From Fidelibacterota bacterium (GTDB taxonomy: Bacteria > Pseudomonadota > Alphaproteobacteria > Rhodospirillales > Rhodospirillaceae), in contig CAMDOZ010000012.1 of the NCBI GenBank assembly GCA_945903705.1, positions 1-35,340 of the forward strand: a stretch of 35,340 bases of DNA. Reading direction: 5' to 3'. Below the pieces are notes generated by a model that did no database searches, was not told the DNA's origin, and saw nothing but the letters and a program-made list of their open reading frames with translations. Each line of letters begins with the position of its first letter. The stretch's first letter is position 1. A program made the translations under genes and the position numbers. Shown here piece after piece: positions 1 to 35,340 of this stretch.

Positions 1-257
1 ATGAAATCGATGTCGAGTCCATCATGCTCATGGGCGAAGGCACCGCGGTCGTCCCCGGAACGGGCGGTCTTGTGGGCCGCACGGTCGCCGACGTGGAACG
101 GGACCTCATTATAGATACGCTGAAACACACCTTCGGGAACCGTACACACGCGGCCCGCATCCTCGGCATTTCCATCCGCACGCTTCGTAACAAACTAAAC
201 GCATACGTGCAGGATGGGGTCCCGGTTCCGTCGCCCGGAGCCGGCGAACTCGCCTAA
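1..257 (+). CDS. flbD: FlbD-like sigma-54 activator, C-terminal part (5' end outside window)
   Basis: The frame is open from the left edge (first full codon at base 3), so this is the 3' end of a longer gene. About 84 residues are visible. They end in a Fis-type helix-turn-helix: a DVERDLIIDTLKHTFGN helix, then NRTHAARILGISIRTLRNKL, typical of the DNA-binding domain of NtrC-family sigma-54 activators. The short tail (YVQDGVPVPSPG) matches my recollection of alphaproteobacterial FlbD, which controls late flagellar genes in Caulobacter. The receiver and AAA+ domains would lie upstream and cannot be checked. A generic NtrC-family activator is the alternative, but the tail favours FlbD. Confidence 0.82.
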   Translation, partial: EIDVESIMLMGEGTAVVPGTGGLVGRTVADVERDLIIDTLKHTFGNRTHAARILGISIRTLRNKLNAYVQDGVPVPSPGAGELA

Positions 258-355
258 TCTTTTAGTTGCGCGCCCTCGCGCGCGGGCGAACTGGCTTAGT
301 CTTTTCATCCAAATGGCCTAGACTGTCCGGATCGACACTTGGTCCGGAACGGCGC

Positions 356-955
356 ATGCGTCCTGCATACTTTCTAACGGTAGCTCTTCTTGCCGGCGCG
401 GCAGCGATGCCCGCAAAGGCGCAAGCGCAGGACTATTACGCCATCACCGCGATCAACTTCTTCACCTCGGCCTGCGTCAGTAATCTCGCCGAACCCGCCG
501 CCATCCGCGAGCGGGCCAACCGCCGGTATCAACGGGTCAAGGACCCCGGCGAGCTTGGGAACTACATCGGCAACGATAGGAAGGGTGAGGCTTGGCGCCT
601 GCCGGGCCGCGGCGAGCGGCGCTTCGTGCTGGCCTTGAACTCGGAGACGGGTGCCTGCACGGTGTTCGTGGAAGCGGCCAACCGCGAGATCGTGGAGAAG
701 GAGTTCCGCCAGCTCGTCGAACGGGCGGGGCAGCCGGGCGTTTCCGTCAAGACCGAAAGCGATGAGACGCTGCCCACGCGCAGTGGTCCAGGTGTAATGC
801 TGACCATGAGCGCCACCGACGACAAGACGAAGGAAGGCTATCTGTTCACCCTGATCGCCGGCAACGAAACCGGCGCGCTCTTCACCGGAAAGCCCATCCA
901 GATCAGCATGCAGATGATGAAGCTGGACCCCAAGAAGGGCGGCGGGCTGAATTAG
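356..955 (+). CDS. Small secreted protein of unknown function (NMCC_0638-like)
   Basis: A 199-residue protein if started at ATG 356. This start gives a clean Sec signal peptide (MRPAYFLTVALLAGAAA..AKAQA, cleavage near residue 24). A longer TTG start at 266 would put about 30 charged residues ahead of the signal peptide and is unlikely. The mature part has two Cys (around FTSACVSN and TGACTVFV) that could form a disulfide, and no membrane segment after the signal. The pattern resembles the NMCC_0638 family of uncharacterised periplasmic proteins, a match made from memory and not certain. It lies about 100 bp after flbD on the same strand and is convergent with the next gene. Function is unknown. 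Confidence 0.7.
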   Translation: MRPAYFLTVALLAGAAAMPAKAQAQDYYAITAINFFTSACVSNLAEPAAIRERANRRYQRVKDPGELGNYIGNDRKGEAWRLPGRGERRFVLALNSETGACTVFVEAANREIVEKEFRQLVERAGQPGVSVKTESDETLPTRSGPGVMLTMSATDDKTKEGYLFTLIAGNETGALFTGKPIQISMQMMKLDPKKGGGLN

Positions 956-975
956 GCGGCGACGCCAGAGTTCGA

Positions 976-998
976 AAAATTATATCAGAGATAATTTT
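976..998. terminator. Weak AT-rich hairpin between convergent genes
   Basis: The arms AAAATTAT (976-983) and ATAATTTT (991-998) are exact inverted complements around a 7-base loop, in the 48-bp gap between two convergent genes. The stem is AT-rich and there is no separate U-tract. It may act as a weak bidirectional terminator or mean nothing. Confidence 0.3.
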
Positions 999-1003
999 GG
1001 CGG

Positions 1004-2278
1004 CTACGGCGACGGCTTCTCGGGAGCAGGGTCAGCGGGCGGCGGCGGCGCTGCGGGTTCTGCAGGAACGGGCGCCGCACTCTGCGGTGTGTTGATGAGC
1101 TGCCAAAACCGGTCGCGCAGCGCGCCGGTTTCGGGCGAAAGATCGGTCTCGATGATGAACTCGGCCAAACGCTCCACCGCCGGCATGAGTGCGGGATCGT
1201 TCTTGATTTCGGGCTTCACGTAGAGCCCTGAGGCGGCCACCGCGTTGGCAAAACCGGTCACGTTGGTCGCGCGCGCAGCGACCTCGGGCCTGAGCACGTA
1301 ATCGATGAGCTTGCGCGCGCCGTCAGGATTGGCGGCCACTTTCGGAATCGCGAACAGCGCGAACCAAGCGACCGTCCCTTCCTGGGGAATGACATAGCGC
1401 AGTTCGGGTCCGCGGCCGGCCGCGGCGATCATAGTGCGCGCCTGATAGGCGTCGCCTGAGCTTGCGAGCGCGAGGCAGACGTCGCCCACCGCAAGACTTT
1501 CGACGACGTCGGCAGCCGTGAATTTGGCGATGGAGGGCCGCACACCCTCCCAGAGGCGCGTCGCCGTCTCGGTGTCCTCGACCGCCCCCGAAGCCGGCGA
1601 CAGGCCGAGGTAGCGCAACGCGATGGGAAACGCGCCGCGGGGCGTATCAACGATCTGCACGCCGCAGTCGGCCAGTTTCGCAAGCCGTTCCGCCTCGAGC
1701 AGGAGCGACCAGGAGTCGAGCGCGGTGTCGGCTGGAAGCCGCGCGGCGATCTTCGCGGGATCAAAGGTCAGACCAAGCGTTCCCCAAGCTGCGACGACCC
1801 CGAAGTGATTGTCCGGATCGTAGGCCGCTGCGTGCGACGTGACGGCGGGATCAAGATTGCCGGCGTTGACAAGGCGGCTGGGCGAAAGATCGCTGAGCAG
1901 ATCCGCGTCGGCGAGACGCTTGAGTCCGATGCCCGAGGTGAGCACGAGATCGTAAGTAAGCGCGCCGCCACTCGTGAGGGCCTGCAATTCGTCCAGCGTC
2001 TCGTAACGGTCGACCGCAACTTTCATGCCGGTGTCGGCCTCGAACCCCGCGATCACTTCGGCCGGCAGCACGCGCCGCCAGACCAGGACCCTGAGCTCGC
2101 CGGATGCCGCAGGGCCGGCCGATGCGACCGGCGCTTCCGGCGGGCGCGCGATAGGCACGGGCGCAAAGGTCAGATAGAGCGCCCAGAATCCAATCAGAAT
2201 GAGGCTTAAGACGCCGCCCAGCACCCAGGACGGAAAACGCTGGGGCGGCGGCTTGGATTTGGAAACGTATACGGCCAT
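1004..2278 (-). CDS. PotD-like extracellular solute-binding protein, membrane anchored
   Basis: 424 residues. The N-terminus has a basic stretch (SKSKPPPQRF) followed by one membrane segment at about residues 19-36 (VLGGVLSLILIGFWALYLTF), with no obvious cleavage site, so it is probably anchored rather than free. A spermidine/putrescine-type binding fold follows: GELRVLVWRR, PAEVIAGFEADTGMKV, YDLVLTSG, then a later stretch with CLALASSGDAYQAR and a VAWFALFAIPK strand, matching PotD-family proteins of 350-400 residues. The C-terminus is a proline/alanine-rich tail (PAEPAAPPPPADPAPEKPSP). No ABC permease or ATPase gene is adjacent, so the transport role is inferred from the fold alone. It is divergent from folM, with a 130-bp gap. 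Confidence 0.78.
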   Translation of the reverse strand: MAVYVSKSKPPPQRFPSWVLGGVLSLILIGFWALYLTFAPVPIARPPEAPVASAGPAASGELRVLVWRRVLPAEVIAGFEADTGMKVAVDRYETLDELQALTSGGALTYDLVLTSGIGLKRLADADLLSDLSPSRLVNAGNLDPAVTSHAAAYDPDNHFGVVAAWGTLGLTFDPAKIAARLPADTALDSWSLLLEAERLAKLADCGVQIVDTPRGAFPIALRYLGLSPASGAVEDTETATRLWEGVRPSIAKFTAADVVESLAVGDVCLALASSGDAYQARTMIAAAGRGPELRYVIPQEGTVAWFALFAIPKVAANPDGARKLIDYVLRPEVAARATNVTGFANAVAASGLYVKPEIKNDPALMPAVERLAEFIIETDLSPETGALRDRFWQLINTPQSAAPVPAEPAAPPPPADPAPEKPSP

Positions 2279-2408
2279 GCCCCAATCTCTCCCGGTTTCC
2301 GGGCAGGCCGCAAGGTCTCTCGCGAGCCGGGCCGCGGCGCAATATCGCTAACAGGCTTGTGTACTTAAGAGCCTCTCGTTACCTAGAGACCAAATTTCGG
2401 GCGCTCAC

Positions 2409-3185
2409 GTGACAAGCGAAAATCACTCACCGCACATACCTCAAACCGTCCTGATCACAGGCGCAGCAAAGCGAATTGGCCGCGCGCTGGCGGAAGACTT
2501 CGGCGCACGAGGCTGGGCCGTGGCGGTTCACTACAACGGCTCTTCGGGCGACGCCGAGGACGTCGCGGCAAACATCCGCAAGGCGGGCGCGCGCGCCGCG
2601 ACCCTCAAGGCCGACCTCGCCGATCACCGGGACGTGGAAGCGCTGGTGCCCGCGGCTGTGCGCGCGCTCGGACCCATAGGATGCTTGATCAACAACGCTT
2701 CTATCTTCGAACGCGACGAGGTCGCGTCGGCGACTCTCGCGAGCTGGGAGCGCCACCAAGCGGTGAACCTGCGCGCACCCATGTTCCTCACGCAGTCCTT
2801 CGCGAAGCATCTGCCGGCCACGGCGCAGGGCGTTGTCATCAACATCATCGACGAGCGCGTCTGGCACCTCACACCGCACTTCATGTCGTACACCGTGAGC
2901 AAGACGGGCCTGTGGACCCTCACCCAAACCCTCGCCATGGCCTTAGCGCCTCGGATTCGGGTAAATGCCGTCGGGCCGGGGCCGACACTGCCAAGTCCCT
3001 ACCAGAATCAGGCGCAGTTCGACCGCCAGCAGGCGCGCATGCCCCTCGGGCGCGGTACGACTCCTTCGGAAATCTGCGCGGCGGCGCGATTCATCCTTGA
3101 AGCGCCGGCCATGACGGGCCAGATGATAGCCCTGGACGGTGGCCAGCATCTGGGTTGGAAGCAGGACGCCGGCGAGATCGAGTAA
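2409..3185 (+). CDS. folM: FolM-type SDR: dihydromonapterin / pteridine reductase
   Basis: 258 residues from a GTG start. It is a classical short-chain dehydrogenase with NAD(P) motif TGAAKRIG (residues 17-24). This is the TGX3RXG variant typical of PTR1/FolM pteridine reductases, not the usual TGX3GXG. It also has NNAS (residues 95-98) and the catalytic Y161-X3-K165. Thirteen residues before Y161, where most SDRs have Ser, there is Asp148; this D-Y-K set is that of pteridine reductase. The expected role is NADPH-dependent reduction of dihydromonapterin or dihydrofolate. The folB gene starts 8 bp downstream, supporting a folate or pterin role. No strong ribosome-binding site is visible before the GTG. 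Confidence 0.85.
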   Translation: MTSENHSPHIPQTVLITGAAKRIGRALAEDFGARGWAVAVHYNGSSGDAEDVAANIRKAGARAATLKADLADHRDVEALVPAAVRALGPIGCLINNASIFERDEVASATLASWERHQAVNLRAPMFLTQSFAKHLPATAQGVVINIIDERVWHLTPHFMSYTVSKTGLWTLTQTLAMALAPRIRVNAVGPGPTLPSPYQNQAQFDRQQARMPLGRGTTPSEICAAARFILEAPAMTGQMIALDGGQHLGWKQDAGEIE

Positions 3186-3193
3186 GGTGCCGC

Positions 3194-3637
3194 ATGAGCA
3201 AACCCGTCATCGAACCCTTCGTCGACCCCTCCTTGGATCCAAGAGGGCGGATCGCGGACGCCGCGGCCGGCCTGCGGCACGTGTTCGTGCGCGACCTAGT
3301 TGTGGTCTGCAATATCGGAGTCCACCAACACGAGAAGACGGGTCCGCAGCGGGTCCGCATCAGTGTCGACCTGGGCGTTCTGGAAGGCCGGGCACCCCAC
3401 GAGGACCGGCTTGAGAACGTCGTCTGCTATGAGGAGGTCGTGACCCGGGTGCGCGGCATCGTCGCCGATGGGCACATCAATCTGGCCGAGACCCTGGCGG
3501 AGCGCATCGCCGGGGTATGTCTGCAGAACCCCATGTGCCGGTCGGCCCGGGTCCGTGTGGAGAAGCTGGACGTGTTCGCAGATGCGAACGGCGCCGGGGT
3601 CGAAATCGAGCGATTGTCGAAAATCCCGCTCCGGTAG
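3194..3637 (+). CDS. folB: Dihydroneopterin aldolase family protein (FolB)
   Basis: 147 residues from ATG 3194, 8 bp after the folM stop. An upstream start inside folM is possible but would overlap. The body carries FolB landmarks: VRDLVVVCNIGVHQHEK near the start (conserved Glu after the G-V-x turn), VCYEEVVTRV (conserved Tyr), INLAETLAERIA, and VRVEKLDVF with the catalytic Lys. FolB cleaves 7,8-dihydroneopterin to 6-hydroxymethyl-dihydropterin and glycolaldehyde in folate synthesis. About 25 extra residues precede the usual FolB start. Pairing with a FolM-like reductase makes a pterin-processing unit. The next gene, uvrC, is 460 bp away, so the transcript probably ends before it. Confidence 0.85.
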   Translation: MSKPVIEPFVDPSLDPRGRIADAAAGLRHVFVRDLVVVCNIGVHQHEKTGPQRVRISVDLGVLEGRAPHEDRLENVVCYEEVVTRVRGIVADGHINLAETLAERIAGVCLQNPMCRSARVRVEKLDVFADANGAGVEIERLSKIPLR

Positions 3638-4098
3638 GCCTAGGCCTCGCCCTCGCCCACCCTCCGACTCGCGAAAAACCAGGGTTTCCTGCAATCGAAT
3701 CGTAACCCATGGCCAGGGCCGTGGGTGTGTCAAGGCAAGTTGTTCACAAGGATCCGATAGGTTTCCAGGATGGCGCGCGCACCGGCACAAATCCCGCCGG
3801 AGTCGCTACGACGTGGGCACTGTCATAATAAAGCACAATGAATTCAATGCTCTATTTTTTGTGCCCTTTTTTTAGGCAGAGGGAACAAAATCCCAAATAC
3901 CTTGGGTAGACCCCTCACCGGGCACTAGGTTTCAACAGACTTATCCACAGGATTCGTGGATATCCGTCATGGGACGGTCACACCCCCGAAAACAGGCCTT
4001 TTGCGAAGGCCGCCGGCGGCCTGTGGACGATGTCGGTAAGTCCAGGTGCCACACCCGGCCGGGTTTGACCCTTGGGATGAAAACTCGCAAGTAAGGGC
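3638..4098. other. Non-coding gap with AT-rich block, small hairpins and DnaA-box-like sites
   Basis: No convincing ORF is seen in these 461 bases. A perfect DnaA box, TTATCCACA, lies at 3941-3949. A one-mismatch version, TTGTTCACA, is at 3740-3748. A weaker reverse version, TGTGGACGA, is at 4022-4030. Bases 3822-3900 are strikingly AT-rich against the GC-rich surroundings. Small inverted repeats follow one another: GGGCAC/GTGCCC (3815-3820/3861-3866), then GGGA/TCCC and CCCAA/TTGGG. GANTC methylation sites occur at 3666, 3800 and 3951, about what chance would give. It could be a DnaA-binding regulatory region, a minor origin-like sequence, or the folB terminator plus the uvrC promoter. Confidence 0.4.
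3815..3873 (+). terminator. Possible rho-independent terminator after folB
   Basis: GGGCAC (3815-3820) can pair with GTGCCC (3861-3866), directly followed by seven T (3867-3873). The loop is long (40 nt) but contains a second possible pairing, GCACAA (3833-3838) with TTGTGC (3859-3864), mutually exclusive with part of the first. The T-run favours a terminator; the long loop argues against it. Confidence 0.35.
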
Positions 4099-6024
4099 AT
4101 GCACGTTTCCGATTTTCCCGATGACACCCAGCCGCCGACGGAAGCCCCCGCTCCGGCGGAGGAGACCGCTCCGCTGGGGACCAGCCAGGGCCTTGCGGTG
4201 CTCACCGAAGCGGTCAACAGCCTGTCCCAGAAGCCGGGCGTCTACCGGATGCTGAACGCCAAGGGCGACGCCCTCTACGTCGGGAAGGCCAAGAATCTCA
4301 AGAAGCGCGTGAGTTCATACCTGCGCGTGGACCGGATGGCCCTGCGGCTCCAGCGCATGGTGTTCGAGACCCATGCTTTTGAAGTGGTCGTCACCCACAC
4401 CGAGGCGGAGGCGCTGCTGCTTGAGAGCAATCTCATCAAGCAGCTCATGCCCCGTTACAACATCCTCTTCAAGGACGATAAGTCGTTCCCCTACATCATG
4501 ATCGAGGGCGGACACGACTTCCCGCGCATCCTGAAACACCGCGGCGCGCGCGCGAAGGGCAGTGAGTATTTCGGCCCTTTCGCCTCCGCCTACTCGGTCA
4601 ACGCCACGCTGACGACGCTGCAGAAGGTCTTCCTGCTGCGAAGCTGCACAGATTCCGTGTATTCGAGCCGCACGCGGCCGTGCCTCCTCTACCAGATCAA
4701 GCGCTGCTCGGCGCCGTGCGTGAATCGGATCGGCAAGGACGACTATGCCGAGCTCGTGCGCGAGGCGCGCGCCTTTCTCACCGGCGACAGCCGAACCCTG
4801 CAGCAGGAATTGGCCCGGCGCATGGATGCTGCGGCGGCGCAGCTTCAGTACGAGGCCGCGGCCTCATTCCGCGACCGTATCCGGGCCATGACCCAGGTCC
4901 AGGCGCACCAGGACATCAACGTCGCGGGCGTCGGCGAACTCGACGTCGTGGCACTGCATCGGGCGGGCGGAAACGCCTGCGTCCAGGTGTTCTTCTTCCG
5001 CGGCGGACAGAATTTCGGAAATCGCGCTTATTTCCCCGCGCATGCTGAGGGCGAAGAAGACGGCGCGATCGTCGAAGCCTTCCTCGCCCAATTCTATGAA
5101 TCCTTCGCCGCACCGAAGGAGATTCTTACAAGCATCGCGCCGACCAATGCCCGGGTCCTCGCCGAAGCCCTCTCCTTGCGCGCGGGTCACACTGTAACCT
5201 TGAACCAGCCGCAGCGCGGCAACCGGCGCAAACTGATGGACCACGCGGAGATCAACGCCCGCGAGGCCCTCTTGCGGCGCATGGCCGAAAACACCGCCCA
5301 GCGAAAGCTCCTGGAGGGAACGGCGCGGGTGTTCGGCCTTGCTCAGCCGCCGCAACGGATCGAGGTCTACGACAACTCGCATATCTCGGGGACGGGCACC
5401 GTTGGCGCGATGATTGTCGCGGGGCCTCAAGGCCTCGTCAAAAACGCCTACCGGAAATTCAATATCAAGGCCGCCGAGCTCGCCCCGGGAGACGACTACG
5501 CCTCCATGCGCGAAGTGCTTTCGCGCCGTTTCGCGCGCGCGCAGAAGGAGGATCCAGAACGCAGCCTTGGCCAATGGCCCGATCTCGTTCTCCTGGACGG
5601 CGGACTGGGCCAACTCAACGTCGTTCTGAAAGTGCTCGCGGATCTCGGAATCTCGGACTTGTGTGTTGCGGCCATCGCCAAAGGCCCGGATCGTAATGCC
5701 GGGCGCGAGCAGTTTTTCATGCCCGGCCGCGAGCCATTCATGCTTCCGCCCAACGATCCGACGCTCTATTTCCTGCAGCGTTTACGTGACGAAGCGCACC
5801 GTTTCGCGATATCGGCGCATCGCGCGAAGCGCTCGAGGGCGATCGGCCAATCGCTTCTGGATGAAGTGGCCGGCATCGGCGCTGCGCGAAAGAAGGCACT
5901 TTTGCGTCACTTCGGATCGGCCAAAGCCGTTGCTGCGGCGGGTCTTTCCGACTTGCAGACGGTGGCCGGCGTCAGCGCCGCGACCGCGAAAAAACTCTAT
6001 GACCATTTCCATCCCGGCGAGTAG
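4099..6024 (+). CDS. uvrC: Excinuclease ABC subunit C
   Basis: 641 residues, full length for UvrC. Domains in order: GIY-YIG nuclease (about residues 36-120; KPGVYRMLNAKGDALYVGKA), a Cys-containing region (CLLYQIKRCSAPCVN), a UVR motif that contacts UvrB (about 235-270; MDAAAAQLQYEAAASFRDRI), the RNase H-like second nuclease domain (from about 405; IEVYDNSHISGTGTVGAMI, then LVLLDGGLGQLN), and C-terminal helix-hairpin-helix motifs (about 590-641; DEVAGIGAARKKALLRHFG). UvrC makes both incisions in nucleotide excision repair after loading by UvrA/UvrB. About 35 acidic and proline-rich residues precede the GIY-YIG domain. pgsA follows after 26 bp. Confidence 0.97.
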   Translation: MHVSDFPDDTQPPTEAPAPAEETAPLGTSQGLAVLTEAVNSLSQKPGVYRMLNAKGDALYVGKAKNLKKRVSSYLRVDRMALRLQRMVFETHAFEVVVTHTEAEALLLESNLIKQLMPRYNILFKDDKSFPYIMIEGGHDFPRILKHRGARAKGSEYFGPFASAYSVNATLTTLQKVFLLRSCTDSVYSSRTRPCLLYQIKRCSAPCVNRIGKDDYAELVREARAFLTGDSRTLQQELARRMDAAAAQLQYEAAASFRDRIRAMTQVQAHQDINVAGVGELDVVALHRAGGNACVQVFFFRGGQNFGNRAYFPAHAEGEEDGAIVEAFLAQFYESFAAPKEILTSIAPTNARVLAEALSLRAGHTVTLNQPQRGNRRKLMDHAEINAREALLRRMAENTAQRKLLEGTARVFGLAQPPQRIEVYDNSHISGTGTVGAMIVAGPQGLVKNAYRKFNIKAAELAPGDDYASMREVLSRRFARAQKEDPERSLGQWPDLVLLDGGLGQLNVVLKVLADLGISDLCVAAIAKGPDRNAGREQFFMPGREPFMLPPNDPTLYFLQRLRDEAHRFAISAHRAKRSRAIGQSLLDEVAGIGAARKKALLRHFGSAKAVAAAGLSDLQTVAGVSAATAKKLYDHFHPGE

Positions 6025-6050
6025 AGTCCCTTCATGAGAAGGATGCGCCG

Positions 6051-6644
6051 TTGCTGAACCTACCGAACATCCTGACGATTTCGCGGATCTTCGTGATTCC
6101 GATCGTGCTGGTGCTGATTGTGTTCGACGCTCCGTGGGCGCGCTGGACGGCCTGTGCCCTCTTCACCCTCGCGGGCATCACGGACTTTTTCGACGGCTAC
6201 CTCGCGCGCCGCTCAAATATGGTTTCGCCGCTCGGACGATTCCTCGATCCCATTGCCGACAAGCTCTTGGTGGTCGCTGTGCTATTTATGGTCGTGGCGC
6301 TGCCGGATCGGCTCGACACCTGGTCGTTTCTTGGCGTAACCGGGACGTGGACGCTTTTTCCGGCCCTCGTCATCCTCCTGCGCGAGATCATGGTTTCGGG
6401 CCTTCGGGAATTCCTGGCGGAACTGCGGGTCGGCCTTCCCGTCACCAGTCTCGCGAAAGCCAAGACGACGGTGCAGATGATCGCCCTTGGGTTCCTCATC
6501 GTCGGCGACGCGGCGCCCATCTGGATCCCGGCGAAGTTCATCGGCGAGATCGGCATCTGGTTCGCGGCGGCGATCACCCTGATCACCGGGTACGACTACC
6601 TGCGCGCCGGACTCAAGCATATGGCCGGAGACGCCAAAGCCTGA
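6051..6644 (+). CDS. pgsA: CDP-diacylglycerol--glycerol-3-phosphate 3-phosphatidyltransferase
   Basis: 197 residues. The start is TTG 6051, with AAGGA (6039-6043) eight bases upstream as ribosome-binding site; nearby ATGs at 6034 and 6043 are out of frame. The CDP-alcohol phosphotransferase signature DGx2ARx8Gx3Dx3D is complete at residues 48-70 (D48, G49, A52, R53, G62, D66, D70). Several membrane segments follow, including ILTISRIFVIPIVLVLIVF at the N-terminus and a C-terminal WFAAAITLITGYDYL. It makes phosphatidylglycerol phosphate, the committed step to phosphatidylglycerol and cardiolipin, in the inner membrane. Its stop overlaps the moaD start (TGATG), so it is cotranscribed with moaD and moaE. 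Confidence 0.95.
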   Translation: MLNLPNILTISRIFVIPIVLVLIVFDAPWARWTACALFTLAGITDFFDGYLARRSNMVSPLGRFLDPIADKLLVVAVLFMVVALPDRLDTWSFLGVTGTWTLFPALVILLREIMVSGLREFLAELRVGLPVTSLAKAKTTVQMIALGFLIVGDAAPIWIPAKFIGEIGIWFAAAITLITGYDYLRAGLKHMAGDAKA

Positions 6645-6901
6645 TGGCCATTCACGTGCTCTATTTCGCATCGGTGAAGGAAAAGGTCGGACTCGGCGAA
6701 GAACACGTGAGCCCGCCCGCGAGCGTCGCGACCGTAAGCGACCTCATGGACTGGCTTGCCGCCCGGAGCCCCAAATACGCGAGCGCCTTCGCCAACCGCG
6801 CGACGATCAAGAGCGCCGTCGATCAGACCCACGTGCCCTTGTCCACGGCCCTCGGCGAGGCCCGTGAAGTCGCATTCTTCCCGCCGGTGACAGGTGGATA
6901 A
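6644..6901 (+). CDS. moaD: Molybdopterin synthase sulfur carrier subunit MoaD
   Basis: 85 residues from ATG 6644, which overlaps the pgsA stop by one base (TGATG). This is a ubiquitin-like fold: MAIHVLYFASVKEKVG at the N-terminus, a central VSDLMDWLAARSP helix, and the C-terminal PPVTGG whose terminal Gly-Gly is thiocarboxylated. MoaD donates sulfur to precursor Z within the MoaD-MoaE complex. A run of the same frame opens much earlier inside pgsA, but only the part from 6644 is MoaD. moaE starts 10 bp after the stop. Confidence 0.95.
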   Translation: MAIHVLYFASVKEKVGLGEEHVSPPASVATVSDLMDWLAARSPKYASAFANRATIKSAVDQTHVPLSTALGEAREVAFFPPVTGG

Positions 6902-6911
6902 GGGGGGGCGG

Positions 6912-7391
6912 ATGACGACGGTCCGCGTCCAAGCGGGGCCGCTCGATCCGGGTGCGGAGCTGAACGCCTTTCTCAAGGACACACCGCACGCCGGCGGCAT
7001 CGCCGTGTTCGTCGGACAGATGCGCGACTTCAAGGGCGCCGATCGCGGGACCGGCGAGCGCGTGAGTGCGATGACGCTCGAGCACTATCCGGGCATGGCG
7101 GAACGCGAGCTGGGGGTCCTGGTCGAAGAGGCAAAGCAGCGCTGGCGCCTCGACAATGTGTGCGTCATTCATCGCACGGGAGAGTTGCTCCCCTCCGACC
7201 CCATCGTATTCGTCGCCGCGGCGTCGGCACATCGGGCCGACGCGCTCGAGGCCTGCACCTTTCTTATCGACTGGCTGAAAACCAAGGCGCCGTTCTGGAA
7301 AAAAGAAACGACGACCCAAGGCCCGCATTGGGTGGACGCTGCCCGCGCCGACGACATTCGCGCCGCGCGCTGGGAAAAACCCGCGAACTAG
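6912..7391 (+). CDS. moaE: Molybdopterin synthase catalytic subunit MoaE
   Basis: 159 residues from ATG 6912, chosen because a G-rich ribosome-binding site (AGGGGGGG, 6901-6908) precedes it; a GTG at 6894 inside moaD is in frame but less likely. It aligns by eye along its whole length with MoaE: FVGQMRDFKG (conserved Arg), TLEHYPGMAERELG, VIHRTGELLPSDPIVFV, SAHRADALEAC, and the catalytic-lysine region KTKAPFWKKE. It inserts dithiolene sulfurs into precursor Z to make molybdopterin, using the thiocarboxylated MoaD encoded just upstream. It is the last clear member of the uvrC-pgsA-moaD-moaE run; the next gene starts 12 bp later. Confidence 0.96.
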   Translation: MTTVRVQAGPLDPGAELNAFLKDTPHAGGIAVFVGQMRDFKGADRGTGERVSAMTLEHYPGMAERELGVLVEEAKQRWRLDNVCVIHRTGELLPSDPIVFVAAASAHRADALEACTFLIDWLKTKAPFWKKETTTQGPHWVDAARADDIRAARWEKPAN

Positions 7392-7403
7392 ACGGAGATT
7401 TTC

Positions 7404-8237
7404 ATGCCGCAGCCATCCCCTTGGAGCCATAGCCGCAGCGCGGGCGTTGCCGACGACATCGACTTCGACATCAAAGGCCAAGAGCTTCAGTTCGTGGAAA
7501 TCGAGCTCGACCCCGGCGAGAGCGCGATCGCGGAAGCGGGCGCCATGGTGTGGAAAGACGCCAACGTGGAAATGGAGACGATTTTCGGCGACGGCAGCGG
7601 CGGTGACACAGGAATCGCCGGCAAGCTGCTCGGCGCCGGCAAACGCCTGATCACCGGTGAGAGTCTTTTTATGACGGCCTTCACCCACAACGGCCCCGGC
7701 AAGGCCCGCGTGGCTTTCGCCTCGCCGACGCCGGGTTCGATATTGCCTCTGCGCCTCGGCGACTACGGCAATCGCCTTATCTGCCAGAAGGACAGCTTCC
7801 TCGCCGCCGCGAAGGGCGTATCGGTGGGCATCCACTTCCAGAAGCGCGTGCTGACCGGATTGTTCGGCGGCGAAGGCTTCATCATGCAAAAGCTGGAGGG
7901 CGACGGCTGGGTGTTCGTCCAGATGGGCGGCACGGTCATCGAGCGCACGCTCGCCAAGGGAGAGCAACTCCATGTCGATACGGGCTGCCTCGCCGCGTAC
8001 ACATCCGAAGTAGATTTCGATCTGATCCGCGCGGGCGGAATCAAAAGTATGATCTTCGGCGGTGAAGGGCTTTTCTTCGCGCGGCTGACGGGGCCGGGAA
8101 AAGTGTGGATCCAATCGCTTCCGTTCTCGCGCCTCGCCGGGCGCATGCTCGCGGCGGCTGGAAGCTACGGCGGCCAGAACCGCGGCCAAGGATCGCTGCT
8201 CGGGACCGTCGGCGATATCGTGGGCGGCAACCGCTAG
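7404..8237 (+). CDS. AIM24 / TIGR00266 family protein
   Basis: 277 residues; ATG 7404 with CGGAGA upstream. The family pattern is clear: LQFVEIELDPGESAIAEAGAMVWKD near the N-terminus, GESLFMTAFTHNG, a glycine-rich beta core, GEGFIMQKLEGDGWVFVQMGG, LHVDTGCLAAYTSEVDFDL, and GGEGLFFARLTGPGKVWIQSLP. The fold is a duplicated beta-prism-like domain related to yeast mitochondrial AIM24; the bacterial role is not established. The glycine-rich tail (AAGSYGGQNRGQGS) is usual for the family. It sits 12 bp after moaE, so it is probably cotranscribed, but no functional link to molybdopterin is evident. Confidence 0.88.
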   Translation: MPQPSPWSHSRSAGVADDIDFDIKGQELQFVEIELDPGESAIAEAGAMVWKDANVEMETIFGDGSGGDTGIAGKLLGAGKRLITGESLFMTAFTHNGPGKARVAFASPTPGSILPLRLGDYGNRLICQKDSFLAAAKGVSVGIHFQKRVLTGLFGGEGFIMQKLEGDGWVFVQMGGTVIERTLAKGEQLHVDTGCLAAYTSEVDFDLIRAGGIKSMIFGGEGLFFARLTGPGKVWIQSLPFSRLAGRMLAAAGSYGGQNRGQGSLLGTVGDIVGGNR

Positions 8238-8262
8238 CGCGCGCGACGCATTACCCTGGACG

Positions 8263-8277
8263 TTAACAGGGCGTTAA
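8263..8277. promoter_or_regulatory. CtrA-type binding site TTAA-N7-TTAA
   Basis: TTAA (8263-8266), seven bases, then TTAA (8274-8277) is an exact match to the full CtrA consensus of Caulobacter-type alphaproteobacteria. It lies 135 bp upstream of the next ORF and after the AIM24 stop. Further upstream elements follow: direct repeats TGCAAACGC at 8306-8314 and 8321-8329, an inverted repeat GTTGCA/TGCAAC (8334-8339/8348-8353), and AGTAA-GCG-TTACT (8365-8377). Confidence 0.5.
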
Positions 8278-8411
8278 AAATCCATAAAAACCGGGCTCTT
8301 CTCGTTGCAAACGCAGCGTATGCAAACGCTCCGGTTGCAGAGATTCTTGCAACGGCCACAACGCAGTAAGCGTTACTATGGCATCGGTAATGTTGTCGCC
8401 AGAAGGGCGTC

Positions 8412-9488
8412 ATGGGTACGTTCGATATCGTTCAGTATGAAGTGCACGTGTTCCAGGGCGGACATTGGAGCGTGCGTGCGCGTTACCCGCGTTCGGATCG
8501 CGATCACGCATTCACCGAAGCGCGCCGCATTGACCTAAACGAATGTCACCCGGCGCGCGTCGTGCGCGATGTCTACGATCCGCAAGGCGGACGCAGCCAA
8601 GAAATCACCGTTTACCAGAGCGATCGCGCGAAGGTGGGAAAGACCTCGCACGCGAGCACGCCACGCCCGGGCGTAAAGACGCGCCCGACGACCAAAAGCG
8701 CGACCGCGCGCCCTAACGAACGCCGGGCCCCGTTCGCGTTCCGCGTCACCATGGCCGTCGGGGTGGGGACGGTCACGGGCCTGCTCATCACCGCGATCGC
8801 CACATGGGCGTTCACTCCACACCAAGAAACATTCGCGAGCGTCATCGCGCGGTCCCCTGCGCCTGGCCCGGCTATGACCTTATTCGCGGCCGTCATGCTC
8901 TTCGCCGTGTTCACGCTTCTGCGTGGGCCGTTGGGAATTTCGCGCCTCGCCCGGTTCGTCGGGTCGCATTTTGCGGGTGCGCATTTCGCCGGTGAAGCCG
9001 AGCGGCCCGTAGAGCCCGCGCGGCCGGCGCCGGTGCGCAAGGAACCGACGCTGCGGGCCGTTGAGCCGTCGGCGGATCACGATACTCACGTGCTCTCGCT
9101 GGCCCGTGTGATGCTGGCACGTTTCTACACGGAAGCCGCTCCGGCCAATGCAGCGAAAGCCATGGAGGATTCCCTGGGACTGAGGGGCTTGGCGCTTTAC
9201 CTGGCGGGCGCCGCGAGCGAACTGGCCTCACACCTGGAAATGCCCTCACCCGCCGACCTTCTCGCGCAGATTTCGCCGACCCTGCTGCAGGACGCCGCGA
9301 AGGAGATGCTGACGGAAGCCCGCGGGCTCGGCGCTGCCGACGCGGCCCTTATGGCGGCCGGCCGCACCAGCATGGGTCAATACATGAGCGCGGCCGAGGA
9401 ACGCCCGTCCATGGCCGCGGTGCTCGTGACCTGGCACAAGACCGCTCGCGCCGAGATGCAGGCGCCGGCGCAAGCGAAGGCGTCGTAA
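8412..9488 (+). CDS. Two-TM protein of unknown function, possible CtrA target
   Basis: 358 residues; I do not recognise a family. The first about 70 residues look like a small soluble domain (VQYEVHVFQGGHWSVRARYP, DHAFTEARRIDL), followed by a basic, Thr/Pro-rich linker. Two membrane segments follow at about 112-133 and 153-171, then a cytoplasmic or periplasmic alanine-rich helical region to the end (ARVMLARFYTEAAPANAAKAME, DLLAQISPTLLQDAAKEML). AGAAGGG just upstream serves as ribosome-binding site. It stands alone between the AIM24 gene and a terminator, with a CtrA-type site and several short repeats upstream, so cell-cycle control is an attractive but unproven idea. Confidence 0.75.
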   Translation: MGTFDIVQYEVHVFQGGHWSVRARYPRSDRDHAFTEARRIDLNECHPARVVRDVYDPQGGRSQEITVYQSDRAKVGKTSHASTPRPGVKTRPTTKSATARPNERRAPFAFRVTMAVGVGTVTGLLITAIATWAFTPHQETFASVIARSPAPGPAMTLFAAVMLFAVFTLLRGPLGISRLARFVGSHFAGAHFAGEAERPVEPARPAPVRKEPTLRAVEPSADHDTHVLSLARVMLARFYTEAAPANAAKAMEDSLGLRGLALYLAGAASELASHLEMPSPADLLAQISPTLLQDAAKEMLTEARGLGAADAALMAAGRTSMGQYMSAAEERPSMAAVLVTWHKTARAEMQAPAQAKAS

Positions 9489-9505
9489 GCCGACGCCCAA
9501 AGCAA

Positions 9506-9532
9506 AACCGCCGCAGCGAGGCTGCGGCGGTT
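9506..9532. terminator. Bidirectional hairpin terminator between convergent genes
   Basis: A perfect 12-bp stem, AACCGCCGCAGC (9506-9517) with GCTGCGGCGGTT (9521-9532), encloses a GAG loop. On the minus strand the stem is followed by TTTTGC, so it is best placed to end ilvE; it also ends the plus-strand gene that stops at 9488. Confidence 0.75.
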
Positions 9533-9554
9533 CCTTCAAAACATTCGGAGATGT

Positions 9555-10451
9555 CTAGGCGGCGCTCGATTTCGCCTGGATCACCTTTCCAACTTCTTCG
9601 TCGAAGGCGGACATCAGCGTGCGGCAAACTTCGCCGGGCGTGAACTTGTATTGGCCGATCTCGCGCACCGGCGTGACTTCCGCGGCGGTGCCGGTGAGGA
9701 AGCACTCCTGCGCCTTCGCGAGCTCTTCGGGCATCATCGCGCGCTCGATCACTTTGTAGCCGCGCTTACGGGCAATCTCGATGACCCGGCGGCGCGTGAT
9801 GCCGTTGAGGAAGCAGTCGGCTGTCGGCGTATGGATTTCGCCGTTCATGACGAAGAACACATTGGCGCCGGTGGCTTCGGCAACGTGCCCGCGATAATCG
9901 AGCAGCATGGCGTCGTCGTAGCCTTCGCGCTCCGCCTTATGCTTGCTGATGGTGCAGATCATGTAGAGGCCCGAAGCCTTGGCCATCACCGGTTCGGTCT
10001 CCGGCGACGGGCGCTTCCACTCGGACCACTGCAGGCGGATGCCCTTGAGGCGCTCGTCTATGCCGTAGTACGGCCCCCACACCCAGGCGCTGATGGCGAG
10101 GTTGATGCGCGTCTCCTGCGCCCCGACGCCCATCAGCTCGCTGCCGCGCCACGCCACCGGGCGGATGTAAGCGTCCCTCAGGTTGTTGGCCTTGAGCACG
10201 GCGTAAGTGCCGTCGATGATCTCCTTCGCCGTGAAGGGGATATTCATGTCGAGGGCCTTGGCCGAGAAAAACAGGCGCTCGGTGTGCTCTTCGATCCGGT
10301 ACACCTTGCCGCTGTAGCAGCGCTCGCCTTCGAAGACGCTGGAGGCGTAGTGAAGGGCATGAGAAAGGACATGAAGCTTGGCTTCGCGCCAAGGAATCAG
10401 CCCTCCGTTCATCCAGATAAAGCCGTCGCGATCGTCAAATGTAGCGCCCAT
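9555..10451 (-). CDS. ilvE: Branched-chain amino acid aminotransferase
   Basis: 298 residues, a fold-type IV PLP aminotransferase. The N-terminal IWMNGGLIPWREAKLHVLSH and YASSVFEGERCY are typical of IlvE. The PLP lysine is K158 in MAKASGLYM. The EATGANVFFV and GITRRRVIEIARKRGYKV segments and the late TGTAAEVTPV loop complete the family pattern. It interconverts branched-chain amino acids and their 2-keto acids with glutamate/2-oxoglutarate. GGAGG stands five bases before the ATG. It is divergent from a MarR regulator gene, and the 200-bp gap holds several inverted repeats, so it may be regulated from there. Confidence 0.93.
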   Translation of the reverse strand: MGATFDDRDGFIWMNGGLIPWREAKLHVLSHALHYASSVFEGERCYSGKVYRIEEHTERLFFSAKALDMNIPFTAKEIIDGTYAVLKANNLRDAYIRPVAWRGSELMGVGAQETRINLAISAWVWGPYYGIDERLKGIRLQWSEWKRPSPETEPVMAKASGLYMICTISKHKAEREGYDDAMLLDYRGHVAEATGANVFFVMNGEIHTPTADCFLNGITRRRVIEIARKRGYKVIERAMMPEELAKAQECFLTGTAAEVTPVREIGQYKFTPGEVCRTLMSAFDEEVGKVIQAKSSAA

Positions 10452-10505
10452 GGAGGCCTCCTAACACGCAGACGCGCCTCGGTCCTTTCCGGGCGCGTAA
10501 TTTTA

Positions 10506-10599
10506 TTACCTAAAAACACCTAAAATAGGTAACATTCAAAAATACTTTCGTCAACAGCCGTAACATTCGAGCTCAATTATGTCAACACTGCTGACATAA
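10506..10599. promoter_or_regulatory. Paired inverted repeats in the ilvE-marR divergent promoter region
   Basis: Two dyads are visible. The first is TTACCTA (10506-10512) with TAGGTAA (10526-10532), 13-bp spacer, enclosing a second copy of ACCTAAAA. The second is TTATGTCA (10577-10584) with TGACATAA (10592-10599), 7-bp spacer, shaped like a dimeric MarR-type operator. A direct repeat GTAACATTC occurs at 10529 and 10560. The stretch is AT-rich. Binding of the adjacent MarR protein is inferred, not shown. Confidence 0.5.
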
Positions 10600-10659
10600 C
10601 GGTCCCACACGCTATGCTCTGGGCCAAGCTCTCACGCTTTTGAGAAAGTGTCTTGGACC

Positions 10660-11151
10660 ATGGCCGAACCAAAAACCATCGTCAATCCGCTGTTCCTGCG
10701 TGAAGACGACCTGCGCCAGGCGATCGAGCTCTTATTCTTCGCCTACCGCGATTTCACCGCGCGGGGTGACGCCATTCTAGCCCGGCAACAATTTGGCCGG
10801 GCTCATCACCGCATTCTCTATTTCGTGGGCCGTTATCCAGGCATCCCGGTGGGCGACCTTCTCGACATCCTCAACATCACAAAACAAAGCCTGTCGCGGG
10901 TCTTAAGCCAATTGGTCCGCGAGGAATTCGTCTCGCAGAAGCCCGGCACCCGGGACCGGCGCCAGCGGCTCCTGTACCTTACCGACAAGGGCAAGGCCCT
11001 GGAGCGCGAGCTGACCAGCGAGCAACGCATGCGTTTCGCCGCCGCCTACAAGGACGCCGGCGCCGTCGCCGTCGAGGGCTTCCGCAAGGTGATGCTGGGC
11101 ATCATGGATGCGAAGGCCCGAAAGCGGTTCTTGAGTCCATTCGAAACATGA
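10660..11151 (+). CDS. MarR-family transcriptional regulator (PetP-like context)
   Basis: 163 residues from ATG 10660; a GTG at 10648 would add four residues. It is a winged-helix MarR protein: an N-terminal dimerisation helix, GRAHHRILYFVGRYPGIPVGDLLDILNITKQSLSRVLSQLV as the helix-turn-helix, and EEFVSQKPGTRDRRQRLLYLT as the wing. An OmpR-type response regulator starts 10 bp after its stop, then an EnvZ-like kinase. This order recalls petP-petR of Rhodobacter, where the two are needed for cytochrome bc1 expression; no bc1 genes are near here, so the target is open. It probably binds the dyads in the gap upstream. Confidence 0.88.
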   Translation: MAEPKTIVNPLFLREDDLRQAIELLFFAYRDFTARGDAILARQQFGRAHHRILYFVGRYPGIPVGDLLDILNITKQSLSRVLSQLVREEFVSQKPGTRDRRQRLLYLTDKGKALERELTSEQRMRFAAAYKDAGAVAVEGFRKVMLGIMDAKARKRFLSPFET

Positions 11152-11161
11152 ACATCGGCTG

Positions 11162-11881
11162 ATGACCAATTCAGCGGGCGCCAAGAGCAGCGAACAATTT
11201 CCGCCGCACATCCTGGTGGTGGACGACGATACGCGCCTGCGCACGCTTTTGAAAAAATTCCTGCGCGAGAGCGGCTACATGGTGAGCGCGGCCGCGAATG
11301 CCGCCGAGGCGCGCCGGCAGATGGACGCGCTGACGTTCGATCTGCTGGTGGTGGACGTGATGATGCCGGGCGAGAACGGCTACGCCCTCACCAAAACCAT
11401 CCGCGCGACAAGCGCCGTGCCGATCCTCATGCTGACTGCCATGGGCGAGGCAACCGACCGCATCAAAGGCCTCGAGCTCGGCGTCGACGACTATATGGCC
11501 AAGCCTTTCGAGCCCAAGGAACTCGTGCTCCGCATTGGTTCGATCTTGAGGCGCGCGCCGCCGCACGCGCCGGAAAGATCGAAGACCGAACTCAAGTTCG
11601 GCGCCTGCCGCTACGATCTTGCGCGCAAGCAACTCACCTCGGACGGGGCACCCGTGCACCTCACCATCGCCGAGACCGAGCTTCTACACATGCTGGCGCA
11701 GAAGGCCAATGAGGCCATCGAGCGCTCGGACCTGGGCGTCACGGAGGAGAATGGCTTCAATCCGCGCACCATAGACGTGCAGATCACGCGTCTGAGACGT
11801 AAGATCGAGCCCGATCCACGTCAGCCGCGTTATCTTCAGACGGTGCGCGGTACGGGGTACATCTTGAGGACGGATCCATGA
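11162..11881 (+). CDS. OmpR-family response regulator (PetR-like)
   Basis: 239 residues. Receiver domain: acidic pocket VVDDDTRLR (residues 19-26), phospho-acceptor D65 in LLVVDVMMPGENG, the conserved Thr/Ser switch region LMLTAMGEATDRI and Lys in YMAKPFEP. C-terminal winged helix from about 140: FGACRYDLARKQLTSDG, LTIAETELLHMLA, RTIDVQITRLRRKIEPDP and the terminal LQTVRGTGYILR. It sits between a MarR gene (10 bp upstream) and a histidine kinase gene. A palindromic repeat fills the 67-bp gap to the kinase. Its partner is presumably that kinase; its target genes are not apparent in the window. Confidence 0.93.
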   Translation: MTNSAGAKSSEQFPPHILVVDDDTRLRTLLKKFLRESGYMVSAAANAAEARRQMDALTFDLLVVDVMMPGENGYALTKTIRATSAVPILMLTAMGEATDRIKGLELGVDDYMAKPFEPKELVLRIGSILRRAPPHAPERSKTELKFGACRYDLARKQLTSDGAPVHLTIAETELLHMLAQKANEAIERSDLGVTEENGFNPRTIDVQITRLRRKIEPDPRQPRYLQTVRGTGYILRTDP

Positions 11882-11894
11882 GACATTTATTAAA

Positions 11895-11950
11895 ATGGGC
11901 CGCGATCGGGCGCAAAAACCGGTTCCCACTTTTTGCTGATCGCGGCCCAT
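11895..11950. repeat. Palindromic intergenic repeat carrying the kinase start codon
   Basis: Perfect 13-bp arms ATGGGCCGCGATC (11895-11907) and GATCGCGGCCCAT (11938-11950) enclose an inner pair GCAAAAA (11912-11918) / TTTTTGC (11930-11936) around the core AACCGGTTCCCAC. A core of this kind (AAACCGGTTCCCACTTTT) is a familiar dispersed element of Hyphomicrobiales and related genomes. It separates the response regulator from its kinase, and the kinase ATG (11949) lies in the right arm. Confidence 0.75.
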
Positions 11951-13352
11951 GACGCCCTCGGACAAAGCTGCAGCCCTCGAGCGCGAGACTCACCCCGCGC
12001 CGCCCTCGTGGCTGAAGTGGCCAGAGCCCGCCGCGCTCGAGCGCATCATGCCGCGCACGCTGATGGCGCGCGTCAGCCTCACCATCGTCGTGCCGCTGAT
12101 CCTGGTTCAGCTCATTTCGACTTATGTGTTCTATGACAACCATTGGGACGCCATGCGCCAGCGCATGTCCCAGGACCTGGCCGGCGACATCGCGGCGGTC
12201 TCGGCGTCGATGACCCAGTTCAAGGACCCGGCGCAGCGCGCGTGGTTCGTCGAGAACGCGCGGCAAACCATGGATCTCGAGGTCAGTTTCGCGCCGGGCG
12301 CCAAGCTGGAAAGCGCCGACACCGTGAATGAGCCGGCGGATCTCGCCACCTTCCGCGAAGCCCTGCGCGGAGTTGTGCGCCAGCCGTTCTCGATCGACCG
12401 TCTCTCTTTCCGCCTCGATCGGCTAGTCGCGATCCGCGTCCAAACCGAAGACGGCGTTGTGACCGCGCTCGCCCCGCGCCGGCGCCTCTTTGCGAGCAGC
12501 ACGTACATCTTCGTGATCTGGATGGTGGGCTCGTCCATCCTTCTGTTCGGCGTGGCGACGGTATACCTGCGCAGCCAGGTGGCGATAGTGCGCCGCCTGG
12601 GCCGCGCCGCGGAAAACTTCGGCAAGGGCCGCGAAGTGCCCGACTTCCCCAGCGACGGACCGTTCGAGGTGCGCCAGGCGGCGCGCGCCTTCAATCTGAT
12701 GCGCGCGCGCATTCAAAGGCAAATCGCCCAGCGCACGGAGATGCTGGCGGGTGTGTCGCACGATCTGCGCACGCCTTTGACGCGCATGAAGCTGCAACTC
12801 GCCTTGATGGAAAAAACCCGCGCCGAGGACGTCGCCGACCTGCAAGGCGACGTGGCCGAGATGGAGCGGATGCTCGAGGCCTATCTCGCCTTCGCCCGCG
12901 GCGAGGGCGCCGAGGATGCGGCGCCGGCTAACATCGCGGAGCTGATCGAGGACGTGGTGAGCCGCTTCCGGCGGGACGGCGCGCAGATCGGCCTCGCCGT
13001 CGCCGGCCTTCCCAAACAGATGGCGTTGAAGGCCGTGGCCTTCGAGCGGTCGCTCGGTAACCTCATCGGCAATGCCGTGCGCTATGGCCGCCGGGTCGAG
13101 GTGCAGGCGCGGCGCGTCGACGGATCGATCCAGATCGATGTGGACGACGACGGGCCCGGCATCCCCGAAGACAAACGCGAGGAAGTGTTCCGCGCCTTCC
13201 ACCGCCTGGAGCCGTCGCGCAATCCGGAGACGGGCGGCGTCGGCTTGGGCCTTACCATCACCCGCGACATCGTGCGCGGGATGGGCGGGGAGGTGACGCT
13301 TGGCGATAGCCCGATCGGGGGCCTCAGGGCGACGCTGACGATTCCCCTTTAG
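11949..13352 (+). CDS. EnvZ-like sensor histidine kinase
   Basis: 467 residues from ATG 11949. This is the first usable start, since an in-frame TGA lies at 11937-11939; ATG 12048 (M34) is an alternative closer to the usual EnvZ start. TM1 is at about 43-61, a periplasmic domain spans 62-184, TM2 is at 185-207, then HAMP. The phospho-acceptor is H271 in GVSHDLRTPLTRM, followed by an ATP-binding domain with NLIGNAVRYG (N box), DDDGPGIPEDKR (G1), VFRAFHRLE (F box) and GVGLGLTITRDI (G2). The periplasmic domain and HAMP follow the EnvZ plan. The partner is presumably the OmpR-type regulator just upstream. Unusually, the start codon is part of a palindromic repeat and has no clear ribosome-binding site. 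Confidence 0.9.
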   Translation: MTPSDKAAALERETHPAPPSWLKWPEPAALERIMPRTLMARVSLTIVVPLILVQLISTYVFYDNHWDAMRQRMSQDLAGDIAAVSASMTQFKDPAQRAWFVENARQTMDLEVSFAPGAKLESADTVNEPADLATFREALRGVVRQPFSIDRLSFRLDRLVAIRVQTEDGVVTALAPRRRLFASSTYIFVIWMVGSSILLFGVATVYLRSQVAIVRRLGRAAENFGKGREVPDFPSDGPFEVRQAARAFNLMRARIQRQIAQRTEMLAGVSHDLRTPLTRMKLQLALMEKTRAEDVADLQGDVAEMERMLEAYLAFARGEGAEDAAPANIAELIEDVVSRFRRDGAQIGLAVAGLPKQMALKAVAFERSLGNLIGNAVRYGRRVEVQARRVDGSIQIDVDDDGPGIPEDKREEVFRAFHRLEPSRNPETGGVGLGLTITRDIVRGMGGEVTLGDSPIGGLRATLTIPL

Positions 13353-13377
13353 CTGACCGGCGCGCGAGATCGCAGGT

Positions 13378-13409
13378 AAAAAAAACCCGCCGGCATAGGG
13401 TCCGGCGGG
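13378..13409 (-). terminator. Rho-independent terminator of the fixLJ-receiver transcript
   Basis: CCCGCCGG (13386-13393) pairs with CCGGCGGG (13402-13409). Read on the minus strand the stem is followed directly by eight T (complement of 13378-13385). It lies 26 bp past the stop of the lone receiver gene and also closes the convergent kinase gene. Confidence 0.85.
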
Positions 13410-13435
13410 CAAGGTAGAGAGAATCTATTCTTGGT

Positions 13436-13843
13436 CTAGTGAATGTCGTCGGCCGAGAGGCGGGCGATGGCGATGGCCTGGAGGAGATGATCCTCGTTCA
13501 CAGGTTTATCGAGCACGATGAGCACGCCCGCGCGGATGGCGCGTTCCTTGAGGTGAGAATCGCTCCGCCCGGTGAACATGATCACGGGAATCTTGATGTC
13601 GCGGGACCGCAAGGTCTGAACCAGCTCGAGGCCCGTCATACCGGGCATATGATTGTCGAGGATCAGGCAGTCGCCGCGTTGGATCGCGACTTCGCCCAGG
13701 AGCGCGTCGGCCGAGGCGTAGGTGCACACCGGCATGCCATGGGCTTCGAGGAGTGCGCGGGTGGAATCGCGCACCGGCTCGTCGTCGTCGACCACGAAAA
13801 TCCAAGGGGCGCGTTCGGCCGTATTTTGAAGGGCGAGGTCCAT
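13436..13843 (-). CDS. Single-domain response regulator (receiver only)
   Basis: 135 residues consisting only of a receiver domain: IFVVDDDEPVRDS (acidic residues D20, D21), phospho-acceptor D63 in CLILDNHMPGMTG, switch Thr91 in IMFTGR, and Lys113 in VLDKPV. No output domain follows. It resembles the receiver of FixJ-type regulators and lies 87 bp downstream of fixJ on the same strand, so it may be cotranscribed with fixL and fixJ. In other alphaproteobacteria small receivers of this kind (FixT and CheY-like proteins) tune the kinase or serve as phosphate sinks; here such a role is inference. It ends just before a strong terminator. Confidence 0.85.
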   Translation of the reverse strand: MDLALQNTAERAPWIFVVDDDEPVRDSTRALLEAHGMPVCTYASADALLGEVAIQRGDCLILDNHMPGMTGLELVQTLRSRDIKIPVIMFTGRSDSHLKERAIRAGVLIVLDKPVNEDHLLQAIAIARLSADDIH

Positions 13844-13930
13844 TGCCGCGACACTACGCGAGCCGAGAAAACCTCGATATACGTAGTAATCCTTAGAGTC
13901 CGGCGCGGATGCAACGACTGCGCGAACCGC

Positions 13931-14554
13931 CTAAGTTGTCGCGGGAATCTCGATTTTCGCGGCTAACGCCATGCGCACCAGGTCCGAAAGGCTGCGGGCC
14001 TGCATCTTCTCCATCACCCGGCCGCGGTGCACTTCGACGGTGCGGGGCGAGATGTCCATGCGGTGGGCGATGACCTTGTTCGGCCGACCGGCAACGAGGT
14101 GCTCCATAACTTCGCGCTCGCGGGCCGTGAGCTGGGCGACGCGCGTTTCGACTTCCTGGACCATGGCGGTTTCGCCGCGGCTGCGCCGGCTCTGATCGAT
14201 GCCGCGGTCGATGCTGGCGCGCAGAACCTCGTCGTCGAAGGGTTTTTCAATGAAGTCGACCGCGCCGGCTTTCATGGCCCGCACCGCGAGCGGCACGTCG
14301 CCGTGGCCGGTGATGATGATCACCGGCAGACCCCAACCCCGCCGGATGATCTCCTCCTGGAGTTCCAGGCCGTCCATGTCCGGCATGCGGATATCCGCGA
14401 TCACGCAGCAGGCTTCTTTCGGCTTAAATCCGGCGAGGAACGCCTTGGCGGATTCAAACCCTTCGACCGAAAATCCTTCGGCTTCCAGCAGGGCGCAGAG
14501 GGAATCCCGCACCGCCGCGTCGTCGTCGACAATGAAGATCGTACCTTTCGTCAT
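13931..14554 (-). CDS. fixJ: FixJ-type two-component response regulator
   Basis: 207 residues. Receiver: [14 protein letters not shown], phospho-acceptor D54 in [12 protein letters not shown], Thr82 in [23 protein letters not shown], and K104 in IEKPF. The C-terminal LuxR-type helix-turn-helix (about 140-200) has [15 protein letters not shown] and [20 protein letters not shown], the typical FixJ/NarL pattern. Its ATG overlaps the fixL stop (ATGA), a tight sign of cotranslation. FixJ receives phosphate from FixL at low oxygen and activates promoters such as fixK. A fixK-like gene diverges from fixL, placing an obvious target next door. Confidence 0.92.
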
Positions 14555-16077
14555 CTCAAAGCCTTCTCCTCATCCCCGTCTTCAGCGATCGGAAGCTGAA
14601 AGCGGAAGGTCACGCCGCCCCCCGGGTTAGGCGTCGCCCACAATTTCCCCCCATGGGCATCAACTATAGAGCGGCAGATGGATAGTCCAATCCCCATTCC
14701 GTCATCCTTGGTTGTCACAAACGGCTGGAACAATTTCGCAACAACTTCCTCCGAGAGGCCGGGGCCCGTATCGGACACGGCGACCTCGATGAAGCGCTCG
14801 TTCTCCTGAAGGGTCGCGAGGCCAAGTTCGCGCCGCGCACAGCCGGCCATGGCTTCCAGCGCGTTGCGGACAAGATTGAGCACGACCTGCTGGATCTGAA
14901 TCTTGTCGATCATCACGAAGGGAAGATTCGCGCCAAGCCGCGTGGTGACGGTAACGCCGGCGTCGGCGGCGCCGACGAACGCCAAGGCCATCGCCTCTTC
15001 GATCACCTTGTTGACGTCTTCCTTGGCCCTATTGTCCTCACGCTTCTCGATGAAATCGCGCAAGCGCCGGATGATTTGGCCGGCGCGCAGCGTTTGGGCG
15101 GCGGCCTTGTCGAGCAGCTCCTGAACCTTCTCGCGGGAGGCTTCGACTCCTGTGTCGAGCGTGCGCCTCGCCGCTTTCACGTAGTTCACCACAGCCGTCA
15201 GCGGCTGATTGAGCTCGTGCGCGAGAGCCGAGCTCATCTGACCCATGGCGGTGAGGCGCGAGACATGCAGGAGCTCGGCCTGAAGGTCCTGCAGACGCCG
15301 CTCGGCCCCCTGGCGCTCGGTGATATCGCGGATGAAACCGGTGAACAGGCGCCGATCTCCAATCCTGATCTCGCCCACGTTGAGCTCCATGGGGAAGGTC
15401 GTGCCGTCGCGCCGCTGGCCCATGACCACGCGCCCGATCCCGATGATTCGTTTCTCGCCCGTATCGCGGTAGGTCGCGAGATAGCCGTCGTGGCGGTCAC
15501 GATACGGCGTGGGCATCAGCATCTTCACGTTCTGGCCGACGACCTCGCTCTCCAGATAACCGAAAAGCCAGACGGCCGCGGCGTTGAAGGATTGGATCAC
15601 GCCCCGTTCGTCGATGATGATAATGCCGTCGGGGCCGGTTTCGAAAATGGAGCGCAGCTGCTCCTCGCGCTCGCGGAGCGCATTTTCGGCCTCCTTCTGA
15701 GCGCTGATGTCCTGGATCATGCCGACGAAGAGGCCGTGGCCTTCCAGCGTGCCCTCGCCCATCGACACAAGAATGGGAAAAACCGTGCCGTCTTTGCGCC
15801 GGCCGGTCAGCTCGCGCGGACGATTTTGTCCCTTCTCTCCTTCAGGACGCAAAATCTCGTCGAGGGCGGGAGCTCCTTCGAGCAGAACGAGCAATTTCTC
15901 CCCCACAATTTCGGCGGCGGAATATCCAAACAAGCGCTCGCACATGGGATTGAAGAGCTGCACGCGGCCCATCTCGTCGGCCACGACGATGCCGCTGGCG
16001 GCCGTCGCGACAAGGATGTCGAAGCGCGCGCGAACCTCGTCGGCGGACAGACCGGCGGCTTGCCACATCCGTTCCAT
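14551..16077 (-). CDS. fixL: FixL-like haem-PAS oxygen-sensor histidine kinase
   Basis: 508 residues, with no membrane segments, so cytoplasmic. PAS-A (about 15-125) is followed by PAS-B (about 140-255) with the FixL haem signature: [13 protein letters not shown], whose His196 matches the proximal haem ligand of rhizobial FixL, and [19 protein letters not shown], whose Arg216 matches the distal oxygen-contacting Arg. PAS-A lacks these residues. The kinase core has H287 in [19 protein letters not shown], then N, G1 and G2 boxes ([33 protein letters not shown]). It should phosphorylate FixJ when oxygen is low. The soluble double-PAS layout resembles Bradyrhizobium FixL more than the membrane-bound Sinorhizobium form. 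Confidence 0.9.
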
Positions 16078-16139
16078 CGGTCAGCGCCCGTCCATCGTCA
16101 GGAAACCCCACGTTTATGGGCGAAAGAGGCCGATTTCGG

Positions 16140-16157
16140 GTACGTAAAATCCCGTAC
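16140..16157. promoter_or_regulatory. Inverted repeat in the fixL-fixK divergent promoter
   Basis: GTACG (16140-16144) and CGTAC (16153-16157) form a dyad with an 8-bp spacer, midway in the 165-bp gap between fixL and the fixK-like gene. It includes GTACGTAA, close to the GTAMGTAG element I recall for FixJ sites. A similar TACGTAG lies at 13880-13886, upstream of the lone receiver gene. FixJ or FixK binding is a guess from position and pattern. Confidence 0.35.
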
Positions 16158-16242
16158 GAACAAGTCCCAATTTTGGCGGGAGGCCACCTCGTTCATCCTG
16201 TCCTCGTCGATCTCTCGATACCGAATGGCTGAGGAGCCTAAC

Positions 16243-16950
16243 ATGTTGCAGTCGGTCCCTGGAACTCTCGCAAAAAACCACGCTTCGGCGTCACACGCTT
16301 CGACGTCATGGGCGAAGGACGCATACGTTCCGGTCGCCCTGGAGCTGCTCGCGGGCTCCGGTACACGCATCACCGTCAAGCGCGGCCAGGAAATCTTTGC
16401 CGAAGGGGCTTCCGCCGAGACCTGTTACCGGCTCGTGGACGGAAGCGTGCGCCTCGTGAAGCTGATGGCCGACGGCCGCCGTCAGGTGTGCGAATTCGTG
16501 AAAGCCGGCGATTTGCTCGGCTTCGAAACCGACGAAGAACACTATTTTTCCGCCGAGGCCGTGAGAGATTGCACGCTCATACGCTATCCCCGCCGCGCGG
16601 TGGAAACCTTGCTCGCCGACGACAAGGCCTTCGCCCGCCATGTCCGTCAGATCACCGCCCGCGGACTGCAGGACGCGTATCAGCGCATGGTGCTGCTCTG
16701 CCACAAGTCGGCACAGGAGCGCATCGCCTGGTTCCTTCTGGAAATGGCCGACGGCGCCGAGAACGAGGGTGGTTCCATCTTCCTGCCGATGACCCGCACC
16801 GACATCGCAAACTACCTCGGCATGGCCATCGAAACGGTGAGCCGCGTCCTGGGCCAGTTCAAGCAGAACGGCGCCATCGAGCAAAAAAGCCTCAACCGTA
16901 TCCAGGTGATGGATCGCGACGCACTCGAAGCCGTGCGCGGCGAGGTCTAA
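16243..16950 (+). CDS. fixK: Crp/Fnr-family regulator, FixK-like
   Basis: 235 residues from ATG 16243, chosen because GAGGAG (16231-16236) lies at good distance upstream; ATG 16225 is an alternative. A cyclic-nucleotide-type beta-barrel (about 35-140; ITVKRGQEIFAEGA, DGSVRLVKLMADGRRQVCEFVKAGDLLGF) leads via a dimer helix to an Fnr-type helix-turn-helix: LPMTRTDIANYLGMAIETVSRVL, with the E-x2-S-R recognition pattern. The N-terminus lacks the Cys cluster of Fnr, so it should not carry an iron-sulfur cluster, as in FixK. It is divergent from fixL, fitting the classic FixLJ-to-FixK cascade for microaerobic genes such as cbb3 oxidase. No fixNOQP genes are in the window. Confidence 0.87.
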   Translation: MLQSVPGTLAKNHASASHASTSWAKDAYVPVALELLAGSGTRITVKRGQEIFAEGASAETCYRLVDGSVRLVKLMADGRRQVCEFVKAGDLLGFETDEEHYFSAEAVRDCTLIRYPRRAVETLLADDKAFARHVRQITARGLQDAYQRMVLLCHKSAQERIAWFLLEMADGAENEGGSIFLPMTRTDIANYLGMAIETVSRVLGQFKQNGAIEQKSLNRIQVMDRDALEAVRGEV

Positions 16951-16984
16951 GACAAAGTTTTCATAGCTTCGGCGGGGGCCGGGC

Positions 16985-17030
16985 AAAATGGGGTCATGCC
17001 GCTTTAAGCGCGTGACCCCATTTTCTTTTT
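16985..17030 (+). terminator. Strong rho-independent terminator after fixK
   Basis: A perfect 12-bp stem, AAAATGGGGTCA (16985-16996) with TGACCCCATTTT (17013-17024), is followed by CTTTTTT. The loop itself contains a small hairpin CGCTT-T-AAGCG (17000-17010). It lies 34 bp after the fixK stop. Confidence 0.85.
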
Positions 17031-17655
17031 TGTGACGCCTGCCGGGTGGGCAGTAGCCTGCGTCCGACATCGTTCGGGTGGCAGGCGAGGCGGGCGCCAG
17101 CTTCGGCGCCGGCATGCCCGATGCTGACGATGAGTGCGCCGGCGCAGAACAGCCCTTGTTGCGACTTTAAATGCGCGAGCGCATGTTGCGCGCGGGAAAC
17201 GAATCCACTCTGACCCCCGAAGCTCCCTTAAGCTGAAGGCGTGGGGTTCCGCCGCGATTCATCCGCATATCGTCCGCATCGAGGTCCGCATGAAGAGCGC
17301 GGAGTAACGCGTTGTCGCGACGGAGCAATCGCTTCGTCCGCATTCTCCGCATCCTCCGCACGGCGTTTTTTCAGACTCTGCTTTTTTTCCAATGGAATCA
17401 ATGCAGGCATAAAAAAGCCGCGCAATTGGCCGCGCGGCGTCGGACAGGCAAAGGACACGGTATATTTAGAGCATCGCGCCAATGCGATTTTTCGTCAAGG
17501 AAATTGCTCACCGTCAGAGTGACGCATTCTTGACTCCTGCCCGCTTTGCTTTCACGCTTTGCCGACTGCCGGACATACGGGCCGGCCATTCCTCCCATAC
17601 CGCCAGATAATTCGGGCTGGCTGCATATTCACATCAAAAGGGAAGGAGACCGCGC
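17031..17655. other. Non-coding stretch with an orphan minus-strand terminator
   Basis: About 625 bases without a gene I can support; short ORFs on both strands are unlike any protein I know and overlap each other. Visible elements are a terminator-like hairpin facing the minus strand at 17411-17438 and a hairpin ATCGC/GCGAT with five T (17473-17492) beside TTTAGAGCATCGCGC, a possible remnant of a dispersed palindromic repeat. An AAGGAG ribosome-binding site at the right end serves the cyclase gene. The stretch 17025-17400 shows nothing further. Confidence 0.5.
17411..17438 (-). terminator. Orphan minus-strand rho-independent terminator
   Basis: GCCGCGC (17417-17423) pairs with GCGCGGC (17432-17438). 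On the minus strand the stem is followed by six T (complement of 17411-17416). No convincing minus-strand gene lies to its right before the cyclase gene starts at 17656, so it may end a small RNA or a short transcript from the cyclase promoter region. Confidence 0.5.
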
Positions 17656-18207
17656 ATGTCCTATTGGACAGATTTGCGCCTGCCGACGGAGCGCGAACTT
17701 ATCGTCGGACTATATGATCTCACCGCTTACACGGCCTACTGCTTGCATGCCGAACCGGCGCAAGCGCTCGACCTCATGACCCGTTACTGCGCTCTATCCG
17801 CCGAAATCATTCACGACGCCGGCGGCTGGTTCGTCAAAGGAATCGGCGATGCAGGCCTGTTCGCGTTTCCGGCGGACCTCGCCGACCAGGCAGTCGAGGC
17901 CGCGTTCAAGCTGCAAGAGGTCGGCGATCCGTGGCTCGCGCGGGAAAACTACAAGGGCCGCGTGCGAACGGTGATGCACATCGGGCCTGTCGCCATCGGC
18001 CGGATCGGCGCGCGCGGACGCGAGCAACTGGACATCATCGGAAAGACGGTCAACATCGTCGGCGCGCGGCGTATTGACGGCACTCTCGCCGTCACGCCCG
18101 AGCTTTTCCGCAAACTGTCGAGCGCCGGCAGGCAGCACTTCAAGAAGCACACACCGCCGATTACATATATCGGTGTCGACGATCCGCGGCCGAAACCGGG
18201 GCGCTGA
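17656..18207 (+). CDS. Class III adenylate/guanylate cyclase, catalytic domain only
   Basis: 183 residues; ATG 17656 with AAGGAG nine bases upstream. The protein is just one cyclase homology domain. Metal-binding Asp21 is in GLYDLTAYT and Asp65 in KGIGDAGLFAFP; Lys61 and Asp126 (LDIIGK) occupy the purine-selecting positions, with Lys suggesting ATP. Asn133 and Arg138/139 in TVNIVGARR match the transition-state residues. A catalytically active homodimer is therefore plausible. No sensor domain is fused, and no membrane segment is seen. The 3' part, from base 17917 on, is duplicated at 20257-20597. A lower-GC glycosyltransferase-like gene follows after 186 bp. Confidence 0.85.
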   Translation: MSYWTDLRLPTERELIVGLYDLTAYTAYCLHAEPAQALDLMTRYCALSAEIIHDAGGWFVKGIGDAGLFAFPADLADQAVEAAFKLQEVGDPWLARENYKGRVRTVMHIGPVAIGRIGARGREQLDIIGKTVNIVGARRIDGTLAVTPELFRKLSSAGRQHFKKHTPPITYIGVDDPRPKPGR

Positions 18208-18258
18208 GAGTTTTGACAGCCCGGCGGGGACACATGGCGCCTCGCCGGCGAGCGGGGC
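17917..18258 (+). repeat. Direct repeat, left copy (3' part of the cyclase gene plus downstream bases)
   Basis: This segment matches 20257-20597 at a constant 2340-base offset up to about 18194, then with a one-base deletion in the right copy. By eye there are about 14 mismatches in the 264 bases 17917-18180. Homology begins abruptly at base 17917 inside the cyclase ORF and fades after 18258, about 50 bp past its stop. Confidence 0.93.
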
Positions 18259-18393
18259 AGATGTCCCTGTGGGCGGCAATTGTGTTCGAGCCCCTACGGT
18301 CGTATTCTTCCATCACCATACGCAGCGAATTTGGCTAGTCTCGCCCTACTATCGAAGTTTTGCTTCGAATACTGCGAAGGGAGATGAAGCGCC

Positions 18394-18810
18394 ATGTCGA
18401 CAACTGCACTGTCCGCTTCCCCCAGTGGCGCTTCCCAAAACCCTAACTTGGGTCTGAACCGGCTCGAGAGCGCGGCGCTCGTTGTCGGGATAGTGATTGC
18501 GCATTTGTTCTTCTTCCGGAACCTTGCGCTTCCTTTAAGCTACGACGACTCTGGTTACGCCGAGGCGGGCCGCGACATCCTCGAGAACGGCCTTTTCAGC
18601 AATTTCCACGAATCACAGATTCGCACCTACGCCTACCCCTTGTTCCTCAGCTTGCCGCACTGGGTCAGCGATTTAACCGGCGCGCCGTTCCGCGGCACCG
18701 TATTCGCCCTCCACTTGCTCATCTATTTTTCCGCGGCTGCATTTTTACGCGTCGAGATCGGCAAACTGAAGGGGGGGGGCGCGGGCTGTGTTTTGCGGCT
18801 TGGCCCTTAA
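18394..18810 (+). CDS. Membrane glycosyltransferase-like protein, N-terminal part (frameshifted)
   Basis: 138 residues before a stop caused by a shift in the nine-G run at 18771-18779. An N-terminal membrane segment (LVVGIVIAHLFFFRNLALPL) is followed by SYDDSGYAEAGRDILENG, the acidic first-loop motif of GT39/ArnT/PMT-type glycosyltransferases that use polyprenyl-phosphate sugars. A second membrane segment (VFALHLLIYFSAAAFL) then leads into the G-run. After the run the frame reads only about 11 unrelated residues to a stop. With eight G instead of nine it would continue into the ORF at 18788-20212 as one protein of about 605 residues. A GGGAG lies upstream of the ATG. Confidence 0.65.
   Translation: MSTTALSASPSGASQNPNLGLNRLESAALVVGIVIAHLFFFRNLALPLSYDDSGYAEAGRDILENGLFSNFHESQIRTYAYPLFLSLPHWVSDLTGAPFRGTVFALHLLIYFSAAAFLRVEIGKLKGGGAGCVLRLGP
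18771..18779 (+). repeat. Run of nine G inside the glycosyltransferase-like gene
   Basis: Nine consecutive G break the frame between the two halves of the membrane protein. Losing one G (or gaining two) joins them: the reading becomes K-G-G-A-R-A-V-F and runs on into the downstream frame. It may be a phase-variable tract, a true mutation or a sequencing error. Confidence 0.9.
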
Positions 18811-20212
18811 TTTCTATGCCCTCCTCTATATCTCTGAAGTATTGACGGAGAGCCTGTCTCTCAGCCTCCTGTTCGTCGCTGCAGGCAGCTGGCTCTGGCT
18901 CCAGCGCGAACCGCGCCGCCTTCCTTCACTATTGATCGGCTCGGCTGCCGTTGCGGCTGCGGTGATGATACGTCCGGCAAACCTGTTCCTGCTCGGCTCG
19001 TGGGTCATCGGCTGCGGCATCGTGTTCGCGCCGCTCCTAGAATCGCGTCGTGGCGTTGTCACAGCTTCCGGCCGAATGATGATGGTCGCGTTCGTCTTCA
19101 GTGCAGTGTTTTTTCCTCAACTGATCAATAATGTCCGCCACTGGCAGCAATACACTCCTCTGATCGCAAGCAACCTGCAAGATAAACAGCAGCATTGGGG
19201 CATCGACTGGCTCAAATACGGAACGTCGGTTCCGCCGGTAACGACCGCGCAGATCTTCTACGACAACCCTTTTGCCAAAAACACGTCCGTCAAGGAGCTG
19301 TCGCCGCTGAGATGGTATTTCGATCATCCCGGTCGCGGAGTTCTCACCATTGCGCTCCACCTCTTCAATATGACCGACCAGGATTTGGTCTTTACCTACG
19401 CGCGCGACCTTCACCCTTGGTATCGCGTTCCACATACGCTCTTGAACCACGCCGTCGTCGGGTTAGGACTCTTGGGATTCTTCCTATGGTGGCGGAGCAT
19501 AGTACAACGGCCTGAGCGGGCAGACCTCGAAGCCGCTACAGCACTCACGATACTCGCGCTCTCCGCCTGCGCCATTTATGCCACGACATTGGTTGAAATG
19601 AGATTCGGACTAACTTTGTTGTCCATTCTCTTCCCCTGTGCCGTCTTTGCAGCACTGCGTCTCGTCGCGATGGAGAAACGAAGTATAAAGTTCGCGGGAG
19701 TGGCGTTCACCGTAGCTTATGCCGTCGGCGGGCTTCTGCTGTCGACATGGGTGAGAAGTCAGTCTATCCACCTCCGGCTACCGCATGGGGCGTTTGATTT
19801 GAAACTGGCCATGGTCGCAAGCGGGCAAGGCTTGCCGTATCCACCCGACCTGCTTCCCAATGGCGCTATCTTTGCCCATCCGCCCACACTGTTGACGCTG
19901 GACGTACCGGCGAATGCGCGCCAGCTTGCATTTGCGTACGGCTTCTTGCCTAAGGCCTATTCCGAAGGTGGCGCGACGACAGGCGCCTGTTTCCGCGTAA
20001 GCGCAGAAACGGCCAATGGTCCGCAACTATTGCATGAGCGCTGCCTCAGGCCGACGGCCGTACCGGCGGACCGGGGTAAAATGGAGGTCAGCATGCCACT
20101 TCCGGATCCCCGCCCAGGGCGCGTGATATTTGAAACGATGATTGGAAATGGTCCCGAGTGGGATTGGGTTTTCTGGGATGATGTCTCATTTCCTGAGGAG
20201 CTATCGAACTAG
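18788..20212 (+). CDS. Membrane glycosyltransferase-like protein, C-terminal part (frameshifted)
   Basis: 474 residues from a GTG that is probably not a genuine start, since this is the continuation of the gene beginning at 18394. It has many membrane segments (LALNFYALLYISEVL, SLSLLFVAAGSWLWL, a VMIRPANLFLLGSWVIGCGI pair, MMVAFVFSAVFFPQLI, VVGLGLLGFFLWW, a LTILALSACAIYATTL pair, FTVAYAVGGLLLSTWV). A soluble C-terminal domain of about 130 residues follows, with two Cys and EWDWVFWDDVSF near the end. The layout fits GT39/GT83-like lipid-linked sugar transferases, but substrate and acceptor are unknown. Base composition is visibly lower in GC than neighbouring genes, suggesting later arrival. 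It is flanked by copies of the cyclase 3' end. Confidence 0.65.
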   Translation: MFCGLALNFYALLYISEVLTESLSLSLLFVAAGSWLWLQREPRRLPSLLIGSAAVAAAVMIRPANLFLLGSWVIGCGIVFAPLLESRRGVVTASGRMMMVAFVFSAVFFPQLINNVRHWQQYTPLIASNLQDKQQHWGIDWLKYGTSVPPVTTAQIFYDNPFAKNTSVKELSPLRWYFDHPGRGVLTIALHLFNMTDQDLVFTYARDLHPWYRVPHTLLNHAVVGLGLLGFFLWWRSIVQRPERADLEAATALTILALSACAIYATTLVEMRFGLTLLSILFPCAVFAALRLVAMEKRSIKFAGVAFTVAYAVGGLLLSTWVRSQSIHLRLPHGAFDLKLAMVASGQGLPYPPDLLPNGAIFAHPPTLLTLDVPANARQLAFAYGFLPKAYSEGGATTGACFRVSAETANGPQLLHERCLRPTAVPADRGKMEVSMPLPDPRPGRVIFETMIGNGPEWDWVFWDDVSFPEELSN

Positions 20213-20256
20213 CGTTCCGGGGCCTGCCTTTATGGGATCGTCATCTGCGGATCTTT

Positions 20257-20597
20257 GAGGTCGGCGATCCGTGGCTCACGCGGGAAAACTACAAGGGTCG
20301 CGTGCGAACGGTGATGCACGTCGGGCCGGTCGCCATCGGCCGGATCGGCGCGCGCGGACGCGAGCAACTGGACATCATCGGAAAGACCGTCAACATCGTC
20401 GGCGCGCGGCGCATTGACGGCTACCTCGCCGTCACGCCCGAGCTTTTCCGCAAACTGTCGAGCGCCAGCCGACAGCGCTTCAAGAAGCACACACCGCCGA
20501 TTACATACATCGGTGTCGACGATCCGCGGCCGAATCGGGGCGCTGAGAATTTTAACAGGCCGGCGGGGACACAGGACGCCTCACCGGTGAGCGGGGC
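20257..20597 (+). pseudogene. 5'-truncated second copy of the cyclase gene
   Basis: It corresponds to residues from about 88 to the end of the intact cyclase at 17656-18207, at about 95% nucleotide identity by eye. It keeps the GKTVNIVGARRIDG stretch but lacks both metal-binding Asp residues. A one-base deletion near the end (CGAATCGGGG versus CGAAACCGGGG) shifts the last four codons, so the frame runs on to 20712. It cannot encode an active cyclase. The unrelated 44 bases before it follow the glycosyltransferase-like stop. It forms the right arm of a direct repeat around that gene. Confidence 0.85.
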
Positions 20598-20747
20598 CGG
20601 CGGAAATCCCGCAATTCGGCGGTCTAACCTCGCCGACCGCGATCGTGCTGCCTCGTCACAGGAAATTCAGGCGTGCGGACGGAACAAGCTCGGCATCCTC
20701 TCGTTGTCGTAACCAGTTCGTGCAGAGACTTTTGGTTCGCCTAAGAG

Positions 20748-20945
20748 ATGATTGTTATTTCAAAGCTGAAGTGTCCCGGCTGCGGGCATAGCGGAACCGC
20801 CGAATGGAAGGCGTACCGCCCCAAATACTTTCGAGAACTCCAGACGGTTCGCGGGCGGTTCATCCCAAACGCAGGCACGTTTCTGTGTGAAAACTGCCGC
20901 TGCGTCGCTCAGAGTTCGGACGACTCCGTGGGCGCGCGGGCCTAG
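20748..20945 (+). CDS. Small zinc-ribbon protein of unknown function
   Basis: 65 residues from ATG 20748. It has two CxxC knuckles, CPGC (residues 9-12) and CENC followed by RC (residues 47-52), spaced as in a zinc ribbon. Between them is a basic segment (AEWKAYRPKYFRELQTVRGRF). Small ribbon proteins of this size are common in alphaproteobacteria but none has a role I can name. AAGAG upstream is a modest ribosome-binding site. It lies 150 bp after the truncated cyclase copy and is convergent with the next gene, only 7 bp away. Confidence 0.6.
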   Translation: MIVISKLKCPGCGHSGTAEWKAYRPKYFRELQTVRGRFIPNAGTFLCENCRCVAQSSDDSVGARA

Positions 20946-20952
20946 CCCAGCC

Positions 20953-21444
20953 TTACGGCTCCAGCAGACGCCACGCGGGCCTCGGCGCGCCGGATTTGGG
21001 TTTCGGCTTCACGCCGGGCAGCGGCGTTCCATCGAAATCCTCTTCGAGCCACCAGCCGGCGACCCGCCCCGCGCCTTTGGGTTCGTAGGGACGGTCGTAA
21101 TAGAACGTGTAAACCGGCTTGCCCTTATAGGCCCATTGTTTGCGGCCGTCGGCGCGCTGGACGACGATCCAATCGCCCGTCGGCCGCGCCGTGTCGGGCG
21201 CACGTATGATGGGCCACACGGCGGCGCAGACCGCATCGCAATTGGACGTCCCGTTCCCATCGCCCTCGAAGATGTAGAGAGGCAAGAAAGCGGGGAACGA
21301 CTTGTAGACCCATGTGTCGCCGTCTTTGCCCAGAGCGACTTCACCGGGATGATTGGGATTAGGATCCGTGCCCGCCGCGCACAAGACGAACGCAAAGCCG
21401 GCCAGCAGCATCGATCGCGCAATAAGTTTCGCCTTGGACGTCAT
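20953..21444 (-). CDS. COG4315-type secreted protein (Lipoprotein_15 repeat)
   Basis: 163 residues. An N-terminal signal (SKAKLIARSMLLAGFAFVLCAAG) ends near a Cys, but FVLC is a poor lipobox, so export by Sec is likely and lipidation doubtful. The mature part has the repeat seen in COG4315 proteins: PLYIFEGDGNGTSNCDAVCAAVWP (first 20 residues shown are diagnostic: LYxFxxD, C-x3-C, WP), WIVVQRADGRKQWAYKGKPVYTF, then a second copy-like GWWLEEDFDG. Function in the family is not established. It starts 48 bp after a TetR gene on the same strand and is probably cotranscribed and perhaps controlled by it. Confidence 0.8.
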   Translation of the reverse strand: MTSKAKLIARSMLLAGFAFVLCAAGTDPNPNHPGEVALGKDGDTWVYKSFPAFLPLYIFEGDGNGTSNCDAVCAAVWPIIRAPDTARPTGDWIVVQRADGRKQWAYKGKPVYTFYYDRPYEPKGAGRVAGWWLEEDFDGTPLPGVKPKPKSGAPRPAWRLLEP

Positions 21445-21492
21445 GCGCGGAGTCTAGCGCGGACGGAGGCCGATGTCATACGGGCCGAATTG

Positions 21493-22125
21493 CTAAGCGG
21501 CTTCTTCCGCAGGCCGGCGGAAACCCCTGAAGCTCGCGATACGTTCGGCCCGTTCAAGCGCGCGGTCGAGCGCCGCCATGGTCTTGGCAAGATCGGCGCT
21601 GTCGTCGTCTACCCAGGCGCGCAGCGCGCAGAGCAGGACCACTTTCATCCCCTGGATGCGCGCGCAGCCGAGGAGGCCGTCGGGTGAAACGCCGGCGGCG
21701 GCGAGCATGGTGGCGGCGCTTCGGTCGGCGCGGCACAGGGCAAGGGCCGCGGCCGGTGGGTCGAACCGCAGGCCCGAAATGACGGCGCGCATGCCTTCGC
21801 GATCTGCATTCATGGCATCGAAACGCTTCATGGCCACATCGAACAGGCGGTCGCGGACGCTGTCGGCCTCGTCGAGGGCCTTCACGCCGGCCAACATACG
21901 CTGATCGAGGCGGTCGAAGAGACGCGCAACCAGGTGCGCGCGTGTCGGCACCAGGCCGAGGACCGCCCCGAGAGAAAGACCCGCGCGCGCGGCGACCGCG
22001 TTCATGGAGAGATTGCGCCAGCCGGCGGCGCCAGCCTCGGCCAGACCCGCATCGACGATGCGATCGATGTCGGTAGCACTAGTAGCTGCGGGTTTTGAGG
22101 CTTTGTTTGAGGTCTTCTTAGCCAT
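21493..22125 (-). CDS. TetR-family transcriptional regulator
   Basis: 210 residues from the ATG at 22125, which has AGGAGG (22136-22131) five bases upstream; a start at 22140 would place that site inside the gene. The N-terminal helix-turn-helix (about 20-65) reads IVDAGLAEAGAAGWRNLSMNAVAARAGLSLGAVLGLVPTRAHLVARLF, the usual TetR pattern. The C-terminal half is helical and is not one I can tie to a ligand. A COQ9-like reading of the domain is possible (LDAGLAEAGAAGWRNLS and a late W), but Trp-rich COQ9 motifs are weak here. It lies between proC and a secreted-protein gene on the same strand, with a palindromic repeat just upstream. Confidence 0.75.
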   Translation of the reverse strand: MAKKTSNKASKPAATSATDIDRIVDAGLAEAGAAGWRNLSMNAVAARAGLSLGAVLGLVPTRAHLVARLFDRLDQRMLAGVKALDEADSVRDRLFDVAMKRFDAMNADREGMRAVISGLRFDPPAAALALCRADRSAATMLAAAGVSPDGLLGCARIQGMKVVLLCALRAWVDDDSADLAKTMAALDRALERAERIASFRGFRRPAEEAA

Positions 22126-22147
22126 AACAACCTCCTGCATTCCATTA

Positions 22148-22180
22148 CCCTGGATCCTGGGGACAAGCCCCAGGATGACG
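22148..22180. repeat. Dispersed palindromic repeat, copy 1
   Basis: 33 bases identical to 27897-27929. ATCCTGGGG (22154-22162) and CCCCAGGAT (22168-22176) form a 9-bp stem with an ACAAG loop. The element lies between the proC stop and the tetR start. Sequences of this form (CTGGATCC..GGGACAAGCCC..GGATGAC) are widespread intergenic repeats in alphaproteobacteria. Confidence 0.85.
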
Positions 22181-22191
22181 ATAAAGACGAA

Positions 22192-23010
22192 CTAACCTGC
22201 GAGTTCCTTCGAGCGCTTCGTCGCCGCGGCGACGGCGCGGGCGAGCAAGGGCTTCATGCCGTCCGCCGCCATCAGAACGTTCAAGGCCGCTTCGGTGGTT
22301 CCGCCGGGGCTGGTGACATTCTTCCGGAGAACGCCCGGATCAAGGGCGCCGGCTTCCAGGAGCGCCCCCGACCCGGCCACGGTGGCGCGGGCAAGCTGGG
22401 CGGCGAGATCGGGCGAGAGGCCCGCCTCGATGCCGGCATCGCGCAAGGATTCGGTGAGCAGGAACACATAGGCCGGGCCGCTGCCGGAAACGGCGGTAAC
22501 GGCGTCCATCTGGTTCTCGTCCGCAATCCAGGTCACCTGCCCGACCGCGCTCATCAGCACTTCGCAGACTCTCGCCTGCACTTCGCTGACGTTAGGCGCG
22601 GCGTAGAGCACGCTAATGGCTTTGCCGACCGCGGCCGGCGTATTGGGCATGGCGCGCACCACCATGGCGTCGTCGCCGAGGTGCTTGCGGAAATAGGACG
22701 TGGTCTTGCCCGCGATGACCGAAAGGAACACCGGCCGCTGAGACGTGAAGGACGCGTAGGCGGGGATCACTTGATCGGCGGCCTGCGGCTTCACGGCAAG
22801 GGCGATAACGTCCGGACGAAAGTCCCGCGGCACGTCGCTCATGTGCGGAAGGACGGTAAGCGCGCGGTGGTCGGAACAAGCGGTGACGCTGTCGCGTCCG
22901 GCCGGCTCGACGACGATGGCGTCAACCGGTGAAAGGCCGCGCTTGAACCAGCCGTCCAGAAGCGCGCCGCCCATCTTGCCGCAGCCGACGAGGAGAATCG
23001 TGCCTTGCAT
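22192..23010 (-). CDS. proC: Pyrroline-5-carboxylate reductase
   Basis: 272 residues, full length. The N-terminal Rossmann motif is ILLVGCGKMGGALLDGW; the middle has VIALAVKPQ, FLSVIAGKT and VVRAMPNTPAAVGKAISVLY; the C-terminal helical domain has the signature DAVTAVSGSGPAYVFLL, then LARATVAGSGALLE and NVTSPGGTTEAALNVL. It reduces 1-pyrroline-5-carboxylate to proline with NAD(P)H. It lies downstream of a YbjN-family gene on the same strand, a common alphaproteobacterial pairing, with a 56-bp gap. Confidence 0.96.
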   Translation of the reverse strand: MQGTILLVGCGKMGGALLDGWFKRGLSPVDAIVVEPAGRDSVTACSDHRALTVLPHMSDVPRDFRPDVIALAVKPQAADQVIPAYASFTSQRPVFLSVIAGKTTSYFRKHLGDDAMVVRAMPNTPAAVGKAISVLYAAPNVSEVQARVCEVLMSAVGQVTWIADENQMDAVTAVSGSGPAYVFLLTESLRDAGIEAGLSPDLAAQLARATVAGSGALLEAGALDPGVLRKNVTSPGGTTEAALNVLMAADGMKPLLARAVAAATKRSKELAG

Positions 23011-23066
23011 GATGCAACAGTATCACTGTGCTCAGGCGCACAACAACGGCACGAAGGTGGTTCGGG

Positions 23067-23570
23067 TTAGGCCTCGCCGACCGTATCCAGCAGCGAGCTG
23101 GCGATGGCGTCTTCCGCCGAGCGGCCGCCCCAGATCACGAACTGGAATGCGGGGTAGTAGCGCTCGCATTCCGCCACGGCGAGATCCATGAGCTCACTGA
23201 CAATATCGCTGTCCAAACGGTCCGGCAGGCGCACCGTATGGCGGAACATGGGGATGCCTTCTTCCACCCAAATGGCGAAGTGGCCCATCCACAGACGTTC
23301 GTTGAGCTTGGCGAGGAGTTCGTAGACCTGGCCCATCAGCTTGGACTGCACCCGCATATCGAGGGCGCAGGAGAAGTGCAGGGCCTTCAGGTCCTCGGAC
23401 CAGGCGAAGAACATGCCGTAGTCGCACCAGGAGCCCGGAGCTTCGACCGCAAGCTCGGTCTCGCAGCGGCGGTCATGGACCCACTCTTTGCCGGCGATAA
23501 ATTCTTCGATGAAATCGATGGGGTTGGTGACAGTGGTGGATTGACGGCGAAGCGTATCTTTGGACTGCAA
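23067..23570 (-). CDS. YbjN domain-containing protein
   Basis: 167 residues from a TTG start with GGAGG five bases upstream. The sequence shows the YbjN pattern: NPIDFIEEFIAGKEWVHDR, then WCDYGMFFAWSEDLKALHFSCALDMRV, LLAKLNERLWMGHFAIWVEEG, and IPMFRHTVRLPD, with a C-terminal helix (LMDLAVAECERYYPAFQFVIWGG). It is a soluble, chaperone-like fold related to type III secretion chaperones; its role is not settled. Placement upstream of proC is conserved in alphaproteobacteria in my recollection. No membrane segments or signal peptide. Confidence 0.85.
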   Translation of the reverse strand: MQSKDTLRRQSTTVTNPIDFIEEFIAGKEWVHDRRCETELAVEAPGSWCDYGMFFAWSEDLKALHFSCALDMRVQSKLMGQVYELLAKLNERLWMGHFAIWVEEGIPMFRHTVRLPDRLDSDIVSELMDLAVAECERYYPAFQFVIWGGRSAEDAIASSLLDTVGEA

Positions 23571-23780
23571 AAGACCCTCCCCTCATACCAAACGCGGGGT
23601 CTCAAACCCCGGCCCACCCCGGGCCGATCCCCTTATGAAATAAGGGCATAGATTCAAGATATAGTAGGGGAGAAAGGGTCGCAATACAAAATAGCGAGTA
23701 AAATCGCCGAGTCGCGCAAATCTTGTGGATAAGTCATTTCTGAGAGTCGCGCAGCTCGAGATCACGCCTTAGGCGAGACG
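23571..23780. other. Non-coding gap with a perfect reverse DnaA box
   Basis: The ubiK and ybjN genes are separated by about 210 bases with no ORF I support. TGTGGATAA at 23724-23732 is a perfect DnaA box on the minus strand, and the surrounding stretch (23630-23710) is AT-richer than the genes. The ybjN promoter is probably here. Confidence 0.4.
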
Positions 23781-24032
23781 CTAGCGCGCTTCGAGTTTGC
23801 GCTCGAGCTCGGCGACGCGCGTAGAGAGCCGTTCCTGCTCGGCGCGCGCTTCGGCCGCCATCGCGCGCACCACGTCGAACTCCTCGCGGCGCACGTATCC
23901 GCCGTCGGCCATCACGCGCTCGAGCCGATCGCGGATCATGGCTTCTATTTCCTGCTTCAGGCCCGACAGCGCGCTGAGCGCACCGCCGCTGAGGCGGGCG
24001 AGATCGTCGAAGATGCGATTTTGCGATTGCAT
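23781..24032 (-). CDS. ubiK: UbiK-type accessory factor (BMFP family)
   Basis: 83 residues from the ATG at 24032, with CAGGAG nine bases upstream; upstream in-frame codons only extend into hldD's promoter. It has the BMFP pattern: NRIFDDLARLSGGALSALSGLKQEIEAMI at the N-terminus and a C-terminal coiled coil (FDVVRAMAAEARAEQERLSTRVAELERKLE). UbiK assists aerobic ubiquinone synthesis in E. coli by binding UbiJ and lipids; other members are described as fusogenic. It is divergent from hldD with 76 bp between. Confidence 0.85.
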   Translation of the reverse strand: MQSQNRIFDDLARLSGGALSALSGLKQEIEAMIRDRLERVMADGGYVRREEFDVVRAMAAEARAEQERLSTRVAELERKLEAR

Positions 24033-24108
24033 CGCGGGCTTCTCCTGGAACGTGGTTGGCATAATATCAGCGCGCAGCACGCCTGACGCAACACCATAAA
24101 GAGTACGC

Positions 24109-25089
24109 ATGTTCATCGTCACCGGCGGCGCCGGATTCATCGGCTCGAATCTCGTTGCGGTCCTGGAAGAACGCGGGCTCGAACCCATAACCATCGTCGA
24201 TCACGCCGAGAGCGATCACAAGACGCGCAATATCGCCAAACGCCGCGCGGAGCGCGTGCCGCCGGAGTACCTGACGGCGCATCTCGCCGAGATCGGGACC
24301 GACGTGAAAGGCGTATTCCACTTGGGTGCCTTGACGTCGACCACGGAGCGCGACGTCGCGAAGCTCACGGAAATAAACGTGCACTTGAGCCGGTATCTCT
24401 GGCGTTGGTGCGCAAAGCATAACGTGCCGCTTATCTACGCCTCGTCCGCCGCCACCTATGGCGACGGCAAGTTGGGTTTCAAGGACGACGACAGCCTTGC
24501 GGCGCTGGCGCACTTGCACCCGCTCAATCCGTATGGCCAGAGCAAACACTCCTTCGACCTTTGGGTCGCCGAGCAGGTGGCCAGGAACGAGCCCGCGCCG
24601 CCGCGCTGGGCCGGCGTGAAGTTCTTCAACGTCTATGGCCCGAACGAGTTTCACAAAGGCACGCAAGCAAGCCTGGTGCCCCAAGTGTTCGCCAAAGCGT
24701 CGAAGGGTGAGCCCTATCCCCTCTTCCGCTCGCACAATCCAGCCTATGCGGATGGCGGACAGCTGCGCGACTTCATTTTTGTCGAGGACTGCTGCGAGGT
24801 GCTGCTGTGGCTCTATGAGCTGGCACCCGCGAACGGAATCTTCAACCTCGGCACCGGAAAAGCGCGCTCTTTCCTCGACCTTGCAAGCGCGGTTTACGGC
24901 GCGCTGGGCAAGGAACCGGCGATCACCTGGCGCGATACGCCGGAAGACATCCGAGGCCAATACCAGTATTTTACCGAAGCGCGCATGGAACGCCTGCGCG
25001 GCCTTGGTTACAACGCACCGTTCACGCCGCTCGAAGTCGGTGTCGCAAAGACCGTCAAGATCCTCTCGCAGCCTGATCCCTACAGGTAA
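24109..25089 (+). CDS. hldD: ADP-L-glycero-D-manno-heptose 6-epimerase
   Basis: 326 residues, an extended SDR. TGGAGFIGSN at the N-terminus binds NADP; IFHLGALTSTTE in the form VFHLGALTSTTE, YASSAATYG and the catalytic NPYGQSKHSFD (Y-x3-K) follow. Then FFNVYGPNEFHKGTQASLVPQVF and FNLGTGKARSF match HldD rather than generic epimerases (the HKG and NLGTG segments are diagnostic). It epimerises ADP-D-glycero-heptose to the L-glycero form for the LPS inner core. The product ends two bases before lgt, suggesting one operon. Alternative: another nucleotide-sugar epimerase. Confidence 0.9.
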   Translation: MFIVTGGAGFIGSNLVAVLEERGLEPITIVDHAESDHKTRNIAKRRAERVPPEYLTAHLAEIGTDVKGVFHLGALTSTTERDVAKLTEINVHLSRYLWRWCAKHNVPLIYASSAATYGDGKLGFKDDDSLAALAHLHPLNPYGQSKHSFDLWVAEQVARNEPAPPRWAGVKFFNVYGPNEFHKGTQASLVPQVFAKASKGEPYPLFRSHNPAYADGGQLRDFIFVEDCCEVLLWLYELAPANGIFNLGTGKARSFLDLASAVYGALGKEPAITWRDTPEDIRGQYQYFTEARMERLRGLGYNAPFTPLEVGVAKTVKILSQPDPYR

Positions 25090-25091
25090 TC

Positions 25092-25904
25092 ATGTACGCA
25101 ATCGCCTTCCCCGCCATCGACCCGGTCCTGATCCAGATCGGGCCCATCGCCATCCGCTGGTATGCGCTGGCCTATATCGCCGGGCTGTTCGGCGGCATGG
25201 TGTATATGCGCTGGCAGGTGAGCAAAGCGCCGGCGCTGATGACCAAGACGCACGTGGACGACTTCTTCCTGTGGGTGCTGGCCGGCGTGATCCTCGGCGG
25301 GCGCCTCGGCTATGTAATGTTCTATAAGCCGGGCTCCTATCTCAGCGATCCGATTTCGATCTTCAAGACCTGGGAAGGCGGCATGTCTTTCCACGGCGGG
25401 CTTCTCGGCGTGATCATCGCGATCCTGTTGTTCGCGCGCCACACCAAGGTGAACAAGTGGTACATCGGCGACCTGGTGGCCTGCTCGGTGCCGATCGGAT
25501 TGGGATTGGGGCGCCTGGCGAACTTCATTAACGGCGAGCTGTGGGGCCGCGTGGCCCCCGACGTGACGTGGGCGATGGTGTTCCCGGGCGGCGGGCCGCA
25601 GCCGCGCCATCCGAGTCAGCTTTACGAGGCGGCGCTGGAAGGCCTCGCGCTGTTCGTCATCGTCAATCTTCTGTGGCGCAACGAAGCGATCCGCCGCCGG
25701 CCCGGACTCCTGACCGGCGTGTTCCTGATCGGCTACGGCCTCTTCAGGATCTTCGGCGAGCTGTTCCGTGAGCCCGACACCTTCATCGACTTCCTGCCCG
25801 GCGGAACCACCATGGGCCAATGGCTGTCGCTGCCCATGATTCTGTTCGGCCTCTTCTCGATCTGGCGCGCACGGCGCGCCGGGCCCATCACCGCGGCGAA
25901 ATGA
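25092..25904 (+). CDS. lgt: Prolipoprotein diacylglyceryl transferase
   Basis: 270 residues, several membrane segments. Lgt landmarks: IGPIAIRWYALAYIAGLFGG, FFLWVLAGVILGGRLGYVMFY, MSFHGGLLGVIIAILLF (catalytic His region), the signature GLGLGRLANFINGELWGR, HPSQLYEAALEG and a late LIGYGLFRIFGELFREPD. It transfers diacylglycerol from phosphatidylglycerol to the lipobox Cys, the first step of lipoprotein maturation in the inner membrane. The stop overlaps the next start by four bases (ATGA). Confidence 0.97.
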   Translation: MYAIAFPAIDPVLIQIGPIAIRWYALAYIAGLFGGMVYMRWQVSKAPALMTKTHVDDFFLWVLAGVILGGRLGYVMFYKPGSYLSDPISIFKTWEGGMSFHGGLLGVIIAILLFARHTKVNKWYIGDLVACSVPIGLGLGRLANFINGELWGRVAPDVTWAMVFPGGGPQPRHPSQLYEAALEGLALFVIVNLLWRNEAIRRRPGLLTGVFLIGYGLFRIFGELFREPDTFIDFLPGGTTMGQWLSLPMILFGLFSIWRARRAGPITAAK

Positions 25905-26974
25905 GACTCGCGGAGACCCTCAAGGAACGTATCCGGCGCGCGGGGCCCATTTCCGTCGCCGACTATATGGAAGCCTGCGCGAACGCCTACTACGCCAAGG
26001 GCGATGCATTTGGCGCGGGCGGGGATTTCATCACCGCACCGGAGATCAGCCAGACCTTCGGCGAGATCGTGGGCCTTTGGTGCGCCGTGACATGGCAGGC
26101 GCTTGGATCGCCAAAGGCCTTTCGCCTGATCGAATGCGGTCCGGGACGCGGCACGCTCATGGCCGACGCCCTGCGGGCGGCGGCGCGCGTGCCGGGTTTC
26201 AAGGACGCCGCGCGGATTCATCTCGTGGAGCGGAGCGCCAAGCTGCGCGAAAAACAACGCGAAGCCCTGAAGGGCGAAGTGGTGAGCTGGCACGATGATA
26301 TCGACGACGTGCCTTTGGGCGTCGCCATCGTCGTCGCCAACGAATTCCTGGACGCGCTGCCGATCCGCCAGTGGGAGAAAACCGGGCGGGGCTGGATCGA
26401 ACGCGCAGTGGACGTGAATGCGAGCGGCGCCTTTCGTTTCACTCGGGGCGCTGCGCGCGATCTCGACATTCCGTTGGCGATCTCCGCCGACGCAAAAGAG
26501 GGCGCCATCTTCGAGACCTCGCCGGCGGTGATTGGCTGGACCCGCGCTCTCGCCAACCGGCTGGTGGAACATGGCGGCGCGGCGCTGGTGATCGACTACG
26601 GACACACCGCAACCGCCGTGGGCGATACGTTGCAGGCGGTGAAAGCGCACCGCTATCACAGCGCGCTTGAAGATCCCGGCGAAGCGGATCTCACCGCGCA
26701 CGTGGATTTCGAGGCGGTTGGAACGGCCGCGCGGGAAATGGGCGCGAAGGTTTTCGGACCCGTTCCTCAGGGTGGTTGGCTCGCGCGCCTCGGAATCACG
26801 GTGCGCGCGGCGCAACTGGCCGCCGGCAAGGATGAGCTCAAGGCGAAGGAGATCGAGGGCGCCGTCCGCCGTTTGGTCGCGCCGGACGGGATGGGGCTTT
26901 TGTTCAAAGTCCTCGCTTTCACCCATCCCGCCCTGGAAGCGTGCGAGGGTTTCGAGCAGGATGCCGCCCGATGA
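25901..26974 (+). CDS. Class I SAM methyltransferase, MidA/NDUFAF7 family
   Basis: 357 residues from ATG 25901, which overlaps the lgt stop (ATGA); an earlier in-frame start inside lgt is unlikely. It opens with RIRRAGPISVADYMEACAN, then GDFITAPEISQTFGE, the SAM motif LIECGPGRGTLMADALR, LVERSAKLREKQREAL, and VVANEFLDALPIRQW, all typical of the MidA/DUF185 family. Eukaryotic members methylate a complex I subunit (NDUFS2); bacterial substrates are not settled. It overlaps pgeF by four bases, continuing the run. Confidence 0.9.
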   Translation: MRLAETLKERIRRAGPISVADYMEACANAYYAKGDAFGAGGDFITAPEISQTFGEIVGLWCAVTWQALGSPKAFRLIECGPGRGTLMADALRAAARVPGFKDAARIHLVERSAKLREKQREALKGEVVSWHDDIDDVPLGVAIVVANEFLDALPIRQWEKTGRGWIERAVDVNASGAFRFTRGAARDLDIPLAISADAKEGAIFETSPAVIGWTRALANRLVEHGGAALVIDYGHTATAVGDTLQAVKAHRYHSALEDPGEADLTAHVDFEAVGTAAREMGAKVFGPVPQGGWLARLGITVRAAQLAAGKDELKAKEIEGAVRRLVAPDGMGLLFKVLAFTHPALEACEGFEQDAAR

Positions 26975-27777
26975 ATCACCCTGGGAATCGCCCTGTGAAT
27001 CGCCTGGACACATCACTCGCCATCGAAACTGCGCTGCTGGCGCGGCCCGGCGTCACCCATGCGTTCTTCACGCGCAATGGCGGCGTGTCGACGGGGCTCT
27101 ATGAATCCAACAACGTGGCCTTCAGCGCGGCGGACGATCCGGCCCATGTGAGCGAAAACCGCGCCCGCTGCGCACTGCGCCTGGGACTTGGCGCGCTGGT
27201 CACGCTCAGTCAGAAACACACGCCTGAAGTCATCGAAGTCGAAGCTCCTTGGGAGCGCGGCGGCGCCCCGGAGGCCGACGCCCTGGTGACAAACAAGCGC
27301 GGAATCGCGCTCGGGATTCTGACGGCCGATTGCGCCCCGGTCCTGTTCACCGATGCGGACGCCGGCGTCGTCGGGGCGGCGCACGCCGGGTGGCGAGGCG
27401 CTTTCGACGGCGTGATCGGCAATACGGTAGCCGCCATGGAAGACCTGGGCGCGCACGCGGAACGCATGGTCTGCGTCGTCGGTCCCTGCATCGCACAAGC
27501 CTCCTATGAAGTGGGCGCGGAGTTCGTCGAACGATTCCTCGAACGCGACCCAACTTATGGGCGCTTCTTCTTCCCCTCGCCCAAGGCCGGGCATGCGCAT
27601 TTCGACCTGTCCGCGTTTGTCGCGAGCCTCGCAACCGCCGCGGGCGTCAGCACCGTGGCGATCGAGGGCAGCGACACATGTGCCCTGGAAGACAGATTTT
27701 TCAGTTATCGGCGTTCCACGCTGCGCAAGGAGCCGGACTATGGCCGCCAGCTGTCGGCCATCGGACTCTTGCCGTGA
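26971..27777 (+). CDS. pgeF: Peptidoglycan editing factor PgeF (laccase-domain protein)
   Basis: 268 residues from ATG 26971, overlapping the methyltransferase stop by four bases (ATGA). It has the YfiH/PgeF pattern: VTHAFFTRNGGVSTGLYESNN, QKHTPEV (first metal His), ILTADCAPVLF (Cys) and GAAHAGWRGAFDGVI (second His), then VGPCIAQASYEVG and late FFSYRR. The family hydrolyses or edits wrongly incorporated amino acids in peptidoglycan precursors and binds zinc or copper; other members show purine nucleoside activity. A palindromic repeat lies just after it. Confidence 0.93.
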   Translation: MNHPGNRPVNRLDTSLAIETALLARPGVTHAFFTRNGGVSTGLYESNNVAFSAADDPAHVSENRARCALRLGLGALVTLSQKHTPEVIEVEAPWERGGAPEADALVTNKRGIALGILTADCAPVLFTDADAGVVGAAHAGWRGAFDGVIGNTVAAMEDLGAHAERMVCVVGPCIAQASYEVGAEFVERFLERDPTYGRFFFPSPKAGHAHFDLSAFVASLATAAGVSTVAIEGSDTCALEDRFFSYRRSTLRKEPDYGRQLSAIGLLP

Positions 27778-27808
27778 GCGCCTCCGACAGTTCCAAGCTA
27801 GAACCGTC

Positions 27809-27929
27809 ACCCTGGGCGAATGCCCAGGGTCCAGGGTTACGAAGCGAAGAGACATGCCGCGAGCGGCGACCTCTCGGCAAACATCGAGACCCGAAACCCT
27901 GGATCCTGGGGACAAGCCCCAGGATGACG
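27809..27929. repeat. Composite palindromic repeat (two hairpins)
   Basis: The left hairpin is ACCCTGGGC (27809-27817) / GCCCAGGGT (27822-27830) with a GAAT loop. The right hairpin is in 27897-27929 (ATCCTGGGG/CCCCAGGAT), identical to 22148-22180. Between them CCAGGGTT (27831-27838) can pair with AACCCTGG (27895-27902), so the whole element is an imperfect palindrome of about 120 bases. Its right end contains the ATG of the next gene (27924). Confidence 0.8.
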
Positions 27930-28796
27930 GCGGTGGTTGTGGCGATCATCGCGCTTCTAATTCTCTCCGCTTGCGGCGAGGTCGGGCGGCCGTTTCTCGG
28001 CGCGCCTCAGGCCACGGCCGACAACCCCCTTCTCGATATTCCGACGGCGGTCGGCATCGCCGTCGTTCCAGTGCGCGGCCTTCCGGACTCCTTGAATACC
28101 GCCGTGAGCCGCGCCGCCGCGAGCCGTCTGCAGGCCTTCGAAATCCCCGCCGAAGCCGTGCCCGTCAATACGGGCCTGGGCTTTACGCTGGAGGGGACCG
28201 CCGACGCCGTCACCCCGGGAACGGGAGGCCGGACCGTCAGTGTCATGTGGATGCTGAAATCGCGCCGCGGCGAGGTGCGGGGCACACACCGGCAGAATGT
28301 CTTCATTCCGGAAAAGGCCTGGCAGGACGGCGAAAACGAGACCGCGACCTTGATGGGCGGCGAGGTGGCGACCGCGATCGCGGCCCTCCTCGGCGCCGAT
28401 ACGCCCGTGACGACGGCGGAAGGCAAGCCTGTTCCAAGCCTTCCGACAGTGTCCGTGAAAGCCGTGGAAGGCGCGCCGGGCGACGGCCGCGAGTCCTTGA
28501 GGCTCGCCGTGATTCAAATCCTCAATGAGAACGGCGTGCGGCGCGACGACGTCGATCCGGACATCACGATCACCTGCGTCATGCGCTCGATCCCGGCGAC
28601 GGACGGGCTGCAGCAGGTCGAGATCGTCTGGCGCGCGACCGCGCGCGGCGGCGCGGACCTCGGGACCATGCGCCTCGACAATACGATTCCCAACGGCGCC
28701 CTGGACGGGCCCTGGGGCCCGACCGCTTTCGCGATCGCCGATGCAGCGGCGGCGGACTTGGTGACGCTGATCACCTCGACCCCGGTCGCGAAATAG
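27924..28796 (+). CDS. Lipoprotein of unknown function
   Basis: 290 residues from ATG 27924. The signal MTAVVVAIIALLILSAC has a good lipobox (LSAC, Cys17), consistent with lipidation by the Lgt encoded in the same run. The signal lacks the usual basic start; upstream in-frame codons in the repeat add K and R, so a longer natural N-terminus is possible. The mature part has no family I recognise: TAVGIAVVPVRGLPDSL, an NVFIPEKAWQDGE segment, and VIQILNENGVRRDDVDPDITITC later, all of mixed alpha/beta character. The start codon lies in a palindromic repeat, and the short AGG before it is also part of the repeat. Confidence 0.8.
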   Translation: MTAVVVAIIALLILSACGEVGRPFLGAPQATADNPLLDIPTAVGIAVVPVRGLPDSLNTAVSRAAASRLQAFEIPAEAVPVNTGLGFTLEGTADAVTPGTGGRTVSVMWMLKSRRGEVRGTHRQNVFIPEKAWQDGENETATLMGGEVATAIAALLGADTPVTTAEGKPVPSLPTVSVKAVEGAPGDGRESLRLAVIQILNENGVRRDDVDPDITITCVMRSIPATDGLQQVEIVWRATARGGADLGTMRLDNTIPNGALDGPWGPTAFAIADAAAADLVTLITSTPVAK

Positions 28797-29069
28797 CGCG
28801 GAAAACGCGCGGTTTCCGAAAACTATCCACAGGCCGCCACAATTTGAGGTGTGGCGCAAAAGTCACCGCCGGGCGAAGGCCGGCCTTTTAATAGATGCGC
28901 GCCTTCGCGCGCGACGGGAACCGTTTACAGTCTCATGACAGGTTGATACTTTCCGCGCGCCTGTGCTGATGGGGACGGCACAGACGGCAGTTTTTATTGG
29001 TTGTCGCGTTTTCTGCGCCGAACCGGGGTCCACTTCGGCGGAAAACGCTCGTCGGGGCACACACAGCAC
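28797..29069. other. Non-coding gap before prs with hairpins
   Basis: No gene is seen. A near-consensus DnaA box, CTATCCACA, is at 28823-28831. A GCGCGC-CTTC-GCGCGC hairpin (28897-28912) and the larger hairpin at 29006-29048 lie closer to prs. The prs promoter must be here. Confidence 0.5.
29006..29048. repeat. Long hairpin / palindromic repeat upstream of prs
   Basis: GCGTTTTC (29006-29013) pairs with GAAAACGC (29041-29048), and CGCCGAA (29016-29022) with TTCGGCG (29034-29040): 15 bp of stem with a 2-base bulge and an 11-base loop. The GAACCGG..TCCACTT core recalls a dispersed repeat of Bradyrhizobium-type genomes. It ends 21 bases before the prs start, covering the place where a leader signal would act. 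Confidence 0.75.
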
Positions 29070-30002
29070 ATGAAGATTCTGGCGGGAAACAGCAACAAGC
29101 CGGTGGCCGAAGCCATCGCCTCGTTCTTGAAGCTGCAACTGACGAACGCCAGCGTGAAACGCTTCTCCGACATGGAGATCTTCGTGGAGATCCACGAAAA
29201 CGTCCGCGGCGAGGACGTGTTCGTGATCCAGTCCACCTCCTACCCTGCCAACGACAACCTGATGGAACTTCTGATCACCCTGGACGCCCTGCGGCGCGCG
29301 TCTGCGCGCCGGGTGACGGCCGTGATCCCCTATTTCGGGTACGCCCGCCAGGACCGTAAGACCGGCGGCCGCACGCCCATTACCGCGAAGCTGGTGGCGA
29401 ACCTTCTGACCCAGGCGGGGGCCGCGCGCGTTTTGTCGCTCGACCTGCACTCGGGCCAGATCCAGGGCTTTTTCGACATCCCCGTGGACAATTTGTTCTC
29501 AGCGCCGGTGTTCACCGACGACATCACGAAGAAGTACCAAGGCGAGCCGCTTGTGATCGTTTCGCCGGACGTCGGCGGTGTCGTGCGCGCGCGAGCCATC
29601 GCCAAGCGCATCCACGCAGACCTCGCCATCATCGATAAACGCCGTGAACGGGCGGGCGTTTCGGAAGTCATGAACATCATCGGCGACATCGAGGGCCGGC
29701 CCTGCATTCTGGTGGACGATATCGTGGACTCTGCCGGCACGCTGTGTAACGCCGCCAAAGCGCTGATGGATGCCGGCGCGAAGTCGGTATCGGCCTATGT
29801 CACCCACGGCGTCCTCTCGGGCGGCGCCGTCGGCCGCGTAACGGCCTCGCCGCTCAAGGAACTGGTGATCACCGACAGTATCCAGGCCACCGAGGCGGTG
29901 CGCCTGGCGGACAACATCCGCCAGTTGTCCATCGCTCCCCTATTGGGCGAAGCGATCAAGCGCATCAGCCAGGAAGCCTCGGTTTCCAGCCTGTTCGAGT
30001 AG
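29070..30002 (+). CDS. prs: Ribose-phosphate pyrophosphokinase
   Basis: 310 residues from ATG 29070; an in-frame codon at 29001 would run through the hairpin and is not credible. [55 protein letters not shown] (catalytic loop), [31 protein letters not shown] and the PRPP-binding [13 protein letters not shown] are all in place. It makes PRPP from ribose 5-phosphate and ATP for nucleotide, His and Trp synthesis. The downstream rplY is 4.5 kb away; in many bacteria the two are close, so the genes between look inserted. Confidence 0.97.
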
Positions 30003-30111
30003 CTTGGCCGCTTAACGACCGCCGATCCTATAGGCGAAGCCCTACATTTTAAGTCGACAGACCGGCCTTTTCGGGTTTCACTTGGTCACCGTCCATTATG
30101 CGCGGGGCCAC

Positions 30112-30888
30112 ATGCGAACCGGTTTTCTGGGTCTTGTCGTTACCGCGATCATCGCGTTCACCGCCCCCCAAAATCTTGGCGCCGCCGAGCCGACCTCCGA
30201 ATTCTCCGCCAAACAACGCCAGAGCGATCTCGCGGCCTTGCGGAACTTCGCCTATCCGCCGGGTTACTCGGACGAACACATCATCGCGCTCGAGAACGGC
30301 ATGGTGCCGGCCGAGCTGCCGGTCCAGGAGTACCTGCGGCTGCATTGCGGCGAGATGAGCCAAAGCGTCTTGAACCCCTGCCTTCTGCGCCACGGACGTG
30401 GGCCCGAAGCGGTGTTCACGGTCGTCACCCTGGGCGGCACCAAGAGTTTCGCGACGCTCGGCGAGGCGACGGGATATTTCAAGACGGAGATGACCAGCAA
30501 CGTGATGCACTTCGAAAGCGAAGTGAACACGATGAACGCGTTCATCGACGAACTGTGCGACAAGATGGCCGCGGGCGAAAACCCGCGGGAGATCCTGGCC
30601 GCGCGCGGCGGACGCCCGCGCCTGCCGCACGCGATCGCACCACCCAACGCCGAAGGGAAGTATCAATTCTCCAACTTCTTCCAGTGGGAGAAGTGCCAGG
30701 AGTGCGTAGGCATCGTTGCTGTGAACCAGGCGCGCCCCGATCCGATGCCGCGCTGCGGGGCGATCCGCAAACAAGGCATGCCGCGGATCAACTATTTCGT
30801 GGTGGACCAGCGCACCTCGCGCGGGCACCGCTCATTGGATGACGGGATGTCTGCTTTCGAACAACTCGCGAAGCCGCCGTCGTTCTAA
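30112..30888 (+). CDS. Secreted protein of unknown function
   Basis: 258 residues from ATG 30112; a TTG at 30082 in frame would add ten residues before the signal. The signal peptide MRTGFLGLVVTAIIAFT...LGAA ends near residue 25. The mature part has five or six Cys (LHCGEMS, LNPCLLRHG, DELCDKM, EKCQECVG, PRCGAI), suggesting disulfides or metal binding; the C-x2-C in EKCQECVG is notable. I do not recognise a family. It follows prs by 110 bp and is convergent with the large repeat protein. Confidence 0.7.
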   Translation: MRTGFLGLVVTAIIAFTAPQNLGAAEPTSEFSAKQRQSDLAALRNFAYPPGYSDEHIIALENGMVPAELPVQEYLRLHCGEMSQSVLNPCLLRHGRGPEAVFTVVTLGGTKSFATLGEATGYFKTEMTSNVMHFESEVNTMNAFIDELCDKMAAGENPREILAARGGRPRLPHAIAPPNAEGKYQFSNFFQWEKCQECVGIVAVNQARPDPMPRCGAIRKQGMPRINYFVVDQRTSRGHRSLDDGMSAFEQLAKPPSF

Positions 30889-30897
30889 GGCTCGAAA

Positions 30898-33366
30898 TTA
30901 CATCCGGCACATGGGCGTGAGATCGGTGATCACGCCGGCGGCATCGTTGTCGACGAAATGCTGCAGATAACCTGTAAACCCGCTGCGCAGTTTGAGGATG
31001 TAGTAGTCCCCGCCCGTCCCGGCGAGCATCGTGATGCGCGCTTCGATGGCGCCGGGGTCGAACCTGAATTGCCCGTTGGGCTTGATCTTATCGGTCGTAT
31101 AGCTCGCGAGCAGGCCGCCGTCGCGGGCGTCATAAGCTTCGATTGTCGCCGCCGCTTCCGCGGCGCCGGTGTTGTTCACAATGATGTTGCTCGTGTACCC
31201 GGTCGCGGCCATAGCGGCCGAATGGACGCCGATCAAGGTCGCTCCAGCGACAGTGGTCGATGAGTTGCAGGTCGAGAAGTTGGCGAGCGCACTGCCGGGA
31301 CCGCGCCCCACGAGATGCTGGAAGAAGCCGTCGATGTCCGTTGTGACAGTCGCGGTGTACATAGCTTTCTTGGCGACCTCGGTCGCCGCTTCAATTGCGG
31401 TCACGGGGACCTCCAACTGCGCGCCCGGCGCGATTGAAGAGCTGGTCCACTGCGCCAATGCAGATCCGAGCAGCGGATCACGCAAGGTGACCGTCACGGG
31501 TCCCGGCGTCGTTCCCGAGTTGTAGAAGCGAAAGATCGATTGCGCGCTTTCGTTGGCTCCAGAATGGACACCGGCGGTGAACATTGGCGTCGCCACCGTA
31601 TGCTCCGCGTAACCCGACAAGGCGCAAGCCATGTTCATGTCCGACAATACGCCGGCACGCCGGCTCTCAAGAACATGCTGAAGATAGCCGGCGCCGAGCC
31701 GGCTTTCGCTGCTTCGGAGAGACACCCGTGAGTTCTCAGGTGTCGCCGCGTAGCCCCTGCGCGTTTGCAAATCCGCGAAAGGAATCCGCGTCGATGACGT
31801 CGACGGCAACGCCGTATTGTTGGGCCCCGGAGGATAATAACCCCCGAGAGGAGCGCCACTGTCGGCGGCATAGGCCGTCGCACCCACGTAGGAGGACGTC
31901 GGCAAAGCGTTGTTGAAGAACACTGCGGAGTGAAAATCCTCGAACGTTGCCGAATAGACATACGGCAGCGCTAAGGGATTGGCGGTGACGGCGGTGTCGC
32001 AGGAACTGGCGTTCGTGATGCCGCCCACCGCGCGATTGTACAAAATATGCTGCATGTATCCGCGGGCTGTCGTCTCATCCTCGACACGCACGCTCCATGC
32101 GGGCGGTCTTACTAAAGGCGCTGTAGCCGCCCCCTCAAGATCGTCGATCTGAAACTGACGTGAACTACGAGCCGGGATAGAAGGGCTGGTCCATTTTGCA
32201 ATAGCGGCGCCTGTCTCGCTGTTGAAGAGCGAGAGCGTCACCGTGCCCGGCGTTGAGTTTTCATTGTGGAACAGGAGGTAGGATTCGGTCGTGCCGGTGA
32301 ACGAGGGATGGATACCTCCAAGATAGGGGCGGCGTCCGGTCTGGACAGCGCCCGCCGGGAGGACTGTGTACACGTACTCAAGAGATTGCGCGGCAAAAGT
32401 ATTGGAATTCCCCGCTTGCGTGAGTGCGAGGACGCACATGCCCGGAGCGCGCCAAGTAACAGTATCTCCAGCAACCACGCAGACTTTAGGCTGCCGCGAG
32501 ACGATCGTTACCGGCAGACCCGAACTCGCTGTGGCGACCACCCGTGCCGGCGGCGCTCCGACGTTAACGATGGAGGAATAGCTTAGGCCCGTGGCGATAA
32601 TAGTTTGCGTCGCCGCTCCGCCGGTGAGCGAAATCATTTCGGGGGCGGCGTCCGTTGCCCGTCCGAGGCATGAGAACACAGGGTTCGCCAGACGATACTC
32701 ACGGCTCAATATCAGCTGTTCGCGCGATTCAATTCCGCGAGCGCGGAACGCCTCGAAGGCTTCGTCCGTCATCGTCTCGAAATAGGATATGAGATGATTG
32801 CCGCGAGGTGTGCGCACGAACACTGCGATGTCGGACCAGGTTTGCGTGCCGGTGTGGTGGCCGATGTTTTGGCCGGCCTCTACGTGATCGCCCTCGACGA
32901 ACGGCGCATTCAACTCAACGTGAAACATGGTGAAGGTGAACGCCGGCTGCTCGTCGGAGGTGATTTGGATCTGCGTCCCCCCGATCGGTTCATCGAACAT
33001 GCGCGTAACCCGGCCGCTCACCGGCGCGTAAATCTGAGCACTGGAGTCTGGTGCGATGAAATAGTGTTTCATCGATGCGCAATGATCGATGACGCCCATC
33101 GGCGGGACTTTATAGCCGTCGCGGCCGAACTGCGTACTGTCGGAGTAGTCGTGGCCAGCGTTGGAACGGTAGCGCGAGAGTTTCGTGACCTTCTCGAGGT
33201 CGATGTAGATCGTGCTCACGAACTTTGGAATGCCGAGAGCGTCGATATCGTAGGTGTAACCGTTCGCTTGAGCGAACGCGGGCGCGGCCGGCCGCCCCAC
33301 CAGCACGAGCGCCGTGAAAACAGCGATAGCTGCCCTTAGAACGGTTGAATGACGCTTCTGCGACAT
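30898..33366 (-). CDS. Large secreted protein: M23-like domain, Ig-like repeat, four C-terminal repeats
   Basis: 822 residues from the ATG at 33366, chosen because it gives a standard signal peptide (MSQKRHSTVLRAAIAVFTAL..AFAQA); a GTG at 33414 is in frame. Residues about 100-187 resemble an M23/LytM fold (YFIAPDSSAQIYAPVSGRV, FTMFHVELNAPF, VEGDHVEAGQNIG) but lack the HxGxD and HxH metal sites, so it is probably not a peptidase. Residues 254-335 resemble the Ig-like repeat ASSGLPVTIVSRQPKVCVV. Four repeats of about 110 residues follow (347-459, 468-582, 594-701, 710-821), each ending in G-[YF]-x-QH, about 14 residues, then Cys. Probably surface or periplasmic binding. It is alone on its strand. 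Confidence 0.8.
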   Translation of the reverse strand: MSQKRHSTVLRAAIAVFTALVLVGRPAAPAFAQANGYTYDIDALGIPKFVSTIYIDLEKVTKLSRYRSNAGHDYSDSTQFGRDGYKVPPMGVIDHCASMKHYFIAPDSSAQIYAPVSGRVTRMFDEPIGGTQIQITSDEQPAFTFTMFHVELNAPFVEGDHVEAGQNIGHHTGTQTWSDIAVFVRTPRGNHLISYFETMTDEAFEAFRARGIESREQLILSREYRLANPVFSCLGRATDAAPEMISLTGGAATQTIIATGLSYSSIVNVGAPPARVVATASSGLPVTIVSRQPKVCVVAGDTVTWRAPGMCVLALTQAGNSNTFAAQSLEYVYTVLPAGAVQTGRRPYLGGIHPSFTGTTESYLLFHNENSTPGTVTLSLFNSETGAAIAKWTSPSIPARSSRQFQIDDLEGAATAPLVRPPAWSVRVEDETTARGYMQHILYNRAVGGITNASSCDTAVTANPLALPYVYSATFEDFHSAVFFNNALPTSSYVGATAYAADSGAPLGGYYPPGPNNTALPSTSSTRIPFADLQTRRGYAATPENSRVSLRSSESRLGAGYLQHVLESRRAGVLSDMNMACALSGYAEHTVATPMFTAGVHSGANESAQSIFRFYNSGTTPGPVTVTLRDPLLGSALAQWTSSSIAPGAQLEVPVTAIEAATEVAKKAMYTATVTTDIDGFFQHLVGRGPGSALANFSTCNSSTTVAGATLIGVHSAAMAATGYTSNIIVNNTGAAEAAATIEAYDARDGGLLASYTTDKIKPNGQFRFDPGAIEARITMLAGTGGDYYILKLRSGFTGYLQHFVDNDAAGVITDLTPMCRM

Positions 33367-33488
33367 GCGCTCAAAAATTGCCGGACCCGCTTTCGTGCTG
33401 ACCATAGGTAGCACAAATTAACGGGTGGTGACCGCGCTTTCTCGTCGATCAAGTGGCTGAAATGATGAGGAAAATCAGGCGGCGGCCG

Positions 33489-34199
33489 CTAGGCCGCCGC
33501 GGTTTCCCAGTCCACGATCTGGAAGCCGTTGGACACCGCCATGCGGCGGAAGCGGCCATTGGGGTTCACGGCGACGCCCTCGTCCGCCCAGCGCAACAGC
33601 TCCACGTCCGAGTGATGGTCGCTGTAGGCGATGACCCGCGGGCGCGGGATCAAGGCGGCGACGTAGTCCTGCACGGCGTTGAACTTTACTTGGCCGTAGC
33701 AGTTCTCCCCAGCGAGAGCGGCGCGCAGGCGGCCGCGTTCATCCCAGACCGACTTGGTTGCAATCAGGCGATCGAAGCCGAGAATGTCGGCGAACACCTG
33801 GGCGTAGAAATCGAAGCTCGCGGTGGCGAGGACCAGGTGGTGACCCGCAGCGCGGTGCTGCCTGATGGCGGCGAGCGCGCCGGGGCGAACGTGGCCTTCA
33901 AGGCACTTCTCGACGTAGGTGTCGGCCCAGGCGGCGATCTGGGCACGGCTTGAGCCGACGATGTTCACGTCGATCATGCGCGCCTTGACCTTGTCGCGCG
34001 AGATCAGGCCGAGGTGATAGATAGCGGTCAGCCACATGGCCATGGGCAAGCGTTCGAGCGTGCGCTGGCCGGGCGGCACGCAGTGCACCAGGAACGGCGT
34101 AAAGGTGCCCATCCGCGTGATGGTGCGGTCGAGATCGAAGACCGCGACGATGGGCGCGGTCTCAAGGGCACTGACGCGATTGATCGACGACGTAAGCAT
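33489..34199 (-). CDS. HAD-IB family phosphatase (SerB-like)
   Basis: 236 residues, soluble. Motif I is FDLDRTIT (nucleophile Asp and DxDxT), motif II the Thr/Ser in LVLATASFDFYAQVF, motif III the Lys in the VKFNAVQDYV segment, and motif IV SDHHSDVELL (metal Asp residues). This is the HAD-IB subfamily close to phosphoserine phosphatase, with a helical cap (about 35-110). The substrate cannot be read from sequence; the family includes lipid and sugar phosphatases as well as SerB. It is convergent with nothing; the gap to the repeat protein is about 120 bp, and rplY lies the other way. Confidence 0.85.
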   Translation of the reverse strand: MLTSSINRVSALETAPIVAVFDLDRTITRMGTFTPFLVHCVPPGQRTLERLPMAMWLTAIYHLGLISRDKVKARMIDVNIVGSSRAQIAAWADTYVEKCLEGHVRPGALAAIRQHRAAGHHLVLATASFDFYAQVFADILGFDRLIATKSVWDERGRLRAALAGENCYGQVKFNAVQDYVAALIPRPRVIAYSDHHSDVELLRWADEGVAVNPNGRFRRMAVSNGFQIVDWETAAA

Positions 34200-34549
34200 A
34201 GGCCTGACCAGATGCCGCGCGCGGCTCGCGCGGAATTTCGCGGGGCTTTAGAACAAGTTGGCGGTGCCCGTCCAGCCTTTTACGCGCCGGAATATTGACC
34301 CAAAGGGCCGTTTTGGTAACAGAGCGCCGTCGCTTCCGGCCCCCGTACATACGTTCGGGGAGCCTAAAAAGCTGCTCCGGGCCAAGGAGTTAGCAAGCGT
34401 GCACCATGGCTTGCCTTGGGGGGGTTAAGCGTGTACATGACGCGCGCCTGAATACCGGGCATGCGGCAGTGGCACCCCTGGAGGCCACGCCGGACATAGC
34501 AAGCCGATGAGGTTTGTGTATGTCATTGAAATATATAGGAGAACGACCG
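34200..34549. other. Non-coding gap holding the rplY leader
   Basis: No gene is seen in about 350 bases between the HAD gene and rplY. The HAD promoter (minus strand) and the rplY promoter and leader must share it. The right part (34330 on) is full of possible hairpins; the left part (34200-34330) shows only GC-rich dyads. No tRNA was found. Confidence 0.5.
34338..34491 (+). ncRNA. Candidate structured RNA leader of rplY
   Basis: A three-way junction can form exactly. The outer stem is GGCCC (34338-34342) with GGGCC (34379-34383). Hairpin 1 is CCG/CGG (34343-34345/34356-34358). Hairpin 2 is GGAGC/GCTCC (34359-34363/34374-34378), with no unpaired bases between the helices. A second stem, CCAAG/CTTGG (34382-34386/34415-34419) plus GCAAGC/GCTTGC (34393-34398/34409-34414), overlaps the outer stem and would compete with it. 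A third is GGC-A-GTGGC/GCCACGCC (34465-34491). It ends about 45 bases before the rplY start. A role in autoregulation by L25 is inference; it matches no leader family I can name. Confidence 0.4.
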
Positions 34550-35302
34550 ATGCCTAAGACCAGCTCTTTGCAGGTTCATGGGCGCGATCGGGCAGGTAAG
34601 GGGGCAGCTCGTGCAACACGCCGTCAGGGATTAGTCCCGGGTGTGATTTACGGCGGCAACCAAGACGCTACGCTCATCGCTCTCGAACCTCGGACCCTCG
34701 TGTCCCTGATGCACGATCCCGCCTTCAAGACGAACATCTTTGAAGTCGAGATCGGCGGCAAGAAACAGCGCACCATGGCGATGGATGTGCAGCTCGATCC
34801 CGTCAGCGACCGCCCGATCCATGCCGATTTCCGCCGCATCGAGAAAGACACGCTCGTTCGCGTGCCGATCCCGGTGCGCTTCTTGAACGACGCAGCCGCG
34901 CCCGGCATCAAGGTGGGCGGCGTGCTCAACATCGTACGCCACGAAATCGAAGTGCGCGGCAAGCCGGACGATTTGCCCGATCACATCGACGTCGACCTGA
35001 CCGGTCTCGAGATCGGCGATTCCGTGCACATCAAAGCCATCACGTTGCCGGCCGGCATCAAGCCGACCATCGCGCGTAACTTCACGATCTGCACGATCGC
35101 GCCGCCGACGGTCATGGCGGTGGAAGAAGAAAAGCCCGCAGCCGCCGCGACAGCGGAAGGCGATGCGGCAGCAGCAGCCGCTCCGGGTGCCGCGCCCGGC
35201 GCCGCTCCGGGTGCCGCCCCTGGCGCCGCCCCCGCGGGCGACGCGAAGGCCGGTGCTGCGAAGGCTCCGGCGGCAGGCGCCAAGCCTGCGGCCAAGAAGT
35301 AA
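34550..35302 (+). CDS. rplY: Ribosomal protein L25/general stress protein Ctc
   Basis: 250 residues from ATG 34550, with AGGAGA (34537-34542) seven bases upstream; an upstream in-frame start at 34514 adds twelve residues and lacks such a site. The N-terminal L25 domain has LQVHGRDRAGKGAARATRRQGLVPGVIYGG, and the C-terminal TL5/Ctc beta domain has FRRIEKDTLVRVPIPVRFL, GGVLNIVRHEIEVRG and HIDVDLTGLEIGDSVHIKAI. It binds 5S rRNA in the large subunit. A low-complexity Ala-Pro-Gly tail follows (residues about 200-250), ending in lysines, containing four 12-base tandem repeats. pth usually follows, beyond the window. Confidence 0.95.
   Translation: MPKTSSLQVHGRDRAGKGAARATRRQGLVPGVIYGGNQDATLIALEPRTLVSLMHDPAFKTNIFEVEIGGKKQRTMAMDVQLDPVSDRPIHADFRRIEKDTLVRVPIPVRFLNDAAAPGIKVGGVLNIVRHEIEVRGKPDDLPDHIDVDLTGLEIGDSVHIKAITLPAGIKPTIARNFTICTIAPPTVMAVEEEKPAAAATAEGDAAAAAAPGAAPGAAPGAAPGAAPAGDAKAGAAKAPAAGAKPAAKK
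35180..35227 (+). repeat. Four 12-bp tandem repeats in the rplY tail
   Basis: GCTCCGGGTGCC, GCGCCCGGCGCC, GCTCCGGGTGCC and GCCCCTGGCGCC follow in frame, each coding Ala-Pro-Gly-Ala. Units one and three are identical, suggesting a duplication of a 24-bp pair. Slippage here would change tail length without a frameshift. Confidence 0.9.
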
Positions 35303-35316
35303 GACGTCGAGGTGTC

Positions 35317-35340
35317 TCGCGTCGATCAAGTTCGACGCGA
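35317..35340 (+). terminator. Hairpin after rplY, cut by the window end
   Basis: TCGCGTCGA (35317-35325) pairs perfectly with TCGACGCGA (35332-35340) around a 6-base loop. It begins 14 bp after the rplY stop. Whether a T-run follows is outside the window, so terminator or intergenic repeat are both possible. Confidence 0.55.

Follow-up and report, generated by a model that had tools for sequence, protein, structure and literature searches.

An intact cyclase gene and its 3′ fragment flank a low-GC membrane-protein gene in a variable slot behind fixK

The window, a stretch of 35,340 nucleotides from an uncultured bacterium (genome G000), contains a block in which the 3′ half of a small cyclase gene occurs twice, once on each side of a membrane-protein gene, between a fixK-type regulator gene and a Lipoprotein_15 gene. 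Our analysis confirms this rearrangement, which is moderately old and apparently specific to the lineage. The case contributes no new mechanism and belongs to an ordinary type of bacterial genome change; it is a readable example of how genes are gained, and half-gene scars left, in a variable slot that follows a core regulator. In addition, it documents a small cyclase that resides off its family's usual locus, at differing places, within one sublineage.

Anatomy of the repeated cyclase block

The left gene (17656-18207, plus strand) is an open reading frame that encodes a stand-alone protein of 183 aa and matches Pfam PF00211 (Guanylate_cyc) at 1.1e-5, with 25.6 bits against a cut-off of 21.9. 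A cyclase profile of five members matched 52 distinct PDB sequences at E up to 0.001, with 5x4t_A as the best (2.5e-13). When the left cyclase was aligned with four homologs from the genus (48-62% identical), D21, K61, D65, D126, and N133 were invariant, which we take to be the catalytic set comprising the two metal Asp residues, the Lys/Asp pair, and the Asn. By its sequence, the left gene is a class III nucleotidyl cyclase, as the sequence-only reading had proposed. It shares its profile match with known class III nucleotidyl cyclases (PF00211; the PDB matches include photoactivated adenylyl cyclases), whereas, compared with the class III cyclases in the PDB, the cyclase described here is a stand-alone protein of 174-183 aa that lacks a sensor domain.

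The two copies form direct repeats on the plus strand, at 17917-18258 and 20257-20597, with an overall identity of ~93-94%. The left copy comprises the 3′ half of the cyclase and 51 bp beyond its stop, and the right copy is a 3′ fragment (codons 88-179) with no start codon and a shifted tail. The main block (17917-18200 and 20257-20540) extends over 284 nt at 94% identity with an offset of 2340, and the second block (18194-18258 and 20533-20597) over 65 nt at 88% identity with an offset of 2339; there are two offsets because, in the alignment of both copies, the right one is one base shorter close to the gene end. The earlier reading had placed the repeats correctly and had recognized both the missing 5′ half of the right copy and the one-base difference near its end, and its values of 95% identity and a uniform distance of 2340 bp are corrected here. 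The homology starts mid-gene, at left codon 88, and stops 51 bp beyond the left stop; 7 of these 51 post-stop positions differ between the copies. This tail folds no better than shuffled sequences (z of -0.05 and 0.45), and no Rfam family was found in the window at gathering scores. Since the right fragment begins at codon 88, D21, K61, and D65 are absent from it; its reading frame stays open to 20712, and the frame at 20302-20712 has no Pfam family match. Unrelated direct-repeat families (D5-D13) occur in the same 7.5 kb, with units of 20-28 nt and copies that are 71-85% identical.

Between the repeats lies a gene that the sequence-only reading had treated as a single frame, and it is in fact split in two. 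The first part occupies 18394-18770 on the plus strand and is 52% identical to the N-terminal part of a paralog, and the second part occupies 18788-20212 on the same strand; the frames are joined at a run of nine G (G9, 18771-18779, plus strand), the longest homopolymer in the window. This run could be a slippage site, the mark of a real frameshift, or a consensus error. The intact paralog (G000:C7, L037:8463-9842, minus strand) is 62% identical to the second part over the residues 1-329 of the latter. In the second part, residues 341-469 match sequences at G012:C171 and G002:C159, and residues 351-465 more weakly match G046:C12 (61 genomes, E up to 0.001). In a search of 297 genomes of the order at E up to 1e-15, the profile of the membrane protein was matched in G000, G002, and G012 only; in G002 and G012, the match lies in the C-terminal domain. 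A single-sequence model of the second part, of low confidence (mean pLDDT 45), consists of helices followed by a beta-rich C-terminal domain.

The reported low GC of this gene held up in a comparison with 16 neighboring genes that we selected as a reference: its GC is 57.0-57.1% versus 60.3-67.4% in the neighbors, and its codon adaptation, scored with a codon table derived from those same 16 genes, is 0.51-0.58 versus 0.61-0.80. At third codon positions, the first part has a GC of 0.730, which is not below all neighbors (lowest, 0.715). The paralog, at another locus, has a similarly low GC of 58.8% and a codon adaptation of 0.58; therefore, low GC may be a trait of this membrane-protein family.

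As a candidate identity, a GT-C type membrane glycosyltransferase was considered and found no support, with no matching glycosyltransferase family or solved structure in Pfam, NCBIfam, or the PDB. Neither part of the gene matches a Pfam family, the second part and the paralog remain unmatched in Pfam even at E up to 1, and the paralog has no match in NCBIfam. In the PDB, four sequences were retrieved at E 0.12-0.29, all aligned to the C-terminal region and none of them a glycosyltransferase. The label "glycosyltransferase-like" given by the sequence-only reading is thus unproved, and we refer to the product as a membrane protein.

The slot behind fixK and the usual locus of the cyclase

The left border of the slot is the fixK-type Crp/Fnr regulator gene (16306-16950, plus strand; Pfam Crp, HTH_Crp_2, and cNMP_binding), which is preceded by genes for a PAS histidine kinase and a response regulator. 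The last left-side sequence common to the relatives is a short element at 16965-17035. On the right, synteny with G005 resumes at a small Cys-rich ORF (20748-20945, plus strand; 75% over 125 bp), for which neither Pfam nor NCBIfam gave a match, and the border is formed by a Lipoprotein_15 secreted-repeat gene (20953-21444, minus strand; PF03640) conserved in G002, G005, and G012. Beyond it follow a TetR-like gene (under Pfam's cut-off), proC, and a YbjN gene.

We searched for fixK and proC in 12 relatives from the genus and found both on one contig in five: G002, G003, G005, G007 (with a partial proC), and G012. G006 carries them on different contigs and was left out of the count, and the other six have no close fixK match. 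None of the five relatives with contiguous flanks has a cyclase between fixK and proC. In G012, the fixK and lipoprotein homologies are separated by <20 bp, and in G005, ~240 bp precede the small Cys-rich ORF; the slot holds a TPR-methyltransferase in G002, a methyltransferase in G007, and a short ORF in G003. Judging from these arrangements, the space between fixK and the lipoprotein gene is a variable slot where genes come and go. Because no cyclase is present in any of the five, the block from ~17036 to ~20747 is particular to G000 among them, and the two-copy block looks lineage-specific. A site with one cyclase copy, which the sequence-only reading had expected in close relatives, did not turn up. 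Nor did the two-copy arrangement that it had named as the sign of an old tandem duplication: among 73 genomes of the family, G000 alone has two cyclase matches at E up to 1e-20.

Full-length relatives of the cyclase are present in 12 of these 73 genomes at E up to 1e-20. In eight genomes (G001, G008, G042, G067, G090, G091, G092, and G096), the cyclase occupies a native site, which is characterized by a metallopeptidase gene and/or a Sir2 gene with a small phosphatase gene as neighbors; G090 has the metallopeptidase side only, and G091, G092, and G096 keep the other neighbors without a metallopeptidase match. The native site of G000, G002, G007, G012, and G089 lacks a cyclase match, and in G014, a search for the metallopeptidase of the native site found none. 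The off-site cyclases of G000, G007, G014, and G089 group together at 86/86, which is under the 95/80 mark of the tree, with no resolution within the group, and the native-site cyclase of G008 neighbors this group at 97/94.

Two further observations were made on these loci. In G006, a 3′-terminal cyclase remnant lies at the native site (L098:2899-2964), a parallel loss. In G014, the cyclase (L034:5677-6213) sits immediately upstream of a DUF47/PhoU_div-PHO4 phosphate transporter pair.

Age and origin of the two copies

Over 90 codons, the repeat copies differ with a dS of 0.125 and a dN/dS of 0.24, and the proC genes of G000 and G012 differ with a dS of 0.67. A dS of this size means that the copies are not a fresh duplication of one allele, and the comparison with proC indicates that, provided gene conversion has not reset them, they probably diverged later than the separation from G012, though not recently. 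At the 14 coding nucleotides that differ between the copies, outgroups side with the right fragment seven times and with the intact left copy three times, with four ties; the polarization is weak because there are only 14 such differences. At the amino acid level, the fragment is as close as or closer than the intact copy to the proteins of G007, G014, and G089 and slightly less close to that of G008 (0.582 against 0.604). Faster decay of the fragment was considered and set aside, as there is no clear excess of change in it. Within the limits of these small numbers, the absence of a clear excess suggests that selection acted on both copies during their divergence, and it weakly favors a related allele that arrived together with the cargo.

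The explanation that we prefer, at about even chances, is that a close relative's cyclase allele and the membrane-protein gene joined a resident cyclase by homology. First, the slot would have gained a class III cyclase of the off-site sublineage, after the split from the nearest sampled relatives. Later, DNA from a close relative, which carried a slightly different cyclase allele and the membrane-protein gene, would have joined the resident cyclase. Entry would have been by one crossover if this DNA was a ligated circle or, if it was linear, through homology at one end combined with an illegitimate join inside the resident gene at the opposite end. What remained would be an intact cyclase followed by the cargo gene, with the 3′ half of the resident as a dead remnant. 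What we observed directly is the repeat anatomy, the cyclase-free slot in five relatives, the native site of G000 with no cyclase match, the divergence bracket, and the lack of a clear excess of change in the fragment; we infer that the slot had a resident cyclase, that another strain supplied the second allele, and by which route they recombined. Against this explanation, no genome with a single cyclase in the slot was found. The low GC that the cargo shares with its paralog, the rarity of HFIR (described next), and the donor searches given below, which found nothing, also count against it.

Both routes have precedents. PMC3240628 describes the formation of a circle that enters by a single crossover and also the one-ended integration of linear DNA by homology-facilitated illegitimate recombination (HFIR), for which it gives a very low rate in E. 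coli conjugation, 3e-10 per recipient cell. PMC5361080 likewise treats HFIR as rare, several orders of magnitude under homologous recombination, and proposes it for T6SS effector/immunity arrays with displaced remnants. HFIR resembles the arrangement in G000 in having one homologous end, one nonhomologous join, and a remnant of the old locus downstream; however, it is known from transformation and conjugation experiments, whereas here the end state alone is seen. Single-crossover, one-ended-homology, and tandem-duplication routes leave the same scar and cannot be separated by it.

A duplication in place is the less probable but still serious alternative, in which the cyclase was duplicated in tandem and the membrane-protein gene was then inserted, deleting the 5′ half of the second copy. 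This sequence of events accounts for the direct orientation, the shared 51 bp beyond the stop, the dN/dS of 0.24, and a second copy truncated late, and it requires no donor cyclase allele, whereas it does require two events, and none of the 73 family genomes has two full copies at E up to 1e-20.

The sequence-only reading had favored a strict Campbell insertion of a mobile circle, such as a plasmid or integrative element, that carried the cyclase 3′ end and could still be excised. We consider this improbable. The intact gene at the left and the 3′ fragment at the right, lower-GC cargo between them, and the miniature of a dispersed unit immediately upstream (17230-17503) fit such an insertion, and Campbell-type single-crossover integration likewise leaves an insert between direct repeats with one gene intact and the other reduced to a 3′ fragment. 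That anatomy stands; the single-copy relative is missing, and in the frames scanned (17656-21687), Pfam gave no integrase, transposase, or replicon family, so that the circle, at ~2.3 kb, would show neither a replication or integration family nor vector functions in those frames. Moreover, the copies here differ by 6-7%, unlike those of a Campbell-type integration. No match was obtained in plasmids, by DNA or by the protein of the paralog. Using two to six short peptide patterns per scan, the membrane protein was not found in viral contigs, and no donor for the cyclase or the membrane protein was found in genome contigs; the misses of these pattern scans count for little because the genome-contig scan also missed the cyclase family that is present in 12 of the 73 genomes. 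Finally, excision was said to remove the cargo and regenerate a cyclase gene, which is partly right: a crossover between the two copies would excise 2340 bp, but a computed recombinant with the crossover at the repeat start encodes a protein of 238 aa with a different tail rather than 183 aa. The same holds across most of the shared stretch, since any crossover upstream of the one-base difference gives 238 aa, and a deletion between the repeats would usually fail to restore the 183-aa protein.

An assembly artifact, in which the contig of a bin joins two strain variants, seems quite improbable. The genome is in 240 contigs, is 93% complete, and may contain strain mixtures, and the G9 run is a possible site of base-calling error. 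However, the copies lie 2 kb of other sequence apart, their differences are mostly synonymous or conservative, and several of the neighboring genes have long uninterrupted frames that match Pfam families. It is highly improbable that the block acts as a switch, in which repeat recombination drops the membrane-protein gene and gives the cyclase a tail longer by 55 residues while slippage at G9 toggles the membrane-protein gene.

Elements upstream of the cyclase

The element at 16965-17035 (plus strand), identified by blastn and by alignment to G002 and G005, consists of AGCTTCGGCGGGGGCCGGG and a strong terminator-like hairpin (fold z of -4.25). Its G-rich motif, strong hairpin, and T run are kept in G002 and G005, where it lies about 170 nt and 95 nt, respectively, beyond the end of fixK, compared with about 15 here. 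The exact 15-nt motif of the element occurs once each in G000, G002, and G005 among six genomes, and at up to one mismatch, its reversed control gave as many or more matches. In G000, the element may be the surviving end of a small RNA that has lost its body.

The gene-less miniature at 17230-17503, to which no strand was assigned, has an 81% copy at G000:C78, and this second miniature sits between two convergent ORFs. At G000:C8 and G012:C208, DUF3987 (PF13148) genes lie between ends of the dispersed unit; G012 has partial left ends at six more places, and 2 of 19 genomes of the genus have matches at E up to 0.001. The dispersed unit may be a mobile unit of one gene from which the miniatures are derived.
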